DNA of 64,000 bases from Myxococcota bacterium. GTDB lineage: Bacteria > Myxococcota_A > Polyangia > HGW-17. A program made the translations under genes and the position numbers. Of this stretch, positions 1 to 64,000 are shown piece by piece (position 1 is the first letter of the stretch; every line of letters begins with the position of its first letter). The notes under the pieces were generated by a model. The model was not told the origin of the DNA. It worked only from the letters and a program-made list of their open reading frames with translations, and did not search any database. The stretch spans positions 21,250 through 85,249 of the forward strand of contig JAHJMN010000146.1 in assembly GCA_018821305.1 (NCBI GenBank), given 5' to 3'.

Positions 1-673
1 TAAGTTGCTGCTGAAGTGACAGAATTTCTGCATCCACTTCTTCAAAATTTAACATTTCTTCTTCAGTGATAAGTTCGCCATTATATTCAGCTGCAGGAAC
101 AAGATCTCCATCCTCGGACACCTTGATATGAATACCACGCTTGGCAGCCTCCTCCATAAGTTCCTGAAGGCTGTCGTTGAGAGATTTGCGAGCCCTCGTG
201 GTCATATCGCTGCGAAGTCTGTTCATCCCCTGTGCTGTAAGAATACGCTGGGTTTCCACCATCAGTTCAGAATGAGCCTTGCGCATGAGATCTGCCCAGA
301 GAATACCCTTGCCCGCAGGAATGATTACACCTGTTGGTTCATAAGTATCTTCAAAATTATAAATATAACAGATATCTCCAGGAATTGGGTCTTTAGCCGC
401 TCTTGCTTTTACGATTCTGGTAATAGTGCTGGTTTTGCCGCTTCCAGAATTCCCAACTGCAAAAATATTGTAGCCACGACTTTTTATAGAGAGTCCAAAC
501 TCAATGGCATCCACTGCGTCTTTCTGATCAAGGGTGCCGGACCATTCCGTTACCTCCCTTGTCGTTGTAAAGCCCAGCTCTGCGGGGTTGCAACGATGCT
601 TTAATTTTTCAGTTGGAATGAGATTTTTTTTAAGAACAGAAGCGGATACTTTTTTCAGATTTTTTTTTGTCAC
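1..673 (-). CDS. Lon-like ATP-dependent protease / AAA ATPase, N-terminal part (runs off left edge of window)
   Basis: Reverse-strand translation from GTG at 673: VTKKNLKKVSASVLKKNLIPTEKLKHRCNPAELGFTTTREVTEWSGTLDQKDAVDAIEFGLSIKSRGYNIFAVGNSGSGKTSTITRIV...; Walker A GNSGSGKT; RBS-like AAGGTGAG upstream. Not in the ORF track, probably because of the GTG start and truncation. Confidence 0.8.
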   Translation of the reverse strand, partial: MTKKNLKKVSASVLKKNLIPTEKLKHRCNPAELGFTTTREVTEWSGTLDQKDAVDAIEFGLSIKSRGYNIFAVGNSGSGKTSTITRIVKARAAKDPIPGDICYIYNFEDTYEPTGVIIPAGKGILWADLMRKAHSELMVETQRILTAQGMNRLRSDMTTRARKSLNDSLQELMEEAAKRGIHIKVSEDGDLVPAAEYNGELITEEEMLNFEEVDAEILSLQQQL

Positions 674-746
674 GAATTTCTCACCTTATGAACTTGGTCA
701 ATCAAAGTTTCTAAAAAATTTATTTATTTCAGTATAAAACACTAGT

Positions 747-1583
747 TTACGGTTTGGTTACATTCTTTTTTACAGCTGGGGCAATAGATGTGTCTTCAGC
801 CCTGAGCTTTTCAACCGTTGCACCTTTGTCAATTTTCAGGTGCTTATATTTTTCACTCTCAAAGCGTCCGTCTTTATTGCGAATTCGATCCATGTCACCA
901 TCACAATCGATATCCCAGGAAATACTGATAAGTACTCCGTCCGTGTCAAAGTTTTCAAAATAGTTATACTGGGGGCAAACTCGCATTGGTGAGCCGGAAG
1001 GATTGATAACCTTGAGTGCTATCTGGGTTATAACGCCATCATTGTATGTTTTTTCTACTTCCCAGAATTTTTCGTCAGCATCAGTATTCTGGAGCTCTTT
1101 AAAAATAACGCCATTCCGATAAATTATTTTGTGGTCTATTATCCCGTCCCGGTCCCAATCCTGTTGGACTTCTTTTATATTTTTCCCCGAACCATCGTAA
1201 AAATAAAATAAATCCATAAGGCCATCACCATTGAGATCTGCTTCCCTGCAGGCCAGTGTGTTGTCAGTTCGATAATACTTAATTATACCTATGGGATTAA
1301 CTGATGTTATGTAAAGCTCTTTGCGGTTGAGGTTCGGTTTTTCCGCTTTCGGATCAATGCTTTTCATTTCCTCGAATTGCCAGTTAGTGCAACGTTCCTT
1401 GACTCTTTTGATAGCTTCGCTACTGGCACATACCTTTACCTTGGGACAGTTGCATTCCACTTTGGCTTTTTTGTCAGTCTTATCGGTGGTTGTTTTTGAT
1501 TTCTTTTTTGATTTGCAGGCACTAAGGCTGACTACTGCTACGGAAATAAAAATAAGTAATCGTTTTAGAGACAAGGTGCACAT
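747..1583 (-). CDS. putative lipoprotein with EF-hand-like/FG-GAP-like repeats
   Basis: ORF with signal peptide and lipobox-like LSAC; DLNGDGLMDLFYFYDG, DRDGIIDH, DIDCDGDMDR motifs. Confidence 0.75.
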   Translation of the reverse strand: MCTLSLKRLLIFISVAVVSLSACKSKKKSKTTTDKTDKKAKVECNCPKVKVCASSEAIKRVKERCTNWQFEEMKSIDPKAEKPNLNRKELYITSVNPIGIIKYYRTDNTLACREADLNGDGLMDLFYFYDGSGKNIKEVQQDWDRDGIIDHKIIYRNGVIFKELQNTDADEKFWEVEKTYNDGVITQIALKVINPSGSPMRVCPQYNYFENFDTDGVLISISWDIDCDGDMDRIRNKDGRFESEKYKHLKIDKGATVEKLRAEDTSIAPAVKKNVTKP

Positions 1584-1611
1584 CCTTTCGGTTACTGTTA
1601 CCCGCTTTATT

Positions 1612-1775
1612 CATGTCCGGAAACTTTGATTATTTTCAACCGTTTCGCCATGCGAAATCGGATGAAGTACTTTATGGAAAATCCTATCCGGCCACTAGTA
1701 ATATTTTCAGCGTCTTATAGTCTGTATCCTGAATTAAAATTTCGGAAAAATCCAACTATTCCCAGAATAGAGACT
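1612..1775. repeat. mosaic intergenic repeat, family A (copy A1)
   Basis: TGTCCGGAAA ... ATCCTATCCGGCCACTAGTAATATTTTCAGCGTCTTATAGTCTGTATCCTGAATT; shared linker GGCCACTAGTAATATTTTCAGC with 1914, 20590 and 41531. Confidence 0.7.
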
Positions 1776-1865
1776 GCATGGTTAGCGTTTCAACCGCTTA
1801 TATTATCTTCATATTTTTAGAAACTTCAACTTACTTCACAATAAAAAAGTACTTTTATAAGTTGT

Positions 1866-2006
1866 TTGTGTCCGGAAATTAGCTTCATGAAGAATTTAAT
1901 AAATAATTATATCCGGCCACTAGTAATATTTTCAGCATCTCGCAGCGTATATCCGGCCTTAAAAATTTGATGAAAAACTGGGTTTTCCTAATTTCCGGAA
2001 AGACAC
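1866..2006. repeat. mosaic intergenic repeat, family A (copy A2)
   Basis: TTTGTGTCCGGAAATT...ATATCCGGCCACTAGTAATATTTTCAGCATCTCGCAGCGTATATCCGG...AATTTCCGGAAAGACAC. Confidence 0.75.
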
Positions 2007-2125
2007 TAAACTGATGGTCCATGGCTCAGGTACATTCGACAAATGATCCCGATCCAAAAACTTCTGACAATAAACAGTAAATTCAGTTGTACTCTGATAT
2101 ATTTTTATTGAAAAGGATAAAAATT

Positions 2126-3283
2126 TTACAGGCGGGATTTTATGGCGTCGATCTTGTCCGTGCGTTCCCAAGTGAAGTTCGGTTCTGTACGACCAAAGTG
2201 ACCATAGGCTGAAGTAGCTTTATATCTGGGTTTGAGAAGATCCAGTGTGCTGATGATGGCTCTAGGACGGCAATCAAAAATATCTTTTACGATCTGTTCA
2301 ATTTTTTCATCAGGAATAATACCTGTGCCATACGTTTCTACCATGAGAGAAACAGGGGTTGCAACGCCGATTGCATATGCAAGTTGAACCTGACAGCGTT
2401 TTGCAAGCCCAGCGGCCACAAGGTTTTTAGCAATATAGCGTGCCATGTAGCATGCACTGCGATCAACTTTGGAAGGATCTTTTCCGGAGAAAGCACCGCC
2501 ACCATGCGCCGCCATTCCACCGTATGTATCGACAATAATTTTACGTCCAGTGAGACCACTATCGCCCATGGGTCCACCTATGACGAATCTACCAGTCGGA
2601 TTAATGAAGAATTTAATATCTTTTGCCATGAGGTTAGCAGGGACGACTTTTTTCACGACTTCTTCGATGATTCCTTCTTCGATCTGCTTGTGGGTTACAT
2701 CAGGGCTGTGCTGACTTGATACAACGATGGTATTGATATCTTTGGGAATACCGTCAACGTAATTAACAGTTACCTGGGTTTTTCCATCGGGGCGGAGGAA
2801 GGGAAGTGTTCCGTCCTTACGAACTTGAGCCAGTTTATAAGCCAGTTTGTGGGCTTTCATTATTGGTAAGGGCATGAGTTCGGCGGTTTCATCAGATGCA
2901 TAACCGAACATCATTCCCTGATCGCCCGCTCCCTGGTCTTGCTCATAAAAACCGTGACCATTTACACCCATTGCAATATCAGTACTTTGCTGCTCTATTG
3001 CAGAAATAACTGAGCAAGTCTCATAGTCAAAGCCCATAGCACTTTCGGTATAGCCAATTTCTTTAACTGTTTGTCTGACTACATCAGGAAAATGAACATA
3101 TGTTGAAGTTGTTATTTCTCCGGCAATGAGAACCATACCGGTTTTGGTAAGGGTTTCACAAGCCACGCGGGCATTGGGATCCTTTTCGATAATACTGTCT
3201 AAAATGGCATCGGATACGGCATCACAGACCTTATCGGGATGTCCTTCAGTAACTGATTCTGAAGTAAAAAGATGAGAAGCCAT
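2126..3283 (-). CDS. metK: S-adenosylmethionine synthetase
   Basis: [58 protein letters not shown] hallmark motifs. Confidence 0.98.
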
Positions 3284-3457
3284 TAGATTTTCCTTTCTTG
3301 TTTTAATTGCAAAAACCGGGATGAACCGATTTTTAAGTTAACACTTATTACAGTAAAAAACTATTCCGGTCAATAAGCCTGTTAGAGATCTTATGCCAAT
3401 CGTATGTAACAGAAGTGATCCGAAATCTCTTTACAAAACCGGCGGATTAACTAGTTA

Positions 3458-3610
3458 GTTACTGTCCTGAAATACGACATTTCGAAGCTAGCTACGAAAT
3501 TCAACACAGGACATTAAGAATGAAGACTTTGAAATTATTGTAGTGTTATGAATAGCATGTTTTCCTAAACATGCTCAATTTTTACAAAAATTGAATTTCA
3601 GAACACGAAC
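3458..3610 (+). repeat. 153-bp MITE-like structured repeat, family B (copy B1)
   Basis: Ungapped 153-bp alignment with 61191-61343 (+) and 16531-16683 (-); terminal inverted repeats GTTACTGTCCTGAAAT / ATTTCAGAACACGAAC; internal hairpin AGCATGTTT-TCCT-AAACATGCT. Confidence 0.85.
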
Positions 3611-3678
3611 ATACTATTTCATTTACGACTTTGAAAAGTCCCTAACCTGAAGGTGGCTTTTCAGGTCCGGAGATTGTT

Positions 3679-5541
3679 ATGACAGATTTCGATGTAATAG
3701 TTGTTGGCGGTGGTCACGCCGGTATGGAAGCGTCATTTGCATCCGCACGGCTTGGTTGTCGAACGGGGCTGGTTACGCTGGATCCGGATCTTCTGGGGGA
3801 AATGCCCTGTAATCCTGCGGTGGGTGGAATTGCAAAAGGCCATCTGGTAAAGGAAATAGACGCTCTTGGTGGAATAATGGGTATTATGACGGATCTTGCG
3901 GCAATTCAATATCGTCGATTGAACACTCGCCGTGGTCCTGCGGTTAGAGCAACAAGGGCTCAAGTTGACAGACATCGCTATGTAAAAAATATGGTTGAAA
4001 GAGCCGAACTTCAGAGTAACCTGAGTGTTATTAAAGGCGAAGTCGTAGATGTTATTATCAAAAATGGTGCTGTTTGTGCAGTTAAAACAGCTGATGGCAG
4101 AGAGATCTCCACCGGAACTTGTGTAATAACTACAGGAACTTATCTTAATGGATTGTTGCACACGGGGTCAGTTATCACTGCTGGAGGAATTTATGGTTTA
4201 CCGCCGTCAAAGGGGCTCAGTGAAAGTCTGGAAAAAGCAGGGGCAAAAATAGCCCGACTTAAAACCGGAACTCCCGCAAGACTGGCAAAACATTCAATCG
4301 ATTTCACAAAACTGATTCCACAGGGTAGTGAAGACCATGTTCAACAATTCAGTTTCTATGGTCCACGGGGGGCACTGCCTCAGGTTGATTGCCACATAAC
4401 ATGGACAAATGAAATCACCCATAACCTTATATCATCCGGTTTTGCTACGGCTCCTCTTTTTAACGGGCAAATAAGTGGAACGGGGCCTCGCTATTGCCCA
4501 TCCATTGAAGATAAAGTCGCAAAATTTCCCGATCGCCATCGTCATCATGTCTTTTTAGAACCGGAAGGTCTTGATACGGACTGGATTTACCCAAATGGTG
4601 TCAGTACATCATTGCCCGCAGAACTCCAACTTTCTTTTCTTCGCTCTATTGAGGGACTTGAAAATGTTGAAATACGTCGTCCCGGTTATGCGGTGGAATA
4701 TGACAGCGCCGATTCAAAAGATCTGCAGCGCACACTGGAAACAAAATACTGTTCAGGGCTTTATCTTGCAGGTCAGATCAATGGCACAAGCGGTTATGAG
4801 GAAGCTGCAGCCCAGGGGCTTATTGCGGGAATTAACGCAGCTCTTCGCATCACCGGCAGGGAACCATACACCGTGGAACGCTGGGAAGGCTATATTGGTG
4901 TAATGATAGATGATCTGATCACAAAAGGCACCGATGAACCCTACCGTCTGTTTACAAGCCGCAGTGAATACCGTCTTTCTTTAAGGGAGGATAATGCCGA
5001 TGAACGGTTTACTCCGGCAGGTCGTGATTTGGGACTGATAGATGATGATGCATGGGCTGTATATAATAAACGTCGTGAACTGCTTGAATCCGAAACTCAG
5101 CGGCTTGAAAATATAAAAATTCCCAAAAGTGCTATAAGCGGGGTATGTGAAACTCTTGGAATTTCAAATCCCGACCGGGGAATGACTCTTTCGGAACTTC
5201 TCAAGCGACCGGAAGTTGCCTACCAGGATCTCATTGACCACAATATTATAGAACCCGTCCTTTCCGCTCAACTTGGAGAGCGAATGGAGAGTCGGATAAA
5301 ATATGAAGGATATCTTGCCCATCAGGAAAAAGAAATAGGTCGGCTAAAAAAAGTAAAATCTGTTAAGTTGCCAGAAGATTTTGATTTTGCAGCTGTTTCC
5401 GGTCTCAGAGTCGAATGGGTACAAAAACTGAAAAAAGCCCGACCTTCGAATCTTGCGGAAGTTTTAGCAGTTCCCGGAATTGCTCCCGCTGCTATTACAG
5501 CTATTGCTGCCCACCTGCGAACCGATAAAACTGAGAAGTAG
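3679..5541 (+). CDS. mnmG: tRNA uridine-5-carboxymethylaminomethyl(34) synthesis enzyme MnmG (GidA)
   Basis: FAD-binding [49 protein letters not shown]. Confidence 0.98.
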
Positions 5542-5569
5542 GGTTTTTAAAAATAGTTGGATTTAATAA

Positions 5570-6067
5570 CTATTTCCCTGCTGCAGAAGCTGCAACTCCA
5601 ACTAACAATAGTACGCCAAGGATTCCAAAAAATCCTCCAATTGAGTAGCCAAGTATTTTATTAAAGGTTCCGACTGGTTTGGAGGGACCTGTTTCACTTC
5701 CATATGTAATAGATATTCTTTTTATTTTCTTAATTGGAACTAATTTTTCTGATAAGTTCGCTCCTGCAATAGATAAGTCTTCACCTTTGATGCGTGCCAA
5801 AATTGGATAATGAATATCTCTTTTTCCCCATTCCGTAAAAAGAGTTATAAACTGAAATTTTGTTGGCAATTCATACACTCTGCCATCTTCCAGATAAACT
5901 GACTTTTTAGTATGAATTGTTGCTGAATGGAGTGAGGTATCACTTGTTATACTATAAGTTTTTTGTCCGCTCAGTTTTACGATTTCTGTGGGACGAATGA
6001 AAACTGTGGAACTACAGGAAGCAAAAATGTAAATAAAAGCAGGAATAAGAAGAAAAAGTTTTTTCAT
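5570..6067 (-). CDS. putative lipoprotein with C-terminal transmembrane segment
   Basis: MKKLFLLIPAFIYIFASCSS signal/lipobox; C-terminal hydrophobic segment; start trimmed from ORF-track 6100 to the internal Met preceded by GGGAGAACAT. Confidence 0.7.
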   Translation of the reverse strand: MKKLFLLIPAFIYIFASCSSTVFIRPTEIVKLSGQKTYSITSDTSLHSATIHTKKSVYLEDGRVYELPTKFQFITLFTEWGKRDIHYPILARIKGEDLSIAGANLSEKLVPIKKIKRISITYGSETGPSKPVGTFNKILGYSIGGFFGILGVLLLVGVAASAAGK

Positions 6068-6184
6068 ATGTTCTCCCTTGAAGATAAACATATATTGCAA
6101 GGAATAGTTGTATAGTCAATAAAAAAAAGAATGTCTTATAATCGTTGGAGGAATAATAGGAACGATATTGGGAAATTGAATGGT

Positions 6185-7672
6185 TTAGAATTGATGCAGT
6201 TTTTCTTGATCAGTAACAGTCAGAAGAGCTCGACGCTTTATTGAAATGGCGCCATCTTTTTCGAGTTTTGTCAGACAGGAAAAAACTCGTTCCCTTGGAA
6301 TTCCTGTATCTGCAGATATTTCTTCAGTGCTTATATCAAGATTTTCCAGCTCTTGTTTAGCAATCCATTGGGCAATAGTTGTCAGATCCAACTTGAGATT
6401 GTCCGGATGGTGGTGAGAAAGCAGGAAAGAATCAAGGGCTTGAGTTCGCTGGATTTCCAGATGTGTTTTTGGTCGGTAGTAACGAGAATTTTCCAGTTCT
6501 TCCGGTCGGTAAGAAATCCGTTTAGCACCCACAACATGAGGGTAAACATAGCCGTTTCCGGAACCTTCGATTCTGGATGCTGCAAAACTGGAATCCTGCA
6601 GGGGCAGGGGTACGGAAAATGCGGGTTTAGAGCGCACATCCGTTAAAGCGGCATCAATTGCTTCCACGACAGAATTACTCTTCGGGGCTGATGCGATGTG
6701 AATTACAGCCTGAGCGAGGAGGATGCGTGCTTCGGGGAATCCTGTTTTACGGACGGCTTCACAAGCACTTTGAGCAATTACTAAAGCCATAGGATCTGCC
6801 ATTCCAACATCTTCCGCGGCGCAAACCACAAGTCTCCGGCAGATGAACTCAGGATCTTCACCTCCTTCAATCATTCTAGCAAGCCAGTAAAGACTTGCAT
6901 CCACATCGGAACCCCGCAGACTTTTTTGAAAAGCGCTGGCATGGTCGTAATGCTCATTGCCACCCTTGTCATATCGACTGAGAACAGTTTTAGTAACCGC
7001 ATCAAGAAGGTCTTCATTAAAAATAAGGACACCATTTGTATCTATAGACATACTGTAGAGATCTTCCAGTAACTGTAGAGACTTTCTGATATCTCCACCA
7101 CCGCGAAGAGCAACGGTTTGAAGAATATTATTGTGATCAATTCTATAGCCGCTCCAGTTTTCAATCCAGGTTACAGCTCGACTTAAAACTAAAACGACAT
7201 CGTCAATCTGAGGTGAGTTAAACTTGAGGGTTCGCAGGCGAGATCTCAGGGCCGGAATAAGCCCCGAACCTGGATTTTCCGTCGTTGCTCCCAGAAGAGT
7301 CAATTTACCATTTTCAACGTGAGGAAGCAGGGCATCCTGCTGAGTTTTACTGAAACGATGAATCTCATCAATAAATAAGGCAACCTTTTGAAGCCCGGCG
7401 GTTTCATCTACAACTTTGCGAATCTGTGCTACACCTGCATTGACGGCACTTATTTCGTAAAAAGCAGCTTCAGCATTACTGCACAGGATTCTAGCCATTG
7501 TAGTTTTTCCTGTACCGGGTGGTCCCCAGAATACACACGATGAAAGATTCTTTTCCCCGTAAAGTTTTCCAAGATAAGTGCCTGATCCGGTCAAGTGTTG
7601 CTGTCCAACAAAATCCTCCATACAGGCGGGTCTCATGATTTCAGGCAAAGGTATTTCAAATTTTTTTTTCAT
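6185..7672 (-). CDS. rarA: replication-associated recombination protein A (RarA/MgsA) with C-terminal winged-helix-like extension
   Basis: RPACMEDFVGQQHL, GPPGTGKTTMARI, FIDEIHRFSKTQQDALLPHVENG; extra C-terminal DISTEEISADTGIPRERVFSCLTKLEKDGAISIKRRALLTVTD. Confidence 0.92.
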   Translation of the reverse strand: MKKKFEIPLPEIMRPACMEDFVGQQHLTGSGTYLGKLYGEKNLSSCVFWGPPGTGKTTMARILCSNAEAAFYEISAVNAGVAQIRKVVDETAGLQKVALFIDEIHRFSKTQQDALLPHVENGKLTLLGATTENPGSGLIPALRSRLRTLKFNSPQIDDVVLVLSRAVTWIENWSGYRIDHNNILQTVALRGGGDIRKSLQLLEDLYSMSIDTNGVLIFNEDLLDAVTKTVLSRYDKGGNEHYDHASAFQKSLRGSDVDASLYWLARMIEGGEDPEFICRRLVVCAAEDVGMADPMALVIAQSACEAVRKTGFPEARILLAQAVIHIASAPKSNSVVEAIDAALTDVRSKPAFSVPLPLQDSSFAASRIEGSGNGYVYPHVVGAKRISYRPEELENSRYYRPKTHLEIQRTQALDSFLLSHHHPDNLKLDLTTIAQWIAKQELENLDISTEEISADTGIPRERVFSCLTKLEKDGAISIKRRALLTVTDQEKLHQF

Positions 7673-7762
7673 TCAGCTTGATTTCTCCGTAAAACAGCGC
7701 TAAAAATATAATATGGATTTTTTAGTAATTTAAATTACAAAAAAATCTCAGGAGTAATAACA

Positions 7763-8371
7763 ATGCGCGCACTGCTTTTTAATATAACGATAATTACTGC
7801 AATAGTCACTTCCTCCGGTGCTGTCCGGGCAGACAACGACAGTTGGTTCACATTAGGATTTGCTTTTCACACTGTAAAGAGCAATCTTTCCGATGCTGGT
7901 TCTCCCTTCGGTCAGGGAATCAACATGGGATGGCAGCTCAGAGCCCGTATTTTCCGCTCAATTCATGTGGAATTTGATTACAATATGTCCCGGCTTCCCT
8001 CTGATGCCCAGTCTGAAATTCTTAATCCGTCATCAGTTACACGGGAACCCCTTAAAAGTCTAACCATCAGTCTTGACCTCGCGCATACTCCCGTGGGAAC
8101 TCCCTATATTCTCGCAGGGACAGGTTGGGGTGAAAGTTCCGGGGACTTCTCCGGAAATGTTTATCACGCAGGTCTCGGTTATGAACTCGGGTTCTGGAAA
8201 AACTGGGCCTTTTCTGCAGAAGTTAGATTTTTAGGGCCTTCTATAAATGATATTCAGACCTATATGAACAGTTCTTCATCAAAAAAATCCGCTTCGGAGA
8301 TCCCAACGATGCGTGATTTTTATAATTCCAGTCAGTATCAGGTAATGGTTGCTTTAAGATACTACTTCTAA
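7763..8371 (+). CDS. putative outer-membrane beta-barrel protein
   Basis: signal peptide; alternating aromatic beta-strand pattern; terminal aromatic (…VMVALRYYF). Confidence 0.65.
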   Translation: MRALLFNITIITAIVTSSGAVRADNDSWFTLGFAFHTVKSNLSDAGSPFGQGINMGWQLRARIFRSIHVEFDYNMSRLPSDAQSEILNPSSVTREPLKSLTISLDLAHTPVGTPYILAGTGWGESSGDFSGNVYHAGLGYELGFWKNWAFSAEVRFLGPSINDIQTYMNSSSSKKSASEIPTMRDFYNSSQYQVMVALRYYF

Positions 8372-8449
8372 AAACCATTGTTATTTTGTGAAATATTACA
8401 GGAAATCGTTGCTTTTGCTGATTTTTTGATCTTTTACTGAAACAATGTT

Positions 8450-10723
8450 TTGTTTGTCAGTATGAGAAACTATAACCGTACTGCTACTGATACCGTTAGA
8501 AACAATCAACTTCCGCCGCCGCCACCGCCACCCCCACCATCCTACTCGAGGAAAACATCACCTCCATCTTCTTCATCCGCGGGAAGTTTTTTTACTGCAA
8601 TCATTGTTATTGCAGCCTTTTCGATGCTTGTTTACACACTGTTTAACAAGTTTGCAGGTACATCGGAGAATGGAAGTAAAAATGGGAAAAAATCAATAGT
8701 TGCGGGGAATAAAGATGATAAAGGAATAAAAAAATCAGATAGTAAAATAAAAAATCTTTCCGTGTCAATTGCTCCTTCCCTTATTAAGGAAGATGAAAAT
8801 ATACCGCCTGAACAATTAGTATATGTTGCTCAAAAAGGGAAACTCAAGGCTCAGCGAATTGAGGATGCTGTTAAATTTGGATATTCAATCATTGATTTAA
8901 GTGATGATTTTGCACCCTTTATTTTTACGGATGGACCTGATACGCCCAACAAATATCGAAAAACTTATTTAAACCTAGCAAATGATCGAACGGATGAAGA
9001 AGGAAAACCGCTGAAGGCAGGGGACCATAATTATGCTGAATTATATGGAATTATTCCATCTTTCGGTGTTATTGCTAGACGTTTTGTCGAGGATGACTCA
9101 AAAGAGTGCTTTAAAAAATTAAATTATAAATATTTTAATCAGGCAAATTATCACGTGACCTATGTTTCCCGCAGAGATCTGCGCAAAGAAATGGAAACAC
9201 TTAAAAAGGAAGCGGCAAAGTCAAAGAAGAAAAACAGTTATGCTTCCCGACGTCATCGACTTATCACTGCTAAATATTATATGGTTACCGAAGCTCAAAA
9301 ACGACTTAAATGCGAAGGGCTTTTGAGCTCATATTCTCCGGGTTATATTAATTATTCAACTATTGAAGCCATAAAGGATTTTGAGCACAAACACATGATT
9401 TTCGGATGGGGAATTCTTTCCGGCGACACAAGAAAAGGTTTTGGCCGAACGCCTCTGGAAAACAATTACAGATCATTACGCCGCGCAGTGCGGGAACGAA
9501 TAGTTCACAATCTTGGCTTAATTGAAGACGGAAGTGTTAATAAGGTAAAGGGATTGTCCGATGAGTTCAAGGATCGGGAAGGAAAAAGCCAGCGAATTCC
9601 AAATCTTGTGAAAACATACACGGATATCTTTATGAAGGAAATGGGACTTGAAACACCGGAAAAAGCGCTAAAGTTTTTTAAGGATTTAAAAGGCCGACCC
9701 TTTGAACGAATGAAAGTTGCTGTTAAATTTCCACCTCTTCCAGATTATTATGATAAGTTCAACTTCAGTGTTGTAATTGATCGTGGCGATGTTTATTACG
9801 ACGCTCCATTTGATGCCTCGGGAAAGAATCGCTTTCAGCCCGTTTCCCGCCGACCAAGATTGATACTCTACACTACCTGGAAGGGCCAAAAAGTCCCTCT
9901 GGTTCGCTGGGGAACAACCATCGGGGGCTGGCGAAGTGAATTTAAAGATGGCAAAGAATATTACGCCTACAAAGAGAGCGATGTTGGCCCAAGAATCTGG
10001 AAGGACATTTTTTCTGCACCTGTTTGGATTCCGCCGAAAAGTTCACCTCCATCAGGACTTCTCCGTTCACATCGAAATAAAGATGGCCGCTGGATTACCC
10101 GTGTGAACCGGGAAGAAATAGGCCCCAGTTATTTGAGTGCTTACGGACTTGTAGCTGCTCACCATATAAGAAATCGCTCTGACAGTGGAAAATCCATCTG
10201 GTTTGATAATGGAATCCGAACTCATGGCAGTATGGATTATATGAGTATTATGCGACGCCACAGCCATGGTTGTCACAGACTTCACAATCATCTGGCCGTG
10301 CGATTGTTTTCCTTTATACTTATGCATACGGACCATAAGCGGAAGGGACAGACTAAATTGATCTATACGAGATCGTTCAGTCATAAAAATAAAGATTACA
10401 AAATTAAGTTGGATACACGGGGGTATCAGTTCAGTTTGACAAAACCCATTGAAGTTGAAGTTATTCGGGGCAGGGTTTTAGGGAAATTAAAACAGCCTTT
10501 CAAAGGATATCTGCCAAAACCTGGTGTTGAGTACGAAAAAGATGATCCAAACTTATCCGGAGAAGTTGACAGCACAGATAAATCCGGAGCGGGCCAGGGA
10601 GCTGCAGAGGCTTCTGTTGAGACAAAAATTAAGGAAAAGGAAGAAAAAAGATCCGATGAAAAACTCCTAAAAAGTAACCGGAAACTTCCACCACCACCAA
10701 TGGGTGTCAAACCCCTCGACTAG
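8450..10723 (+). CDS. L,D-transpeptidase (YkuD-type) with N-terminal polyproline tract and TM anchor
   Basis: catalytic motif HGSMDYMSIMRRHSHGCHRLHN (SHGCxR); N-terminal PPPPPPPPP; single TM FFTAIIVIAAFSMLVYTLF. Confidence 0.85.
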   Translation: MFVSMRNYNRTATDTVRNNQLPPPPPPPPPSYSRKTSPPSSSSAGSFFTAIIVIAAFSMLVYTLFNKFAGTSENGSKNGKKSIVAGNKDDKGIKKSDSKIKNLSVSIAPSLIKEDENIPPEQLVYVAQKGKLKAQRIEDAVKFGYSIIDLSDDFAPFIFTDGPDTPNKYRKTYLNLANDRTDEEGKPLKAGDHNYAELYGIIPSFGVIARRFVEDDSKECFKKLNYKYFNQANYHVTYVSRRDLRKEMETLKKEAAKSKKKNSYASRRHRLITAKYYMVTEAQKRLKCEGLLSSYSPGYINYSTIEAIKDFEHKHMIFGWGILSGDTRKGFGRTPLENNYRSLRRAVRERIVHNLGLIEDGSVNKVKGLSDEFKDREGKSQRIPNLVKTYTDIFMKEMGLETPEKALKFFKDLKGRPFERMKVAVKFPPLPDYYDKFNFSVVIDRGDVYYDAPFDASGKNRFQPVSRRPRLILYTTWKGQKVPLVRWGTTIGGWRSEFKDGKEYYAYKESDVGPRIWKDIFSAPVWIPPKSSPPSGLLRSHRNKDGRWITRVNREEIGPSYLSAYGLVAAHHIRNRSDSGKSIWFDNGIRTHGSMDYMSIMRRHSHGCHRLHNHLAVRLFSFILMHTDHKRKGQTKLIYTRSFSHKNKDYKIKLDTRGYQFSLTKPIEVEVIRGRVLGKLKQPFKGYLPKPGVEYEKDDPNLSGEVDSTDKSGAGQGAAEASVETKIKEKEEKRSDEKLLKSNRKLPPPPMGVKPLD

Positions 10724-10911
10724 ACCCAATGCTGTTCGGTTAGTACTTTTTTGAAGTAAATAACCAATAAATACAACGTCATATAATAATTAAATGAAAA
10801 CAGTAAGTCAGGAAAATAGAAATTATTAGCTGGAACAGGATAATAAGGGGCTTTCCTCTAACGTATTTCTTTTAAAAAGCCACAATTATATTACTTCAGG
10901 ACACGAACAAT
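10724..10911. repeat. mosaic intergenic repeat, family C/D (contains the empty-site sequence of the nested insertion at 61191)
   Basis: CCCAATGCTGTTCGGTTAGT (also at 19083) and GAAGTAAATAACCAATAAATACAACGTCATATAATAATTA (also flanks 61191-61343); ends ...TTCAGGACACGAAC. Confidence 0.7.
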
Positions 10912-11058
10912 TTCTGCAATTCTTAATATAAATTATAAAATCGATTACAAATTAAAAAATTCGGAATAAGGTACACCGTATTCCACAATTGCCATTGACT
11001 TTCAAAAATCAAGTATTAGGATACTCATATCTCATTTGGTTCTGCTGGAAGGAGTCAC

Positions 11059-11499
11059 ATGTTCAACGCACTAAACATCAGCGAAGCATCAAATCTTGCA
11101 ATTCACGCACTCATTGTACTCAATAACCTTGGAGGTAAGAAAAAGCTCTCCACTCAGTACATTGCCAAATTACTGAAAGTTTCTGAGTCACATCTGGCCA
11201 AAGTTATGCAACGCCTTGTAAAGAAAGGGATTCTACAGAGCGTTCGCGGAGCAAAAGGCGGATTTAATCTGAAGAAAAAGCCTGAAGATATTACATTGCT
11301 GGAAGTTACAGAAATCATAGATGGAAACGTTCCAACAAAAAGATGCCTTTTTCAGATTCCCCGTTGTCAGGATGGGGATTGCATAATTGCAAGGCTGCAA
11401 CATGATGTGAGTGTAATGGTAAGAGAACGATTAGCTCAGCATTCCATCGCCGATTTTATGGTCGATTTTAAGTATATGAGCGAAATGGAAAACAGTTAG
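11059..11499 (+). CDS. Rrf2 family transcriptional regulator
   Basis: Rrf2 fold residues ...IAKLLKVSESHLAKVMQRLVKKGILQSVRGAKGGFNL; Cys triad CLFQIPRCQDGDC. Confidence 0.9.
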   Translation: MFNALNISEASNLAIHALIVLNNLGGKKKLSTQYIAKLLKVSESHLAKVMQRLVKKGILQSVRGAKGGFNLKKKPEDITLLEVTEIIDGNVPTKRCLFQIPRCQDGDCIIARLQHDVSVMVRERLAQHSIADFMVDFKYMSEMENS

Positions 11500-11603
11500 T
11501 TCCTTTGTTTCAGGACACGGACTAATTAATATTCTGGATGATTTTCCATGTTTTCAGAATTATTTTTTCATTTTTGAGTTGAGTTTATACGTAAGGAGGC
11601 CCA

Positions 11604-11819
11604 ATGGCAGAGAAAACTATCACAACGGAAGAAAAGAAAGTTTTAACAGCGTTTAACTCTATTGGAGGAAATACTACCCCAAAGGCAGTTGCAGAGGTTT
11701 CAGGACTGGATTCAAAAATTGTTACAAACGTAATTAAATCCCTGAAGGAAAACGGGCTTATTGACAGCCCCGTTCGATGTCGCTACTGTATTACCGAAGC
11801 GGGAAAAAATAATTTATAA
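11604..11819 (+). CDS. small winged-helix DNA-binding protein with CxxC
   Basis: 71 aa; wHTH pattern PKAVAEVSGLDSKIVTNVIKSLKENGLIDSP followed by RCRYC; RBS AAGGAGG. Confidence 0.65.
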   Translation: MAEKTITTEEKKVLTAFNSIGGNTTPKAVAEVSGLDSKIVTNVIKSLKENGLIDSPVRCRYCITEAGKNNL

Positions 11820-11860
11820 AATCAAAGTGATTTTTTAATCATACACACAAGGAGAAATCA

Positions 11861-12235
11861 ATGGAAGTAAAAGTTTTAAAATGTGATAAATGTGGAAATA
11901 TCGTTGAAATGCTTCATGAAGGACCTGGGGCAATGAGCTGCTGTGGTGAAGAAATGAAGCTCATCGTGGAAAATACCGTTGATGCTGCTCGTGAGAAACA
12001 TGTTCCGGTTATTGAAAAGATCGATGGCGGAATTCGTGTAACAGTGGGCAGTGTTGAGCATCCTATGCTTGATGCTCATTTTATACAGTGGATTGAAGTA
12101 ATTACTGAAAATATGGTACTCCGGGCTCATCTGAAACCCGGGGAAAAACCCGTTGCTGAATTCAAAATTGATAACACACAGAAATTCTATGTCAGAGAAT
12201 ATTGCAATCTGCATGGATTATGGAAGGCGGAATAA
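11861..12235 (+). CDS. dfx: desulfoferrodoxin (2Fe superoxide reductase)
   Basis: CDKCGN...SCCGEE desulforedoxin centre; EKHVPVIE, HPMLDAHFIQWIE, CNLHGLW SOR-site motifs. Confidence 0.95.
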   Translation: MEVKVLKCDKCGNIVEMLHEGPGAMSCCGEEMKLIVENTVDAAREKHVPVIEKIDGGIRVTVGSVEHPMLDAHFIQWIEVITENMVLRAHLKPGEKPVAEFKIDNTQKFYVREYCNLHGLWKAE

Positions 12236-12237
12236 TC

Positions 12238-12729
12238 ATGGACGCAAAACTTGTTAGTGAACTCAATAAACAAATTAACGAAGAAATGTTTTCTTCATAT
12301 CTCTATCTGTCCATGGCTGCATACTTTGAAAACGCTAATTACGGCGGTTTCGCTGCCTGGATGCATGCCCAGTCCCGGGAGGAAATGGGTCATGCAATGA
12401 AAATGTTTAAGTTCCTTCTGGAACGTGGAGAAAAAGTAGAACTTGAAGCTATTGCTAAACCACAGGCATCATGGGAAAAACCTTATGATGTTTTTAAGGC
12501 AAGTTTAGCTCATGAGCAGCATATAACTTCGAGAATTAATCATTTATATTTTCTTGCTAAAGAAGTTAAGGATTCCGCTGCCGAAATTTTCCTCCAATGG
12601 TTTGTTACAGAACAGGTGGAAGAGGAAGCATCCGTATCCGAAGTCGTTGCAAAAATGGAAATGCTCAATGAAGCTCCCGTTGCAATGTACATGCTGAGTA
12701 AAGAACTCGGAGCCCGCGGAGCTCACTAA
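12238..12729 (+). CDS. ftn: non-heme ferritin
   Basis: LNKQINEEMFSSYLYLSMAAYFE...REEMGHAMKMFKFLLERG...FLQWFVTEQVEEEASV. Confidence 0.95.
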   Translation: MDAKLVSELNKQINEEMFSSYLYLSMAAYFENANYGGFAAWMHAQSREEMGHAMKMFKFLLERGEKVELEAIAKPQASWEKPYDVFKASLAHEQHITSRINHLYFLAKEVKDSAAEIFLQWFVTEQVEEEASVSEVVAKMEMLNEAPVAMYMLSKELGARGAH

Positions 12730-12747
12730 AACTCTCCTGATCTTATA

Positions 12748-12775
12748 AAGATATTCCTTGCTTACGGAATATCTT
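12748..12775. terminator. hairpin downstream of ferritin gene
   Basis: perfect 10-bp stem AAGATATTCC-ttgcttac-GGAATATCTT; no strong U-tract, so the terminator assignment is tentative. Confidence 0.4.
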
Positions 12776-12870
12776 GACCGTTTCCTCAATTGTATGGCAG
12801 AAAATACTTCGTATCGATCCTTTCTTTGCAAATTTAATATTTGATAAACGATTTTATTAAAGGAAATATC

Positions 12871-14085
12871 ATGAATCATATCAGTGCAGTAAAAATAAGC
12901 GATCATGTATACTGGGTTGGAGCAATTGACTGGAGTGTCAGGGATTTTCATGGCTATGATACATCCCGCGGTACGACCTATAACGCATATCTTGTAACCG
13001 GATCAAAAAATATACTTATCGACACAGTTAAACGTGACTACGTTGATGAACTGATCAGTCGTGTTCAAAGCGTTATCCCTCTTGATAAAATAGATTATAT
13101 TATTTCCAACCACGCCGAGCCTGATCATAGTGGCAGCCTGGACATTATGATTGAAAAAATTAAACCAGAAAAAGTTTTTGCCTCAAAGATGGGCGTCAAG
13201 GCCCTTGCAGAGCATTTTTTATGGGAGCACGACATTACGGCAGTTGATGATGGCAGTGAAATTGAACTGGGTGGTCTGAAGTTCCGTTTTTATGAAACCC
13301 GCATGCTTCATTGGCCGGATTCAATGTTTACTTTTCTCGTAGATGACAATCTCCTGTTCAGTCAGGATGCTTTTGGAATGCATCTTGCCTCATCCGAACG
13401 ATTTGCCGATGAGTGTGAATGGCCGATACTTGAGTATGAATCAGCAAAATACTTTGCTAATATCCTTCTTCCCTATGCTCCCCTTATTGGCAAACTTGTT
13501 ACAAAAATTGGAGAGTTAGGATTGAATCCTGCGGTTGTTGCCCCGGATCACGGACCTATCTGGAGAGGAGATGATATTGGAAAGATCATAAATCTCTATC
13601 TTAGATGGACAAAACAGGAAATGACGTCAAAGGTTGTTATTATTTATGACACCATGTGGGGTGCTACAAAGAAAATGGCTCAGTCAATGGCTGATACCTT
13701 TGCTGCTGCGGGGCATTACGTTAAAGTTCTTCCACTCAAAGGTGTTCACAGATCCAATGTAATAACGGAAATTCTTGAGGCTGGTGCTGTAATAATTGGG
13801 TCACCAACTCTCAATAATAACCTGTTTCCGACACTGGCTGATGTTCTTACCTATTGCCGGGGTCTAAAACCTAAAAACCTTATCGGTGCAGCTTTCGGGT
13901 CCTATGGCTGGAGTGGTGAAGGTGTTCCTCAGGTAAAGACAATTATGGAAGAAATGGGCATTGAGTTCATTGGTAGTTGTAAAGCAAAATATGGACCTTC
14001 TGAAAAAGATATTGAGTGCTGTCGAGATCTCGCACGACAGGTTTCCGAAGTACTAAAAGAAAAAATTGCCAATAAAACGAACTGA
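12871..14085 (+). CDS. FprA-family flavodiiron protein (A-type flavoprotein, O2/NO reductase)
   Basis: diiron ligand motif SNHAEPDHSG; flavodoxin-like C-terminal VVIIYDTMWGATKKMA; start placed at the ATG with RBS AAAGGAAATATC. Confidence 0.95.
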   Translation: MNHISAVKISDHVYWVGAIDWSVRDFHGYDTSRGTTYNAYLVTGSKNILIDTVKRDYVDELISRVQSVIPLDKIDYIISNHAEPDHSGSLDIMIEKIKPEKVFASKMGVKALAEHFLWEHDITAVDDGSEIELGGLKFRFYETRMLHWPDSMFTFLVDDNLLFSQDAFGMHLASSERFADECEWPILEYESAKYFANILLPYAPLIGKLVTKIGELGLNPAVVAPDHGPIWRGDDIGKIINLYLRWTKQEMTSKVVIIYDTMWGATKKMAQSMADTFAAAGHYVKVLPLKGVHRSNVITEILEAGAVIIGSPTLNNNLFPTLADVLTYCRGLKPKNLIGAAFGSYGWSGEGVPQVKTIMEEMGIEFIGSCKAKYGPSEKDIECCRDLARQVSEVLKEKIANKTN

Positions 14086-14114
14086 CCTCCAATAATCAGG
14101 CAGCAGGTAAAACA

Positions 14115-15278
14115 ATGTCCAATGAAAAAATCATTATAGTTGGCGGTGGTGGTGCAGGTGTCAGTGCCGCTCAGGCTATTCGCTCTGTTAATTCAACGAT
14201 TCCTGTAACAATTGTTACTAAAGAATCAATAAAACCGTATTTTCGTCCTGTATTAACATCTCTCCTCGAAAGTCTGGATGGAGAAAATAAAAAAGGCTTT
14301 TTTGTAAAAGACGAACAGTGGTTTTTAGATAACAATATTGAATTTATAACAGATTTCAATGTTGCCAAAATTGATTCCGAAAATAAAACTCTGGTGAATT
14401 CCAATGGTATGAGTCTGTCGTGGTCAAAGCTTATTATTGCTACGGGATCTGAGCCTCTGGTGATTCCTGATGCATTCCGACACAGAAAAAACGTTTTTAC
14501 AGTTCGAACCATTGAAGATACTCGAAGGTTATATAATTTTATTTCCGGGGTTTCTTCAGTCCTCATTTCCGGGGGTGGTTTGCTCGGTCTGGAAGCTGCA
14601 TGGTATATTCTTCGCCGGGGCATAACAGTACATGTTTCAGAATATTTCAAACGCCTTTTACCTCGCCAGTTGGACGAAGATGGTGGTGCTTATCTTACAG
14701 ATATTATAAGTAAATCAGGGGTAAAGCTGCATACTGGTGCATGTATTAAAGATTTCTCAGGTGAGACATACCTGGATGTCGTTCTTGATAATGGTGAAGA
14801 ACTCAAAGCAGGATGTATTGTATATTCCGTAGGAGTTAAAAGTTCATTTCCAGAATTAACTCCGGAGCCACCGAAATTGGAACGCGGAATTATTGTAGAC
14901 GAACATATGCGTTCATCAATTGATAATATCTACGCATGCGGTGATTGCGCTCAGTTTGGAAATTTTATTCCAGCTCTGTGGATGGTTGCCCTGAAACAGG
15001 GGGAAACCGCCGGAAAAAATGCCGCCGGGGGAGATGCAGTTTATCAGCATCAACTCTATCCGGCTATGCTAAAGGCTTTTGATACCCATGTGATGAGCGT
15101 TGGATCGATTGAAGGAAGTTTTATTGAAAATCGCACGGCAAACTCCTTTATGCGATTGTTTCACGACGAGAATGGAAATTCTAAAGGAGCCTGGTGCATA
15201 GGTGATCCTCAGCGAGCGACTAAACTTATCAAAATGGTAAAAGACTCATCTCCTGCAGAATCATCAGTATTTCATTGA
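14115..15278 (+). CDS. NAD(P)/FAD-dependent oxidoreductase (NADH:rubredoxin oxidoreductase-like)
   Basis: IIIVGGGGAGVSAAQAIR; SVLISGGGLLGLEAA; NIYACGDCAQF. Confidence 0.88.
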   Translation: MSNEKIIIVGGGGAGVSAAQAIRSVNSTIPVTIVTKESIKPYFRPVLTSLLESLDGENKKGFFVKDEQWFLDNNIEFITDFNVAKIDSENKTLVNSNGMSLSWSKLIIATGSEPLVIPDAFRHRKNVFTVRTIEDTRRLYNFISGVSSVLISGGGLLGLEAAWYILRRGITVHVSEYFKRLLPRQLDEDGGAYLTDIISKSGVKLHTGACIKDFSGETYLDVVLDNGEELKAGCIVYSVGVKSSFPELTPEPPKLERGIIVDEHMRSSIDNIYACGDCAQFGNFIPALWMVALKQGETAGKNAAGGDAVYQHQLYPAMLKAFDTHVMSVGSIEGSFIENRTANSFMRLFHDENGNSKGAWCIGDPQRATKLIKMVKDSSPAESSVFH

Positions 15279-15334
15279 ATTTGTTTTAATAAGATTCTTG
15301 GCGGTGTTTATAATAATATTATTGAGGAGTTAAT

Positions 15335-15673
15335 ATGGCATCTACACTGGATTTTGTTGAGTTTGTTGCAGGTCAGATAACCGGGGCGGGTCTTATTACG
15401 TTCAGAAAAATGTTCGGCGAATATGCTTTTTACTGTAATGGAAAGGTTGTAGCTTTAATATGTGACAATCAGTTTTTCGCAAAACCGCACCCCCAAATCA
15501 GAGAGTTTATTGGAACTGTTACTGAAGCTCCACCATATCCTGGTGCTAAAATGCACTTTTTAATTTCTGATAAACTTGAAGATGCTGACTGGATGAGCGA
15601 ACTTATTAGAATCTCATACAATTGTCTTCCTGAGCCTGCCCCTAAAAAACCCCGGAAAAAGAAAACGAAATAG
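15335..15673 (+). CDS. TfoX/Sxy N-terminal domain protein
   Basis: FRKMFGEYAFYCNGKVVALICDNQFFAKP pattern; Lys-rich C-terminus. Confidence 0.85.
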   Translation: MASTLDFVEFVAGQITGAGLITFRKMFGEYAFYCNGKVVALICDNQFFAKPHPQIREFIGTVTEAPPYPGAKMHFLISDKLEDADWMSELIRISYNCLPEPAPKKPRKKKTK

Positions 15674-15700
15674 TATCAGAGAATTACCAATGTAGAAAAT

Positions 15701-16396
15701 TTATTCAATGCGTGCAGTGGCCATGGAGTGAACCTTTGTGGTGAGTTCGCCTGTGGGAACAGGATCACCTGCCATAAAGGCAGTCTGGCCTCCGATAAAG
15801 AAATAAAATGGAACACTTGGGGCCTGACAGTAGTCCGTAAGGATGTTTTCCCCGTTTGATGTAAGAATAATATCGTAAACTCCAGTAGCTCCTGCGGGAA
15901 TAGATGCGAGAGTTCCGATGAGGCTGGCTCCTGGATTTATGTCTCCATTGGCGTCATACAATGCCGTGACATTTTGCGGTGCAAGATAAATTTCAAGGGG
16001 TGGAAGATCAAAATTAAGAGTATTAACAGTTACTTCCATTTGGATGTACTTGAACGATACTGTGACATGATCTTTAGAACTGACTACAGCGAGTTCTTCT
16101 ACTTCTTCCTGAAGATTGACTAAAGCACTGCGGAGTACATATTCGCCAATGGCCATGCAAGTAGAAGATGCGGTGTCGCACTTAAAGTTTTCACCACCGG
16201 CAGTTTGACATACGGTATCGTCTGTGCACGCTACTTCAGGAATCTCACCTTGGACATCAATATTGAAATCATTGGTATTAATAGTGAATTCTTTTTCCGG
16301 AAGAATAAAATTGAAATCGGTGATGTCTTCGGCAATAAAATCGCATGATGATGTGAATAAAAGCAGGAAAATTAAAAATAAGTTAGTTTTAAACAT
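15701..16396 (-). CDS. putative lipoprotein
   Basis: signal peptide FLIFLLLFTSSCDF; Cys-rich segment CTDDTVCQTAGGENFKCDTASSTC. Confidence 0.7.
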   Translation of the reverse strand: MFKTNLFLIFLLLFTSSCDFIAEDITDFNFILPEKEFTINTNDFNIDVQGEIPEVACTDDTVCQTAGGENFKCDTASSTCMAIGEYVLRSALVNLQEEVEELAVVSSKDHVTVSFKYIQMEVTVNTLNFDLPPLEIYLAPQNVTALYDANGDINPGASLIGTLASIPAGATGVYDIILTSNGENILTDYCQAPSVPFYFFIGGQTAFMAGDPVPTGELTTKVHSMATARIE

Positions 16397-16530
16397 TCTG
16401 AACCTCTTTTCATGTACTTTTCAGAACTCGTCCGAAAAAGTATAACAATAAATATATTGAAACCATAAAACAAAAATCATACACAGTATAATTATATTAC
16501 TTTAGAGAACAACAGGACAGTAACTAAATC

Positions 16531-16683
16531 GATCGTGTCCTGAATTTCAATTTTTATCAAAATTGAGCATGTTTACGAAATCATGCTATTCAGAACACTG
16601 TAATAATTACAAAGTCTTCATTCTTAATGTCCTGTGTTAAATTAAGTCGTTAACTTGAAAAAATAGTATTACAGGACATTAAC
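16531..16683 (-). repeat. 153-bp MITE-like structured repeat, family B (copy B3, inverted)
   Basis: reverse complement aligns without gaps to 3458-3610 and 61191-61343; flanked by TAACTAAATC / TAACTAGATC (9/10 direct repeat). Confidence 0.85.
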
Positions 16684-16871
16684 TAACTAGATCGGCGGAA
16701 AAGGTAATAAATTTACCTGATCCCTCGAAACAGTGTACCACTCTTTGTCACTTTGGTTGCCTTTTTTCAAGTATTTTTTATATTTCCTGATATTTTGGTT
16801 GCAGTATCTAAGAGTCTGGTGTTAAAAAACGCAGTTTTCTTCGCGAAGTAAAATTCCGGACGCGAAATAAT

Positions 16872-19079
16872 TTGGATTTTAAAGAATCGATAGATATATT
16901 CTCAGGGTATTTGATTATGCTTATAGAACCGGAAAAAAGACGTATACGCCTCAGACAAGCTCCTCCTTTTCCCATGGGAGCATCTCATCACTACGGCGGA
17001 ACTCGATTTGTTGTGTTTTCCAGACATGCCACGGCAGTATCCCTTTTATTTTTTGACAACGCCAATGATGTGAATCCATCAAAAGAATGGAAATTGAGTC
17101 CCGATCTTCATCGTTTCGGTGATATCTGGTCCTGTTTTATTGAAGGGTCAAGAGAGGGGCAAATTTACGCATGGAAAATGGATGGGGATGAAGTTATTGA
17201 TGGAATAAAAAGTTTTACCCCCGAAGCTTTCCTTATTGATCCTTATACAAAAGCAATATGCGGACCATATGAATGGCGGGATGGACTTGGTTCCAGGGAT
17301 ATTCCCACTGCACCAAAATCAGTAGTAACATCACCAGTTTACAACTGGAAACGCACAATTTCTCCTAAAATACCAATGGAAAAGACCGTAATCTATGAAG
17401 TGCACTTGCGAGGATATTCAGCACACCCTTCGGCACAAGTGGATTTCCCCGGGACATTTGCAGGGTTCATTGAAAAAATAAAATGGATAAAAGAACTTGG
17501 CATAACAACCGTTGAACTTCTTCCTATTCAGGCTTTTGCTGAAAATGAAGTCATCAATCGAAATCCATTCACTGGGGAAAGGTTGAAAAACTACTGGGGA
17601 TATTCCACCATGGCCTTTATGGCAGTTCATCCACCGTATGGAGCTTTGCCCGGAGAAGAGAAAGAAGAATTCAGTCAATTCGTAAGGACTCTTCATGACA
17701 ACGGACTTGAAGTTATTTTAGATATTGTTTTCAACCATACAGCAGAAGGCAACCAGACGGGGCCCGTTTTAAGTTTTCGCGGCCTTGATAACTCCATCTA
17801 CTACATGATGGATACGGAAAATAAATGTTATCTGAACTACTCCGGCTGCGGAAATACACTTAACTGCAATCATCCCGTGGTGAGAGATTTCATTATGGAC
17901 GTTTTGCGTTACTGGGTGGTGGAAATGGGAGTTGACGGATTTCGATTCGATCTGGCAAGTATACTTGGCAGGGATCAGGATGGAAATCTTCTGGATAATC
18001 CTCCCCTTGTGGAAAGGATTGCAGAAGATCCGATACTGCGAAATGTAAAAATAATAGCAGAAGCATGGGATGCGGGCGGCGCGTATCAGGTGGGAAGTTT
18101 CCCAGGTACACGCTGGGCGGAGTGGAATGGTCGTTTCCGTGATGATATTCGAGCTTTCTGGCTCACGGAAGGTGGAAGTATTGCGGATTTTGCCACAAGA
18201 CTTGCGGGAAGCGAAGATCTTTACGGCTCATCGGGTAGAACTCCTCTGCATAGCATTAATTTTGTAGCGAGTCACGATGGATTTTCCCTGAGAGATCTTG
18301 TTTCTTATGATTATAAACACAATGAAATAAATGGGGAAAATAACCGTGATGGTGACAATCATAACCTGAGTGATAATCATGGTATTGAAGGCTATACACA
18401 TGATCATGAAATCAGGAATCTGCGGCTCCGTCAGATGAAAAACCTACTTCTGACCCTTTTCGTCTCTCAGGGAGTTCCAATGATTTACTCCGGAGACGAA
18501 TATGGCCATACCAAACTTGGAAACAACAACACCTACTGTCAGGATAACCCTGTTACATGGTTTGACTGGCGGCTCACAGGTAATTCCCTTGTTGATGAAT
18601 TTACAGTGAGCGGATTTGCAGATCCCCTTGATGTGGATATTGAAGAAGGTCGTCACATCACAGATTTTATCAGAAACCTCATAAGTTTTCGTAATAACCA
18701 TCCACATTTACGCCGCAAAACATTTTTTTCAGGCTCTATAGTAAAAAATTCACCATCTCCATTTTCTGGTATGCGAGATATCATGTGGATAAATGAAAAA
18801 ATGGAAGAAATCGACTGGAGCTACCCGAGAAAGTTTATTGGTGTCATTCTAGGGCCTGTCATTGAGAATGATTGTGTTAATCTTCCGGTTCAAATGTACT
18901 TTAATGCCACGGATGAAGATATCGTTGCGGTGATAAGAAGTATTCCCGGTTACCGCTGGAAAATCATGTTTGATACCTCAGATATGAGGATTTCCGACAA
19001 CTCAGATCGCATACTCGAAGATACCATAATTACAGTAAAATCCAGAAGTTCCGTAGTAGCTTCGCTGGTTAAAGTATGA
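16872..19079 (+). CDS. glgX: glycogen debranching enzyme (isoamylase, GH13)
   Basis: VIYEVHLRGYSAHPS, WGYSTMAFMAVHPPYG, VDGFRFDLASILGRD, INFVASHDGFSLRDLVSY; true start may be ATG at 16917. Confidence 0.95.
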   Translation: MDFKESIDIFSGYLIMLIEPEKRRIRLRQAPPFPMGASHHYGGTRFVVFSRHATAVSLLFFDNANDVNPSKEWKLSPDLHRFGDIWSCFIEGSREGQIYAWKMDGDEVIDGIKSFTPEAFLIDPYTKAICGPYEWRDGLGSRDIPTAPKSVVTSPVYNWKRTISPKIPMEKTVIYEVHLRGYSAHPSAQVDFPGTFAGFIEKIKWIKELGITTVELLPIQAFAENEVINRNPFTGERLKNYWGYSTMAFMAVHPPYGALPGEEKEEFSQFVRTLHDNGLEVILDIVFNHTAEGNQTGPVLSFRGLDNSIYYMMDTENKCYLNYSGCGNTLNCNHPVVRDFIMDVLRYWVVEMGVDGFRFDLASILGRDQDGNLLDNPPLVERIAEDPILRNVKIIAEAWDAGGAYQVGSFPGTRWAEWNGRFRDDIRAFWLTEGGSIADFATRLAGSEDLYGSSGRTPLHSINFVASHDGFSLRDLVSYDYKHNEINGENNRDGDNHNLSDNHGIEGYTHDHEIRNLRLRQMKNLLLTLFVSQGVPMIYSGDEYGHTKLGNNNTYCQDNPVTWFDWRLTGNSLVDEFTVSGFADPLDVDIEEGRHITDFIRNLISFRNNHPHLRRKTFFSGSIVKNSPSPFSGMRDIMWINEKMEEIDWSYPRKFIGVILGPVIENDCVNLPVQMYFNATDEDIVAVIRSIPGYRWKIMFDTSDMRISDNSDRILEDTIITVKSRSSVVASLVKV

Positions 19080-19414
19080 CTATACCCAATGCTGGTCGGT
19101 TAGTGAACTTCCGAGTAAATTAGTCAATAAATACAATCTTGTAAAACAATTACAGGCAGACAGGAATTCAGGAAAACAGGGGTCAGGAGCAAGGATCGAA
19201 ATTTAAAAAGTGAATATTTGCTTTCAACCTTTGTAATTTTCCATTGATATTGAATGGTTAACCGCTGATCCTGATCCTGTTTGCCTGACTACCCGAGTCC
19301 CTGTTAAAAAATTACAGGTAGACAGTGAATCAGTAGCAGGAACAGGACAATCAACTCTTTCCTGAAGATTTTCTTTAGAATAACTCACAATCGTATTACT
19401 CAGGAAGCGGTCTA
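19080..19414. repeat. mosaic intergenic repeat, family C/D
   Basis: CCCAATGCTGGTCGGTTAG shared with 10726; GACCGAAAT/TCGAAATTTAAAAAGTGAATATTT and ...TCCTGAAG..TTTCTTTAGAATAA..CAATCGTATTACTCAGGAAGCGGTCTA shared with 60911-61147. Confidence 0.75.
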
Positions 19415-19701
19415 ACCAAAATCTGAGAAGAAACCATACGTTAACAATAGTTCATGTAAAACAAATCATACAATAGTAACTTTATTTTCACACACTGAAC
19501 CGCGGACCTGCTTTTTCGGAAAAAGGTTCCATGTTCAGTAACCGTTTGTAATAAAATAATAAACTTAGAAAATTGAAGAAAAATCATCAAGTGGCATCAT
19601 CATTGCGCCTGTAAAAAGACGTAGCCGCCAGAATCCTGAAACTTTTATGGATTCAATTGATTCTGTCGAATTTAACGCTCATTTTCCACAGGAGGTATCC
19701 A

Positions 19702-20238
19702 ATGTTTCGTATATCAATCTTTATGCTCGTTACGGTTTTTTCAATTCCTGCGGCAAACGCCCGAATCAGACGACATCATCGCCAACATATGAGTTTATGG
19801 AATGTCGGATATTCGTATGTACCGGTTTCGTGGACTGATCAGTGCATGCTTGATATATTAGAAGAATATCCGAATGCAAGTCTGACCACACAGAAGATCC
19901 TGTACATCCGATGTCTGAATCGTTATCAGAGACCTGTGGTCACTATTAATCCGGTCTATTCGAGACACTACGTTCGTCATTCACATCGAAAACCGGTTTA
20001 TAATAGGCCCCGTCACAATTATCGTCGCGACAGAATCAAACCGGCTCCCGTAAATCGTCGTCCTAGAATTCACTCGAGGACCACCCCTGTCCGGAGACCA
20101 ACTGTGGCTAAAAGCAGATCCCGCTCAAATAATTCGGGTTACTCAAGATCCTCAAGCCGCAGTTCCTCAAGATCTTCCAGTTCCTCAAGATCCTCAAGAT
20201 CCTCAAGCTCCTCCAGTTCATCCCGCTCTCGCCGCTGA
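19702..20238 (+). CDS. secreted basic protein with Arg/Ser-rich low-complexity C-terminus
   Basis: signal peptide MFRISIFMLVTVFSIPAANA; tail RSSSRSSSRSSSSSRSSRSSSSSSSSRSRR; RBS AGGAGG. Confidence 0.65.
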   Translation: MFRISIFMLVTVFSIPAANARIRRHHRQHMSLWNVGYSYVPVSWTDQCMLDILEEYPNASLTTQKILYIRCLNRYQRPVVTINPVYSRHYVRHSHRKPVYNRPRHNYRRDRIKPAPVNRRPRIHSRTTPVRRPTVAKSRSRSNNSGYSRSSSRSSSRSSSSSRSSRSSSSSSSSRSRR

Positions 20239-20559
20239 AAAAATCCACTGGTCTTTTAATAATATCTATCAAATCAATAGTTTTACATAAATATAGAGAA
20301 AACACAGGAACTTAATATTAAAAAAAAATTAGATTATTTGTTACGTATGTTGAGTTTCAGATACGAACTGCCTTGAAAATCCTCTAAATTAATGGCAAGT
20401 TATGGCACTGAATCGCCTGTCCGGTAAAGACCCTCAAGGTAACTCACTGGCTTTCGATTCTTTATTTTTTAAGAATTGACGTTCAGTATTTCAGGTATTT
20501 CTACTTTCTACCCGGGGGGTTAACTGTTTTCCTGAACTACTGGGTTGTCAACATTCGGG

Positions 20560-20680
20560 GTCTTTTGTGAATTTATTAAAAATTCTATTCGGCCACTACT
20601 AATATTTTCCGTATCTCTTAGTCTCTATCCGGACTATAAAGATGCAGAAAACAGTGTTTTTTCGAATTTCCGGATAGAGA
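20560..20680. repeat. mosaic intergenic repeat, family A (copy A3), directly upstream of glyQ
   Basis: TTCGGCCACTACTAATATTTTCCGTATCTCTTAG linker; second hairpin with perfect 12-bp arms TCTCTATCCGGA (20622) / TCCGGATAGAGA (20669). Confidence 0.7.
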
Positions 20681-20697
20681 TTAAACGGAGGTCTGAA

Positions 20698-21573
20698 TTG
20701 CTTTTTCAACAGGTAATCCTGGAACTTACAAAATTCTGGGCTGATCACGGATGCATCGTATGGCAGCCCTTTGATATTGAAACCGGAGCCGGAACATTCA
20801 ATCCTGCAACCTTCCTTATGTCTCTGGGTCCTGAGCCATGGAAGGTATGTTATGTTGAGCCATCTAGAAGGCCTGGAGACGGAAGATATGGGGAAAATCC
20901 CAATCGTCTTGGTCGTTACTATCAGTATCAGGTGGTTTTAAAGCCAAATCCTGAAAATACTCAGGAACTTTACCTCGATTCACTTCGTCGCCTTGGTATC
21001 GATCCCTATGAACATGATATTCGTTTTGTCGAAGATGACTGGGAATCGCCTACTCTCGGGGCATGGGGGCTTGGCTGGGAGGTTTGGGCTGACGGAATGG
21101 AAGTCACTCAGTTTACATATTTCCAGCAGGTTGGCGGTTTCGATGTAAAACCCGTTTGTGCTGAACTCACGTATGGTCTTGAACGTATAGCTATGTTCCT
21201 TCAAAATGTAGATAACGTATATGATCTTGAGTGGGCCCCGGGTGTTTATTATGGCCAGATTCACCGACATGATGAACTAGAACTTTCAAAATACAACTTT
21301 GAAATTGCGGATACGGCTATGGCTTTTGACCTTTTCAATAAATACGAAAATGAGGCAAACCGCATTTTCGATGAAGGGCTTGCACTTCCTGGCTATGAAT
21401 ACTGTCTTAAATGCAGTCATGTTTTTAATATCCTTGATGCCCGGGGAGCTATTTCCACAACGGAACGTCAAAGATTCATCCTTCGGGTTCGTACACTTGC
21501 CCGCAGAGCGGCTCAGGTATGGCTGAAAGTCCGGGAAGATCTCGGTTATCCATTACTTCCGAAAGGTGCATAA
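20698..21573 (+). CDS. glyQ: glycine--tRNA ligase alpha subunit
   Basis: [75 protein letters not shown] start after CGGAGG; the ORF-track N-terminal extension is repeat-derived. Confidence 0.95.
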
Positions 21574-23625
21574 ATGAAAAAAGACTTCATCTGCGAACTT
21601 TTATGCGAAGAAATTCCCGTTAAAGAGCAACTGGTGTTTCTTAACGAGAAAAAAGCTTTTGAAAACATTCTTAATTCTTCACGACTGGGTTTCGAATCAG
21701 TTCAGATTTTTGTTACTCCAAGGCGCCTCTCCATTTATGTTCATGGACTTGATGAAATGCAAAAAGGCCTGAAAGAAGAAATTCTTGGTCCTCCTGTGGA
21801 TATTGCTGAAAAAGATGGCGTTCCTACAAAGGCCGGCGAAGGTTTCGCTAAAAAAACCGGCATAGATTGGAAGGATTTCCATCGAGCAGAAAAAGGCGGA
21901 AAACTCTGCATTGCATACTGGAAAATTGAAGAAGGTCGCAAATCCACCGATGTTCTGGGGGCGGTTCTTCCTGATTTTATTAAATCAATTCATTTCAGTA
22001 AATCAATGCGCTGGTGTGATTACGAGTACACATTTTCAAGGCCTCTCAAGTCTGTTCTAGCTTTGCATGGTACGGATCTTGTTCCTTTCAATATCTATAA
22101 TCTCGATAGTTGCCGAAAACTATACGGTCATCGCTTTTTGTCTCCGGATTTTGTTGAGATCGAAAGAGCTGAAGATTACATCGAACTTCTAAAACGATAT
22201 AATGTAAATATTGATCATAAAGAAAGGCAGCGGCTTATTTATGTAGAACTTCAGGCACTTGCACAAGATCATAAGCTTGACCTTATAGAGGATCCTGACC
22301 TTCTTGAAGAAGTTTCTCTTCTCCTTGAACAACCCACTGTAGTCCTGGGACAATTCTCCGAATCCTTCCTTGAAGTGCCCGAAGAGGCTATTTTAAGTGC
22401 CATGAGGAAACATCAGCGATATTTCGGATTCCGAAAAAATGGAGCATTGGCTCCTTATTTTGCTACGGCTCTGGGTACTCGACTGAAAGATCCATCTCTT
22501 GCTCTCCGGGGAAATGTACGCGTACTCAGCGCAAGATTGAGTGATGCTTCATTTTTCTTCCGTGAAGATCTTTCCAGACCACTGGAAAGTAGAAAACCTC
22601 GTCTTGAGGCTATGGTTTACCATCAGAAACTCGGAACTCTCTGGGATAAAGTAGAACGCATTATTTCTCTTTCCAAGTGGTTTGCTCCAATTTGCGCAGC
22701 AGATCCCCAAAAGGCAGAGAGAGCGGCATTTCTCTGCAAAATGGATTTGGAAACACACATGGTATATGAGTTTCCTGAACTTCAAGGGCTCATGGGTCGC
22801 TATTATGCCTCAAAACAGGGTGAAGATGCTTCGGTTTCCGCTGCGGTTTTTGAACACTATCTTCCTAGAAATGCACAGGATTTTCTTCCGTCTGTTCCCG
22901 AGGGGGTCACAGTAGCTCTTGCAGATCGTCTTGATACTATAACCGGTGGGGTAGCTGCGGGACTTAAACCAACAGGTAGCGCAGATCCATTTGCTTTAAG
23001 AAGGAATGCTCTTGGTCTTATACGCATCACTCTTGAACACGGACTCAGTTGGTCTCTTGAAGAAGGTATCTTAAAAGCTGCTTCAAATTTAAAAATTCCG
23101 TGTAATGGAACCGATATTAAGGCATTTATAATTGATCGTCTTCGTAATTATCTCGCGGAAAAATTTCCGAAGGAAATGGTTGAAGCCGTCATTAGCTGCG
23201 GTGATGATAACATCTGTGATGTTAATGAGCGGATCAACGCTATTTCGCGCATGAGCCAGACTCCATCGTTCAGTCCTCTGGTTGCTTTGTTTAAACGCAT
23301 GAACATCCTAAAAAAAGCAGAAAATATTGGTGATCAGATTGATGAAACTGCCCTTGTTGAAAAAGCAGAGATTGATCTTAACAGAATTCTGCAGGATGTT
23401 ACGGGTAGAGTCGAAAACAAGACAAATATCGGAGAATATACCGATGCTCTTGAAATTCTTTCAACATTGTATGAACCGGTTGATACATTTTTTGATGATG
23501 AAAAAGGCGTCAGGGTAATGGCAGATGATGAAAAATGCCGGTCAAACCGACTTACTCTTTTAAAACAACTGGATCAACTCTTTAGAAAAATAGCAGACTT
23601 TAAAATGCTAGCGGGGCTATCATGA
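21574..23625 (+). CDS. glyS: glycine--tRNA ligase beta subunit
   Basis: LLCEEIPVKEQ, TPRRLSIYVHGL, AMRKHQRYFGF, GVAAGLKPTGSADPFALRRNALGLIRI. Confidence 0.97.
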   Translation: MKKDFICELLCEEIPVKEQLVFLNEKKAFENILNSSRLGFESVQIFVTPRRLSIYVHGLDEMQKGLKEEILGPPVDIAEKDGVPTKAGEGFAKKTGIDWKDFHRAEKGGKLCIAYWKIEEGRKSTDVLGAVLPDFIKSIHFSKSMRWCDYEYTFSRPLKSVLALHGTDLVPFNIYNLDSCRKLYGHRFLSPDFVEIERAEDYIELLKRYNVNIDHKERQRLIYVELQALAQDHKLDLIEDPDLLEEVSLLLEQPTVVLGQFSESFLEVPEEAILSAMRKHQRYFGFRKNGALAPYFATALGTRLKDPSLALRGNVRVLSARLSDASFFFREDLSRPLESRKPRLEAMVYHQKLGTLWDKVERIISLSKWFAPICAADPQKAERAAFLCKMDLETHMVYEFPELQGLMGRYYASKQGEDASVSAAVFEHYLPRNAQDFLPSVPEGVTVALADRLDTITGGVAAGLKPTGSADPFALRRNALGLIRITLEHGLSWSLEEGILKAASNLKIPCNGTDIKAFIIDRLRNYLAEKFPKEMVEAVISCGDDNICDVNERINAISRMSQTPSFSPLVALFKRMNILKKAENIGDQIDETALVEKAEIDLNRILQDVTGRVENKTNIGEYTDALEILSTLYEPVDTFFDDEKGVRVMADDEKCRSNRLTLLKQLDQLFRKIADFKMLAGLS

Positions 23626-23900
23626 GATCTTTTGTCGGTCTTTTAGGACTTGCCATTGTTATCGGTGCTATTTTACTCGCCGTAAATGCGGGTATGGATG
23701 CCCATAGCCTTTACAAAAAAGGTAAACTATCATTTGAAGTTATGAATCCTCGTTTTTGGCTCAATGACCCCTCAAATTATGTTCAGGGAATAGCTCCAAA
23801 CGGAAAATGGTTAATAAAAGGCTTCGGATCTCTCATTTTATTTTTTATTGGGAGACATATTCAAAATCAGTCAAGCCCTATGCATGACGGTTGGAAATAG
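23622..23900 (+). CDS. small two-TM membrane protein of unknown function
   Basis: ATGA overlap with glyS; two hydrophobic segments. Confidence 0.6.
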   Translation: MRSFVGLLGLAIVIGAILLAVNAGMDAHSLYKKGKLSFEVMNPRFWLNDPSNYVQGIAPNGKWLIKGFGSLILFFIGRHIQNQSSPMHDGWK

Positions 23901-23903
23901 CAA

Positions 23904-25205
23904 ATGAAAACATATATTTCTATATTAATGGCACTGTTGTTATTAAATGCCTGTGCAAAAGAGACTCCGGGTATTGATCCTGTGGAAACGGAAATTTTCT
24001 TCCCCACGGGGCTTTTGCTCAAAGAAAACACTCTGTTTGTAACCAATGGAAACAGTGATCTTAAGTACAACGGCTCCACGATATCAGCCCTTGATTTTCA
24101 GGAAATTCTATCCATGCTTGAGAATCCTCTGGAAAAAGCCGGTTGTTATCCTGATCCTGAAAACATAAGCGAATTTCTGTGCGATCTGACATCTGATTAT
24201 GTTCAGACAACCCTTCGTACGGGCAACTTTGCCGGGTACATGATTGCGGCAAATCACCCCGGGACCGACTTTGATTATCGCTTATATGTAAGCGTGCGTG
24301 GTGATCCATCAGTTACATTTATTGATGTATCCGTTGATAATGATGGAAAAATTACCTGTATGGACTGCGGAAACGGTTGTGATGACTCTTTTCCCAGGGA
24401 TTGCAAACGTTCTAACCGCATTGAACCGGATGATGCTTTATATTCGGATCCGTTTCGTTTCCACTATGATTCATCAAGAGAAATCATAGTTGTTTCACAC
24501 CTTAGTGAGGCAGCCTTAACGGTTATAGATAATGCCGTGGATCCGCCTATGGTTTCTCAGGTTCTGGAAAATGTTTTCACGGAGAACTCCGTGGGATATG
24601 CCGGAGGATTCTCCATGGCATCTGTTGGCAATGATCGCTTTTTTGCAACAAATGCATACGGGCCGGAGATTATGAGTTTTTCATTTGTGGATGCCGACCC
24701 GATTGATTTTATAATTCCCTCAAGTAATTATTATCTTCAGGCACCATGGGGGCCCTTCGAATATGGTGCGGAAGCTCGTGGGATGGTGGTTTCCTCCGAC
24801 GGGAATACTTTATATTCCACGGTCAGGTATCCGCCTTTACTTCTTGCTCATGATCTGACTCCTGATGAAAACCATCTTCCATCTATGGATCTATTGGGAG
24901 CATTTGAGATTCCCATGCAGCCGTCTCTTATAAAAACCTCCAGTATTGCTTTCGGATACGAGCTTATTTATATTGCAAATTTTTCAATTGGACAGATAAC
25001 AGTTGTTGATCCAGTTCAGGGTAAAGTCATTGAAAATATTGATGCGGGCAGTGGTCCGAGTGATTTTATTTTTGTGGAAGAACCGGAATTTACCGGAATA
25101 ATATCCGCAAACTTTGGTGAAGGAACTATATCCTTCATAAAAATTGAGAATGGAATCCATAAACGGATAGGACGTTTGGGAAAACCACAGAAAATCGGAA
25201 ACTGA
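23904..25205 (+). CDS. putative lipoprotein with beta-propeller-like repeats
   Basis: lipobox LLNACAKE; DNAVDPPMV, VVSSDGNTLYST, YIANFSIGQITVVDPVQGKVIENIDAGSGPSD propeller-like motifs. Confidence 0.7.
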   Translation: MKTYISILMALLLLNACAKETPGIDPVETEIFFPTGLLLKENTLFVTNGNSDLKYNGSTISALDFQEILSMLENPLEKAGCYPDPENISEFLCDLTSDYVQTTLRTGNFAGYMIAANHPGTDFDYRLYVSVRGDPSVTFIDVSVDNDGKITCMDCGNGCDDSFPRDCKRSNRIEPDDALYSDPFRFHYDSSREIIVVSHLSEAALTVIDNAVDPPMVSQVLENVFTENSVGYAGGFSMASVGNDRFFATNAYGPEIMSFSFVDADPIDFIIPSSNYYLQAPWGPFEYGAEARGMVVSSDGNTLYSTVRYPPLLLAHDLTPDENHLPSMDLLGAFEIPMQPSLIKTSSIAFGYELIYIANFSIGQITVVDPVQGKVIENIDAGSGPSDFIFVEEPEFTGIISANFGEGTISFIKIENGIHKRIGRLGKPQKIGN

Positions 25206-25216
25206 CAGGCTAAAAA

Positions 25217-27661
25217 ATGCACTATAAACTTCTATTTTTATTATCTGTATCCTTGTTTTTTATAATTTCCTGCGATGAAACAACTTCCGAAGCCCCGGAT
25301 CGCCTGTTAGATGGTCCTATACAGTCTGTGTTTTTCTGCACAACCACTGATGCATCTGGAAACCAGCAATATCTGAGCGCCACCGAGTGCAGTACTTCTG
25401 ATGAAAACACCGTGAAATATGCACTGACTCTGGCTTCCACAAGGGGAGAATTGGCTTTAGTCAGTCTCTCAAGTGAGAAGTTCATTGATCTGGATAAATA
25501 TCAGCCTGGTTATAATTTTATCCCCGTTGGCAAACCGGTGTCTGGGATGGTTATCAATGAAGATACCGGTGTTGTAAGCATTCTTGGATCAGAACCCGCT
25601 AAGATTACTAAAGTCAACATAGAAGACATTGTTCAATTTTTAAATGGAAACAGCACTTCAATACCAACAGTTACATCCAATTTCGCCACAACAAGTGGTT
25701 TTTTAAGGGCAAACGCCACTTCAATCGAGATGTTACCGTCTTCGGAGAATTTTCTCGCAGTTATGCCGAGATGCGGGGCTGTTGTTGCCCTTAGTGGAGA
25801 CGCTACAGTCCTTAATGCACTGAGAATGGAAGATGCAACTTCACTCTCAGTAGTAACAGGAGATTTTCAGTGTCCCGCAGAAGGTGCCCCCATTGAAAAT
25901 GAAGCACCGTCTTCAGAAGAGACGTTTTCTCGATTTCCAACAACCCTTTTATCCTCAGATGGTTATGTATACATGGCATTCTATGACGGTTCAGATGCTT
26001 CTGTTTTTCAAGTGGAACTGGACTCTGCGGGAGCAATCCTGAACACAACGCCCATCACTCTTGAAGGTAATACCGGTGGGATTGCACGCATGAGAATGTC
26101 TCCCCAAACAAGGTGGGGAAAGTTTCTTTACCTGATCACCCGAGCGGGAGATGTGAGAGTTGTCCGCGTTGATGATCTTACAGAATGCGACACTAACGTT
26201 GAAACAGGTGCTTTGGGAAATATTTCTATTGATGATCCAAACCGAGGGTGTGTACCTGTGGGTTTGATGCCTCGAAACCATATATCTACTGCACCAGGTA
26301 TCAGGCCCGGGCGCAATCAGATTGCCGTGGACGTTGCCTTTTTTGAAGATGAAGTTACATCAGATCTTGATTCCAAAACGACTCTCAATGGAATTTTTGC
26401 TTTTATCCTCACTATGAATGGGAATCTTTATGTAACTAACCTTGATGAAACTTTTTCTGAAACTCTTTATAGTTATAGGCTGACTGATGATAATGAAGTT
26501 TTTTATCCCGCCGAAGTAATGGCTCACAGACTTAGAAATCTTACTGCGGTAGAATCAAATGGTTTTGAAACCACCGGTAGACCTCGAGTGACAAATGATC
26601 CCTATTATCGTGTAGATGGATATTCAATTATTCCCGATGATAGACCTGCTATGGTTATTGAAAATGATTCACTGGTTTCTGATATCGAACAATACATGAG
26701 TCGAAATGAAACCTGGTCTTTCGTCTGGCAGGGGACAATTCCAGATACAGCTAGAAGTTCAGGTATAGTTCCCGAAGATGATTCATTCCTCGAACTTTAT
26801 GATCCAGGAACAAGTTTCTGTGAAAAAGATATCAGGCCCGGTGATGTAGTAACTTTTGCAGGATGCTATGATAGTGACGACTGTGATCCTGGTTTTCAGT
26901 GTCTTAGAACTCCCCTTCAGAGCTATGATACAAACGGAATGTGTTTCCCGGAAGATTCCAGTATCGACTACAGTAATGTATGTCGAAAGCTACTTGCTTC
27001 AGACAGGGAATATTTGATCACCGAGGTTTATTCCGATTCCCTTACCCTTGAATTGAATTATCTGCATGAAACTATTGATTCTACTGCTCTTGTTTCCTGT
27101 GAAAGCAATATTGACTGTACTCGCTTGACTGATAGAGGCGGTGGTGTATGTACTGAAATAAATGGACAAAAATACTGTGTCAGTGCTCCGATACCATTAG
27201 AATCCGTGGGAATGGATGTAGAGAAATGGTGTCTCACCGGGTTTCAACCTTACAATATAAGAACGGGAAATGAGTTTTTCGTATACAGCAGTTCCACACC
27301 GTATGTTTTTGAAACTTCAACAAATTCAGGAATGCAATGTGTATATGAGGGTCCATCTCAAAATCGATTTGCTCCCGTTAATGGAATTGTTGAATTGCCC
27401 TTCTTTAAATTTAACATGACCTTCAACCCATCTCGATTAATTGAGTGGAAATATTCCATCAGTTTCGAAATGGAAGGAGCATTCAGTTATTTCGTAGGCG
27501 ATATGGGTGCTCGATTCCCTGCTTCAATTTCCTATGGCCCTGATGGTAATTTCTACATATCCGATGCCGGTGATACAGGTTCTTCAGGGACAACCGTGGG
27601 CCAATTGATCCGTCTTGTTCCAGATGATTTCTACATTGATTCAGATTTTATCATCCGCTAA
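25217..27661 (+). CDS. large putative lipoprotein, NHL/beta-propeller-like
   Basis: lipobox FFIISCDE; C-terminal SYGPDGNFYISDAGDTG; Cys-rich CDSDDCDPGFQCLRT. Confidence 0.65.
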   Translation: MHYKLLFLLSVSLFFIISCDETTSEAPDRLLDGPIQSVFFCTTTDASGNQQYLSATECSTSDENTVKYALTLASTRGELALVSLSSEKFIDLDKYQPGYNFIPVGKPVSGMVINEDTGVVSILGSEPAKITKVNIEDIVQFLNGNSTSIPTVTSNFATTSGFLRANATSIEMLPSSENFLAVMPRCGAVVALSGDATVLNALRMEDATSLSVVTGDFQCPAEGAPIENEAPSSEETFSRFPTTLLSSDGYVYMAFYDGSDASVFQVELDSAGAILNTTPITLEGNTGGIARMRMSPQTRWGKFLYLITRAGDVRVVRVDDLTECDTNVETGALGNISIDDPNRGCVPVGLMPRNHISTAPGIRPGRNQIAVDVAFFEDEVTSDLDSKTTLNGIFAFILTMNGNLYVTNLDETFSETLYSYRLTDDNEVFYPAEVMAHRLRNLTAVESNGFETTGRPRVTNDPYYRVDGYSIIPDDRPAMVIENDSLVSDIEQYMSRNETWSFVWQGTIPDTARSSGIVPEDDSFLELYDPGTSFCEKDIRPGDVVTFAGCYDSDDCDPGFQCLRTPLQSYDTNGMCFPEDSSIDYSNVCRKLLASDREYLITEVYSDSLTLELNYLHETIDSTALVSCESNIDCTRLTDRGGGVCTEINGQKYCVSAPIPLESVGMDVEKWCLTGFQPYNIRTGNEFFVYSSSTPYVFETSTNSGMQCVYEGPSQNRFAPVNGIVELPFFKFNMTFNPSRLIEWKYSISFEMEGAFSYFVGDMGARFPASISYGPDGNFYISDAGDTGSSGTTVGQLIRLVPDDFYIDSDFIIR

Positions 27662-27781
27662 CGCAACCTTTCCATATTTTCCGCGATAATAAGTCAATGT
27701 CGGTGAAAACTTGAAAATACAGTAGTTCAGGATATTGACTGATTCAAGATATTGATTTTTTCCTGATTTTTTTTATTTTCA

Positions 27782-28834
27782 TTGCAGAACATGGAGATTG
27801 CTGTGTCCGATCGACCCGGAGGGGAGCCTAATCAGGAGCCAACCCCAAAAAGACTTGAAAGAGCTTACAAAGAAGGCGAAACCGCTTGGTCTACCCGAAT
27901 AGTTGCAGCCATTCAGTTTTCCGTTTTTCTTCTTATCTTTTCGGCAGTTATAAAATCTTCGTGGAATTTAATATTGGAGTTCGGTGCAGGGATTTTTTCC
28001 GGAAAAACGACGGTTAATGGAATTCATCTTGTGCTTTATGACAGGATTCTCGCAATTACACTTCCTGTCATTATTGCCATTGGTGGCGCTACTCTGGCAG
28101 CGGGATTTCTTCAAATTGGTTTCCGTTTCAATATTCACCGACTTCAACCTAAACTTTCCAATCTAAGCCCAGTGCGCGGAATTAAACAGATATTCAGTCT
28201 GAAACGTGTAACAGATATGCTTCTCAGTCTGTTCTTTATTGTTTTCGTTTTAATATTACTAACTGAGACTGTTTGGAATCATCGAAAACACTTTGTTCAA
28301 AGCGCATTGAATCAGGAACTGGGTAACATTGGTGTTTATACCGATATTATTTTCTCGTTTTCTACTAAACTTCTTGTATTTACGATCATTTTTGCGGCAG
28401 TAGACTGGTTTATAATATATAGAAGGTATCGTCAAAATCTTATGATGACTAGATATGAAGTAGAAAAGGAAATGAAACAGGATGAGGGTGATGCAAATAT
28501 TAAGAGTCAGCGTCGGCAAATGCACGCAGAACTCTCAATGTCCGAAGGTATAAAAGCAGTCAAGGAGGCAGACATCGTGATAGTAAACCCCACAAAAATT
28601 GCTGTAGCCCTGAAAAGTTTTGATGGCAGTATTCCTCAAGTAGTGGCCAGTGGAGAAAATGCTAATGCACTGAAAATAAGAAAAGAAGCGGAGAAGCATG
28701 GTGTACCCGTTTATCGTGATGTTCACCTTGCCAGAAATCTGAAATCAATCAATGTGGGAAGTGAGATACCACAAGAGCTTTTCGATGCAATTGCTATAAT
28801 TCTGGCAACAATCGAGAAAGATGGCACAGTATGA
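27782..28834 (+). CDS. FlhB/SctU family type III export apparatus protein
   Basis: EPTPKRLERAYKEGETAWSTRI; four hydrophobic segments; cleavage-site region VIVNPTKIAVAL; AEKHGVPVYRDVHLARNL. Confidence 0.88.
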   Translation: MQNMEIAVSDRPGGEPNQEPTPKRLERAYKEGETAWSTRIVAAIQFSVFLLIFSAVIKSSWNLILEFGAGIFSGKTTVNGIHLVLYDRILAITLPVIIAIGGATLAAGFLQIGFRFNIHRLQPKLSNLSPVRGIKQIFSLKRVTDMLLSLFFIVFVLILLTETVWNHRKHFVQSALNQELGNIGVYTDIIFSFSTKLLVFTIIFAAVDWFIIYRRYRQNLMMTRYEVEKEMKQDEGDANIKSQRRQMHAELSMSEGIKAVKEADIVIVNPTKIAVALKSFDGSIPQVVASGENANALKIRKEAEKHGVPVYRDVHLARNLKSINVGSEIPQELFDAIAIILATIEKDGTV

Positions 28835-29076
28835 AAATAACAAATGGAATACGAAATATTTTACTAAAGGTAACCCAGACACAATCTGGGGAACCAGTTC
28901 CTGAGGTTACGTTTTCAGATTTACAAAAAGACAAAAAGTCAACATGGTCTTCTTTCGATTTTAATCAGGCAATTTCCGGATCGGAATTGATTGATAAATA
29001 CTTTCCTGGGCTAGAAAAAATGAAACAGATGCGTCAAAAAATCCGGGGTCGGATGGGTTCAATAATCTGCGGTTGA
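28831..29076 (+). CDS. small protein of unknown function, translationally coupled to the FlhB/SctU homologue
   Basis: 81 aa, ATGA start/stop overlap with the upstream gene. Confidence 0.5.
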   Translation: MKITNGIRNILLKVTQTQSGEPVPEVTFSDLQKDKKSTWSSFDFNQAISGSELIDKYFPGLEKMKQMRQKIRGRMGSIICG

Positions 29077-29097
29077 TCTCGTGAACAATGGGCCGTT

Positions 29098-30888
29098 TTA
29101 ATTGCCAGAGATTCTCGGATAAAAATCAAGGTAGTAATCTACTGCGTCAATAGAGTGTCTGTAGGTTACTCTTCCATTAACAACCCTCATTTGGGCTGGC
29201 ATATAAAATCTTACAAAGGGAAGAGCATCCATATATTTTCGTTTTATTTCTTTCAGTTCGTCTGAGGATAAAAATTGTTCAGGTTTAGGCATTTTATCCA
29301 TTACTGCTTTAAGTCTGTCTGGAGTAGGACTTACAATAATCTCCATCAAAGATTTCAGTGATGTTGTAAGCTCAGAATTCTTAAATGCTTCGGGAAAAAC
29401 GTCTTCATGGAAAAAGTTTTTAACATTTTTCCATGGAGCTACTTGAGGATTGCCTTCAGACCGCTTTATTTCTCTGAGACCTAAAACCAATCGAATGAGT
29501 GCCTCATCGGCAATAACATCCAGGGAAGGGATTTCAGAAATTGACCGGTGGATAAGATATCGATAACTCCAGTACTGAATCGGAGTCTTCTCGCATCCTG
29601 ATTTTTGGGAAAAACCTGTAACTGAATGATTTATCATAATTAATTGTATAACGAGCCTTCGCCAGATAGTTTTTATTACTTCAGAATCATCATACTCCTT
29701 ATGAAATGTTCTGGTTTTAAGATTATCCGAAGACAGTTGTACGGCATCCTTTATTCGGTAATCCATTTCAGTCAGAAGCTCATTCATCCCCGAATAGCAG
29801 GAGTGAAAATTTTTTGCATCATTTTCGGAAAAGATCAGTTTTGCAATATTAAAACCAGTTTTTCTCCAGTCTGTGTTGTAAATATTTCCCGGCAAAACAT
29901 CACTACCTGGATAAACTTCCCTTTTAATACACATCGAGCAGGGCCCTGCCGCACGGATCAAATATTCATCAGTGTATTTTTTATCCTCAAGCGTGTACTT
30001 GGTTTGTGGAAAATAATTTTGAGCCGTATCAATAAATGTTTTCTGGAACAGATCAAAAGCAAAACGCTTACTCTCAGCATTGAAAGTAAGCCATAATCGG
30101 AAATCATCGCCAAAGGGCTTTATATGCAGACGATATCTTGCGATTTCAAAATGGCTCTCTGCAGGTTTTATTTTTTTTGACAAAATATTAATCATTCTAC
30201 GGAAGGCGTTTCTCTGGTCTCGGGAGAGCTTTAATTGGAGTGATTTTAATAGTTCGATGCTGTTTTTTGGCTCCACAATGCCGTTTCTTCTACCGTTCCA
30301 CACAATCTCCGTGAGGGAAGTGAGAAATAAGTCGAGATCTTTTTGGGTTGTATGCCTGAGATTATAGCCTTTACTGTAAAGCTTTTTAACAAGTTCCCTA
30401 AAATCCTTTTCTTTAAATGTCGGTTTGTGATTTGAAGGAATTGTTTTTAAGGCGAATAGAGGCAATGTATAATTTCTAATATTCTGTAACAAATCAGAAG
30501 CGGAAGACTCTTTCTCAGAAGAATTGAGCAGTGAAGCTATAAAACTTGCAGTGTCAAATTCATCAAGACTCTGGAAAATCTTCATTTCCCAGGAATTCAT
30601 GAATTCAATTATCGTGTTCAGCGTCTTTGTTTCATCCGTAGACAAAGCGTAGGAAGGCGCAGACGAGAGATTGTGAAAAAGATACTGATTTTTTCCATCG
30701 AAAAAATCGAAAACAACTTTTCTTGTTTCAACAGTTTTTCGTTTCTTTTCGCGGCTTATCCCATCACTGGCTATATCACTATTGCTCTGATCTTTTGTTT
30801 CCGTTGAGGATTTTCCTTTACCGGATAAAACAAGAGTCTCATCAGAGCATGATGTTAAAATTGCTATGATAATCAAAATTCTATACAT
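29098..30888 (-). CDS. putative lipoprotein (596 aa)
   Basis: IIAILTSCSDETLVLSG lipobox; contains CSMC. Confidence 0.65.
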   Translation of the reverse strand: MYRILIIIAILTSCSDETLVLSGKGKSSTETKDQSNSDIASDGISREKKRKTVETRKVVFDFFDGKNQYLFHNLSSAPSYALSTDETKTLNTIIEFMNSWEMKIFQSLDEFDTASFIASLLNSSEKESSASDLLQNIRNYTLPLFALKTIPSNHKPTFKEKDFRELVKKLYSKGYNLRHTTQKDLDLFLTSLTEIVWNGRRNGIVEPKNSIELLKSLQLKLSRDQRNAFRRMINILSKKIKPAESHFEIARYRLHIKPFGDDFRLWLTFNAESKRFAFDLFQKTFIDTAQNYFPQTKYTLEDKKYTDEYLIRAAGPCSMCIKREVYPGSDVLPGNIYNTDWRKTGFNIAKLIFSENDAKNFHSCYSGMNELLTEMDYRIKDAVQLSSDNLKTRTFHKEYDDSEVIKTIWRRLVIQLIMINHSVTGFSQKSGCEKTPIQYWSYRYLIHRSISEIPSLDVIADEALIRLVLGLREIKRSEGNPQVAPWKNVKNFFHEDVFPEAFKNSELTTSLKSLMEIIVSPTPDRLKAVMDKMPKPEQFLSSDELKEIKRKYMDALPFVRFYMPAQMRVVNGRVTYRHSIDAVDYYLDFYPRISGN

Positions 30889-30889
30889 T

Positions 30890-32326
30890 TTATTTCCTTA
30901 ACCCCTGCAACTCAAATCCATGTCTTTCAAAAGCTCTTGTAATTCTTTGACTTTCTTCCTGCATTCTTGTGCGGGTTTCTTCATAGGATATGCGTTCTAT
31001 CTCAACTTGAAAGTTTAACTTCAGTGGACTACCACTCATTATTTTCATATCGTCCTCTTTTGGGATAAAAACAATAATATCAACTTCAGGATGCTGATCT
31101 GCCAGATGAGGAAGCATTCCCATGAATCTGGTATTAATAAGAGCTTTTAATCCTTGTATACTTGCAAAAACGCCTCCCTTGCTTTTAACAAAACCACTTT
31201 GAGCAGATCTAACGGGTACTAATGGATCTGTTACAACAATCAAAGTGGCTCCATGTTCTATGGCTAATTCAATTTCAGAGGTTCTCGTATAAGAACCGTC
31301 AATAAACCACCTGCCATTTATGTATTGAGGAGTATAAAAGGGTATTAAGGACATACTGGCATGAATGGCCCGGCTTACGGGAACATCATCCCATCCTTCT
31401 GTTCCAAATACAATGTGCTCATAAGTATCCTGGTCCGTCGCACCAATAAATAGACTATGACCGAGTTCCTTAAAACTATTGGTCATCCCGGGTAAACTGA
31501 ATGTTTTTTCAACCACTTTTTCAATAATATCCCCCTTGAAAAAGGCATTAGGTACTGCACGGAAAAGCTTGTGTATCAGAGATTCAGAGGTAAATGCAGT
31601 TGCGCTGAATGAATGGATAAGGGCCCGGGCAAACTCTGAAAAAGCCGGATCAAATAGTTTTCCCGGACTTATTGATGACAGTATCGTTGAATCCTGCATA
31701 AAAGCGCGGGCGAGTTCAATTGGCGGTATTCCATTTGCAAGACTGGAAGCCATGATTGCTCCTGCGCTTATCCCATAAAATAGATCGAAATCAATAATAC
31801 TTGAGCCAACAAGAGACTCGTCCAGAGCCCGAAGAGATCCTATTTCATAAATCAGCCCTTCAATTCCTCCTCCGGCACAGCACAGAGCGGTCTTACCTTT
31901 TTTTTCCGGAAGGGCAACTTTTCTTAGCCTTTGATAAAAATCACTACCACCGGAAATAAATACATCTCCGATATTCAGTTTTCCAAGGGAAAGCAATGTA
32001 TCTGATGTTACAGATTCAGCGAGAAAAAAGCAGAGTACTTTGGGGCAACTCAAATGCCTCTGATGGAAGGGTACCGAAGTAATAATATTGATAAAACGAA
32101 GATAATTTAGACCGCAGTCACAATCCAGGACAGCTGCGTCCCAGGCCTTTGCCCGTGATTGGGCTACTGCCTCCTCTATGGAAAATGCGAATGTAAAATC
32201 AAAAATATGATCTCCATCTTTGCATCGAACATAGTCTGAATGATTCCATTTTTCTTCTCCAAGAATTTTTGCAAAAACTTGTTTGCGCTCGGGAGTCGTA
32301 ATACTGAGTATTTCCAATCTAGTCAT
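30890..32326 (-). CDS. patatin-like phospholipase with N-terminal receiver-like domain
   Basis: oxyanion motif GGGIEG, nucleophile elbow GISAG, dyad DGS(YTR); N-terminal alpha/beta region WDAAVLDCDCGLNYL. Confidence 0.85.
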   Translation of the reverse strand: MTRLEILSITTPERKQVFAKILGEEKWNHSDYVRCKDGDHIFDFTFAFSIEEAVAQSRAKAWDAAVLDCDCGLNYLRFINIITSVPFHQRHLSCPKVLCFFLAESVTSDTLLSLGKLNIGDVFISGGSDFYQRLRKVALPEKKGKTALCCAGGGIEGLIYEIGSLRALDESLVGSSIIDFDLFYGISAGAIMASSLANGIPPIELARAFMQDSTILSSISPGKLFDPAFSEFARALIHSFSATAFTSESLIHKLFRAVPNAFFKGDIIEKVVEKTFSLPGMTNSFKELGHSLFIGATDQDTYEHIVFGTEGWDDVPVSRAIHASMSLIPFYTPQYINGRWFIDGSYTRTSEIELAIEHGATLIVVTDPLVPVRSAQSGFVKSKGGVFASIQGLKALINTRFMGMLPHLADQHPEVDIIVFIPKEDDMKIMSGSPLKLNFQVEIERISYEETRTRMQEESQRITRAFERHGFELQGLRK

Positions 32327-32449
32327 GATTTTTCCAGTAGATATAAGCAGGGGTATGCCATTGACTGTAGTGGACATTACATTTATAATCCGATGACAAC
32401 ATCAGACATCTACGGTCTGAACCTGCTACCCACGTGAGTTGAAATTAAC

Positions 32450-33964
32450 ATGATGATGAAAAAAATCCAGCTGACGCTTCTCCTATCCGTATTTCTTATT
32501 TCCGGATGTGGTAAAAAGAAGAAATCAATAGAAAGTCTTGTATCATCAAACAGTTACACTGAAATGGGTCAGATTGTTTCAAGTGAATCTGAATCAACTG
32601 ATCGCAAAACTCAGGCAGTAGTTGCTCTGGTTAAAGCAGGAAAATATTCTACAGTTCTTCAATCAATTCAAGGAAAACCGGAAGCAGAAAAAATAATAAA
32701 ACCAGCCATTTCATGGAGTCTTGAGCAACTTAAGGGTAATACTACTCAGGCTGTCGTGGCAAAAGATGCTCTCACAGGCTTGGTAAATTATACTTCTACG
32801 GCCGCTTCCAGCGCTGTCTTCAACTGGTTTGCTACTGATATTGAAAAAAGGAAAGAAGCTGGTGATTACAAACTGAAAAACTGTTTAGAGATTCATTGGA
32901 ACCGTGCCGACGCTTTGGCTAAAGAGGCTGTATCAAAAGCTCATGCATCATGGATGGTAAAAGACTTGAAAAAGCGAGGACATGAGGGTGTGGTTCTCTT
33001 TAAAAGGGGCCGACTGGATAAGCCTGATTTGAAAAAAATCACTAAAGTAGAAAGTATTTACCGAAACTACTTTGAATATTTTAAAAAAGCCACCAGTAAT
33101 GCAATTATTGACGCATTGACTCCAGTTACACCGTCGGATGTTTTACTTTTACAGATATCATTCCTCTTTGATTATGCGGATGAAAACCAACGAAAAAAAG
33201 CTGGAGATGTTCTTCTGAAAAAAATGATTGAAACCCGCCGATTTACTCTTGTTTCTCTTAAAGCAATGGGGGATTTTAAACCAGTTGGAGCAACTGATTA
33301 TCTCAAAACACTGCTGAAACCAGGAATGCAGAAAGATGTACTTGAGGCCGCACTGACTGCTCTAATTGCAATTACTGCCGATGCAAAATCCACAGAAATT
33401 CTATTTGATCATGCTCTTCCGCTTTTTAAAGCTCTTGCTGGTGGTAAAGCCCCAGACCACAAAACTATGGCTCTGGCAATCACAAGTGCAAAGGGATTGG
33501 AGTATCCACGTGAATGTCAACTGAACCGTTCTCATGGAACCATCCTCAAAGCAGTTTTCAATGCAAAACTGAAGGGAGATCTCTTTGAATTGCGAAACTC
33601 AATAATTAAATCCATCTATCGTATGATCATTTGTACAGAAGGCGTGGATGGGCTTGATTATCTTATTAAGTCAACTAAATTTCCGATATCATTTGAACAA
33701 CTTAAATCGCTGGTTACAAGTTTCAACACTCTTAACGAGAAAGATCTTAATAATTACCTGAGTAAATCAATCAATTCAAAAAACCTGTTAAACACTGTTG
33801 TATCTGTTTGGGGTATTTCCGCATTTTCAGGAAAAGAGTCCATTGAAATAATAAACAAATACAAGAACGATCTTCGACAAATTCCTCAGTGGAACCAGAC
33901 TGTGGGAGATTTTACTAAGTCACTTGTTTCAACTATGGAAAAAAGACTTGCCCTGAAAAAATAA
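32450..33964 (+). CDS. putative lipoprotein with helical (HEAT-like) repeats
   Basis: LLSVFLISGCGKKKK lipobox; helical repeat-like composition. Confidence 0.65.
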   Translation: MMMKKIQLTLLLSVFLISGCGKKKKSIESLVSSNSYTEMGQIVSSESESTDRKTQAVVALVKAGKYSTVLQSIQGKPEAEKIIKPAISWSLEQLKGNTTQAVVAKDALTGLVNYTSTAASSAVFNWFATDIEKRKEAGDYKLKNCLEIHWNRADALAKEAVSKAHASWMVKDLKKRGHEGVVLFKRGRLDKPDLKKITKVESIYRNYFEYFKKATSNAIIDALTPVTPSDVLLLQISFLFDYADENQRKKAGDVLLKKMIETRRFTLVSLKAMGDFKPVGATDYLKTLLKPGMQKDVLEAALTALIAITADAKSTEILFDHALPLFKALAGGKAPDHKTMALAITSAKGLEYPRECQLNRSHGTILKAVFNAKLKGDLFELRNSIIKSIYRMIICTEGVDGLDYLIKSTKFPISFEQLKSLVTSFNTLNEKDLNNYLSKSINSKNLLNTVVSVWGISAFSGKESIEIINKYKNDLRQIPQWNQTVGDFTKSLVSTMEKRLALKK

Positions 33965-34102
33965 GTTCATGTTTTGAAATTTAAATTTTGAAATTTAATG
34001 GCATTTGTGTTTTTATACTGTGGTTGTTTTTACTGATATTTTTAAAGTATGTAGTAACTTCATCCTCTGGTGAGGTTAGGGTTTTTTATAACGGAGGACA
34101 TT

Positions 34103-34714
34103 ATGGATTCCCGTAAATCAATGAGACATTTCTACTGCCGTGACGTGTTATGGGAAACATTTGAACAGATGGCAACTGATTTTGCTGTTAGTGTGGATTA
34201 TCTTATTAACGAGTCAATGCGTCACTATGCAAAAAATAAAGGTTATGAAGTTGGTGACACGAAGGGGATGCAGGCACCTTCAAATCTTGTGAATCCGCCT
34301 ACGGTGGAAGTCCAAATTGGAAAAAACAGCCCTCCACCACTGCCTGGGCAAACTTCAAGAAAACCTTCAAGACAAAGTGGTGCTTTTTCTCTTTCTCAAG
34401 AAATTTATGCGGATATTCCAACAGATAGTCCGCCTATGACCCTTTATGTTATGTATGATGGAGAGAAACATCCGATTGATAAAGATCAGTATATTATTGG
34501 TCGTGTTGGTAAACTTTGTGATCTGGTAATCAAAGACTCCAATATATCGAGAAAACATGCTGCTGTAATCAAGCGCAATGGAAATTATTACATAAAAGAT
34601 CTTGGTTCCACTAACGGTATTGAATATAACGGGATGAGAATTGATAATAAACGTATAGATGAGGGTGATTCCTACCTTCTTTGCGATAACAAGGTTACTT
34701 TTACGTTCAAGTAG
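34103..34714 (+). CDS. FHA-domain protein with N-terminal ribbon-helix-helix-like segment
   Basis: YIIGRVGKLCDLVIKDSNISRKHAAVIKRNGNYYIKDLGSTNGIEYNGMRI; start at the ATG after CGGAGG. Confidence 0.88.
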   Translation: MDSRKSMRHFYCRDVLWETFEQMATDFAVSVDYLINESMRHYAKNKGYEVGDTKGMQAPSNLVNPPTVEVQIGKNSPPPLPGQTSRKPSRQSGAFSLSQEIYADIPTDSPPMTLYVMYDGEKHPIDKDQYIIGRVGKLCDLVIKDSNISRKHAAVIKRNGNYYIKDLGSTNGIEYNGMRIDNKRIDEGDSYLLCDNKVTFTFK

Positions 34715-34768
34715 TCGATTAGATTCTCCCAAAGCTTATTTTTTACATCTCCAATTATAGACTTTCCA

Positions 34769-37087
34769 ATGAAGCCTTCTTCAGAATTCCGAAAAAATCT
34801 ATGTGATTTCCTGATGGGACAAGGGAATGTAAGGTTTCCCGATATTCCTGATAATATTGGTACCCAGTCCGAAAATGCCAAATTGTGGTTGAAATCTGTT
34901 TGCGAAGGTGTCTCGGAACATACAAAAATCCAAGCGGCTCGTGGTATTCGATTGATTGATAAAGGTGAATTGATTATTCGAAATGTTGACAAGGCAGCAG
35001 AGGATGATCGAGTTGAAAAACACAGTGATATACACCCGCTTCTTTCTTCGATAACACTTTTAAAAGGGTGTGGTCCTCAGACGGCAGAAAAATTCTCTAA
35101 TGCTGGAATATTCACCATCTATGATTTGCTTTCCTGTCACCCTGTGGAATATCGGGACTTGCGCAAAGTATTGAAAATAAATGAGATTCAGGAAGGCGTT
35201 TTCTGCTGTTTATGTGTTACGGTCACTAAGCGCTCCATGTTTTCAGGCAAGCTATTCGCTGATGCCAGCGATGAAACCGGTGTAATCAAACTTAACTGGT
35301 TCAGAACATGGCCGGCCCTTGCAAAGCAGGTAATTCCAGGACAAACCATATATATTTCTGGAAGGTGTACTGTTCGCGGTACCTTCAAGACTTTTTCCCA
35401 TCCGGATGTAAGCATTGAACGACCCCATTACTTTTTTATTCGCTACAGTGGTGAAACAACAGGAAATCTAATTAAAAGATTTGTTTCTCAAGCTATTGAA
35501 TTTGCATCAAATTCTCAAGCGGAAACACTGCCAGATTATATTCTTAAAGAACGCTCTCTCTGGGCTGTTGCAGATTCACTGAAATATATTCATAATCCAC
35601 CTGAAGATATTTCGTTGGATGATATAAGGCAACTTGCTAGGGGGTATCACAGCTCCCAGAAGCGTTTTGCCTACGAGGAATTGCTTCAGATTCAATTGAC
35701 AATGTTATCAAGGAAAAAGGCTGTTACAGAAGTTGAAGGTCCCGTCATAAACACTGGTTCTGTACATAGTTTTTTAAACCTTTTACCCTTCAAACTGACA
35801 AATGGGCAAAATAAAGCACTTTTGGAAATTCTGAAAGATATCTCTTCGGGGAAAATAATGAACAGGCTCCTTCAGGGGGATGTGGGTAGCGGGAAGACTG
35901 CCGTTGCCATTGGTGCATGCATCGTTACAGCACTTTCAGGTTATCAGGCTGCTTTCATGGTACCCACAACCATCCTTGCAACTCAACAAATGGATACTTT
36001 TACCCGTATAGCTGAACAATTGAATTTGAAATGTGCAATACTCACAGGAGACACTCCTTCTCCCGTTCGTAAATCAATTCTTGCAATGCTTGAAGGGGGC
36101 GCAATTGATATACTGATAGGGACTCATTCCTTGATTCAGCAAAATGTGCTTTTTCAGGACCTTGCTCTTGCTGTAATTGATGAGCAGCATAGATTTGGAG
36201 TATCACAACGGGCCACATTGAGGACTAAAAGCGGATTTGGAAATTGTCATCTTCTTGTTATGACTGCTACTCCGATTCCCAGAAGTCTCGCTCTTACTGC
36301 TTATGGTGATTTGGAAATAAGCATCATTGATGAACTTCCACCCGGCCGCAATCCCGTGGAAACTGTTGTAATTAAAACGAAAAAAGAAAAGAAACAATTA
36401 GTTAATAAATTGAATGATTATCTCTCAAAAGGTGAGAAGATATTTATAGTTGTACCATTGATTGATACGGGAGAAGAAAAAGACCGGCCCGACATACACA
36501 TCATCCACCGTTTTTTTTCAGAAAATCTTCCGGAAGCAAGATCAGCTCTTCTTCATGGAAGGATGTCAAATCACGAAAAAAATGAAACTATACAGAATTT
36601 TCGTGATGGCTTGCTGAATATGGTTGTTGCTACAACAGTGATCGAAGTTGGAATGGATATACCAGACGCATCGATTATTGTAATTATTGAAAGTGATCGA
36701 TTTGGACTTGCTCAACTTCATCAATTACGTGGAAGAGTAGGTCGAAAATCTGGAAGTGAAGCATTCTGTTACCTGCTTGTCTCCGAAAAACCCACGGCAG
36801 ATGGTTTAGAGCGACTGGAAATAATGAAAACCTGTTCAAATGGATTTGAACTCAGCGAAGAAGATCTTAGAATGCGTGGCGCTGGAGACATTCTGGGAAC
36901 AAAACAATCGGGAATAATGGCCCTGAAATTTGGCAGCCTTATTCATCATAGAGAAATTCTGGAGTTGGCTCGTGAAGATGCCCAGAAAATCCTGACCAGA
37001 GACCCTCAACTTCAGAGTCAGCCTTTTTTAAGGCAGAAGACAATAGATTTGTCACTGCGAGAAATATTTGGAGCCGAAAGTGGCTAA
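34769..37087 (+). CDS. recG: ATP-dependent DNA helicase RecG
   Basis: LLQGDVGSGKTAVA, IGTHSLIQ, VIDEQHRFGVSQR, MTATPIPRSLALT, QLRGRVGR. Confidence 0.97.
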   Translation: MKPSSEFRKNLCDFLMGQGNVRFPDIPDNIGTQSENAKLWLKSVCEGVSEHTKIQAARGIRLIDKGELIIRNVDKAAEDDRVEKHSDIHPLLSSITLLKGCGPQTAEKFSNAGIFTIYDLLSCHPVEYRDLRKVLKINEIQEGVFCCLCVTVTKRSMFSGKLFADASDETGVIKLNWFRTWPALAKQVIPGQTIYISGRCTVRGTFKTFSHPDVSIERPHYFFIRYSGETTGNLIKRFVSQAIEFASNSQAETLPDYILKERSLWAVADSLKYIHNPPEDISLDDIRQLARGYHSSQKRFAYEELLQIQLTMLSRKKAVTEVEGPVINTGSVHSFLNLLPFKLTNGQNKALLEILKDISSGKIMNRLLQGDVGSGKTAVAIGACIVTALSGYQAAFMVPTTILATQQMDTFTRIAEQLNLKCAILTGDTPSPVRKSILAMLEGGAIDILIGTHSLIQQNVLFQDLALAVIDEQHRFGVSQRATLRTKSGFGNCHLLVMTATPIPRSLALTAYGDLEISIIDELPPGRNPVETVVIKTKKEKKQLVNKLNDYLSKGEKIFIVVPLIDTGEEKDRPDIHIIHRFFSENLPEARSALLHGRMSNHEKNETIQNFRDGLLNMVVATTVIEVGMDIPDASIIVIIESDRFGLAQLHQLRGRVGRKSGSEAFCYLLVSEKPTADGLERLEIMKTCSNGFELSEEDLRMRGAGDILGTKQSGIMALKFGSLIHHREILELAREDAQKILTRDPQLQSQPFLRQKTIDLSLREIFGAESG

Positions 37088-37149
37088 GGTGGGTGGTGGG
37101 GTAATCACATCAGCCCCAATGACAACACCCCTGTATTCCTATACGACGC

Positions 37150-37561
37150 TTAATCCGCGGATCTCCGGTGCCCTGATTTCTTAACAGGGGAGTCAGGAAG
37201 TCAGGAAAACAGGATCAGGCTCAGGTCATAAACATTCAATATCAAAGCATAATTACAAATGGCAGGATGAAAACAAGTACTTTTCCCGTTTCGATCCTTT
37301 TATTCCGAGAGCGGTCTAGACCGCTTCCTGATTAATACGATTGTGACTCGTTTAAAAAAAATGCTTCAGGAAAGACCCCTGTTTTCCTGTTCCTGCTACT
37401 GATTTCCTGGTTACCTGAAATATTTTAACAGGGACTCAGGAAGTCAGGAAAACAGCGACAGGCTCAGGTCATAAACATCCAATATCAATGTAAAATTACA
37501 AAGACTGGAAGAATATATTCACTGTTCTACTCTCGATCCTTTTATTCCGAGAGCGGTCTAG
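37150..37561. repeat. mosaic intergenic repeat, family D; two direct units (about 37180-37320 and 37430-37561) with an inverted module between
   Basis: TTAACAGGG..TCAGGAAGTCAGGAAAACAG..CAGGCTCAGGTCATAAACATNCAATATCAA...CGATCCTTTTATTCCGAGAGCGGTCTAG appears twice; perfect palindrome GCGGTCTAGACCGC at 37311-37324. Confidence 0.8.
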
Positions 37562-37582
37562 CAATATTTACAGCACCTTGCG

Positions 37583-37643
37583 GTTACTGTCTTGAATAAT
37601 AAACTGACGAAAAATTTGATTTCTTGTATTTCAGGACAGTAAC
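37583..37643. repeat. 61-bp hairpin repeat, family E (copy E1)
   Basis: GTTACTGTCTTGA...TTTCAGGACAGTAAC; same length and interior GACGAAAAATTTGA as 41560-41620; preceded by CAGCACCTTGCG. Confidence 0.8.
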
Positions 37644-37775
37644 TGATTAAAGAACATGAACAAATTTCAGGATGTGACCAATTTATTAATGAGATTTATG
37701 AATTACCATGGTAAAATAACTTTCGCATTGGTGAAACCTGTAATATCCAGTCATTACAGTAGTTTTCTTTAGAGG

Positions 37776-39674
37776 TTGATTTTGCTGAACAAAATCGGTA
37801 AGTACGAACTTATTGAAGAAGTTGGACGGGGTGGAATGGCCGTTGTCTACAGGGCAAAGGATTCCATTTTAGGGAGGCAGGTTGCACTTAAACTTCTTCA
37901 TCCGTATCTTGCAGAAGACCATCAGGCAAAAATCCGACTCGAGAGTGAGGCGAGGGCAGTAGCCAGTCTTCATCATCCCTTAATTCCTGAAGTCTATGAT
38001 TTTTCAGGACATGACTCTGAGCATGCTTATATTGTAACAGAGTATGTTGATGGTGTTACGCTCGCAAAATTTCTAAAACAAAACGCTTTTGATTTGCCAG
38101 AATGTGCTCTGGTTGTTTTTCATCGTATTGTCACCGCTCTTGATCATGCACATAAAACTGGGATTGTTCACCGGGATCTGAAACCTGAAAATATAATGAT
38201 AACGGGTGATGGCGAAATCAGACTTATGGATTTTGGAATCAGCAGAGTCGTCGAAAACCCGGGAATCACTTCCACCGGGCAGATCCTTGGTTCTCCAGCC
38301 TACATGGCTCCAGAAATTGTTCGAGGACAGATAGCAGATGAAAAATCTGATATTTTTGCATGCGGAATACTCATTTATCAGATGACAACCGGTTGTCTAC
38401 CGTTCACTGGAACAAATCCCCATGCGGTGCTCGTTAAAATTGCAGAAACAGAATATGAGGATCCAGAAGTTAAGAAACCGGAAATAGGTACCCGTGTTTC
38501 TCGTTTTATACGACGACTCCTTTCAAAAAATCCCGAAGATCGACCTCAGAATACATCAATACTCCTGAAAGAAACAGAGGCATTACTTGCAGATTCAAAC
38601 ATAAATAGTAATGAAATCATTGATTTAAGTCGAAAAGTTATTACCCGTGGAACTGAATGTGAAAAGAAACTTAAACCACGAGTTATTAATTCACTGATAA
38701 AATTGACTCGTACTGAAGGAAACTCTGCTCTTGCACACCAGACAATAAACCGCCTGCTATGTATCGCACCAGACAACAGTGAGGTAAAACTCCTCTGGGA
38801 AAATATTTACGCTGATGATAACAGGTTTAAATTCAAACCTGCAATTGTTATCTCAAGCTTGATTACAATTACAGTGTTGATAATTGCTATTTTTATTTTT
38901 CTTAATCGTAACCGAACAAAACCGGATTTGTTCAGATTCAGTTTATACTATCCTGATACTCAGGTGCTCTTTGTACCTCAGGATAAAGATCTCATATCTA
39001 CGGATATTGCCGATCCCGATGCTGATACAAGTTACAGTTATGTTCCGATTCTCGTAAATGACGCAACACAGCTTGCTGTAAATAGCATGGTCCCGATGGA
39101 TAAAAAAAACAACGGTCATAAACCTCCGGTTGATATGAAACAACCGGTTTTTGTTAAGAATGGAACACCGGTCATGCCGGCGGATCCTATGATGGAGTCT
39201 GCTCTAGAACGAGAATTTACGATTTTTCCTTTTCCTCAGGGTAAAGTTAAAGTTTATCTTGACAATAAATTCCTGGGGTTCTGGGGTCCATCACCGGGTA
39301 TTTCTTCTGTCCGCATTGGTAATGGAAAACATGCGGTAAAGTTGACCCACCCTCTTTGTTATTCTAAGACTATTACAATTCCTGAAAACATGAAGTCTGG
39401 AAGGATAAATGTCAGGTTGAACTGGAAACCAGCACGTCTAATCGTTGAAGCTCCAGAAGGCAGTGTTGTTGCAGTAAAAACACTTGAAGGCAACCTGAAG
39501 ACTCTACCAGGCATTCCTGGCGCTCCCATTGAAGTAGTTTTTCCCCAATTCTGGGATAAATCCAATATCAGGGTAAAAGTAATTGTTGCTTCAGGTAAAT
39601 TCCGAACCAAGGAGAAAAATATTACCCTTATGGCCGGTAGACTCATGAAAATGCCTTTCGAATCATTTGATTAA
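37776..39674 (+). CDS. eukaryotic-type serine/threonine protein kinase with C-terminal TM and PEGA-like region
   Basis: GRGGMAVVYRAKD, VALK, HRDLKPENIM, MDFGISR, APE motif; TM IVISSLITITVLIIAIFIFL. Confidence 0.95.
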   Translation: MILLNKIGKYELIEEVGRGGMAVVYRAKDSILGRQVALKLLHPYLAEDHQAKIRLESEARAVASLHHPLIPEVYDFSGHDSEHAYIVTEYVDGVTLAKFLKQNAFDLPECALVVFHRIVTALDHAHKTGIVHRDLKPENIMITGDGEIRLMDFGISRVVENPGITSTGQILGSPAYMAPEIVRGQIADEKSDIFACGILIYQMTTGCLPFTGTNPHAVLVKIAETEYEDPEVKKPEIGTRVSRFIRRLLSKNPEDRPQNTSILLKETEALLADSNINSNEIIDLSRKVITRGTECEKKLKPRVINSLIKLTRTEGNSALAHQTINRLLCIAPDNSEVKLLWENIYADDNRFKFKPAIVISSLITITVLIIAIFIFLNRNRTKPDLFRFSLYYPDTQVLFVPQDKDLISTDIADPDADTSYSYVPILVNDATQLAVNSMVPMDKKNNGHKPPVDMKQPVFVKNGTPVMPADPMMESALEREFTIFPFPQGKVKVYLDNKFLGFWGPSPGISSVRIGNGKHAVKLTHPLCYSKTITIPENMKSGRINVRLNWKPARLIVEAPEGSVVAVKTLEGNLKTLPGIPGAPIEVVFPQFWDKSNIRVKVIVASGKFRTKEKNITLMAGRLMKMPFESFD

Positions 39675-39694
39675 AATGGCATTTATATCCTGTT

Positions 39695-39781
39695 TCAAAC
39701 CTGTTTTTTTAGATTAACAGTCGCATATAGGAGAGCAGCACTTATTGCCATTATTATAATATTTCCAAAAATTGCCACCAT
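39695..39781 (-). CDS. putative 28-aa single-TM small protein (not in ORF track)
   Basis: MVAIFGNIIIMAISAALLYATVNLKKQV; strong RBS CAGGAGG 6 nt upstream of ATG; isolated intergenic ORF. Confidence 0.5.
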   Translation of the reverse strand: MVAIFGNIIIMAISAALLYATVNLKKQV

Positions 39782-39885
39782 AGGAAACCTCCTGTGTGTA
39801 GGAACAAGTACCTACAAAACCTACATTAAACCACCATTAGTCACACGTCAATCTTTTCTTTAAAAAAAATTGTAAATAATTGATA

Positions 39886-41433
39886 TTATGCATAGAAACC
39901 GTTGTATGCTTTTGGAAGAGGCTTTGTATCGGCAGTACGCAATTTTGATGCTTCCTTTATATGTGCCATTGTAATATGACTGGATCCTTCAAGATCAGCT
40001 ATTGTTCTTGCAATCTTAAGGATTTTATCCACGCTTCGCACTGAAAGACTGTTTCGCTCAACGGTTTTCTCCAGCCATAACTCCGATTGAAAGTCAATAT
40101 TGCAGTATTGGCGGATCATTCGACTATTCATTCTGGAATTGTTTTTTTCAACTTCGTCCTTGTATCTATTTTGCTGAATCTCCCATGCTTTTATTACTCT
40201 GTGTCTGATATCACTACTATTTTCACCAGCACTAGAACTGCTTCTTATTTCGGCATAAGTAAGACCTGGAACTTCTATCTGAATATCAATGCGATCAATC
40301 AGGGGGCCTGAAAGACGATTTCGGTAAATTTCAACTGTTCTATTTGTACAGATGCATTCTTTTCTGGGATCACCATAATGCCCGCAGGGACATGGATTCA
40401 TAGCTGCAATCAATTGGAAGTTACAAGGAAATGAAATACTACCCCGTGCTCTTGTGATCGTTACAATGCCATTTTCGAGAGGCTGACGAAGAGTTTCCAG
40501 AGTTTGTCTCGAAAACTCGAGCAGTTCGTCGAGGAATAAAATTCCATTGTGAGCAAGACTGATTTCCCCAGGTCTTGGCCCTGGTCCTCCACCAACGAGT
40601 CCTGCACTTGTAATAGTATGATGAGGATTCCTGCAAGGCCTGGAATATATAAGATTATTGCCCTTTAAAATGCCTGCAACAGAATAGATCTTTGTACATT
40701 CAATTGCCTGCTGGTTATCCATCGGTGGAAGAATTCCTGGTAATCTGCGGGCAAGCATACTTTTCCCACTTCCAGGTGGTCCTATCATCAAAAGATTATG
40801 ACCTCCGGCGGCAGCTATTTCCATTGCCCTTATGGCAGGATTCTGACCACGGATATCACAGAAATCCGGAATGTCATTTGAATGAAAAGTCGGCTCATCT
40901 CTGTAAGTGTTTTCCCATTCTCGTTCACCGGTTAGACATTGCATCACTTGAATGAGAGAATCAGCAATACAAACTTCAATTCCACTAATAAGTGCCGCTT
41001 CACTACCATTTTCTCTCGGTACAACAATCCGATTGTATCCTTTTCTTGCGGCCATATCTGTTATGGATAGAACGCCGTGAACTGGCCTGACAGTGCCGTC
41101 AAGGCTCAATTCACCGATGAAAAGGGTTCCACTAAAAATATCAGTTTTAAATGAACCATCAACTGCGATGACACCAAGAGCGATTGGTAGATCAAAAGCG
41201 GTAGTATCTTTTCGGATTTCAGCTGGCGCGAGGTTTACGGTAATTTTCTTGCTTTTCAAAATAAATCCTGAGTTTTCTACAGCTGTCTTTATTCTTACTT
41301 TTCCTTCAGTTACTGCCGTGGATGCCATTCCTACAAGATGAAAACCGGGCAGTCCTACCCTTGAATCAACTTCAACAATAATTTCAAAAGCATCAATTCC
41401 AATGACATCTCCTGTATGTACTTCTGTAAGCAT
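39886..41433 (-). CDS. YifB/ComM family Mg-chelatase-like AAA ATPase
   Basis: GLPGFHLVGMASTAVTEGKVRIKTA, MIGPPGSGKSMLARRLPGILP, NPCPCGHYGDP. Confidence 0.95.
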   Translation of the reverse strand: MLTEVHTGDVIGIDAFEIIVEVDSRVGLPGFHLVGMASTAVTEGKVRIKTAVENSGFILKSKKITVNLAPAEIRKDTTAFDLPIALGVIAVDGSFKTDIFSGTLFIGELSLDGTVRPVHGVLSITDMAARKGYNRIVVPRENGSEAALISGIEVCIADSLIQVMQCLTGEREWENTYRDEPTFHSNDIPDFCDIRGQNPAIRAMEIAAAGGHNLLMIGPPGSGKSMLARRLPGILPPMDNQQAIECTKIYSVAGILKGNNLIYSRPCRNPHHTITSAGLVGGGPGPRPGEISLAHNGILFLDELLEFSRQTLETLRQPLENGIVTITRARGSISFPCNFQLIAAMNPCPCGHYGDPRKECICTNRTVEIYRNRLSGPLIDRIDIQIEVPGLTYAEIRSSSSAGENSSDIRHRVIKAWEIQQNRYKDEVEKNNSRMNSRMIRQYCNIDFQSELWLEKTVERNSLSVRSVDKILKIARTIADLEGSSHITMAHIKEASKLRTADTKPLPKAYNGFYA

Positions 41434-41484
41434 TTCTTATCCTTCCTGACCCTTTGAACAGGTAGGTCGATATGAATTCGTTCG

Positions 41485-41545
41485 TGTCCGGAAATTCGCT
41501 TCGCGAAGAATTTTATTAAAAATTCTATCCGGCCACTATAATAAA
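41485..41545. repeat. mosaic intergenic repeat, family A (copy A4), fused to family E copy E2
   Basis: GTTCGTGTCCGGAAATTCGCTTCGCGAAGAATTTTATTAAAAATTCTATCCGGCCACTA. Confidence 0.75.
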
Positions 41546-41559
41546 TTCAACACCTTGCG

Positions 41560-41620
41560 GTTACTGTCCTGAGCAAAAATCGGGCGAAAAATTTGAATTT
41601 CGGTATTTCAGGACAGTAAC
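41560..41620. repeat. 61-bp hairpin repeat, family E (copy E2)
   Basis: perfect 13-bp arms GTTACTGTCCTGA / TCAGGACAGTAAC; preceded by CAACACCTTGCG. Confidence 0.8.
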
Positions 41621-41961
41621 GAATTCAAGTTACTGACGGTGTGTAATCACTTTTTATGCCATTCTTTTGCTATTGTATTTTGTATACGGTTTCAATTTGC
41701 AATTAAGACGAGTTTTAATATAAATTCTGTTGTAATAGTTGTATAAAAACAATATCTTGAAGTTTATGATCTTAAAATGATCTTTATGGAAAATTAAAAA
41801 TCTTTATTTTTAAATGGTTGCCAAACAATACTTCTTTTTTAAAAGTTCCCATGAACTTACATCGATATTTAGACAATACCGTCCGCATATGGTCTTTTTT
41901 TTTTCAAGTTTTAATGATACATTCCCACCGTATTTTTATTGTTTTAACAGGAGTTGAAAAT

Positions 41962-42783
41962 ATGGAAAAACTTATTATTACCGCAGCAATAACCGGCGCA
42001 GAAACTACTCGGGAACAACAAAGTGCTCTTCCGGTAACCCCACTGGAAGTAGCAAAAGCAGTGTCAGACTGTGAGAAAGCTGGAGCTTCCATCATTCATC
42101 TCCACGCAAGGGATGATGATGCAAATCCAACAGCGAGTATAGAGCGCTTTGGTGAGTATTTGCATGAAATTCGCAAAGTAAGCAATATTGTAGTCGAATT
42201 CACCACTGGCGGCGCTATTGGAATGACTGATGATGAAAGACTTGGGCCGACTTCAATGAAGCCTGAAATGGCTTCTCTGGATTGTGGCAGTGTGAACTTT
42301 GCCGATGAAATTCTTCCAAATTCGCTACCCTCAATGAGGACATTTGCAAAAACAATGATGGAATACGGTGTGAAACCTACGTTTGAATGTTTTGACGTGG
42401 GTCATGTTTATAATGCAAATATGCTCATAAAAGAGGGACTTGTTAAACCACCATTCCATTTTACATTTGTTTTAGGAGTACCAGGCGCCATGCCTGCGAC
42501 AGTTGAGGCCCTTCTCATGATGAAATCCGCTCTACCGCAGGAAGATCTTGAATGGACAGGAATTGGTATAGGGGGACGGGGAAGTGTTCTTATTCCTCCC
42601 GTAAGCGCCCTTATGGGTGGACATGCCCGCGTTGGGTTTGAAGATAACATTTATTATCGTAAAGGTGAGATTGCTGTATCAAACGCTCAACTTGTCGAAC
42701 GTATACGATTATTGGCTGAGATGTTTGGGAGAAAGTTAGCGACTCCGGATGATGTACGTAAACGTTTCAATCTCTCAAAGTGA
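41962..42783 (+). CDS. BKACE family (DUF849) beta-keto acid cleavage enzyme
   Basis: IITAAITGAETTREQQSALPVTPLEVAKAVSDCEKAGASIIHLHARDDD; CFDVGH; GGRGSV; start moved to ATG 41962 with RBS CAGGAG. Confidence 0.92.
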   Translation: MEKLIITAAITGAETTREQQSALPVTPLEVAKAVSDCEKAGASIIHLHARDDDANPTASIERFGEYLHEIRKVSNIVVEFTTGGAIGMTDDERLGPTSMKPEMASLDCGSVNFADEILPNSLPSMRTFAKTMMEYGVKPTFECFDVGHVYNANMLIKEGLVKPPFHFTFVLGVPGAMPATVEALLMMKSALPQEDLEWTGIGIGGRGSVLIPPVSALMGGHARVGFEDNIYYRKGEIAVSNAQLVERIRLLAEMFGRKLATPDDVRKRFNLSK

Positions 42784-42786
42784 GGT

Positions 42787-43839
42787 ATGAATATGAAAAT
42801 TCTTGTTACCGGTGGTGCCGGATTTCTAGGTCTTCATCTTGCGAGAAATCTTACGGAAAAAGGACACCAGATAGTACTGCTGGATATCGCTCCATATGAA
42901 AAACATGAGTATCCAGAAGGTGTTGTTTTTATTGATGGAGATGTAAGATCTCACGGGGATATGGAAAAGGCACTGGATGGTTGCAGTGCGTGTATCCATG
43001 GTGCGGCGGCTCTTCCCCTCTGGTCAAAGGACGAAATATATTCAACAAATGTATTTGGTACCAGAATTGTAATTGAAGAATGCATCAAAGCAAACATCAA
43101 TCGTTTTGCCTATGTTTCTTCCACCGCTGTTTATGGAGTTCCTAAAATTCATCCTCTACTGGAATCTTTTCCGATGGTAGGCGTTGGTAGTTATGGTGAA
43201 AGTAAGATCCTGGCTGAGGGAATATGTAACGAATATCGCAAGCGATCTTCGCTGATCATTGGAATTATACGGCCTAAAACATTTATTGGACCATTTCGGC
43301 TTGGAGTATTTCAGATTCTGTTTGACTGGATCAACGGTGGGCACAGGATTCCACTTATTGGAAACGGTCAGAATCGTTACCAATTGCTTGATGTAGGTGA
43401 TCTGGTAAACGCATTTGAACTCATGATAACTACTCCGGATGAAGACGCAGCTGCAGAAACTTACAATGCGGGCGCTGCTTCTTTTGGTACTGTCTCTTCA
43501 GATGTAGGTGAATTGTGTAAACATGCAGGTAGCGGCTCAAAACCACTTCCAACTCCTGCACTTCCAACTATCGCAGCCCTCTCGCTTTTTGAAAAAATGC
43601 ATTTAAGCCCACTATATAAATGGGTCTACGGAACTGCTCACACTGATTCCTTTGTCAGCACTGATAAAATTCAAGAAATGCTCGGTTGGGCTCCGAAGTA
43701 TTCCAATGCCGAGGCACTTATCAGATCTTATGACTGGTATATGGAAAATAAATCAACGATTCCAGAAGGAACAACTGGAGTTACTCACCGCGTAGCGTGG
43801 GATCAGGGCATATTAAAAGTATTTAAGAAGTTTTTATAG
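42787..43839 (+). CDS. NAD-dependent epimerase/dehydratase (extended SDR)
   Basis: ILVTGGAGFLGLHLARNL; YVSSTAVYG; YGESKILAE. Confidence 0.92.
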   Translation: MNMKILVTGGAGFLGLHLARNLTEKGHQIVLLDIAPYEKHEYPEGVVFIDGDVRSHGDMEKALDGCSACIHGAAALPLWSKDEIYSTNVFGTRIVIEECIKANINRFAYVSSTAVYGVPKIHPLLESFPMVGVGSYGESKILAEGICNEYRKRSSLIIGIIRPKTFIGPFRLGVFQILFDWINGGHRIPLIGNGQNRYQLLDVGDLVNAFELMITTPDEDAAAETYNAGAASFGTVSSDVGELCKHAGSGSKPLPTPALPTIAALSLFEKMHLSPLYKWVYGTAHTDSFVSTDKIQEMLGWAPKYSNAEALIRSYDWYMENKSTIPEGTTGVTHRVAWDQGILKVFKKFL

Positions 43840-43842
43840 AAA

Positions 43843-45210
43843 TTAAACTTCGGAAGCTGTTTTTAATAAAGTAGCTGTACAAATTATTCCGTTATAATAA
43901 TTCTCAAGTTCGTATTTTTCGTTCGGACTATGAATATTATCATCAGGCAGGCCATAACCCAGAAGCAGGACGGGAGCATTAAGTTCTGATTTGAACGTGC
44001 CGACGATGGGAATACTACCACCTTCACGGATAAATACAGGTTTCTTACCGAATCCTGCTTCCATTGCTAGACTTCCTGCAGTAAGCATTGCTCCGTCTCT
44101 TTCAACCATAACAGGGTTTGCACCGTGATGATTGATTACTTCAATTGAAACACCAGATGGACAGATCTTCTTAACCCAGGCAGTAAAAGCCTCGGAAATC
44201 TTCTCAGGATTCTGATGAGGTACAAGCCTCATGCTGATTTTTGCGGAGGCAGTGGCGGGAATAATCGTTTTTGCTCCTTCCCCTGTATATCCACTTATCA
44301 TTCCGTTTACGTCGCATGTTGGTCTTGCCCACATGCGTTCAAGGGTGGTGTATCCTGATTCACCAAATGGAGAGACAGCTCCAGTTTCACGATTCAAATC
44401 AGCGTCCGTGTAATTGAGTGAGGCAAATGACTTTCGTTCATCATCTTCAAGTATCACTACATCATCGTAAAAACCGGGTATGAGAATATGACCTCTGGAG
44501 TCCTTCAATCCAGCAATAATTTCGCAAAGTGCATTTGCCGGGTTCTGTACAGCCCCGCCATAACTTCCACTGTGAAGATCTTTTGATGGGCCTGTAAGCT
44601 TTATTTCCATATAACTCATTCCGCGCAAACTATAACATATAGCCGGGGTTTGGGCGTTATATAAACTTGTGTCACTCACTATAACGGCATCACAGGCGAG
44701 TTTTTCTGCGTTATTTTCAGTAAATTCATAAACCGCATGGCCCCCGCATTCTTCTTCTCCCTCAAATATGAGTTTTATATTCACAGGAATTTCATTTCCT
44801 GTCTTAACCCAAGCCTCAATTGCCTTTAAATGGCTGTAAAGTTGCCCTTTATCATCTGATGCTCCACGAGCATATATGGTGGTGCCTTCCAAAACGGGAT
44901 TAAATGGCTCGGACTTCCATAATTCGAGAGGATCAACTGGTTGGACATCATAGTGACCATAAAAAAGTAAAGTCTTTTTTGAAGGATCAATTGTTGTCTG
45001 AGCATACACCAGCGGGTTTCCACTCGTCCGGATAATTTCTGTCTGAAATCCCAGCCCTTCAATTTCCTTTTTTAAAAACTGGGCAGCTTCTTCTATATGC
45101 CCGGAACATGAAGAGTCTGCACTGATGGATGGAATACGTAGAAAATCAAACAAGTCATCAAGATGTTTTGACCGGTTATTATTGAGATAATCCAGAATTT
45201 CTTTTTTCAT
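43843..45210 (-). CDS. M20 family metallopeptidase / dipeptidase
   Basis: FYGHYDVQPVDP, GASDDKGQ, FEGEEECGG motifs. Confidence 0.92.
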   Translation of the reverse strand: MKKEILDYLNNNRSKHLDDLFDFLRIPSISADSSCSGHIEEAAQFLKKEIEGLGFQTEIIRTSGNPLVYAQTTIDPSKKTLLFYGHYDVQPVDPLELWKSEPFNPVLEGTTIYARGASDDKGQLYSHLKAIEAWVKTGNEIPVNIKLIFEGEEECGGHAVYEFTENNAEKLACDAVIVSDTSLYNAQTPAICYSLRGMSYMEIKLTGPSKDLHSGSYGGAVQNPANALCEIIAGLKDSRGHILIPGFYDDVVILEDDERKSFASLNYTDADLNRETGAVSPFGESGYTTLERMWARPTCDVNGMISGYTGEGAKTIIPATASAKISMRLVPHQNPEKISEAFTAWVKKICPSGVSIEVINHHGANPVMVERDGAMLTAGSLAMEAGFGKKPVFIREGGSIPIVGTFKSELNAPVLLLGYGLPDDNIHSPNEKYELENYYNGIICTATLLKTASEV

Positions 45211-45992
45211 TTGATGTTTTCTCCTTTTTCTCGATTTTCAATTATATCTCTGGCTCCTTCGACTCCCGAAATAAGAGCCTCCCGCACCGTCAGCAGGGTT
45301 TCCCCGCTTATGGAAGCAGCAGTTTCAAGAGCCATATTAATTGTAGCAGTGAGAGTTCTGGAAACACTGCCACCCATATCTTCAACAGCGCTGAGGGCTC
45401 CTGTTATGGCCCCAACGGCAATTTTTCCAACATCTTCTCCACTATCAGAGGCAGCTCGTACTGCTGTAGAAACGGCCTGCTCAAGGGATTTGGTAATTTC
45501 GACACTGGTACCTGTAAGCCCGGCCACAATATTTTTAACGGTTTCATTTACTGTCAGAGCAGCATCTCCACCAATCCCTGCTGTTGATCTAATGACACCG
45601 ATAATAATGTTATTTATTGCTTTATCTAAATCCGCGCGTACTTCTTCAAGTCCACTTATAACGCCTTTAACCGTTGCCCCCAAAGCTCTTATTGAACCCT
45701 GAGTAACATGGTGCGCACTATCAATAGTACCGCTGAGGCTGGTCAACGTACCATTAACAAGGTTTGTCGCAGTATTTATAGTATCACCACCAACATCATT
45801 GGCCATTTGAATTGATGATTTGGCAATAGATGTCGTTGCCAGGCTCATTTCATCTGCAATATTTTTAATATCACGTATCGTCGTAATAACCCTGGTTTTA
45901 AAAGTTGTCATGACACTTCCAACTGTTTCATCAACGTCAGTGACTATTTTAAGCACAGTATTTTTAATGTTTCCGGATATCCAATGCAGCAT
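45207..45992 (-). CDS. repetitive amphipathic helical protein of unknown function
   Basis: repeated GGDxxxTxNxxVxxxxxGLTGT-like helical modules; ATGA overlap with the downstream M20 peptidase. Confidence 0.6.
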   Translation of the reverse strand: MLHWISGNIKNTVLKIVTDVDETVGSVMTTFKTRVITTIRDIKNIADEMSLATTSIAKSSIQMANDVGGDTINTATNLVNGTLTSLSGTIDSAHHVTQGSIRALGATVKGVISGLEEVRADLDKAINNIIIGVIRSTAGIGGDAALTVNETVKNIVAGLTGTSVEITKSLEQAVSTAVRAASDSGEDVGKIAVGAITGALSAVEDMGGSVSRTLTATINMALETAASISGETLLTVREALISGVEGARDIIENREKGENIK

Positions 45993-46289
45993 ATTATTCT
46001 CCTTAAAAATTCTTTCTGAAATTTATCTCTCAGAAAATCTCCTGATTAAAAAAAACCTTTTCTGACATAACATAATACAGTAATTACTATACGGGGTTAA
46101 TTCAACCTGCAATTTAACTGGTGCATAAAGACTTGTTATTAAACAGAAAATATCTTGGATTTATTTCAATTTTCTTAAAATTAAATTCTTTCCTATTTTA
46201 TCCGAAAATAAATTACTAAACCAGTACTTGAAACCGGAAGAAAATATTTCTATTGTAGATAGAGTTATTTTCATGCTACGGGGTAAATT

Positions 46290-48941
46290 ATGATTGGTAA
46301 CTATTTTGACAATATCGATCCGTCTTTTGCCGGACTTCTTCGGGCTATACCGGATTTGCTTTTCGTAACTGATGAAAATGGAACTTTCCTTGATTTTAAT
46401 ATTTACACATCAATACCCCTTGCCCTTCCCCGGGAAAAAATAATTGGCGCCAGCGAAAAAGATCTTGGGCTTGATAGCGAAACAATCACAAGGTTGCACC
46501 GTACGAGAAGTCTCGCAAAGCAAACAGGTCACACTCAAAAAGCCGAATATTTTCTTATGTCTGAAGTTGGTGAACGTTCATACTTTGATGTTAGAATAGC
46601 GCCATTGGAAGAAAACCGATTTCTAAGTGTTGTTACTGATATAACTGCAACAAAATTAATGATGGAAAAATTGAATATGCTCAGCCTGGGAATAACTGAA
46701 TCCCTTGATGGAATAGCAGTTGCTGATAACAGTGGCGAAATTATTTTTTATAATAAGGCCTGGGCTAGAATGCACGGGTACACTGAAGAGGAAATTGTAA
46801 AGTGCAACATCCGAGATTTTCATTCAAAAGAGCAATTTGTTCAGGAAGTTGAACCTTTTAATCTGGAAGTTGAACAAAAGGGATCTCTTCAAGGTGAGGT
46901 GGGTCATCTGAGAAAAGATGGAACGATATTCCCTTCCTGGATGTCTACAAACGTTTTAAAGGATGACCTGGGTAGAAAACTTGGATTTATTGGAATTGCC
47001 AGAGATATTACAGCAATAAAACTGCGTGAGCTTGAACTCGAAAAAGCGAGAGAATCGGCCATATTTGCAAGTGAAAGCAAATCTCAATTTCTCGCAAGTC
47101 TCAGCCATGAAATACGTACACCGATGAACGGTATAATTGGGCTTACCCAGATTCTTTTATCTTCAGAAATATCTGACGAAACCAGAGACTATCTGAACAT
47201 GATCTTGTCCAGTTCGCGTAATCTCATGAATGTTGTAAATGATATTCTTGACTTTTCTAGAATTGAAACGGGAAAGTTTGATCTCAAATCCGTTGAATTT
47301 GAATTAAGAGAAGTAATTGCTCAAGCTATTTCGTCCCAATCCTGGGAGGCTAGAAGGAAAAATATTGAACTGAATTATGATTTTTCATCGGATTTGCCTG
47401 ATTATGTAGTATCTGATCCCGTTCGAATTACTCAAATTATTATTAGTATAATTGGTAACGCGATAAGAACCAGCAATAATAAACCAGTAAAAATATCGAT
47501 AGAACCATTAAGTATTAAAAATAATATTTGCGAACTCAATATTTCAATTAATGACTTTGGGCCGGCTATTACTCTGGAAGATATTGATACAATCTGGGAG
47601 ACTGTAGATAAAGTTAGACCTGGGTTTGGCCTCTCCATTACAAAACGCCTCGTGGAACTGTTAGAAGGGAAAATTACAGTTCGGAGTCATAAAGATCTCG
47701 GGAATACTTTTAATATTTTCATTCCAGTTTTGATGGGGAGTCGAAATTCTGAAAAGATAATTAATATAAATTCTTCGATGATAATGTGCCCGGACACCTT
47801 TTCCTGCAATGGTTTAGTTAATCTTCTTGAACACTATGGGATCAGTGCGATTCCCGTAAACGATCCACTGGAGGCACTCTCTTTTCTTGAATCATCATTA
47901 AAAATAAATAATTCTCCTGAAATTATATTTCTTGATGGAGTTATCAACCCTGAAGCAAGTTATGATTTGTTACTCTATATAAAAAACAATTCAGACTTTG
48001 AGCCTTCTCGTGTAATAATCATTGGAGGTCCTGGGGATCCAGGGCTTAGTGAAAAATTTAAAAGTATGGGGGTCGAGCATACTATTAATAAGCCAATAAT
48101 TCCATCTAATTTAAGGAATTTGCTTAGTCGAATTTATCAGTCACGTTCTGAAAGGAAATTTTTAGAAAAATTACCTGATTTAGCTGGATGCAGCGCACTG
48201 GTTTGTGAAGATAACCCTGTTAACCTCAAACTTGCTAAAGTCTTACTTGAAAAACTTGGTTGTCGTGTGGATACTGCTGTTAATGGGATAGAAGCAGTTG
48301 AAAAAACAGAAAAAAAATATTATCAACTGATTCTTATGGATGTAGAAATGCCTTCCATGAACGGACTTGCAGCCACAAGACACATTCGCAAAACACAGCA
48401 GGTGACGGGCAATCTTAATTCAATGATTATAGGCCTGACAGCTGGAGTTATGCCCGGAGATAAAGAAAAATGCCTTGAAAGTGGCATGGATCTGTATATA
48501 GCAAAACCCTTGAAAATTGATGAGTTTTACCGAACACTGAGTAATTTTTCTCATCGTTTCACATGCTCAGAGGAATCAATGATTGTGACAGAATATATAA
48601 ACATAGCCCCTATGAAAGAACGATATGGAAATGACTTTGAACTTATTAGAGAACTTATTGAAATGTTTGAGTTGGATTATAACAAGTATTTGATAAGTAT
48701 CAAAATGTCTGCTGACAATAAAGATTCTTCAGGGGTAAAAAAGTATGCGCATACACTCAAGGGGGCAATATCAAATTTCGACCCTGTAAATGCCAGATTT
48801 CTCGCTCAGGAAATTGAAAACTTATCTACTATTGGGGATTTTGAAGGAATTAATCAAAGGCTTGCTAAACTTGAGACAGAAATTCCCGCTGTTATACAAT
48901 CTGTAAAAAATATTATTGAATCCGGATGGCCATGTGATTGA
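46290..48941 (+). CDS. hybrid sensor histidine kinase (PAS-PAS-HisKA-HATPase-REC-REC-HPt)
   Basis: FLASLSHEIRTPMNGIIG H-box; GFGLSITKRLVELLEG; REC ALVCEDNPVNLKLAKVLLEKLG...LILMDVEMPSMNG; HPt YAHTLKGAISNF. Confidence 0.95.
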   Translation: MIGNYFDNIDPSFAGLLRAIPDLLFVTDENGTFLDFNIYTSIPLALPREKIIGASEKDLGLDSETITRLHRTRSLAKQTGHTQKAEYFLMSEVGERSYFDVRIAPLEENRFLSVVTDITATKLMMEKLNMLSLGITESLDGIAVADNSGEIIFYNKAWARMHGYTEEEIVKCNIRDFHSKEQFVQEVEPFNLEVEQKGSLQGEVGHLRKDGTIFPSWMSTNVLKDDLGRKLGFIGIARDITAIKLRELELEKARESAIFASESKSQFLASLSHEIRTPMNGIIGLTQILLSSEISDETRDYLNMILSSSRNLMNVVNDILDFSRIETGKFDLKSVEFELREVIAQAISSQSWEARRKNIELNYDFSSDLPDYVVSDPVRITQIIISIIGNAIRTSNNKPVKISIEPLSIKNNICELNISINDFGPAITLEDIDTIWETVDKVRPGFGLSITKRLVELLEGKITVRSHKDLGNTFNIFIPVLMGSRNSEKIININSSMIMCPDTFSCNGLVNLLEHYGISAIPVNDPLEALSFLESSLKINNSPEIIFLDGVINPEASYDLLLYIKNNSDFEPSRVIIIGGPGDPGLSEKFKSMGVEHTINKPIIPSNLRNLLSRIYQSRSERKFLEKLPDLAGCSALVCEDNPVNLKLAKVLLEKLGCRVDTAVNGIEAVEKTEKKYYQLILMDVEMPSMNGLAATRHIRKTQQVTGNLNSMIIGLTAGVMPGDKEKCLESGMDLYIAKPLKIDEFYRTLSNFSHRFTCSEESMIVTEYINIAPMKERYGNDFELIRELIEMFELDYNKYLISIKMSADNKDSSGVKKYAHTLKGAISNFDPVNARFLAQEIENLSTIGDFEGINQRLAKLETEIPAVIQSVKNIIESGWPCD

Positions 48942-48964
48942 AATTTACCAAAGAAATTAGACAG

Positions 48965-50386
48965 TTATTTTTGAAATCTACGTCTGAAAAGTATAAAGCC
49001 AAGTCCAATTATAATAACTATTGATACAGGATAGTGCCCTGACTTCGAGGGTGATCTACAACTGCAGCCGTCATCGTTACTTTCGTTAAAGCCGGGATCA
49101 TTAGTTCCATTATTATTGTTGTTATTATTGTTGTTAGTTCCACCATCGCAATTCATAGGAAATGCTCCCGGAATAGTTTCTGGAGAATCCGCTGTGTATT
49201 TTAATACCATGAGGTGCTGACCAGCAATATAACCGGTATTGGGATTTGCAAAGGCAAGTTGATGAAGTCCTGAAGTAATCTTTGCTCCTGGCATCATTTG
49301 CCCCCAATTGTTCATTGACTCTTCATAGTGTTCATCCATAGTCCATGTGGAACCGCCATCGTAAGTACGCATAAAAACAGTAAGGAAAGTTGGATTTTCT
49401 TCAGTCTCATTTGGGTTGCAATTAGAAAGACAACTCAAACCAAGAGCAACTCCTCTTGTGCAGTCAAAAAATTTAATGCCCGCAACGTCTGTTACATCTG
49501 ACTCTTCAATGGTTTGTGTGAATTTAAATGGCATATCAAATTCAATTTCCAGAGAAGGATGGCGTGGAAGAGATTGGGCGTCAAAAGTGGAACCTCCATC
49601 GGTCGTTTGATAAATAAAACCTGAACTTCCATTGTAACCACCAATCCAACCATGAGAATCACTGACAAAACTCGCTGCGGTTACTTTGAATGGCAGGCCT
49701 GTTTTAACCAGTGTAAAAGATGCCCCACCATCTGATGTTCTCATCACAAAACCATTCCCGGGCGTCTGCGATGTATTATTTTCATCATAACCTAGGCCTC
49801 CTCCAATAAAACCAATCATAGGAGTGACCATATTAAGAGCAGCAACATCTCCGGTAAATGAAGGTAATGATATTTTTTCAAATACGGAGCCATTTAAACG
49901 ATAAAAAGATGATGCACTAGTTGCAAAAACCTCACCACTTGGAAAAGACTGAAGTTTTTCAATCATTTCTTCAAGTGTGTCATCCAGAACTTCCCAACTC
50001 ATTCCACCATTAGTTGTTTTCCAGATGATGTTGGTTTCCAGATCAAACCCATCTTTAAACGGTAAATCAACACTCATACCGGAAAGATAGCCATTATTTG
50101 AATCAATGAAGGTAATTGATGTAAATATTACCATTCCTGAAGAAGTGGGAAGCATAAACTGGGAAAAATTACCTCCCGAGGAAGTCCTGTAACCGTTAAT
50201 TTGTGTGTTTCCACTGTTACTTGTAGCACCAATAAACCAAGCATTATTTTCATCAAGAACATGGAAAGCAAGAATCTGATTATCCTGTCCCTCAGACTCA
50301 AAAACACGATCCCAACTGGTGTTCCCATTTGCATTCAGGGAAAAGCAAAGAAGTAAAAAAGTGGTTACAAATTGAAAAAATTTCAT
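48965..50386 (-). CDS. secreted YCF48/BNR-like beta-propeller protein with MYXO-CTERM-like C-terminal anchor
   Basis: repeated TSDGGASFTLVKTGLPF, TTDGGSTFD, TYDGGSTWTMDE; tail GCSCRSPSKSGHYPVSIVIIIGLGFILFRRRFQK; poly-Asn spacer. Confidence 0.8.
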   Translation of the reverse strand: MKFFQFVTTFLLLCFSLNANGNTSWDRVFESEGQDNQILAFHVLDENNAWFIGATSNSGNTQINGYRTSSGGNFSQFMLPTSSGMVIFTSITFIDSNNGYLSGMSVDLPFKDGFDLETNIIWKTTNGGMSWEVLDDTLEEMIEKLQSFPSGEVFATSASSFYRLNGSVFEKISLPSFTGDVAALNMVTPMIGFIGGGLGYDENNTSQTPGNGFVMRTSDGGASFTLVKTGLPFKVTAASFVSDSHGWIGGYNGSSGFIYQTTDGGSTFDAQSLPRHPSLEIEFDMPFKFTQTIEESDVTDVAGIKFFDCTRGVALGLSCLSNCNPNETEENPTFLTVFMRTYDGGSTWTMDEHYEESMNNWGQMMPGAKITSGLHQLAFANPNTGYIAGQHLMVLKYTADSPETIPGAFPMNCDGGTNNNNNNNNNGTNDPGFNESNDDGCSCRSPSKSGHYPVSIVIIIGLGFILFRRRFQK

Positions 50387-50432
50387 TTTAAACTCCTTTA
50401 CAGTAGCTAAGGTATATTATTGTTAAGAGAGA

Positions 50433-51233
50433 TTATTCATTCCAGCATACACCAAATCCGGAAACGGAATCGACGAGAACACATTCATCTATTCCACAAT
50501 CTTGTTCCTGATATTCCGGGCGACAAAGAGCATGGCATGTCTCTTGTTGATAAGGGCCAAAGCAGGTATGATTGGGAGCGCAGTCATCAGGCCTTGCACA
50601 TGGTTGGCCTTTTAAAAGACCATTTGTCGGTGTTTCAAGGCATACTGTTTGAGAGCCAGCGTTAAAAAGCATATAGCAGCTCTCATTAGTTCCACAGCCA
50701 AAATCATAGTAAGCATCACAGTCATCAGCTTCCTGACAAAGGTAGGCACTTCCAAGACCAAGATCCCACTCAAGCATGCAGATACCACCTGATGGACAGG
50801 GAGAGAACAGACTTGCACAGTATTGAATACATGTTCCACCGTCTTCAGGAATACCTGTGGGTGGATAACAGAAGTATCCTGGAGGACAACCATCCTGTGT
50901 CTGTCCTGAAGAAATCACTGCACAGTTATCGCCAGGTTCCAGCGCACCAAAATCAACACACCCGACATTACCGGCTTGAGTGGTAATTGTGCATTTAAAA
51001 CCAGGATTGCATTCTCTCTGAGCTGGAAGATCGTTAACGCTACAGGTACCTGGGTCTGTATTATTAGTGTTGTTTGTACTGTTATTGGTGTTGTTGATAT
51101 TATTTGTGCTGTTATTGGTATTATTGGTATTATTGTTGTTGCTTGTATTATTGTTATTAGTTTCCTCTTCGATGGGGTCACACCCCAGTGCTAAAAGAGA
51201 AACTGAAAGTATAGTGATTAAGAGTTTTTTCAT
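50433..51233 (-). CDS. Cys-rich putative lipoprotein with Asn/Thr repeat linker
   Basis: MKKLLITILSVSLLALGCDP lipobox; NNNNTSNNNNTNNTNNSTNNINNTNN...; Cys-rich domain. Confidence 0.7.
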   Translation of the reverse strand: MKKLLITILSVSLLALGCDPIEEETNNNNTSNNNNTNNTNNSTNNINNTNNSTNNTNNTDPGTCSVNDLPAQRECNPGFKCTITTQAGNVGCVDFGALEPGDNCAVISSGQTQDGCPPGYFCYPPTGIPEDGGTCIQYCASLFSPCPSGGICMLEWDLGLGSAYLCQEADDCDAYYDFGCGTNESCYMLFNAGSQTVCLETPTNGLLKGQPCARPDDCAPNHTCFGPYQQETCHALCRPEYQEQDCGIDECVLVDSVSGFGVCWNE

Positions 51234-51368
51234 GAATTTTTCTCCCGGTCCTGAAAATACTGGACCTAAAAATGGAATTTTCACAGACATAGAAATTCAG
51301 ATACGAAATCCGTTTACTGTTTATAGCATGTATTTTGTTGAATTTCACGTAGTTTGAGAAAAAAAATC

Positions 51369-52871
51369 TTAGAATCTGAGGGCAAGTCCGGCACTGAAAT
51401 CCACATGGAATGTGGTCTGTTCAGGTAATATTAAAATTCCATCAATATTGAGGTAGAAAGCAACTCTGGGAGAACCTACGAGGAAACCAATGCTTGCACC
51501 AACCATAACGAAACCATGCCCGAAGATATCAGTTACGCCGTTAGTCTGATCAACTTCCCAGGAGTGCCACATTTGACCACCACCAAGAACGCCACCGAGA
51601 TAGGGCATGAAAGCACTATCTGTCAGGGGATAGTAAAGGGCCTTTCCAAGACCACTGAAACCATACCAGCTTCCAGAAACCCCGGATGTTGCGGGATTTG
51701 AGTCATCATCAACACCACTGTAATTTACTACACCGAATTTTACATCAACTCCAAGAGAAAAAGACTTGGATATGAAATAGTGGAAACCAGCTTCAGCGCC
51801 CAGTTCACCAGCACCAAAGCCTGCCTGAGCAACATGAACACCGGAATCGCAATCCGTTGCTCCTCCATTTGATGGAGTATGGTAATAGGAACACATGGAA
51901 GTAGAAAGATATCCAGCACCGTAGCGGCCACCTATTTTAAGCATGAATTTAGAATGAGTACTGGTTGGAGCAGTGAAGGTGTTGTTGTCTTTTTTCGGAT
52001 CTTTTTTCCCAAGAGGATCCTCGTCTTCGGGGCCAGAACCGCCCTTTGGTTTGGTTATTGAGATGATATTGGGGGCGCCACTATTCCCGTGGGCCATAAT
52101 AGCTTTTCCACCATTGGAAATTGCAGCAATATAATACTGGAAAACGGCGCCACTTATGTCTGCAGCGGGAATTTCTACCTTCCAGGTGAATCCTGAGGTG
52201 TTCTGCATAACTGCAGCGGTGTAATCGGATTGTCCAGGTTTCCGGTAATATATTGCAACTTTAGAAACACCGGCTTTGGGAGCACGACATTTAAGCACAA
52301 GCTTTTTCCCACCCATGGTTTCATCCGGTACCGAATGTTCAATTTTCTGTGGTTCCGGTCCATTGTCAACATCTGAGGTTTCATCAGGTTTGTTAACTTT
52401 TACGGGTGGCTTATCAGGATCAGGATCTTTTACAGTACTACCACCGGCTTTACATTTAACACCGCTCTTTTTCCGTTCTTCATCCAGAATCTTCTGCAAC
52501 TTTGGAGTTCTGAGAGCCTTGGTTATTTCAGCACAGGCATTAACGGAAAGAGCTTTTCGAAACATCATGCGGCCACGAGTTTCGTCGGGATTATCCGTGT
52601 CTGTAATATAAACAATGCCCAGGTCAACCAGAACGTTGGCGTATGCTATTGACTCATCACAGCCTTCACGTCTTGCAATGGCAATGGCATCCTGCAGTGT
52701 TTTTCTTGCACTGGCGAATTCCATCTGGTCGTAATCTTCCATTGCTGTCTTGTGAAGTTTTTTAATACGTTTGACAACCTTTTCAGAACAGTCACTTGCG
52801 GATGCACTTGGCAAATGCACGGCCATAATAGAAAATACTGTCAAAACTATGAATAATTTATCAGCCTTCAT
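51369..52871 (-). CDS. outer-membrane beta-barrel protein with N-terminal helical/TPR-like domain
   Basis: signal peptide; TPR-like ARKTLQDAIAIARREG; C-terminal beta strands ending AGLALRF. Confidence 0.7.
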   Translation of the reverse strand: MKADKLFIVLTVFSIMAVHLPSASASDCSEKVVKRIKKLHKTAMEDYDQMEFASARKTLQDAIAIARREGCDESIAYANVLVDLGIVYITDTDNPDETRGRMMFRKALSVNACAEITKALRTPKLQKILDEERKKSGVKCKAGGSTVKDPDPDKPPVKVNKPDETSDVDNGPEPQKIEHSVPDETMGGKKLVLKCRAPKAGVSKVAIYYRKPGQSDYTAAVMQNTSGFTWKVEIPAADISGAVFQYYIAAISNGGKAIMAHGNSGAPNIISITKPKGGSGPEDEDPLGKKDPKKDNNTFTAPTSTHSKFMLKIGGRYGAGYLSTSMCSYYHTPSNGGATDCDSGVHVAQAGFGAGELGAEAGFHYFISKSFSLGVDVKFGVVNYSGVDDDSNPATSGVSGSWYGFSGLGKALYYPLTDSAFMPYLGGVLGGGQMWHSWEVDQTNGVTDIFGHGFVMVGASIGFLVGSPRVAFYLNIDGILILPEQTTFHVDFSAGLALRF

Positions 52872-52882
52872 CTCCTGTATCC

Positions 52883-54109
52883 TTACTGGTGAGTTATTAC
52901 AAACTCAACCCTTCGGTTCCGGTCTCTACCCTTACTGGTTTCATTTTTATCAATGGGTACGTCCATTCCATAACCCACATCTTTCAATCTACTGGGATCA
53001 ATACCTTTTTTAATGAGATACTGACGAACTGCTCTGGCTCTTTTTCGGGACAGTTTAAGATTATACCACTTGGGTCCCGTATTATCCGTGTGTCCTTCAA
53101 TTCTTAAAGTCATAGTGTTTCTTGCTTTAAGAACCTGTGCGATTTCATTGAGAAGCGGAAAACTCTTTTTCTTGATAACAGCTTTATCATCATCGAAGAA
53201 AACTTTTTGTTTAAGTTCGATCTTCTTGACCGTAACTTTTATAAGTTTGAGCTCATCCGGACAACCGTCATCATCTTTATAACCATTTTTAGTTTCCGGT
53301 TCATTGGGGCATTTGTCTTTAACATCCGGAATACCGTCTTTGTCGTTATCGGGATCGGGACAGCCGTCATCATCCTCAAAGCCATCCATGTCTTCTTTTG
53401 TATCTTTGAAATTGTTTGCTTTATCTTTGTCAACTCCAGGACATTTATCTACTTTATCCGCAAGACCATCGCCATCATTATCTATATCAGGACAACCGTC
53501 ATCATCTTCAAATCCATCTTTGTCTTCTTTTGTATCCTTGAAGTTATTTGCTTTGTCTTTGTCTGTTCCAGGACATTTATCGCTGAGTTTACATACTTTT
53601 TCGTATTTTTTATCCTGACCCTTTTCTTTAACCCATGGATCACAAATACCATCACCATCGTTATCGGGATCGGGACAACCGTCTTCATCTTCAAATCCGT
53701 CTTTATCTTCAGGATCATTCGGACATTTGTCTTTATCATCATAAATGCCATCGCCATCAGTATCGAGAATTTTAACTTCAAGTTTGATGGGATCTTTTTT
53801 GGGCGTGGTATCAACTACTACCTTTTTAGCACAGCGCTCAGGTGGGCTCTTCCTGATGGCTTCTCTGGCGGCATTTCCTGAAATATCAAGAAGTTTTACT
53901 GCCTCATGATATTTCCCCTGACTCATTTCATCCTGACTGAATTCGTAATGAGTTTCCGCTTGAGCCAGTTCTTTGGGGGCGCATTTTTTTGCTCCGTTTT
54001 CCCGCGCTGTTTCAATAAGCTTTTTAATAACACTGGAGCGGCCTTCCAGTTCCACTCCGGCACAGGAAGCAAGAAATAAAAGTATAGAAAGGATGGAGAG
54101 TTTTTTCAT
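52883..54109 (-). CDS. OmpA-family protein with thrombospondin type-3 calcium-binding repeats
   Basis: repeated DTDGDGIYDDKDKCPNDPEDKDGFEDEDGCPDPDNDGDG; OmpA C-terminal LRIEGHTDNTGPKWYNLKLSRKRARAVRQYLIKKGI. Confidence 0.93.
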   Translation of the reverse strand: MKKLSILSILLFLASCAGVELEGRSSVIKKLIETARENGAKKCAPKELAQAETHYEFSQDEMSQGKYHEAVKLLDISGNAAREAIRKSPPERCAKKVVVDTTPKKDPIKLEVKILDTDGDGIYDDKDKCPNDPEDKDGFEDEDGCPDPDNDGDGICDPWVKEKGQDKKYEKVCKLSDKCPGTDKDKANNFKDTKEDKDGFEDDDGCPDIDNDGDGLADKVDKCPGVDKDKANNFKDTKEDMDGFEDDDGCPDPDNDKDGIPDVKDKCPNEPETKNGYKDDDGCPDELKLIKVTVKKIELKQKVFFDDDKAVIKKKSFPLLNEIAQVLKARNTMTLRIEGHTDNTGPKWYNLKLSRKRARAVRQYLIKKGIDPSRLKDVGYGMDVPIDKNETSKGRDRNRRVEFVITHQ

Positions 54110-54110
54110 A

Positions 54111-54521
54111 TCAGTTGCCTCCATCTTTCTGTATTATAATTACTGGTTTTTTTTCTGTATTTTCTATTTTCTTGTCTTCTGTTTTTTTTGCATCCGGTTC
54201 ATTTTTGTCGCCGGAATCAACTTCAACTTTTTTCCTGTTTATTCCCTGCAGTTGAGCTCTCTTACTCATTTCAGTGCAGCTCTGTCCATAGCGATTAGCA
54301 TCCTGATAGTCTGCGTAACCGGCTTTATGACGAGCCCTGTGTAAATAGTAATACGCTGACCAGTATTCATAAGGACTATATTTTTCTCCCTGTGCTTCTT
54401 TTGCAGCGGAGAACTCTCTGTTTGCTGTAATGCCAACTTTACTCATATATTCAACTGGTCCACATGAGGAAAATACAACAAGAAGCGAAGACAAAACTAT
54501 AAGTTTTTTTATAATATGCAT
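54111..54521 (-). CDS. DUF4398-like lipoprotein
   Basis: lipobox VVFSSCGP; SAAKEAQGEKYSPYEYWSAYYYLHRARHKAGYADYQDANRYG. Confidence 0.75.
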   Translation of the reverse strand: MHIIKKLIVLSSLLVVFSSCGPVEYMSKVGITANREFSAAKEAQGEKYSPYEYWSAYYYLHRARHKAGYADYQDANRYGQSCTEMSKRAQLQGINRKKVEVDSGDKNEPDAKKTEDKKIENTEKKPVIIIQKDGGN

Positions 54522-54591
54522 ATTTTCAGGCCCTAAAGTTAAACAAATATATCGAACAGTCCCGGGTAGTGCAAATTTAACAGTTTTCCTG

Positions 54592-55080
54592 TCAGGTGAC
54601 AAGGTACTTTTCTTTATCAAGAATACCGCAGAATTCGTCATTAACAATATGCATGAGATCCATTTCGCAGTTTTTCATTTTTATTGCATTGGATTCCGTA
54701 TCATGATCGTGTCCGAGCAGATGAGCCATACCGTGAACAAGAAGTCTACTGAGTGAATATTCAATATTATCAGCATTGTCGCGTTCAATCCAACTGATAT
54801 TTATAACGATATCTCCCAGGGGCACCGGCACCGGAGAGTTTGCTGAATTCTTGAGTTCCTCCGGATCTGAGGCTGGAAACGACAATATATCGGTCGTTGA
54901 TTCAATATTTCTCCAGGATGAATTCAGTTCTGTTATATATTCATCATCACAAATTGTAATTGAGAGATCACTTCCGGACAGTTCCATTTTCTGAAGGAGT
55001 TTTGTGGCTGCCCGACGAAGCCATTCTCTCCTTGTCCGGTTCGACAACCGGGAAGGTCGATGAGTTACGGCGATTGACAT
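54592..55080 (-). CDS. ybeY: endoribonuclease YbeY / rRNA maturation factor
   Basis: LNSSWRNIESTTDILSFPA; metal site HGMAHLLGHDHDTES. Confidence 0.93.
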   Translation of the reverse strand: MSIAVTHRPSRLSNRTRREWLRRAATKLLQKMELSGSDLSITICDDEYITELNSSWRNIESTTDILSFPASDPEELKNSANSPVPVPLGDIVINISWIERDNADNIEYSLSRLLVHGMAHLLGHDHDTESNAIKMKNCEMDLMHIVNDEFCGILDKEKYLVT

Positions 55081-57448
55081 TTTTTTCTCCCTGGCCGGGA
55101 TAAGCAACCCTCTCATGATGCATGCTACTCAGAGTTGTAATAAAACTACTTGCAATATCACTCAGATTTCGAAGAGTAAGTTCGCAAGCATCAAGTTGGC
55201 CATCAGTAAACTTTTTATTGATTATAGCAAGAACGGTTTCTTTAATAGTATTTACGTCAAATTTTGTAGTTTTGTTTCCACCCTGAACACTCATAACCTT
55301 GCTTTTAACCGCTGCTTCTACGGCATCGGCCAGCATCAGAATTCCAGCTTCCCGGGTTTGAGGTATAGGTCCAGGGTAGCGGTAGTCTTCCTCACGAACA
55401 ACTTCTTCGGGACCAGCCTGTTCTTTTGCTCTAGCAAAGAAGTATTCGATGAGGGTAGTTCCATGATGAGATGTCGCAACATTAATAACTTCTGCCGGAA
55501 AACCAGCTTTTTCAAGAATTTCTCTTGAATCCTTCACATGATTTTTGATTACCAGCGCACTCATAGAGGGTTTTAGTTTGTTATGTGGATTATCCCCCGT
55601 CTGGTTTTCAATAAAATATTTAGGTTGCTTAGTTTTTCCGATATCATGGTACATAGCAGCAATTTTAACTAAAAGACCATTTGCTCCAACCTTTTTGGCT
55701 GCAGCAAAAGCCAACTCACTCACCTGATGAGAGTGTTGGAATGTTCCACTTGCTTTTTCACGGAGTTCAACCTGCAGAGGATGTTCGGTGTTGGCAAGTT
55801 CCAGCATTTTTATATCTGTAACATAATCACCGATATGCTCCAGCAACGGGAGTAACGCTGACATAATTACACTAAGTACTATACCTCCGATACCCACAGC
55901 TATATAGTATTTCAGGGTAATGAATCTAAGAAATTCACCAGAGCCGAGACGATATAAAGTCATTAACACAAATCCAGTAGCAATTACTGTGAGACCAGCT
56001 TTCCAGAGGACATACCGATGTTCAATACGAGTAGCGGTCATGGATGAGAAAAGACCCGTAATGAAAAAAAACAAGGCTATATGAATCGGAGCACCGATGC
56101 TCCATGTTGCAAGAAAACTAATTACCATGGTGAAAAACACTGACATTCTGGTTCCCATGAGCACTCTTACCAGAATAGAACTTGCCGCCGCAGGGAAAAT
56201 TGCTGGATAAATGACTGCATCAGTTCCGGGATAAAATGCATTGACAATAAGTCCAGATATTTTAACGAGAACCAGTATGAGAATAATAAGAAGCCCTGAA
56301 ATGACAAAATCCCGTGGTGAATTGCGTTTTCCTCCGAACTGTTGAGTTGTAGAAAGTCCAATCATGAGGAAAAATATGCTTATTATGCCAAAATATCCCA
56401 TAAACCAGAGAAGTCTTTCTCCGAAAGGAGTGAGCATGGCATTATATATTTTTACAGTTTCCAGAGAGACTGTTCCGCCTTTTGCAAGTATGATCGTTCC
56501 CTTTTTATAAGTTTTAGTTCCGAAACTGTAATTCTTTCGAATTTCTTCTCTCTTTTTCTCTGTTAATTCCGGCCTTTCAGTTATTCCAAGAGAAATACTT
56601 CCATTAGAGCCTATATGAGCCCTCACAAGCCCCATAGCCAGTACTTGAAGAGCTTTACGGGCATCTCGATCAAGACTGTCTTTATCTCCAAGGGCAAACC
56701 GTGTTTCAATTTCTGATTCAAACATTGCTGAAAGTCTTTTCATATCAACAATTTCTTTATAATCAGAACTGATATCTATTTTCTGTGGAAAACTGATATC
56801 ACCTTCTCTTGGATAACTGAGAACTTCAATTCCGTTTGGATGCGATCTTCTGAGCATCTCACGATTCTCTACAAGAATAAGATCTTTGAGTACGCTGGTA
56901 AAAATAGCCCTCAGCAACTGTTTTACCCTTGACATACTGATAGTGTTATAGAGAGACCAGAATGTAAGACTGTCTATTTTTGTTTTTGCAAGTTCATTGA
57001 ACCGAACTCGTGCGTGCTCGTCTTTCCCACGAAATATGGGATCGTTCATTGCTCTGAAAGCAAAAAGGATCTGATTTGACCAGAGATCAAGCCAGGCATT
57101 TCGTTTCATACTGAAAACTGCTTTGACGCTCTTAGCCTCCTCGTCTCTTTTCATCTGCAAAAGCTCTTTATCAGGAGTAAAAGTAAAATCTCTGCGGGAT
57201 ACTACTGGTTTTACAGCTTTTTTACCTATATCAGATTTACTAAGAGACCCGGGAAATAAATGGGTAACATTCACCACAAGGCTAGTTACAGTAATTGTAA
57301 ACACCAGAAATATGCCTATCCACCAGGAACTTGAGGCAGATTTATCCTCAATTGACTGTATTACAGGTACTTCAATGGCGCTTTCAGTATTTCTTGAAAC
57401 AAGTTTAAGACTGTTTCTCATCTTGGAATCCATTTTCCAGGAATACAC
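54968..57448 (-). CDS. 7TM-HD domain phosphohydrolase (PgpH/YqfF-like)
   Basis: extracellular 7TMR-HDED region, seven hydrophobic segments, HD motif AAMYHDIGKTKQPKYFIENQ; adjacent to ybeY. Confidence 0.93.
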   Translation of the reverse strand: MYSWKMDSKMRNSLKLVSRNTESAIEVPVIQSIEDKSASSSWWIGIFLVFTITVTSLVVNVTHLFPGSLSKSDIGKKAVKPVVSRRDFTFTPDKELLQMKRDEEAKSVKAVFSMKRNAWLDLWSNQILFAFRAMNDPIFRGKDEHARVRFNELAKTKIDSLTFWSLYNTISMSRVKQLLRAIFTSVLKDLILVENREMLRRSHPNGIEVLSYPREGDISFPQKIDISSDYKEIVDMKRLSAMFESEIETRFALGDKDSLDRDARKALQVLAMGLVRAHIGSNGSISLGITERPELTEKKREEIRKNYSFGTKTYKKGTIILAKGGTVSLETVKIYNAMLTPFGERLLWFMGYFGIISIFFLMIGLSTTQQFGGKRNSPRDFVISGLLIILILVLVKISGLIVNAFYPGTDAVIYPAIFPAAASSILVRVLMGTRMSVFFTMVISFLATWSIGAPIHIALFFFITGLFSSMTATRIEHRYVLWKAGLTVIATGFVLMTLYRLGSGEFLRFITLKYYIAVGIGGIVLSVIMSALLPLLEHIGDYVTDIKMLELANTEHPLQVELREKASGTFQHSHQVSELAFAAAKKVGANGLLVKIAAMYHDIGKTKQPKYFIENQTGDNPHNKLKPSMSALVIKNHVKDSREILEKAGFPAEVINVATSHHGTTLIEYFFARAKEQAGPEEVVREEDYRYPGPIPQTREAGILMLADAVEAAVKSKVMSVQGGNKTTKFDVNTIKETVLAIINKKFTDGQLDACELTLRNLSDIASSFITTLSSMHHERVAYPGQGEKNVNRRNSSTFPVVEPDKERMASSGSHKTPSENGTVRK

Positions 57449-57475
57449 GTAGATATCCCGGATAATATTGAAGAT

Positions 57476-57549
57476 AATGGGTGGTTTTGATAGTAAAACC
57501 GCCGTATCACGGTCTTACTTTTATTTTAAAAGTAGAGGAAACCGCCCAT
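57476..57549 (-). promoter_or_regulatory. candidate structured 5' leader of the pgpH-like gene (alternative hairpins)
   Basis: GGCGGTTTT/AAAACCACC hairpin and competing ATGGGCGGTTT/AAACCACCCAT pairing; small hairpin ACTTTTA-AAA-TAAAAGT between. Confidence 0.35.
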
Positions 57550-57556
57550 CAACTGC

Positions 57557-57610
57557 TCAGATAAATATAATAACCAGAAGGAAAAATCCAACATAATAAT
57601 CCTGAGACAT
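57557..57610 (-). CDS. possible 17-aa hydrophobic leader ORF (MSQDYYVGFFLLVIIFI)
   Basis: ATG-to-TGA on the minus strand just upstream of the structured leader; purine-rich GAGAGGAT before ATG (spacing short). Confidence 0.25.
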   Translation of the reverse strand: MSQDYYVGFFLLVIIFI

Positions 57611-57979
57611 ATCCTCTCGGAAATAAAGTCTATAGCGTTAAGTATTTGTAAATTTAGCAATTTCTAACAGTTTAGGCTATTTTTTTATCCATTTATAACA
57701 TCCAGAAAAAATGAAATCAGGATATTTTTTGTATAGGTTTACTTTTTATATTTTTATTCTGAATACTTACTTTATTATTTTACGGATGTTAGCATTTTTT
57801 AAAACAATAGTGTTTTTTAAAACAAATAACTGAAATTTTGTATTATTTTAGACAAGAATTGATTCTAAAAGCATTTGTTAAGGATTTTTTCCAATAAGTA
57901 TATTGATTGTTTCGCCGGGATCTGATAATTTTCGCCCCTGTACTTTATGGAGCAGTTATAAATTAATGTATAACTGAAT

Positions 57980-59155
57980 GTGGAGTTAAGCGTGGCAAAG
58001 AAACATGTAATGACAAAACAAGAACTTAGACAGCCGGATGTAATTTCCGGTTACTTTTTACGTATGTGGGAAAACATCCGCAATAACTGGAAACCAATAG
58101 TTTATTCTGGTATCGGCATCGGAGTCATTACCATATTTATTTTTATTTATATATGGTATGCTCACAACAGGGATGAAAAGGGCTCCAGAGTCCTTGTAAA
58201 GAGTCTGGATATGATGCTAAGCCCAGTGGATGAGGCTGCTGCAGACGAAAAGCTTGTTCCCGGTCAGAGAAAAGCTTTAAAGTCCTATAGAGAGTTGTTT
58301 GAAAAATCCCACCAGTTATTCACTAAGAATCTTGGCAGTTGTGGTAGATCCAAATCCTGTAACTTTATCTATGCACTTCGGGGCCGCTGTTCTTTTGAAC
58401 TTGCTTTTCTTGATACGGCAAATCGTGACAAACACCTTAAAAGTGCCATTTCCGATTTAAATACAGCCTGGAATAAAATTACTGGTTTTGCATGTGCCTC
58501 ATCTCTGGAAACACTTGCGATGGCCAAGGAATCTCTTGGGGATTTCAATGGCGCTCTTGCAGCATATCGTGAATTAGCAACGGCAGCGGGTGATGCTTAC
58601 ACGGGCCAGGCTCTTATCCATCAGGCTCGAATTCTTGAACTACAAGGAAAGAAAGATGAAGCTGTAAAGCTTTATCAGGACATTACTAAGACAAAGAGTA
58701 CTGGAATTTTAGCTGAACAAGAAAAAGCCCTTGAGAACCAGATGGCTTATATTAAAGCTTTCTCTCAGATTTCCAGTGGTAACGAGCAACAGATTCAAGC
58801 TATTTTCAATGCGATGAGACGGGCTCAGATGAATCTTGCCCAATTACGTGCTACCGCTTCTATTTCAGATCCTGGTCATTATGCCAAACAGAGACTTGCA
58901 TTTCTGGATCTTGGCTTGAATATTGAATCAAAAGATAACAAAGCACCCACTCCGGCTCCAGCCCCAGCTCCGGTTGCAATGCCAGCTCCGGCCCCGGCTC
59001 CAGTCCCGGCTCCAGTCCCGGCTCCAGCTCCAGCCCCAGCTCCGGTTGCAATGCCTGCGCCAGTTATGGCTGCAATGCCTGCTCCCGTTATGGCTGCAAT
59101 GCCCGCGCCAGTTATGGCTGCAATGCCCGCGCCAGTTATGAACCCCATGAACTGA
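57980..59155 (+). CDS. TM-anchored tetratricopeptide protein with Ala/Pro/Met repeat tail
   Basis: TM IVYSGIGIGVITIFIFIYIWYAH; TPR-like helices; tail APAPVPAPVPAPAPAPAPVAMPAPVMAAMPAPVMAAMPAPVM. Confidence 0.8.
   Translation: MELSVAKKHVMTKQELRQPDVISGYFLRMWENIRNNWKPIVYSGIGIGVITIFIFIYIWYAHNRDEKGSRVLVKSLDMMLSPVDEAAADEKLVPGQRKALKSYRELFEKSHQLFTKNLGSCGRSKSCNFIYALRGRCSFELAFLDTANRDKHLKSAISDLNTAWNKITGFACASSLETLAMAKESLGDFNGALAAYRELATAAGDAYTGQALIHQARILELQGKKDEAVKLYQDITKTKSTGILAEQEKALENQMAYIKAFSQISSGNEQQIQAIFNAMRRAQMNLAQLRATASISDPGHYAKQRLAFLDLGLNIESKDNKAPTPAPAPAPVAMPAPAPAPVPAPVPAPAPAPAPVAMPAPVMAAMPAPVMAAMPAPVMAAMPAPVMNPMN
59045..59140 (+). repeat. 24-bp tandem repeat x4 in coding sequence (AMPAPVMA)
   Basis: four consecutive units of G(TT/CT)GCAATGCC(T/C)GC(G/T)CC(A/C)GTTATG. 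Confidence 0.85.
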
Positions 59156-59167
59156 TAAGTGTGAATT

Positions 59168-60292
59168 ATGAAGTTTTTCTTTTTCTTTCTGCTTACAATA
59201 CTGACAGGGTGCATATCTCCTTCTCAGAATCGTATTAATTCAGGCGAAGGACCATCATCAAGTGTTCTTACAATAAGATGGGAAAAGAAAATCATTTCTG
59301 CCGTAAGATTTTCAAATATTCCTGAGCAATTTTCAACTCCAAGATTCAGTTCTGATGGTAGTCGTATTTTCATCGGTGCCTCTGATGGGTTAATGAGATG
59401 TATTTCGATTAACAAAAATTTGATTTGGAAAACTAAACTTTTCAGTCCAATTCACTCCAGAGCACTCCTTCTTGAAGATAAAGATGCTCTCATTATTGGT
59501 ACTATATCTGGAGAACTCTATAGGCTTAGTATAAAAACTGGAAAAATAAAGTGGAAGTTCAAAGGTTTTGGCAGTTTTTTAGGTGACACTATATATAAAA
59601 ATGGTGTTGTTTATGCTGTTACTGCTAAAAATATGTTATATGCCGTCAGTCTTGATGATGGAAAACTTCACTGGTCACGGAGACATGAAACTCTCGGTGG
59701 ATTTACGGTTCGAGGACACTCGTCACCAGCTATTTCCGGGAAAAATCTGATTTACGGTTTAAGTGACGGAAGATATCTGAATGTTGATATTCAAAACCGT
59801 GGACAGATAATCTGGTCAGCCTCACTGGAAAAGCTTGAAGATGAAAATTACATTGATGCTGATGCGAAACCAGTAATTGATGGAAATATTGTGTATGTAT
59901 CCACTTATCGTCAGGGGATAACTGCTCTGGACCTTAAGACAGGCTCGCCACTTTGGCGATTCAGAGCGTATGGTGTTACTTTTATTAAAAAAATGGAAGA
60001 TCGCCTGTACTTTGTTTCACCAACTTCTGGTATTCACTGTATTTCTACAACTGGAAGGCTGATATGGCGGCAGTATGTTGATTTAGGTACCCCTGGTGAG
60101 ATTCTCATTAGAGGTAGACGTATGCTGATTCCTTTTGATAAAGTTGGTATCATTTCTATTGATCCTCTGACAGGATTCTTTCTACAGCGTTTCGACAGTG
60201 GAAATGGCGTCAGTGGAAACCTTGAACAATTTTCAAAAGGCGTTTCATTCCTTTCAAATTCCGGTTCTGTTTATCTCATGGATCTTAAATGA
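59168..60292 (+). CDS. PQQ-like beta-propeller lipoprotein (BamB-like fold)
   Basis: lipobox LTGCIS; repeats LIIGTISGELYRLSIKTGKIKWKFKGFG, LYAVSLDDGKLHWSRRHE, ALDLKTGSPLWRFRAYG. Confidence 0.85.
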   Translation: MKFFFFFLLTILTGCISPSQNRINSGEGPSSSVLTIRWEKKIISAVRFSNIPEQFSTPRFSSDGSRIFIGASDGLMRCISINKNLIWKTKLFSPIHSRALLLEDKDALIIGTISGELYRLSIKTGKIKWKFKGFGSFLGDTIYKNGVVYAVTAKNMLYAVSLDDGKLHWSRRHETLGGFTVRGHSSPAISGKNLIYGLSDGRYLNVDIQNRGQIIWSASLEKLEDENYIDADAKPVIDGNIVYVSTYRQGITALDLKTGSPLWRFRAYGVTFIKKMEDRLYFVSPTSGIHCISTTGRLIWRQYVDLGTPGEILIRGRRMLIPFDKVGIISIDPLTGFFLQRFDSGNGVSGNLEQFSKGVSFLSNSGSVYLMDLK

Positions 60293-60912
60293 AATCCTTC
60301 CTGTGTCTGTCATTGGTTCTTCTTTTTGCATGTAAATCAGAAAAAACTGAAGTCTTTCGCAATGATCTTGACGTTATTTCTCGTATGAAAAAACGCAAAA
60401 TGCTTAAATGTGCTAAAAAAACAGTGTGGTACATTGATAATGATGGAGATGGATACGGCGACGACAAGAAAAGTCAGGAAGCCTGTTCCCAGCCGGATGG
60501 ATATGTTGCTACCGGTGGAGATTGCGATGATTCTGATGAACGCGTACACCCGAAACAGACTGAATATTTTTCTATTCCGCGTAAAGATGGTTCCTTTGAC
60601 TTTGATTGTGATGGAAAACAAACTCCAAGGCTCACTGTGAGAGCCTATTGTGAAGTACATGCAAATAAAAAGGGATGCAACCATTCCAGTGGATGGGATA
60701 TAAAAGCCTCTCAAAAAATACCGGACTGTGGTGTCCCGGAAAACTGGGCATGGAATGAATGTAGAACTGAATTGCTGGATGAAAAAGCAACTACCGATGC
60801 GACTGCTCAAGCCAAAACTCCGTCATCTCCCATTGTAAAACCCCCTTCAAAAGCTGTGCATCAGTGCTGGTCTGGAAAACTTCAGTGGAAAAAAAGACAA
60901 CTTTGTCGCTAG
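60289..60912 (+). CDS. lipoprotein with MopE-like putative metal-binding motif
   Basis: WYIDNDGDGYGDDKKSQEACSQPDGYVATGGDCDDSDERVHPKQTEY; ATGA overlap with the upstream gene. Confidence 0.85.
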   Translation: MKSFLCLSLVLLFACKSEKTEVFRNDLDVISRMKKRKMLKCAKKTVWYIDNDGDGYGDDKKSQEACSQPDGYVATGGDCDDSDERVHPKQTEYFSIPRKDGSFDFDCDGKQTPRLTVRAYCEVHANKKGCNHSSGWDIKASQKIPDCGVPENWAWNECRTELLDEKATTDATAQAKTPSSPIVKPPSKAVHQCWSGKLQWKKRQLCR

Positions 60913-61502
60913 ACCGCTTCATGAGTAAAAGGACCGAAATCTAAAAAGTGAATATTTACGGCCAGTCTTTGTAATTATATATTGATATTAGATGTTTATG
61001 ACCTAAACCTGTTACCTGTTTGCCTGACTTGAGTTCCTGTTTAAGATTTTAGGTAACCAGAAAATCAGTTGCAGTAACAGGACAATCAGGCTCATTCCTG
61101 AAGCATTTCTTTAGAATAATTTTCAATCGTATAACTCAGGAAGCGGAATAGAAACTATACTAATCAGTTAGTGAATGTTTGAAGTAAATAGTTCGTGTCC
61201 TGTAATACCAAATTTTCAAGTTTACACCAAATTTGTACACAGGACATTAAGAATGAAGACCTTGAAATTATTATAGTGTTCTGAATAGTATGTTTTCCTA
61301 AACATGCTCAATTTTGATAAAAATTGAATTTCAGGACACGAACTAAATAATCAATAAATACAACGTCATATAATAATTACAGATACACAGGAAATCAGGA
61401 AACAGGGGCAGGTTCAGGTCATAACCATTAAACATCAATGTAAATTTAGAAAGGATGGAAGCAGAAATGCTCGTTCGATTCTTTTAAACAGGACGCAGTC
61501 TA
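60910..61502. repeat. composite mosaic repeat (family C/D) carrying a nested family B element
   Basis: left terminus TAGACCGCTTC..., right terminus ...GACGCAGTCTA; internal modules inverted relative to each other; family B copy at 61191-61343. Confidence 0.75.
61191..61343 (+). mobile_element. 153-bp MITE-like element, family B (copy B2), nested in family C/D repeat with TAAATA direct repeats
   Basis: 12-bp perfect terminal inverted repeats GTTCGTGTCCTG / CAGGACACGAAC; TAAATA at 61185-61190 and 61344-61349; apparent empty site GAAGTAAATAACCAATAAATACAACG at 10753. Confidence 0.75.
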
Positions 61503-61516
61503 AAATATGTGGGACT

Positions 61517-63232
61517 TTAGATATTATTGGAAATACCAGTGTAGAAGCAGGGAGTATATTTTTCTGGCGGAAGTTTTGCGGCTTCTTCAGGTTTAACTTT
61601 TCGGTCAAGTTTGAATGAAAGAGCACGGCGAAGTTCAGGTCTTATTTCAAGTTTGTTGTTGCGAACAAGTTTACGACACATATATTTAATTGCTTTATCA
61701 TAAGCTTTGATAGAGCGCGCCGTCATCTTGTTTTTCTGCTCTTTTTCCATTGCTTCAAAATCTGTTTTTGAAGGGAGTTGTTTTTCTTCAAGAATAACTA
61801 TTCTGTAGCCCTTGGAATTGCCTTGTTTTTCCGTAAGCACTTTTGGCAGTACTGTTCCTTTTTTATCAAGATTCCAAATTTCTCTGGCTGTTTCTCTAGT
61901 AATTCTCGGTGGATTACCCTTGAGAGGGCTAATGGGACCTTCAGTCATAAGTTCAGGAAGATCTTTAATATCAGTAGGTTTTTTGCCTTTTTTAAGTTCG
62001 TCCAAAACTCGACTGGCTGTTTCTGATGCAAGTTTATCAGCCTTTGTATTTATAATGAGTTGATTAGCTGCCCGTTTAAGAGCCTCGTCCGGTGATGCTT
62101 TGCCACCTTTTTCTTGCTCAACGAAGACAAAAAGTGCACCGTCTTTAACAAAGATCGGGCCTTCAATTGCTCCGACTTTACCTTTAAAAATGGTGCTTTT
62201 TACTTCTTTTTCAAGGGAAGAAGAAACCTCTTCAACCCAACCCATAAGTTTGTAATCAACTTTGTCAGCCCCGATATCAGTGACCGCTTGAGCCATATTC
62301 TCGCCCGTAAGTTTTGCTTTCATGTCCTTGAGACCTTTGATTTTATCAGCAAACTCCGGAAGTGCCTTTTCGAGAGCATCCAGACTCTGGTCTTTTTGAT
62401 CCTTCACTTTGGCATAGAAATCAGCGTTACGAACGAGCAAAGTACGAACTTTGCGCATAAGAGGCATGTCGCTGTATTTTTTGTTGTTTTTCTTCAGTTC
62501 TTCTTCGGCACTTTTTTTGCCTTCAGGAGATTTCAAAAATGCAGCGATTTCTTCGTCGCCAACCATAATGCCATTCTTGAAATTATCCGGTGAGAAGATT
62601 GCTGTTTTATAAAGCATTCCAATGTTTTCGGTCTGGTAGGTAATCCAGTTTTCGTTACTGAGATTGCCGTGCCCAAAAAGGAATGTATATTTGTATGTCA
62701 TGGCTGATAGTTCTTCAACCTGTTGATCTAAAAAGTGATTTACATCATAAAAGCCCTGGATTCTTCTTACCCAATTGTGAAACCACTGGTAGTTGAAATT
62801 TGCAGGTTTTTTTGTTTTCGGATCGATTGGGAACCCTCCCCAATAACTCAGAGGGTACTCCTGACCGAAAATAATAACTCTGTTATTCATTATAAGATCT
62901 TCAGCATCTCTTCGGGTAAAACGAATACCATTTTTATCTGCTAACTTGGCAAGAAGTTTTCTTTCCAGAATTTTATCCAGAGCAAAACGATTCAGAGTAA
63001 CAGAATAAGTAGTCTTTCGCTCGTCCCGGAGCATCCATCCAGTAAAATGGAAACTGTAATTCCAGTCCTGGGTAGAAATATTTTGTCCGTCAATACTTCC
63101 GTATTTATCGCTGTCACCGCAGGAAAGCTTATTGGACGCTGGTCCGAAACTGATAACGAAGGTTAAAATAATTGCTCCCAGTATAAGATAAATGACTATG
63201 GACTGGGATTTAGTACGAAGAATATCAAGCAT
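61517..63232 (-). CDS. PpiD/SurA-like peptidyl-prolyl isomerase-type foldase
   Basis: MLDILRTKSQSIVIYLILGAIILTFVISFGP TM anchor; SurA_N-like region; start moved to ATG at 63232. Confidence 0.8.
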   Translation of the reverse strand: MLDILRTKSQSIVIYLILGAIILTFVISFGPASNKLSCGDSDKYGSIDGQNISTQDWNYSFHFTGWMLRDERKTTYSVTLNRFALDKILERKLLAKLADKNGIRFTRRDAEDLIMNNRVIIFGQEYPLSYWGGFPIDPKTKKPANFNYQWFHNWVRRIQGFYDVNHFLDQQVEELSAMTYKYTFLFGHGNLSNENWITYQTENIGMLYKTAIFSPDNFKNGIMVGDEEIAAFLKSPEGKKSAEEELKKNNKKYSDMPLMRKVRTLLVRNADFYAKVKDQKDQSLDALEKALPEFADKIKGLKDMKAKLTGENMAQAVTDIGADKVDYKLMGWVEEVSSSLEKEVKSTIFKGKVGAIEGPIFVKDGALFVFVEQEKGGKASPDEALKRAANQLIINTKADKLASETASRVLDELKKGKKPTDIKDLPELMTEGPISPLKGNPPRITRETAREIWNLDKKGTVLPKVLTEKQGNSKGYRIVILEEKQLPSKTDFEAMEKEQKNKMTARSIKAYDKAIKYMCRKLVRNNKLEIRPELRRALSFKLDRKVKPEEAAKLPPEKYTPCFYTGISNNI

Positions 63233-63462
63233 ATGAGTCCTCCAAAAAACTATACAGATACACCCTCCGGGCGTACGAGCGCAAAATATAATGAAAACGG
63301 AACATTTAATCAACCAGTTAGTGTCCGGAAAGAAAGAAATTTTAAAATAAACTGTCAAAGGACTGAATTTAATTAAGATGTGCTATGAAAAAAATTAAAT
63401 TTATAAAGAAATTTCCGTTTGACTTGCAGAACTGGTTCAGCAATGATTAAATCCAATAAGGA

Positions 63463-63843
63463 TTGTATAGTGTGTCTATAAAACAATTTGTCATAATCAA
63501 AAATCAATCAATATATATTATAACGTCTCTTATAATAATATTGTTCATCAGTTTCAGTTCTTCATGCCGGGACCCGGGAATTCAATTTACTCGAAGAATT
63601 GAATCTGATAAAGGCATGGATCATACAGGGCTGGTTTTTGAAAATGACGGTAAAATCGTTGTTACCGTAAAGATTTTCAGACCGGGGAAAGTATACTACG
63701 AGTATACCATAACTCCAGGTATGACTTTCCGCATAACCGTTGCCCCGGGAGATGCTCGAATTGAAATAAAACCAGGGAAAAGGGTATTTACTATTCGCTT
63801 TAAAGCTGGCCATCGATATTATTTCAATCTGGGTGATGTCTAA
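63463..63843 (+). CDS. small putative lipoprotein
   Basis: hydrophobic N-terminus with SSSCRD; beta-rich C-terminus. Confidence 0.5.
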   Translation: MYSVSIKQFVIIKNQSIYIITSLIIILFISFSSSCRDPGIQFTRRIESDKGMDHTGLVFENDGKIVVTVKIFRPGKVYYEYTITPGMTFRITVAPGDARIEIKPGKRVFTIRFKAGHRYYFNLGDV

Positions 63844-63845
63844 TA

Positions 63846-63881
63846 TTTCAGGACATTAACTAACTAGTTCGTGTCCTGAAA
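63846..63881. repeat. outward-facing pair of repeat termini forming an inverted repeat
   Basis: TTTCAGGACA-TTAACTAACTAGTTCG-TGTCCTGAAA, 10-bp perfect arms, directly after a stop codon. Confidence 0.75.
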
Positions 63882-64000
63882 TTAAGTTAGCGTAAATAAA
63901 AGGAAAAAAGTAAAAAAAATAGAGGGGTTTTCAACTTTTTTGATCGACAAAATACACAGAATCATGTATTATATCGTTGAAATTATTAAAGAAAGGAGAA

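Follow-up and report, generated by a model that had tools for sequence, protein, structure and literature searches.

Several families of non-autonomous DNA transposons (MITEs) are known in prokaryotes, such as Correia/NEMIS in Neisseria, RUP in the pneumococcus, QMITE2 in Coxiella and Chunjie in Geobacter (PMC10969869, PMC2229807). The two families of repeats that we describe here in a myxococcotal genome, B and C, resemble them in being shorter than 500 bp and A+T-rich, in their terminal inverted repeats and target duplications, in their intergenic position and strong predicted fold, and in the presence of an insertion sequence with the same ends as the (here probable) mobiliser. They are unlike the known MITEs in sequence, in their 6-bp TANNTA duplication, in their probable ISNCY partner and unusually constant length, in being built of two palindromic units that contain the terminal repeat again as inner copies, and in the fact that more than one third of the copies stand in arrays with one common duplication. 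The kind of element is thus well known while the family is new, in an unusually clear and abundant form, whose remaining interest lies in the inner ends and in self-adjacent insertion. The label ISNCY means "not classified yet", so that the name says little on mechanism. ISRm17 of Sinorhizobium meliloti is assigned to the ISDol1 group of ISNCY (PMC10194956), and our search of the literature on MITEs of ISNCY elements gave nothing relevant.

We are confident that family B is a MITE of 153 bp, most likely moved in trans by a resident DDE transposase, probably of the ISNCY family. Its ends, the length and consensus of its target duplication, its empty sites, the terminal repeat of about 16 bp that it has in common with an insertion sequence, and the intact transposase gene are established. 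There are three copies in the window (the whole stretch of DNA that was analysed, 64,000 nucleotides). Copy 1 (3458-3610, +) lies between metK (2126-3283, -) and mnmG (3679-5541, +) and is without a clean target duplication; copy 2 (16531-16683, -) has, exactly 6 bp past its end, the terminal repeat GTTACTGTCCTG of another, truncated element (16513-16524, -); and copy 3 (61191-61343, +), whose ends are exact to the base, is flanked by TAAATA at 61185-61190 and at 61344-61349 (both +), a duplication read from the sequence and from empty sites. The gapless end-to-end alignment of these three copies and the near-invariance of their 3' two-thirds, both noticed in a preliminary description of this DNA, are confirmed over 153 columns, and the coordinates given there turn out to be the exact ends of a transposable element. 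The two internal hairpins named at that time are both present, paired in 98-99.7% of cells in the 43 copies from which the covariance model of B was built (the three window copies score 164-183 bits with this model, E 1e-36 to 1e-40), and the rigid length extends to the whole genome, 65 of the 72 collected B copies being exactly 153 bp long, in a collection that accepted only 130-162 bp and therefore under-counts truncated copies. What the earlier reading did not contain is the left hairpin TTAATGTCCTGT / ACAGGACATTAA of the B copies, their terminal inverted repeats, the 6-bp target duplications, the copies of family C and the end of an insertion sequence at 63867-64000. With at most 3 mismatches allowed, the 5.22-Mb genome has 149 matches to a 22-nt core and 0 to its reversed control, and TGTCCTG is found 26 times in the window versus 5.9 expected, which indicates that the repeats are not due to chance; the terminal motif TAGTTANTGTCCTG has 334 exact occurrences in the genome.

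Target duplications were analysed in copies collected from the genome (72 of B and 74 of C). Exact 6-bp duplications flank 32 of 69 B copies (3.9 by shuffling) and 36 of 70 C copies (5.6 by shuffling), counts that were not equalled in any of 5,000 shuffles. Duplications of 7 bp are rare (n=2, both in family C) and none of 8 bp or more was seen among the collected copies of both families. As in other MITEs the duplication has a constant length, here 6 bp, and its consensus is TANNTA. Empty sites are available too: the host of copy 3 is another repeat, and five copies of that repeat (window 10718-10815, L231, L252, L173 and L134) have no element at the joint and one TAAATA. The relative in the window (10718-10815, +) can be aligned with the host over the joint for 98 nt at 79.6% identity and without a gap, its single TAAATA being at 10757-10762. 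These five empty relatives fix the element as 61191-61343, in agreement with the preliminary description. Mosaic repeats of several hundred bp are seen between genes in the window (10718-10819, 19078-19414, 37188-37562, 60908-61152 and 61340-61452; for example GACTAGACCCAATGCTG.. and ..TCAGGAAGCGGTCTAG), and it is one copy of this mosaic family that hosts MITE copy 3.

The B element ends in inverted repeats, GTT..TGTCCTG and CAGGACACGAAC, which provide the terminal inverted repeats of a MITE (GTTNNTGTCCTG / CAGGACACGAAC), and its small size, 153 bp, leaves no space for a transposase gene. It is made of two palindromic units and a linker of about 25 bp, and the inner arms repeat the end sequence. 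Unit 1 begins with GTTAATGTCCTGT and, past a loop of about 37 nt, continues with ACAGGACATTAAG, which is the start inverted; the linker (AATGAAGACCTTGAAATTATTGTAG, about 25 nt) follows; and in unit 2 GTGTTCTGAA pairs with TTCAGGACAC around the two hairpins already mentioned, the element ending with CAGGACACGAAC. In copy 3 the left terminal repeat GTTCGTGTCCTG (61191-61202, +) is the 5' arm of hairpin 1, whose 3' arm is the inner inverted copy ACAGGACATTAA (61239-61250, +), one of the most conserved segments (pi 0.032), and the right terminal repeat CAGGACACGAAC occupies 61332-61343 (+). The sister family C, 142 bp long, has the plan of B in different letters (GTTACTGTCCTG..CAGGACAGTAAC, CGCAAGGTGTTGAA.., AGTGGCCTGT..ACAGGACACGAAC), with hairpins GGATTTT/AAAATCC and TTCGC/GCGAA, and there is a chimaera (L089) whose first unit is of C type and whose second unit is of B type. 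Five C copies lie on the minus strand of the window: an intact one of 141 bp (41480-41620, 174 bits) between GAATTC duplications at 41474-41479 and 41621-41626, three decayed ones at 1864-2006 (88 bits), 1609-1774 (66.9 bits) and 20553-20681 (57.7 bits), and one that is decayed or truncated at 37545-37643 (79.3 bits).

The probable parent of these MITEs is an insertion sequence, probably of the ISNCY family, whose left end is at 63867-64000 (+), preceded by its left target duplication TAACTA (63861-63866, +) and, exactly 6 bp away, by the terminal repeat of another truncated element (63845-63860, -). Its remainder, with the transposase gene, is found at the start of contig C216 (L106/L111), the first 78 nt of which are identical to the last 78 nt of the window and of its contig; once joined over this overlap the insertion sequence measures 1,679 bp, a length composed from two contigs, no complete copy with both flanks having been seen in one piece. 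The left end is GTTCGTGTCCTGAAAT at window position 63867, written on as GTTCGTGTCCTGAAATTAAG.., and is present in contigs C83, C182 and C172 as well. The right end, downstream of the transposase gene, is TATTTCAGGACAGTAAC, then TATTTA, and corresponds to the terminal repeat of family C. In the genome the search for DDE_Tnp_1 genes found this one alone. It encodes an uninterrupted transposase of the DDE type (473 aa) that matches the NCBIfam model for ISNCY (NF033593) with E 1.8e-87 and 293.9 bits, under the cut-off of 325, and that is 31% identical to an annotated ISNCY transposase, the D-D-E positions being conserved by eye. The genome thus holds, as expected for a MITE, an autonomous partner with matching ends. 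Only the terminal 16 bp or so are common to the insertion sequence and to families B and C, their inner sequences being different, so that the MITEs did not arise from it by internal deletion alone. Besides this limited likeness, some facts weigh against our reading: the transposase score under the cut-off, copy 1 without a clean duplication, the splitting of the insertion sequence over contigs, and inner stems more conserved than the loop, beyond neutral decay of one source copy.

The closest annotated plasmid matches to the transposase are ISNCY elements of Marinobacter and Sinorhizobium, at about 28-31% identity. ISRm17 and these ISNCY relatives are like the parent in a transposase homologous over most of its length, in termini that start with GT, in a TA-N2/3-TA duplication and in self-adjacent junctions; they are unlike it in the letters of the termini, GTGCCC(A/G)TCC versus GTT..TGTCCTG, and, for Sinorhizobium, in a 7-bp duplication. 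Their ends read GTGCCCATCC or GTGCCCGTCC and their duplications are TAGCTA in Marinobacter, TAGGCTA and TAGACTA in S. meliloti and TAGTCTA in S. fredii. The TANNTA of the parent fits this ISDol1-group type (TAGCTA, TAGNCTA), and the GT termini together with the TA-N2/3-TA duplication support a place for the parent near the ISDol1 group, though its score is below the family cut-off. The parent is probably an ISDol1/ISRm17-like member of ISNCY. The exact ends, the 6-bp duplications, the empty sites and the agreement of the ends with those of an insertion sequence bear out the recent mobility suggested in the preliminary description.

The model that we favour is as follows. The transposase would recognise the terminal repeats, GTTAATGTCCTG on the left and CAGGACACGAAC (which is GTTCGTGTCCTG inverted) on the right, would excise or copy the element, and would insert it at TANNTA with duplication of 6 bp; we infer that the MITE is moved by this enzyme, whether by cut-and-paste or not. 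One derivative of 61 bp consists of the first unit alone between exact TAATTA duplications (L109), and the inner arms can act as ends because this derivative has a 6-bp duplication of its own; two other short derivatives have exact duplications as well, TATTTA and TATCTA (L187), the range of such short forms being 52-62 bp. New insertions would often enter the duplication beside an existing element, and arrays with one common 6-bp spacer would result. As for the hairpins, their conservation is best accounted for by transposase binding, by their use as ends and by repeated amplification from successful source copies, and less well by a discrete RNA.

Among the 140 copies with both flanks, there are 52 (37%) for which the end of a further element lies at a distance of exactly 6 bp. 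Neighbours in an array often belong to different families (contig C61, for instance, has C-C-B, all with TAATTA), which speaks for repeated insertion rather than tandem duplication. The insertion sequence has four left ends in this assembly, and two of them likewise lie 6 bp from an element end. Similar junctions are seen in the relatives: three ISNCY elements lie head to tail on S. meliloti pHRC017 (NC_019313.1, 160871-165546, L267), starting at 160871, 162541 and 164212, with 7-bp TA..TA junctions, and in Marinobacter (NZ_CP092285.1 near 43400; L265:1040-1112) a second right end adjoins an ISNCY element over TAGCTA. The array counts suggest that insertion prefers self-adjacent sites. One could go further and combine a "four-ended" MITE, in which each of the two palindromic units has a transposase end and its inverted inner copy and the hairpins are selected as the transposase uses the inner copies, with a general preference of the ISDol1 group for the duplication beside an existing element; we propose this joint reading tentatively, being ourselves rather doubtful of it. 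If it were true, arrays with one 6-bp spacer would be a behaviour of the ISDol1 group, present in three bacterial lineages, and the self-adjacent arrays in these three lineages lead to a testable prediction on target choice.

The preliminary description had also raised the possibility of selection for an RNA or DNA structure. B and C would then be structured non-coding RNA genes or cis-regulatory RNAs, kept by selection on a fold in which one hairpin unit is followed by another that forms a three-way junction, and this we regard as very unlikely. It is true that the elements fold stably (z -3.8 to -6.5 versus mononucleotide shuffles) and that the loop of hairpin 1 is much more variable than the stems and the core. 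In B, this loop has a mean pairwise diversity of 0.252, compared with 0.061 for the left terminus, 0.038 for hairpin 2 and 0.032 for the inner arm; in C the order is that of B for the loop (0.183), inner arm (0.022) and terminus (0.050), with hairpin 2 at 0.081. A loop so far above the stems is not what uniform neutral decay of one source copy would give, and the constraint on stems and core is real. The covariation analysis proposed in the preliminary description gave a divided answer. Family B comes close to failing it, with compensatory change on both sides in 2 of 1,634 cells, whereas the hairpin and stem arms of C do covary, with few main states: its hairpin arms are perfect in 62 of 70 copies versus 25 by shuffling, mainly as three matched versions of 33, 18 and 11 copies, and its stem is matched in 60 of 70 versus 41, in two main versions (48 and 12 copies). 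These cells count sequences, not events, and the compensatory states of C are no more than suggestive, as a few lineages, or template-switch correction of imperfect palindromes, could mimic compensation. Against an RNA speak, besides the near absence of covariation in B, the gene contexts, which are of all sorts (45 codirectional, 14 divergent and 16 convergent, with an orientation of 28 versus 17 and no clear bias), a genome of the same genus that has no copies, the clear transposon anatomy, and Rfam, in which no family matches. Selection for a structure has partial support, from the variable loop and the covarying arms of C, with compensation nearly absent in B. Inner arms used as transposition ends explain part of the constraint without an RNA function, and the conservation is best read as related to mobility, an RNA role not being needed.

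Two other mobile systems have to be weighed against the MITE. The junctions CAGGACACGAAC-TATTTA-GTTAATGTCCTG resemble the 12-6-12 core site of a site-specific (tyrosine) recombinase, of which the elements would be cassettes; the arrays share a 6-bp centre, and the 52 of 140 copies with an end exactly 6 bp off would fit. However, the 6 bp differ from target to target and arise by duplication of target sequence, so that the empty sites with their single TAAATA largely refute this idea, the DDE insertion sequence carries the same ends and duplications, and the same junctions are formed by other ISNCY elements. We hold it to be even less credible than an RNA. Least credible of all are REP-like palindromes spread by a Y1 (RAYT/IS200) transposase, in spite of the richness of the elements in hairpins and of three Y1_Tnp genes in the genome. 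Y1 transposons make no target duplication, but 6-bp duplications are present here, contrary to the insertion without duplication that characterises REP/RAYT. One of the three Y1 loci has no terminal repeat nearby, the other two are near ordinary copies or ends, no Y1 gene being recognised as bounded by them, and a DDE insertion sequence that has these very ends is enough to explain the data. We therefore reject the Y1 transposase as a partner of the MITE, on the target duplications and on the surroundings of the Y1 loci.

With covariance models, at least 78 full-length copies of B and at least 82 of C were counted in the genome, and none of either family in 38 related genomes, including one of the same genus (G001). 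In the latter the terminal motif is absent, and the insertion sequence is represented by a decayed relative, matching at 78% over 97 nt of the left end. Among the genomes sampled, only this species shows the expansion. No ORF of at least 200 codons (ORFs called mechanically) contains any of the 75 copies tested, and there was no match in phages and plasmids by DNA searches or in viral contigs by an exact-core scan. We thus have a high-copy MITE family with well-resolved ends, a clear target rule and a probable mobilising transposase, for the loosely classified ISNCY. It is also a warning for scans for new RNAs, as repeats of constant length with hairpins and a conserved core may be no more than MITEs.

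A few further observations can be added. Many contigs end inside copies of B or C (C202:12708-12853, C200:2-154, C19:1-153, C180:47558-47696, C119:62751-62889), so that the true copy number is probably greater than counted, and these repeats probably help to break the assembly. A second small hairpin-bearing insert of about 65-70 bp (TCTCACTGTTTTC..GAAAAC.. to ..TTTTAGAC), apparently with a GAC duplication, is seen at the same point of the inner arm in one B and one C copy (L025/L100 on contig C131 and L081 on contig C4), and L081 has a further hairpin-rich insert in its linker. Beside an IS200-type transposase, at L107:2133-2574, the units SFSEAEM and MEPLLFRSGN recur, and their two frames overlap. 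Finally, B or C fragments at two places (L043:175-300; L090 near 1502-1720) lead without a break into the starts of apparent signal-peptide or lipoprotein genes, and debris of these elements may supply leaders or start regions.

Follow-up and report, generated by a model that had tools for sequence, protein, structure and literature searches.

Among ISNCY-family insertion sequences (ISs), the systems closest to the one described here are the ISRm17 group of Sinorhizobium meliloti and the ISDol1 group. No description of the mechanism of ISNCY-family transposition was found in the literature, and full-text searches, whose partial coverage makes this weak evidence, turned up no MITE that had been tied to an ISNCY element. 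By method, the closest published parallel is a 187-nt MITE of Microcystis aeruginosa, which was assigned to the ISL3 family by its matching ends and repeat length (PMC11448079). A parallel of another kind is the IS1202 family, whose insertions share one orientation and lie a set distance away from dif sites (PMC10132070).

The window analyzed here, a 64,000-nucleotide stretch of a Myxococcota genome, contains a 153-bp insert between TAAATA direct repeats, with the layout GAAG-TAAATA-[GTTCGTGTCCTG...CAGGACACGAAC]-TAAATA-ATCAATAAATACAACGTCATATAATAATTA, exactly as an initial annotation of this DNA had read it (Table 1). We consider it very probable that the insert is a MITE, a non-autonomous DNA transposon, and that a resident DDE transposase of probable ISNCY family inserts such MITEs and its own IS at TANNTA with a 6-bp stagger. 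Like the Microcystis element, this one is a short, gene-less stem-loop that matches an IS in its ends and repeat length and is mostly intergenic, but the former has an ISL3 parent, 8-bp repeats and ∼31 to 33 copies, whereas here the parent would be ISNCY, the repeats are of 6 bp, copies are far more numerous and arrays are frequent (PMC11448079). The candidate parent resembles the ISRm17 group in the family that its transposase best matches, in its length (∼1.66 to 1.68 kb), in its GT-starting ends with a CCGTCC/TGTCC core and in its 6- to 7-bp TA..TA duplications. It differs in a protein identity of only 27 to 30%, in the abundant MITEs that accompany it, and in a duplication of 6 bp rather than the 7 bp of most relatives examined. 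The element is of an ordinary kind, in an IS family for which we found no published MITE. New are the identity of its likely parent, which begins in the window, statistics on duplications across the genome, a distribution apparently confined to one species and a head-to-tail bias in the arrays. Such a relationship would link ISNCY-family ISs to a very abundant MITE family. With its many copies that have clean duplications and empty sites, the genome is also a useful natural data set on how targets are chosen, how arrays form and how copies spread between genes.

Table 1. Mobile-element features of the window and its host repeats (window coordinates).
Feature	Position	Strand	Remarks
MITE, family B153, 153 bp	61191..61343	+	At least 41 near-full copies in own genome
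6-bp target duplication TAAATA, left copy	61185..61190		
6-bp target duplication TAAATA, right copy	61344..61349		
Left terminal inverted repeat GTTCGTGTCCTG	61191..61202	+	Other B153 copies usually GTTAATGTCCTG
Right terminal inverted repeat (CAGGACACGAAC)	61332..61343	-	
Empty site: host-repeat paralogue without insert	10718..10815	+	GAAGTAAATAACCAATAAATACAACG at 10753
Host-repeat family members	60908-61152, 61344-61452, 10718-10819, 19078-19414, 37188-37561		
Second B153 copy	3458..3610	+	86% to consensus; without intact duplication
Third B153 copy	16531..16683	-	91% to consensus; orphan end adjoins low-coordinate side
A142-family copy	41480..41620	-	Exact duplication GAATTC (41474-41479, 41621-41626)
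A142-family fragment, left module	37558..37643	-	
Probable ISNCY-family IS (likely parent), left 134 bp	63867..64000	+	Continues on C216 (L152:79-1623); 78-base identity with C216 start; eight left ends in genome
TAACTA hexamer left of this IS copy	63861..63866		
Orphan element end (CAGGACATTAAC), across hexamer from IS	63849..63860	-	Interior unrecognizable

The 153-bp element lies between convergent open reading frames (ORFs; 60289-60912 on the plus strand and 61517-63358 on the minus strand), within a member of an unrelated high-copy repeat family that has uninterrupted paralogues at 10753 and elsewhere. When both flanks of the element were fused through a single TAAATA, the junction aligned without a break to 12 stretches of a 1.44-Mb sample of the genome, spread over nine contigs, at 76 to 84% identity. 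The paralogue at 10753 was among them, so that the empty site originally proposed there holds: it carries no insert, and the alignment runs straight through. The element boundaries, the duplicated hexamer and the empty paralogous sites can all be read directly from these comparisons. The host repeat forms a separate high-copy intergenic family, found on many contigs and recognizable by AAGCGGTCTA, CAGGAAATCAGGAA and similar motifs. Further off in the window, the ORFs at 57980-59155 and 52883-54124 bear, respectively, a tandemly repeated Ala/Pro-rich tail (12-bp units) and DxDxDG calcium-type repeats.

Both MITE ends carry the terminal inverted repeat GTTnnTGTCCTG, with 10 to 12 of 12 bases matching. 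Allowing at most one mismatch, the 12-mer end occurs eight times in the window against 0.14 expected, and exact matches number 318 in the 5.22-Mb genome against 2 for a reversed control. The perfect 12-bp repeat initially described is true of this copy but atypical, as most copies differ between their ends: the usual left end is GTTAATGTCCTG and the usual right end GTTCGTGTCCTG, and the copy at this locus is exceptional in having GTTCG at both.

Family counts were made on fetched contigs amounting to 1.44 Mb of the genome. These hold 212 non-overlapping matches that cover 1.5% of the DNA, and the 92 full-length copies fall into two sister families of 142 bp (A142) and 153 bp (B153), both too short for any transposase gene. 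A142 has the left end GTTACTGTCCTG, a right end as in B153 and a different interior; a chimera of the two families lies at C63:44089-44240. A search of the whole genome gave at least 41 near-full B153 copies, at 93 to 100% identity, with partial copies in addition. Genome-wide, the related copies of both families run to several hundred. Copies are strongly intergenic, with both flanks inside an ORF in only 3 of 88, in a sample of which ORFs of at least 120 amino acids, crudely called, cover 87%. In 58 relatives, one congener among them, searches detected no instance of the end motif or of the 142-bp family, so that among the genomes compared the expansion seems confined to this species.

Of the 88 full-length copies whose flanks could be read, the hexamers on the two sides are identical in 42 and differ by one base in another 20; re-pairing flanks between copies gave 4.2% identical and 22.8% one-off pairs. 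Exact repeats of 3, 4, 5, 7, 8 and 9 bp were seen in 2, 2, 1, 1, 0 and 0 of the 88 copies. With the 42 exact hexamers set in the orientation of their elements, the favored bases by position are T (39), A (39), A or T (33), T (31), T (41) and A (38), a target consensus of TAWTTA within TANNTA. A scan of end pairs that made no use of the family consensus showed that ends with exact 6-bp flanks are almost all 141 to 142 or 153 bp apart or belong to tandem arrays of such elements, with 1, 0, 1 and 0 matches for flanks of 4, 5, 7 and 8 bp. The initial annotation had read the locus as transposition with target duplication by a non-autonomous element, and together with the empty paralogous sites these counts support that interpretation, which was right in kind. 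It had also named two findings that would speak against it, a general lack of 6-bp duplications among the copies and flanks that belong to a longer invariant repeat. The first runs counter to the exact and one-off counts above, and for the second we found that both hexamer and host DNA vary from copy to copy. In about 30% of copies, not even 5 of the 6 flank bases agree, which decay or recombination might explain.

The absence of a transposase nearby, as first remarked, is true of the sequenced window. The candidate parent IS, however, has its left end 2.5 kb away at 63867, and the gene is missing because the contig breaks inside that IS. Another contig, C216, opens with exactly the 78 bases on which the window ends. 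Joined over this overlap, the IS is 1679 bp long, from GTTCGTGTCCTGAAATTAAG in the window to GGCTATTTCAGGACAGTAAC at C216 position 1623; it is a join of two contigs, and both flanks of one IS copy never lie on one contig. The left end was found on eight contigs and the right end on four, nearly all at contig ends, a pattern expected when a fragmented assembly collapses a multi-copy IS. A MITE may thus look like an orphan, its transposase seemingly "missing," because the assembly breaks off inside the parent element.

The only DDE_Tnp_1 gene in the genome is on C216, the contig that starts inside the IS, and it is here, in the 1679-bp element, that the search suggested at the outset for a transposase with matching ends found its object. 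The gene encodes an intact 450-amino-acid DDE transposase with a match to Pfam DDE_Tnp_1. Its best NCBIfam match is the ISNCY model NF033593 (294 bits, against a curated cutoff of 325; E value, 1.2e-87; 416 residues). In an alignment with eight relatives, D150, D355 and E406 are invariant in all nine sequences, and we take them to be the DDE catalytic triad. Distant ISNCY elements were compared from Sinorhizobium and Marinobacter plasmids (four copies) and from one class-mate genome. Their ends, such as GTGCCCGTCC, GTTTCCGTCC or GTTCCCGTCC, start with GT and contain CCGTCC or CCATCC, and their duplications (TAGACTA, TAGCCTA, TAGGCTA, TAGCTA and TACCTA) follow a TA..TA rule over 6 to 7 bp; in its ISNCY-type ends and TA..TA target duplication the resident IS is like these named relatives. 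Across 318 genomes of the class, including this one, only distant transposase relatives were present in five others, at about 30% identity, and a transposase scan of public genomes returned no relative. In a scan for metK, no hit exceeded 66% identity.

The IS shares its ends and its targets with the MITEs. Over 17 bp its left end is identical to the right end of B153 and its right end to the left end of A142, and its left flanks (TAACTA, TATTTA, TACTTA and TAGTTA) obey the same TANNTA rule. From these ends and from the duplications we infer that the MITEs are probably moved in trans by the IS transposase, which would recognize GTTnnTGTCCTG ends on the IS and the MITEs alike. Insertion would proceed by 6-bp staggered cuts at TANNTA, a chemistry suggested by the duplications, and repair of the stagger would leave the flanking 6-bp repeats. 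Because some MITE copies are 99% identical and the IS left ends are 97 to 100% alike, the sequences suggest that this system was recently active.

Beyond the shared ends, the MITE interiors have no convincing similarity to the resident IS, and we rejected a derivation of the interiors from it. The original MITE source could for this reason have been another IS relative, now lost. In its stronger form, this explanation has a different ISNCY relative, lost or unassembled, both making and spreading the MITEs while the resident IS merely shares their ends; diverged IS pieces of 87 to 92% identity on contigs C116 and C154 do indicate some history of the IS family here. We regard the stronger form as unlikely, since the ends are identical over 17 bp on both sides, the target consensus is common to IS and MITEs, and near-identical copies of both exist.

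An unusual feature is the arrays in which many copies lie. In 29 of the 88 full copies another element end stands exactly 6 bp away across one shared hexamer, which in most cases recurs on the outer sides. Abutting ends are arranged right to left, that is, head to tail, in 31 of 34 cases (31:3), a count in which a joint between two full copies enters twice, so that independent joints number roughly half. Joints with a spacer of 6 number 29 in the sample, compared with 0 to 5 for each other spacer from 0 to 15 except for 13 at spacer 14. IS left ends abut an element end in five of eight cases, four of them with a left-type and one with a right-type end. Arrays that mix 142- and 153-bp elements are not simple duplications of one copy, and the hexamer is only weakly asymmetric in solo copies, and thus gives no obvious cue for their orientation. 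The head-to-tail bias would follow from oriented targeting of existing ends or from end-to-end joint intermediates. It is conceivable, but we would put it at somewhat below even chances, that the ISNCY transposase targets existing ends in an oriented manner, placing a new copy on an old end's hexamer with right facing left across that single shared hexamer and so building mixed-family arrays. If true, such self-targeting would suggest that transposition passes through an end-to-end intermediate resembling a circle or joint. The IS1202 family is alike in being DDE type, in being discussed with ISNCY and in inserting with a uniform orientation and spacing relative to a palindrome (dif or pdif), in contrast to this genome, where the neighboring palindrome half is the end of another element copy and not dif (PMC10132070).

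The same joints could be read as 30-bp sites of a tyrosine recombinase, dif- or attachment-like, in which two 12-bp arms enclose a 6-bp center where crossover occurs and the elements are cassettes. Such sites would account for the strong enrichment of 6-bp-spacer joints, which almost always set a right-type against a left-type arm, and for the existence of orphan arms. They would also require target arms before insertion, but in 59 of the 88 insertions no arm lies beyond the hexamer, and none is present in the empty site at 10753. Moreover, the hexamer varies between loci yet agrees across each element, and none of the four tyrosine recombinase genes found lies in an element with these ends, whereas the DDE gene does. 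We therefore rejected this explanation as highly improbable.

That the elements are REP/BIME-like palindromes, structured RNAs or terminators spread without DDE transposition is barely credible: they are intergenic, numerous and fold far better than shuffled sequences (z, -5.8), but clean 6-bp duplications and empty sites refute this as a full explanation, and the window has no Rfam match. To our knowledge, target duplications and empty sites would not be expected of REP elements that tyrosine transposases mobilize. A secondary role of the MITEs, e.g., in transcription termination, may exist. A LexA-like operator, suggested by a GAAC-N6-GTTC core, was set aside because it would not account for the duplications.

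Some observations concern single loci. A 2154-bp composite on C145, delimited by a MITE at each end and with matching TACTTA flanks, probably arose by chance; its interior carries an aminotransferase-like ORF. Orphan ends of 12 to 17 bp stand across the hexamer from an element or IS at window positions 63849-63860, at C3:60424 and at C3:87244, and may be truncated relics. Two IS right ends, L165 (C154) and L166 (C193), are followed by TAAC runs of up to about six units, which may reflect slippage or repeated targeting at TAACTA.
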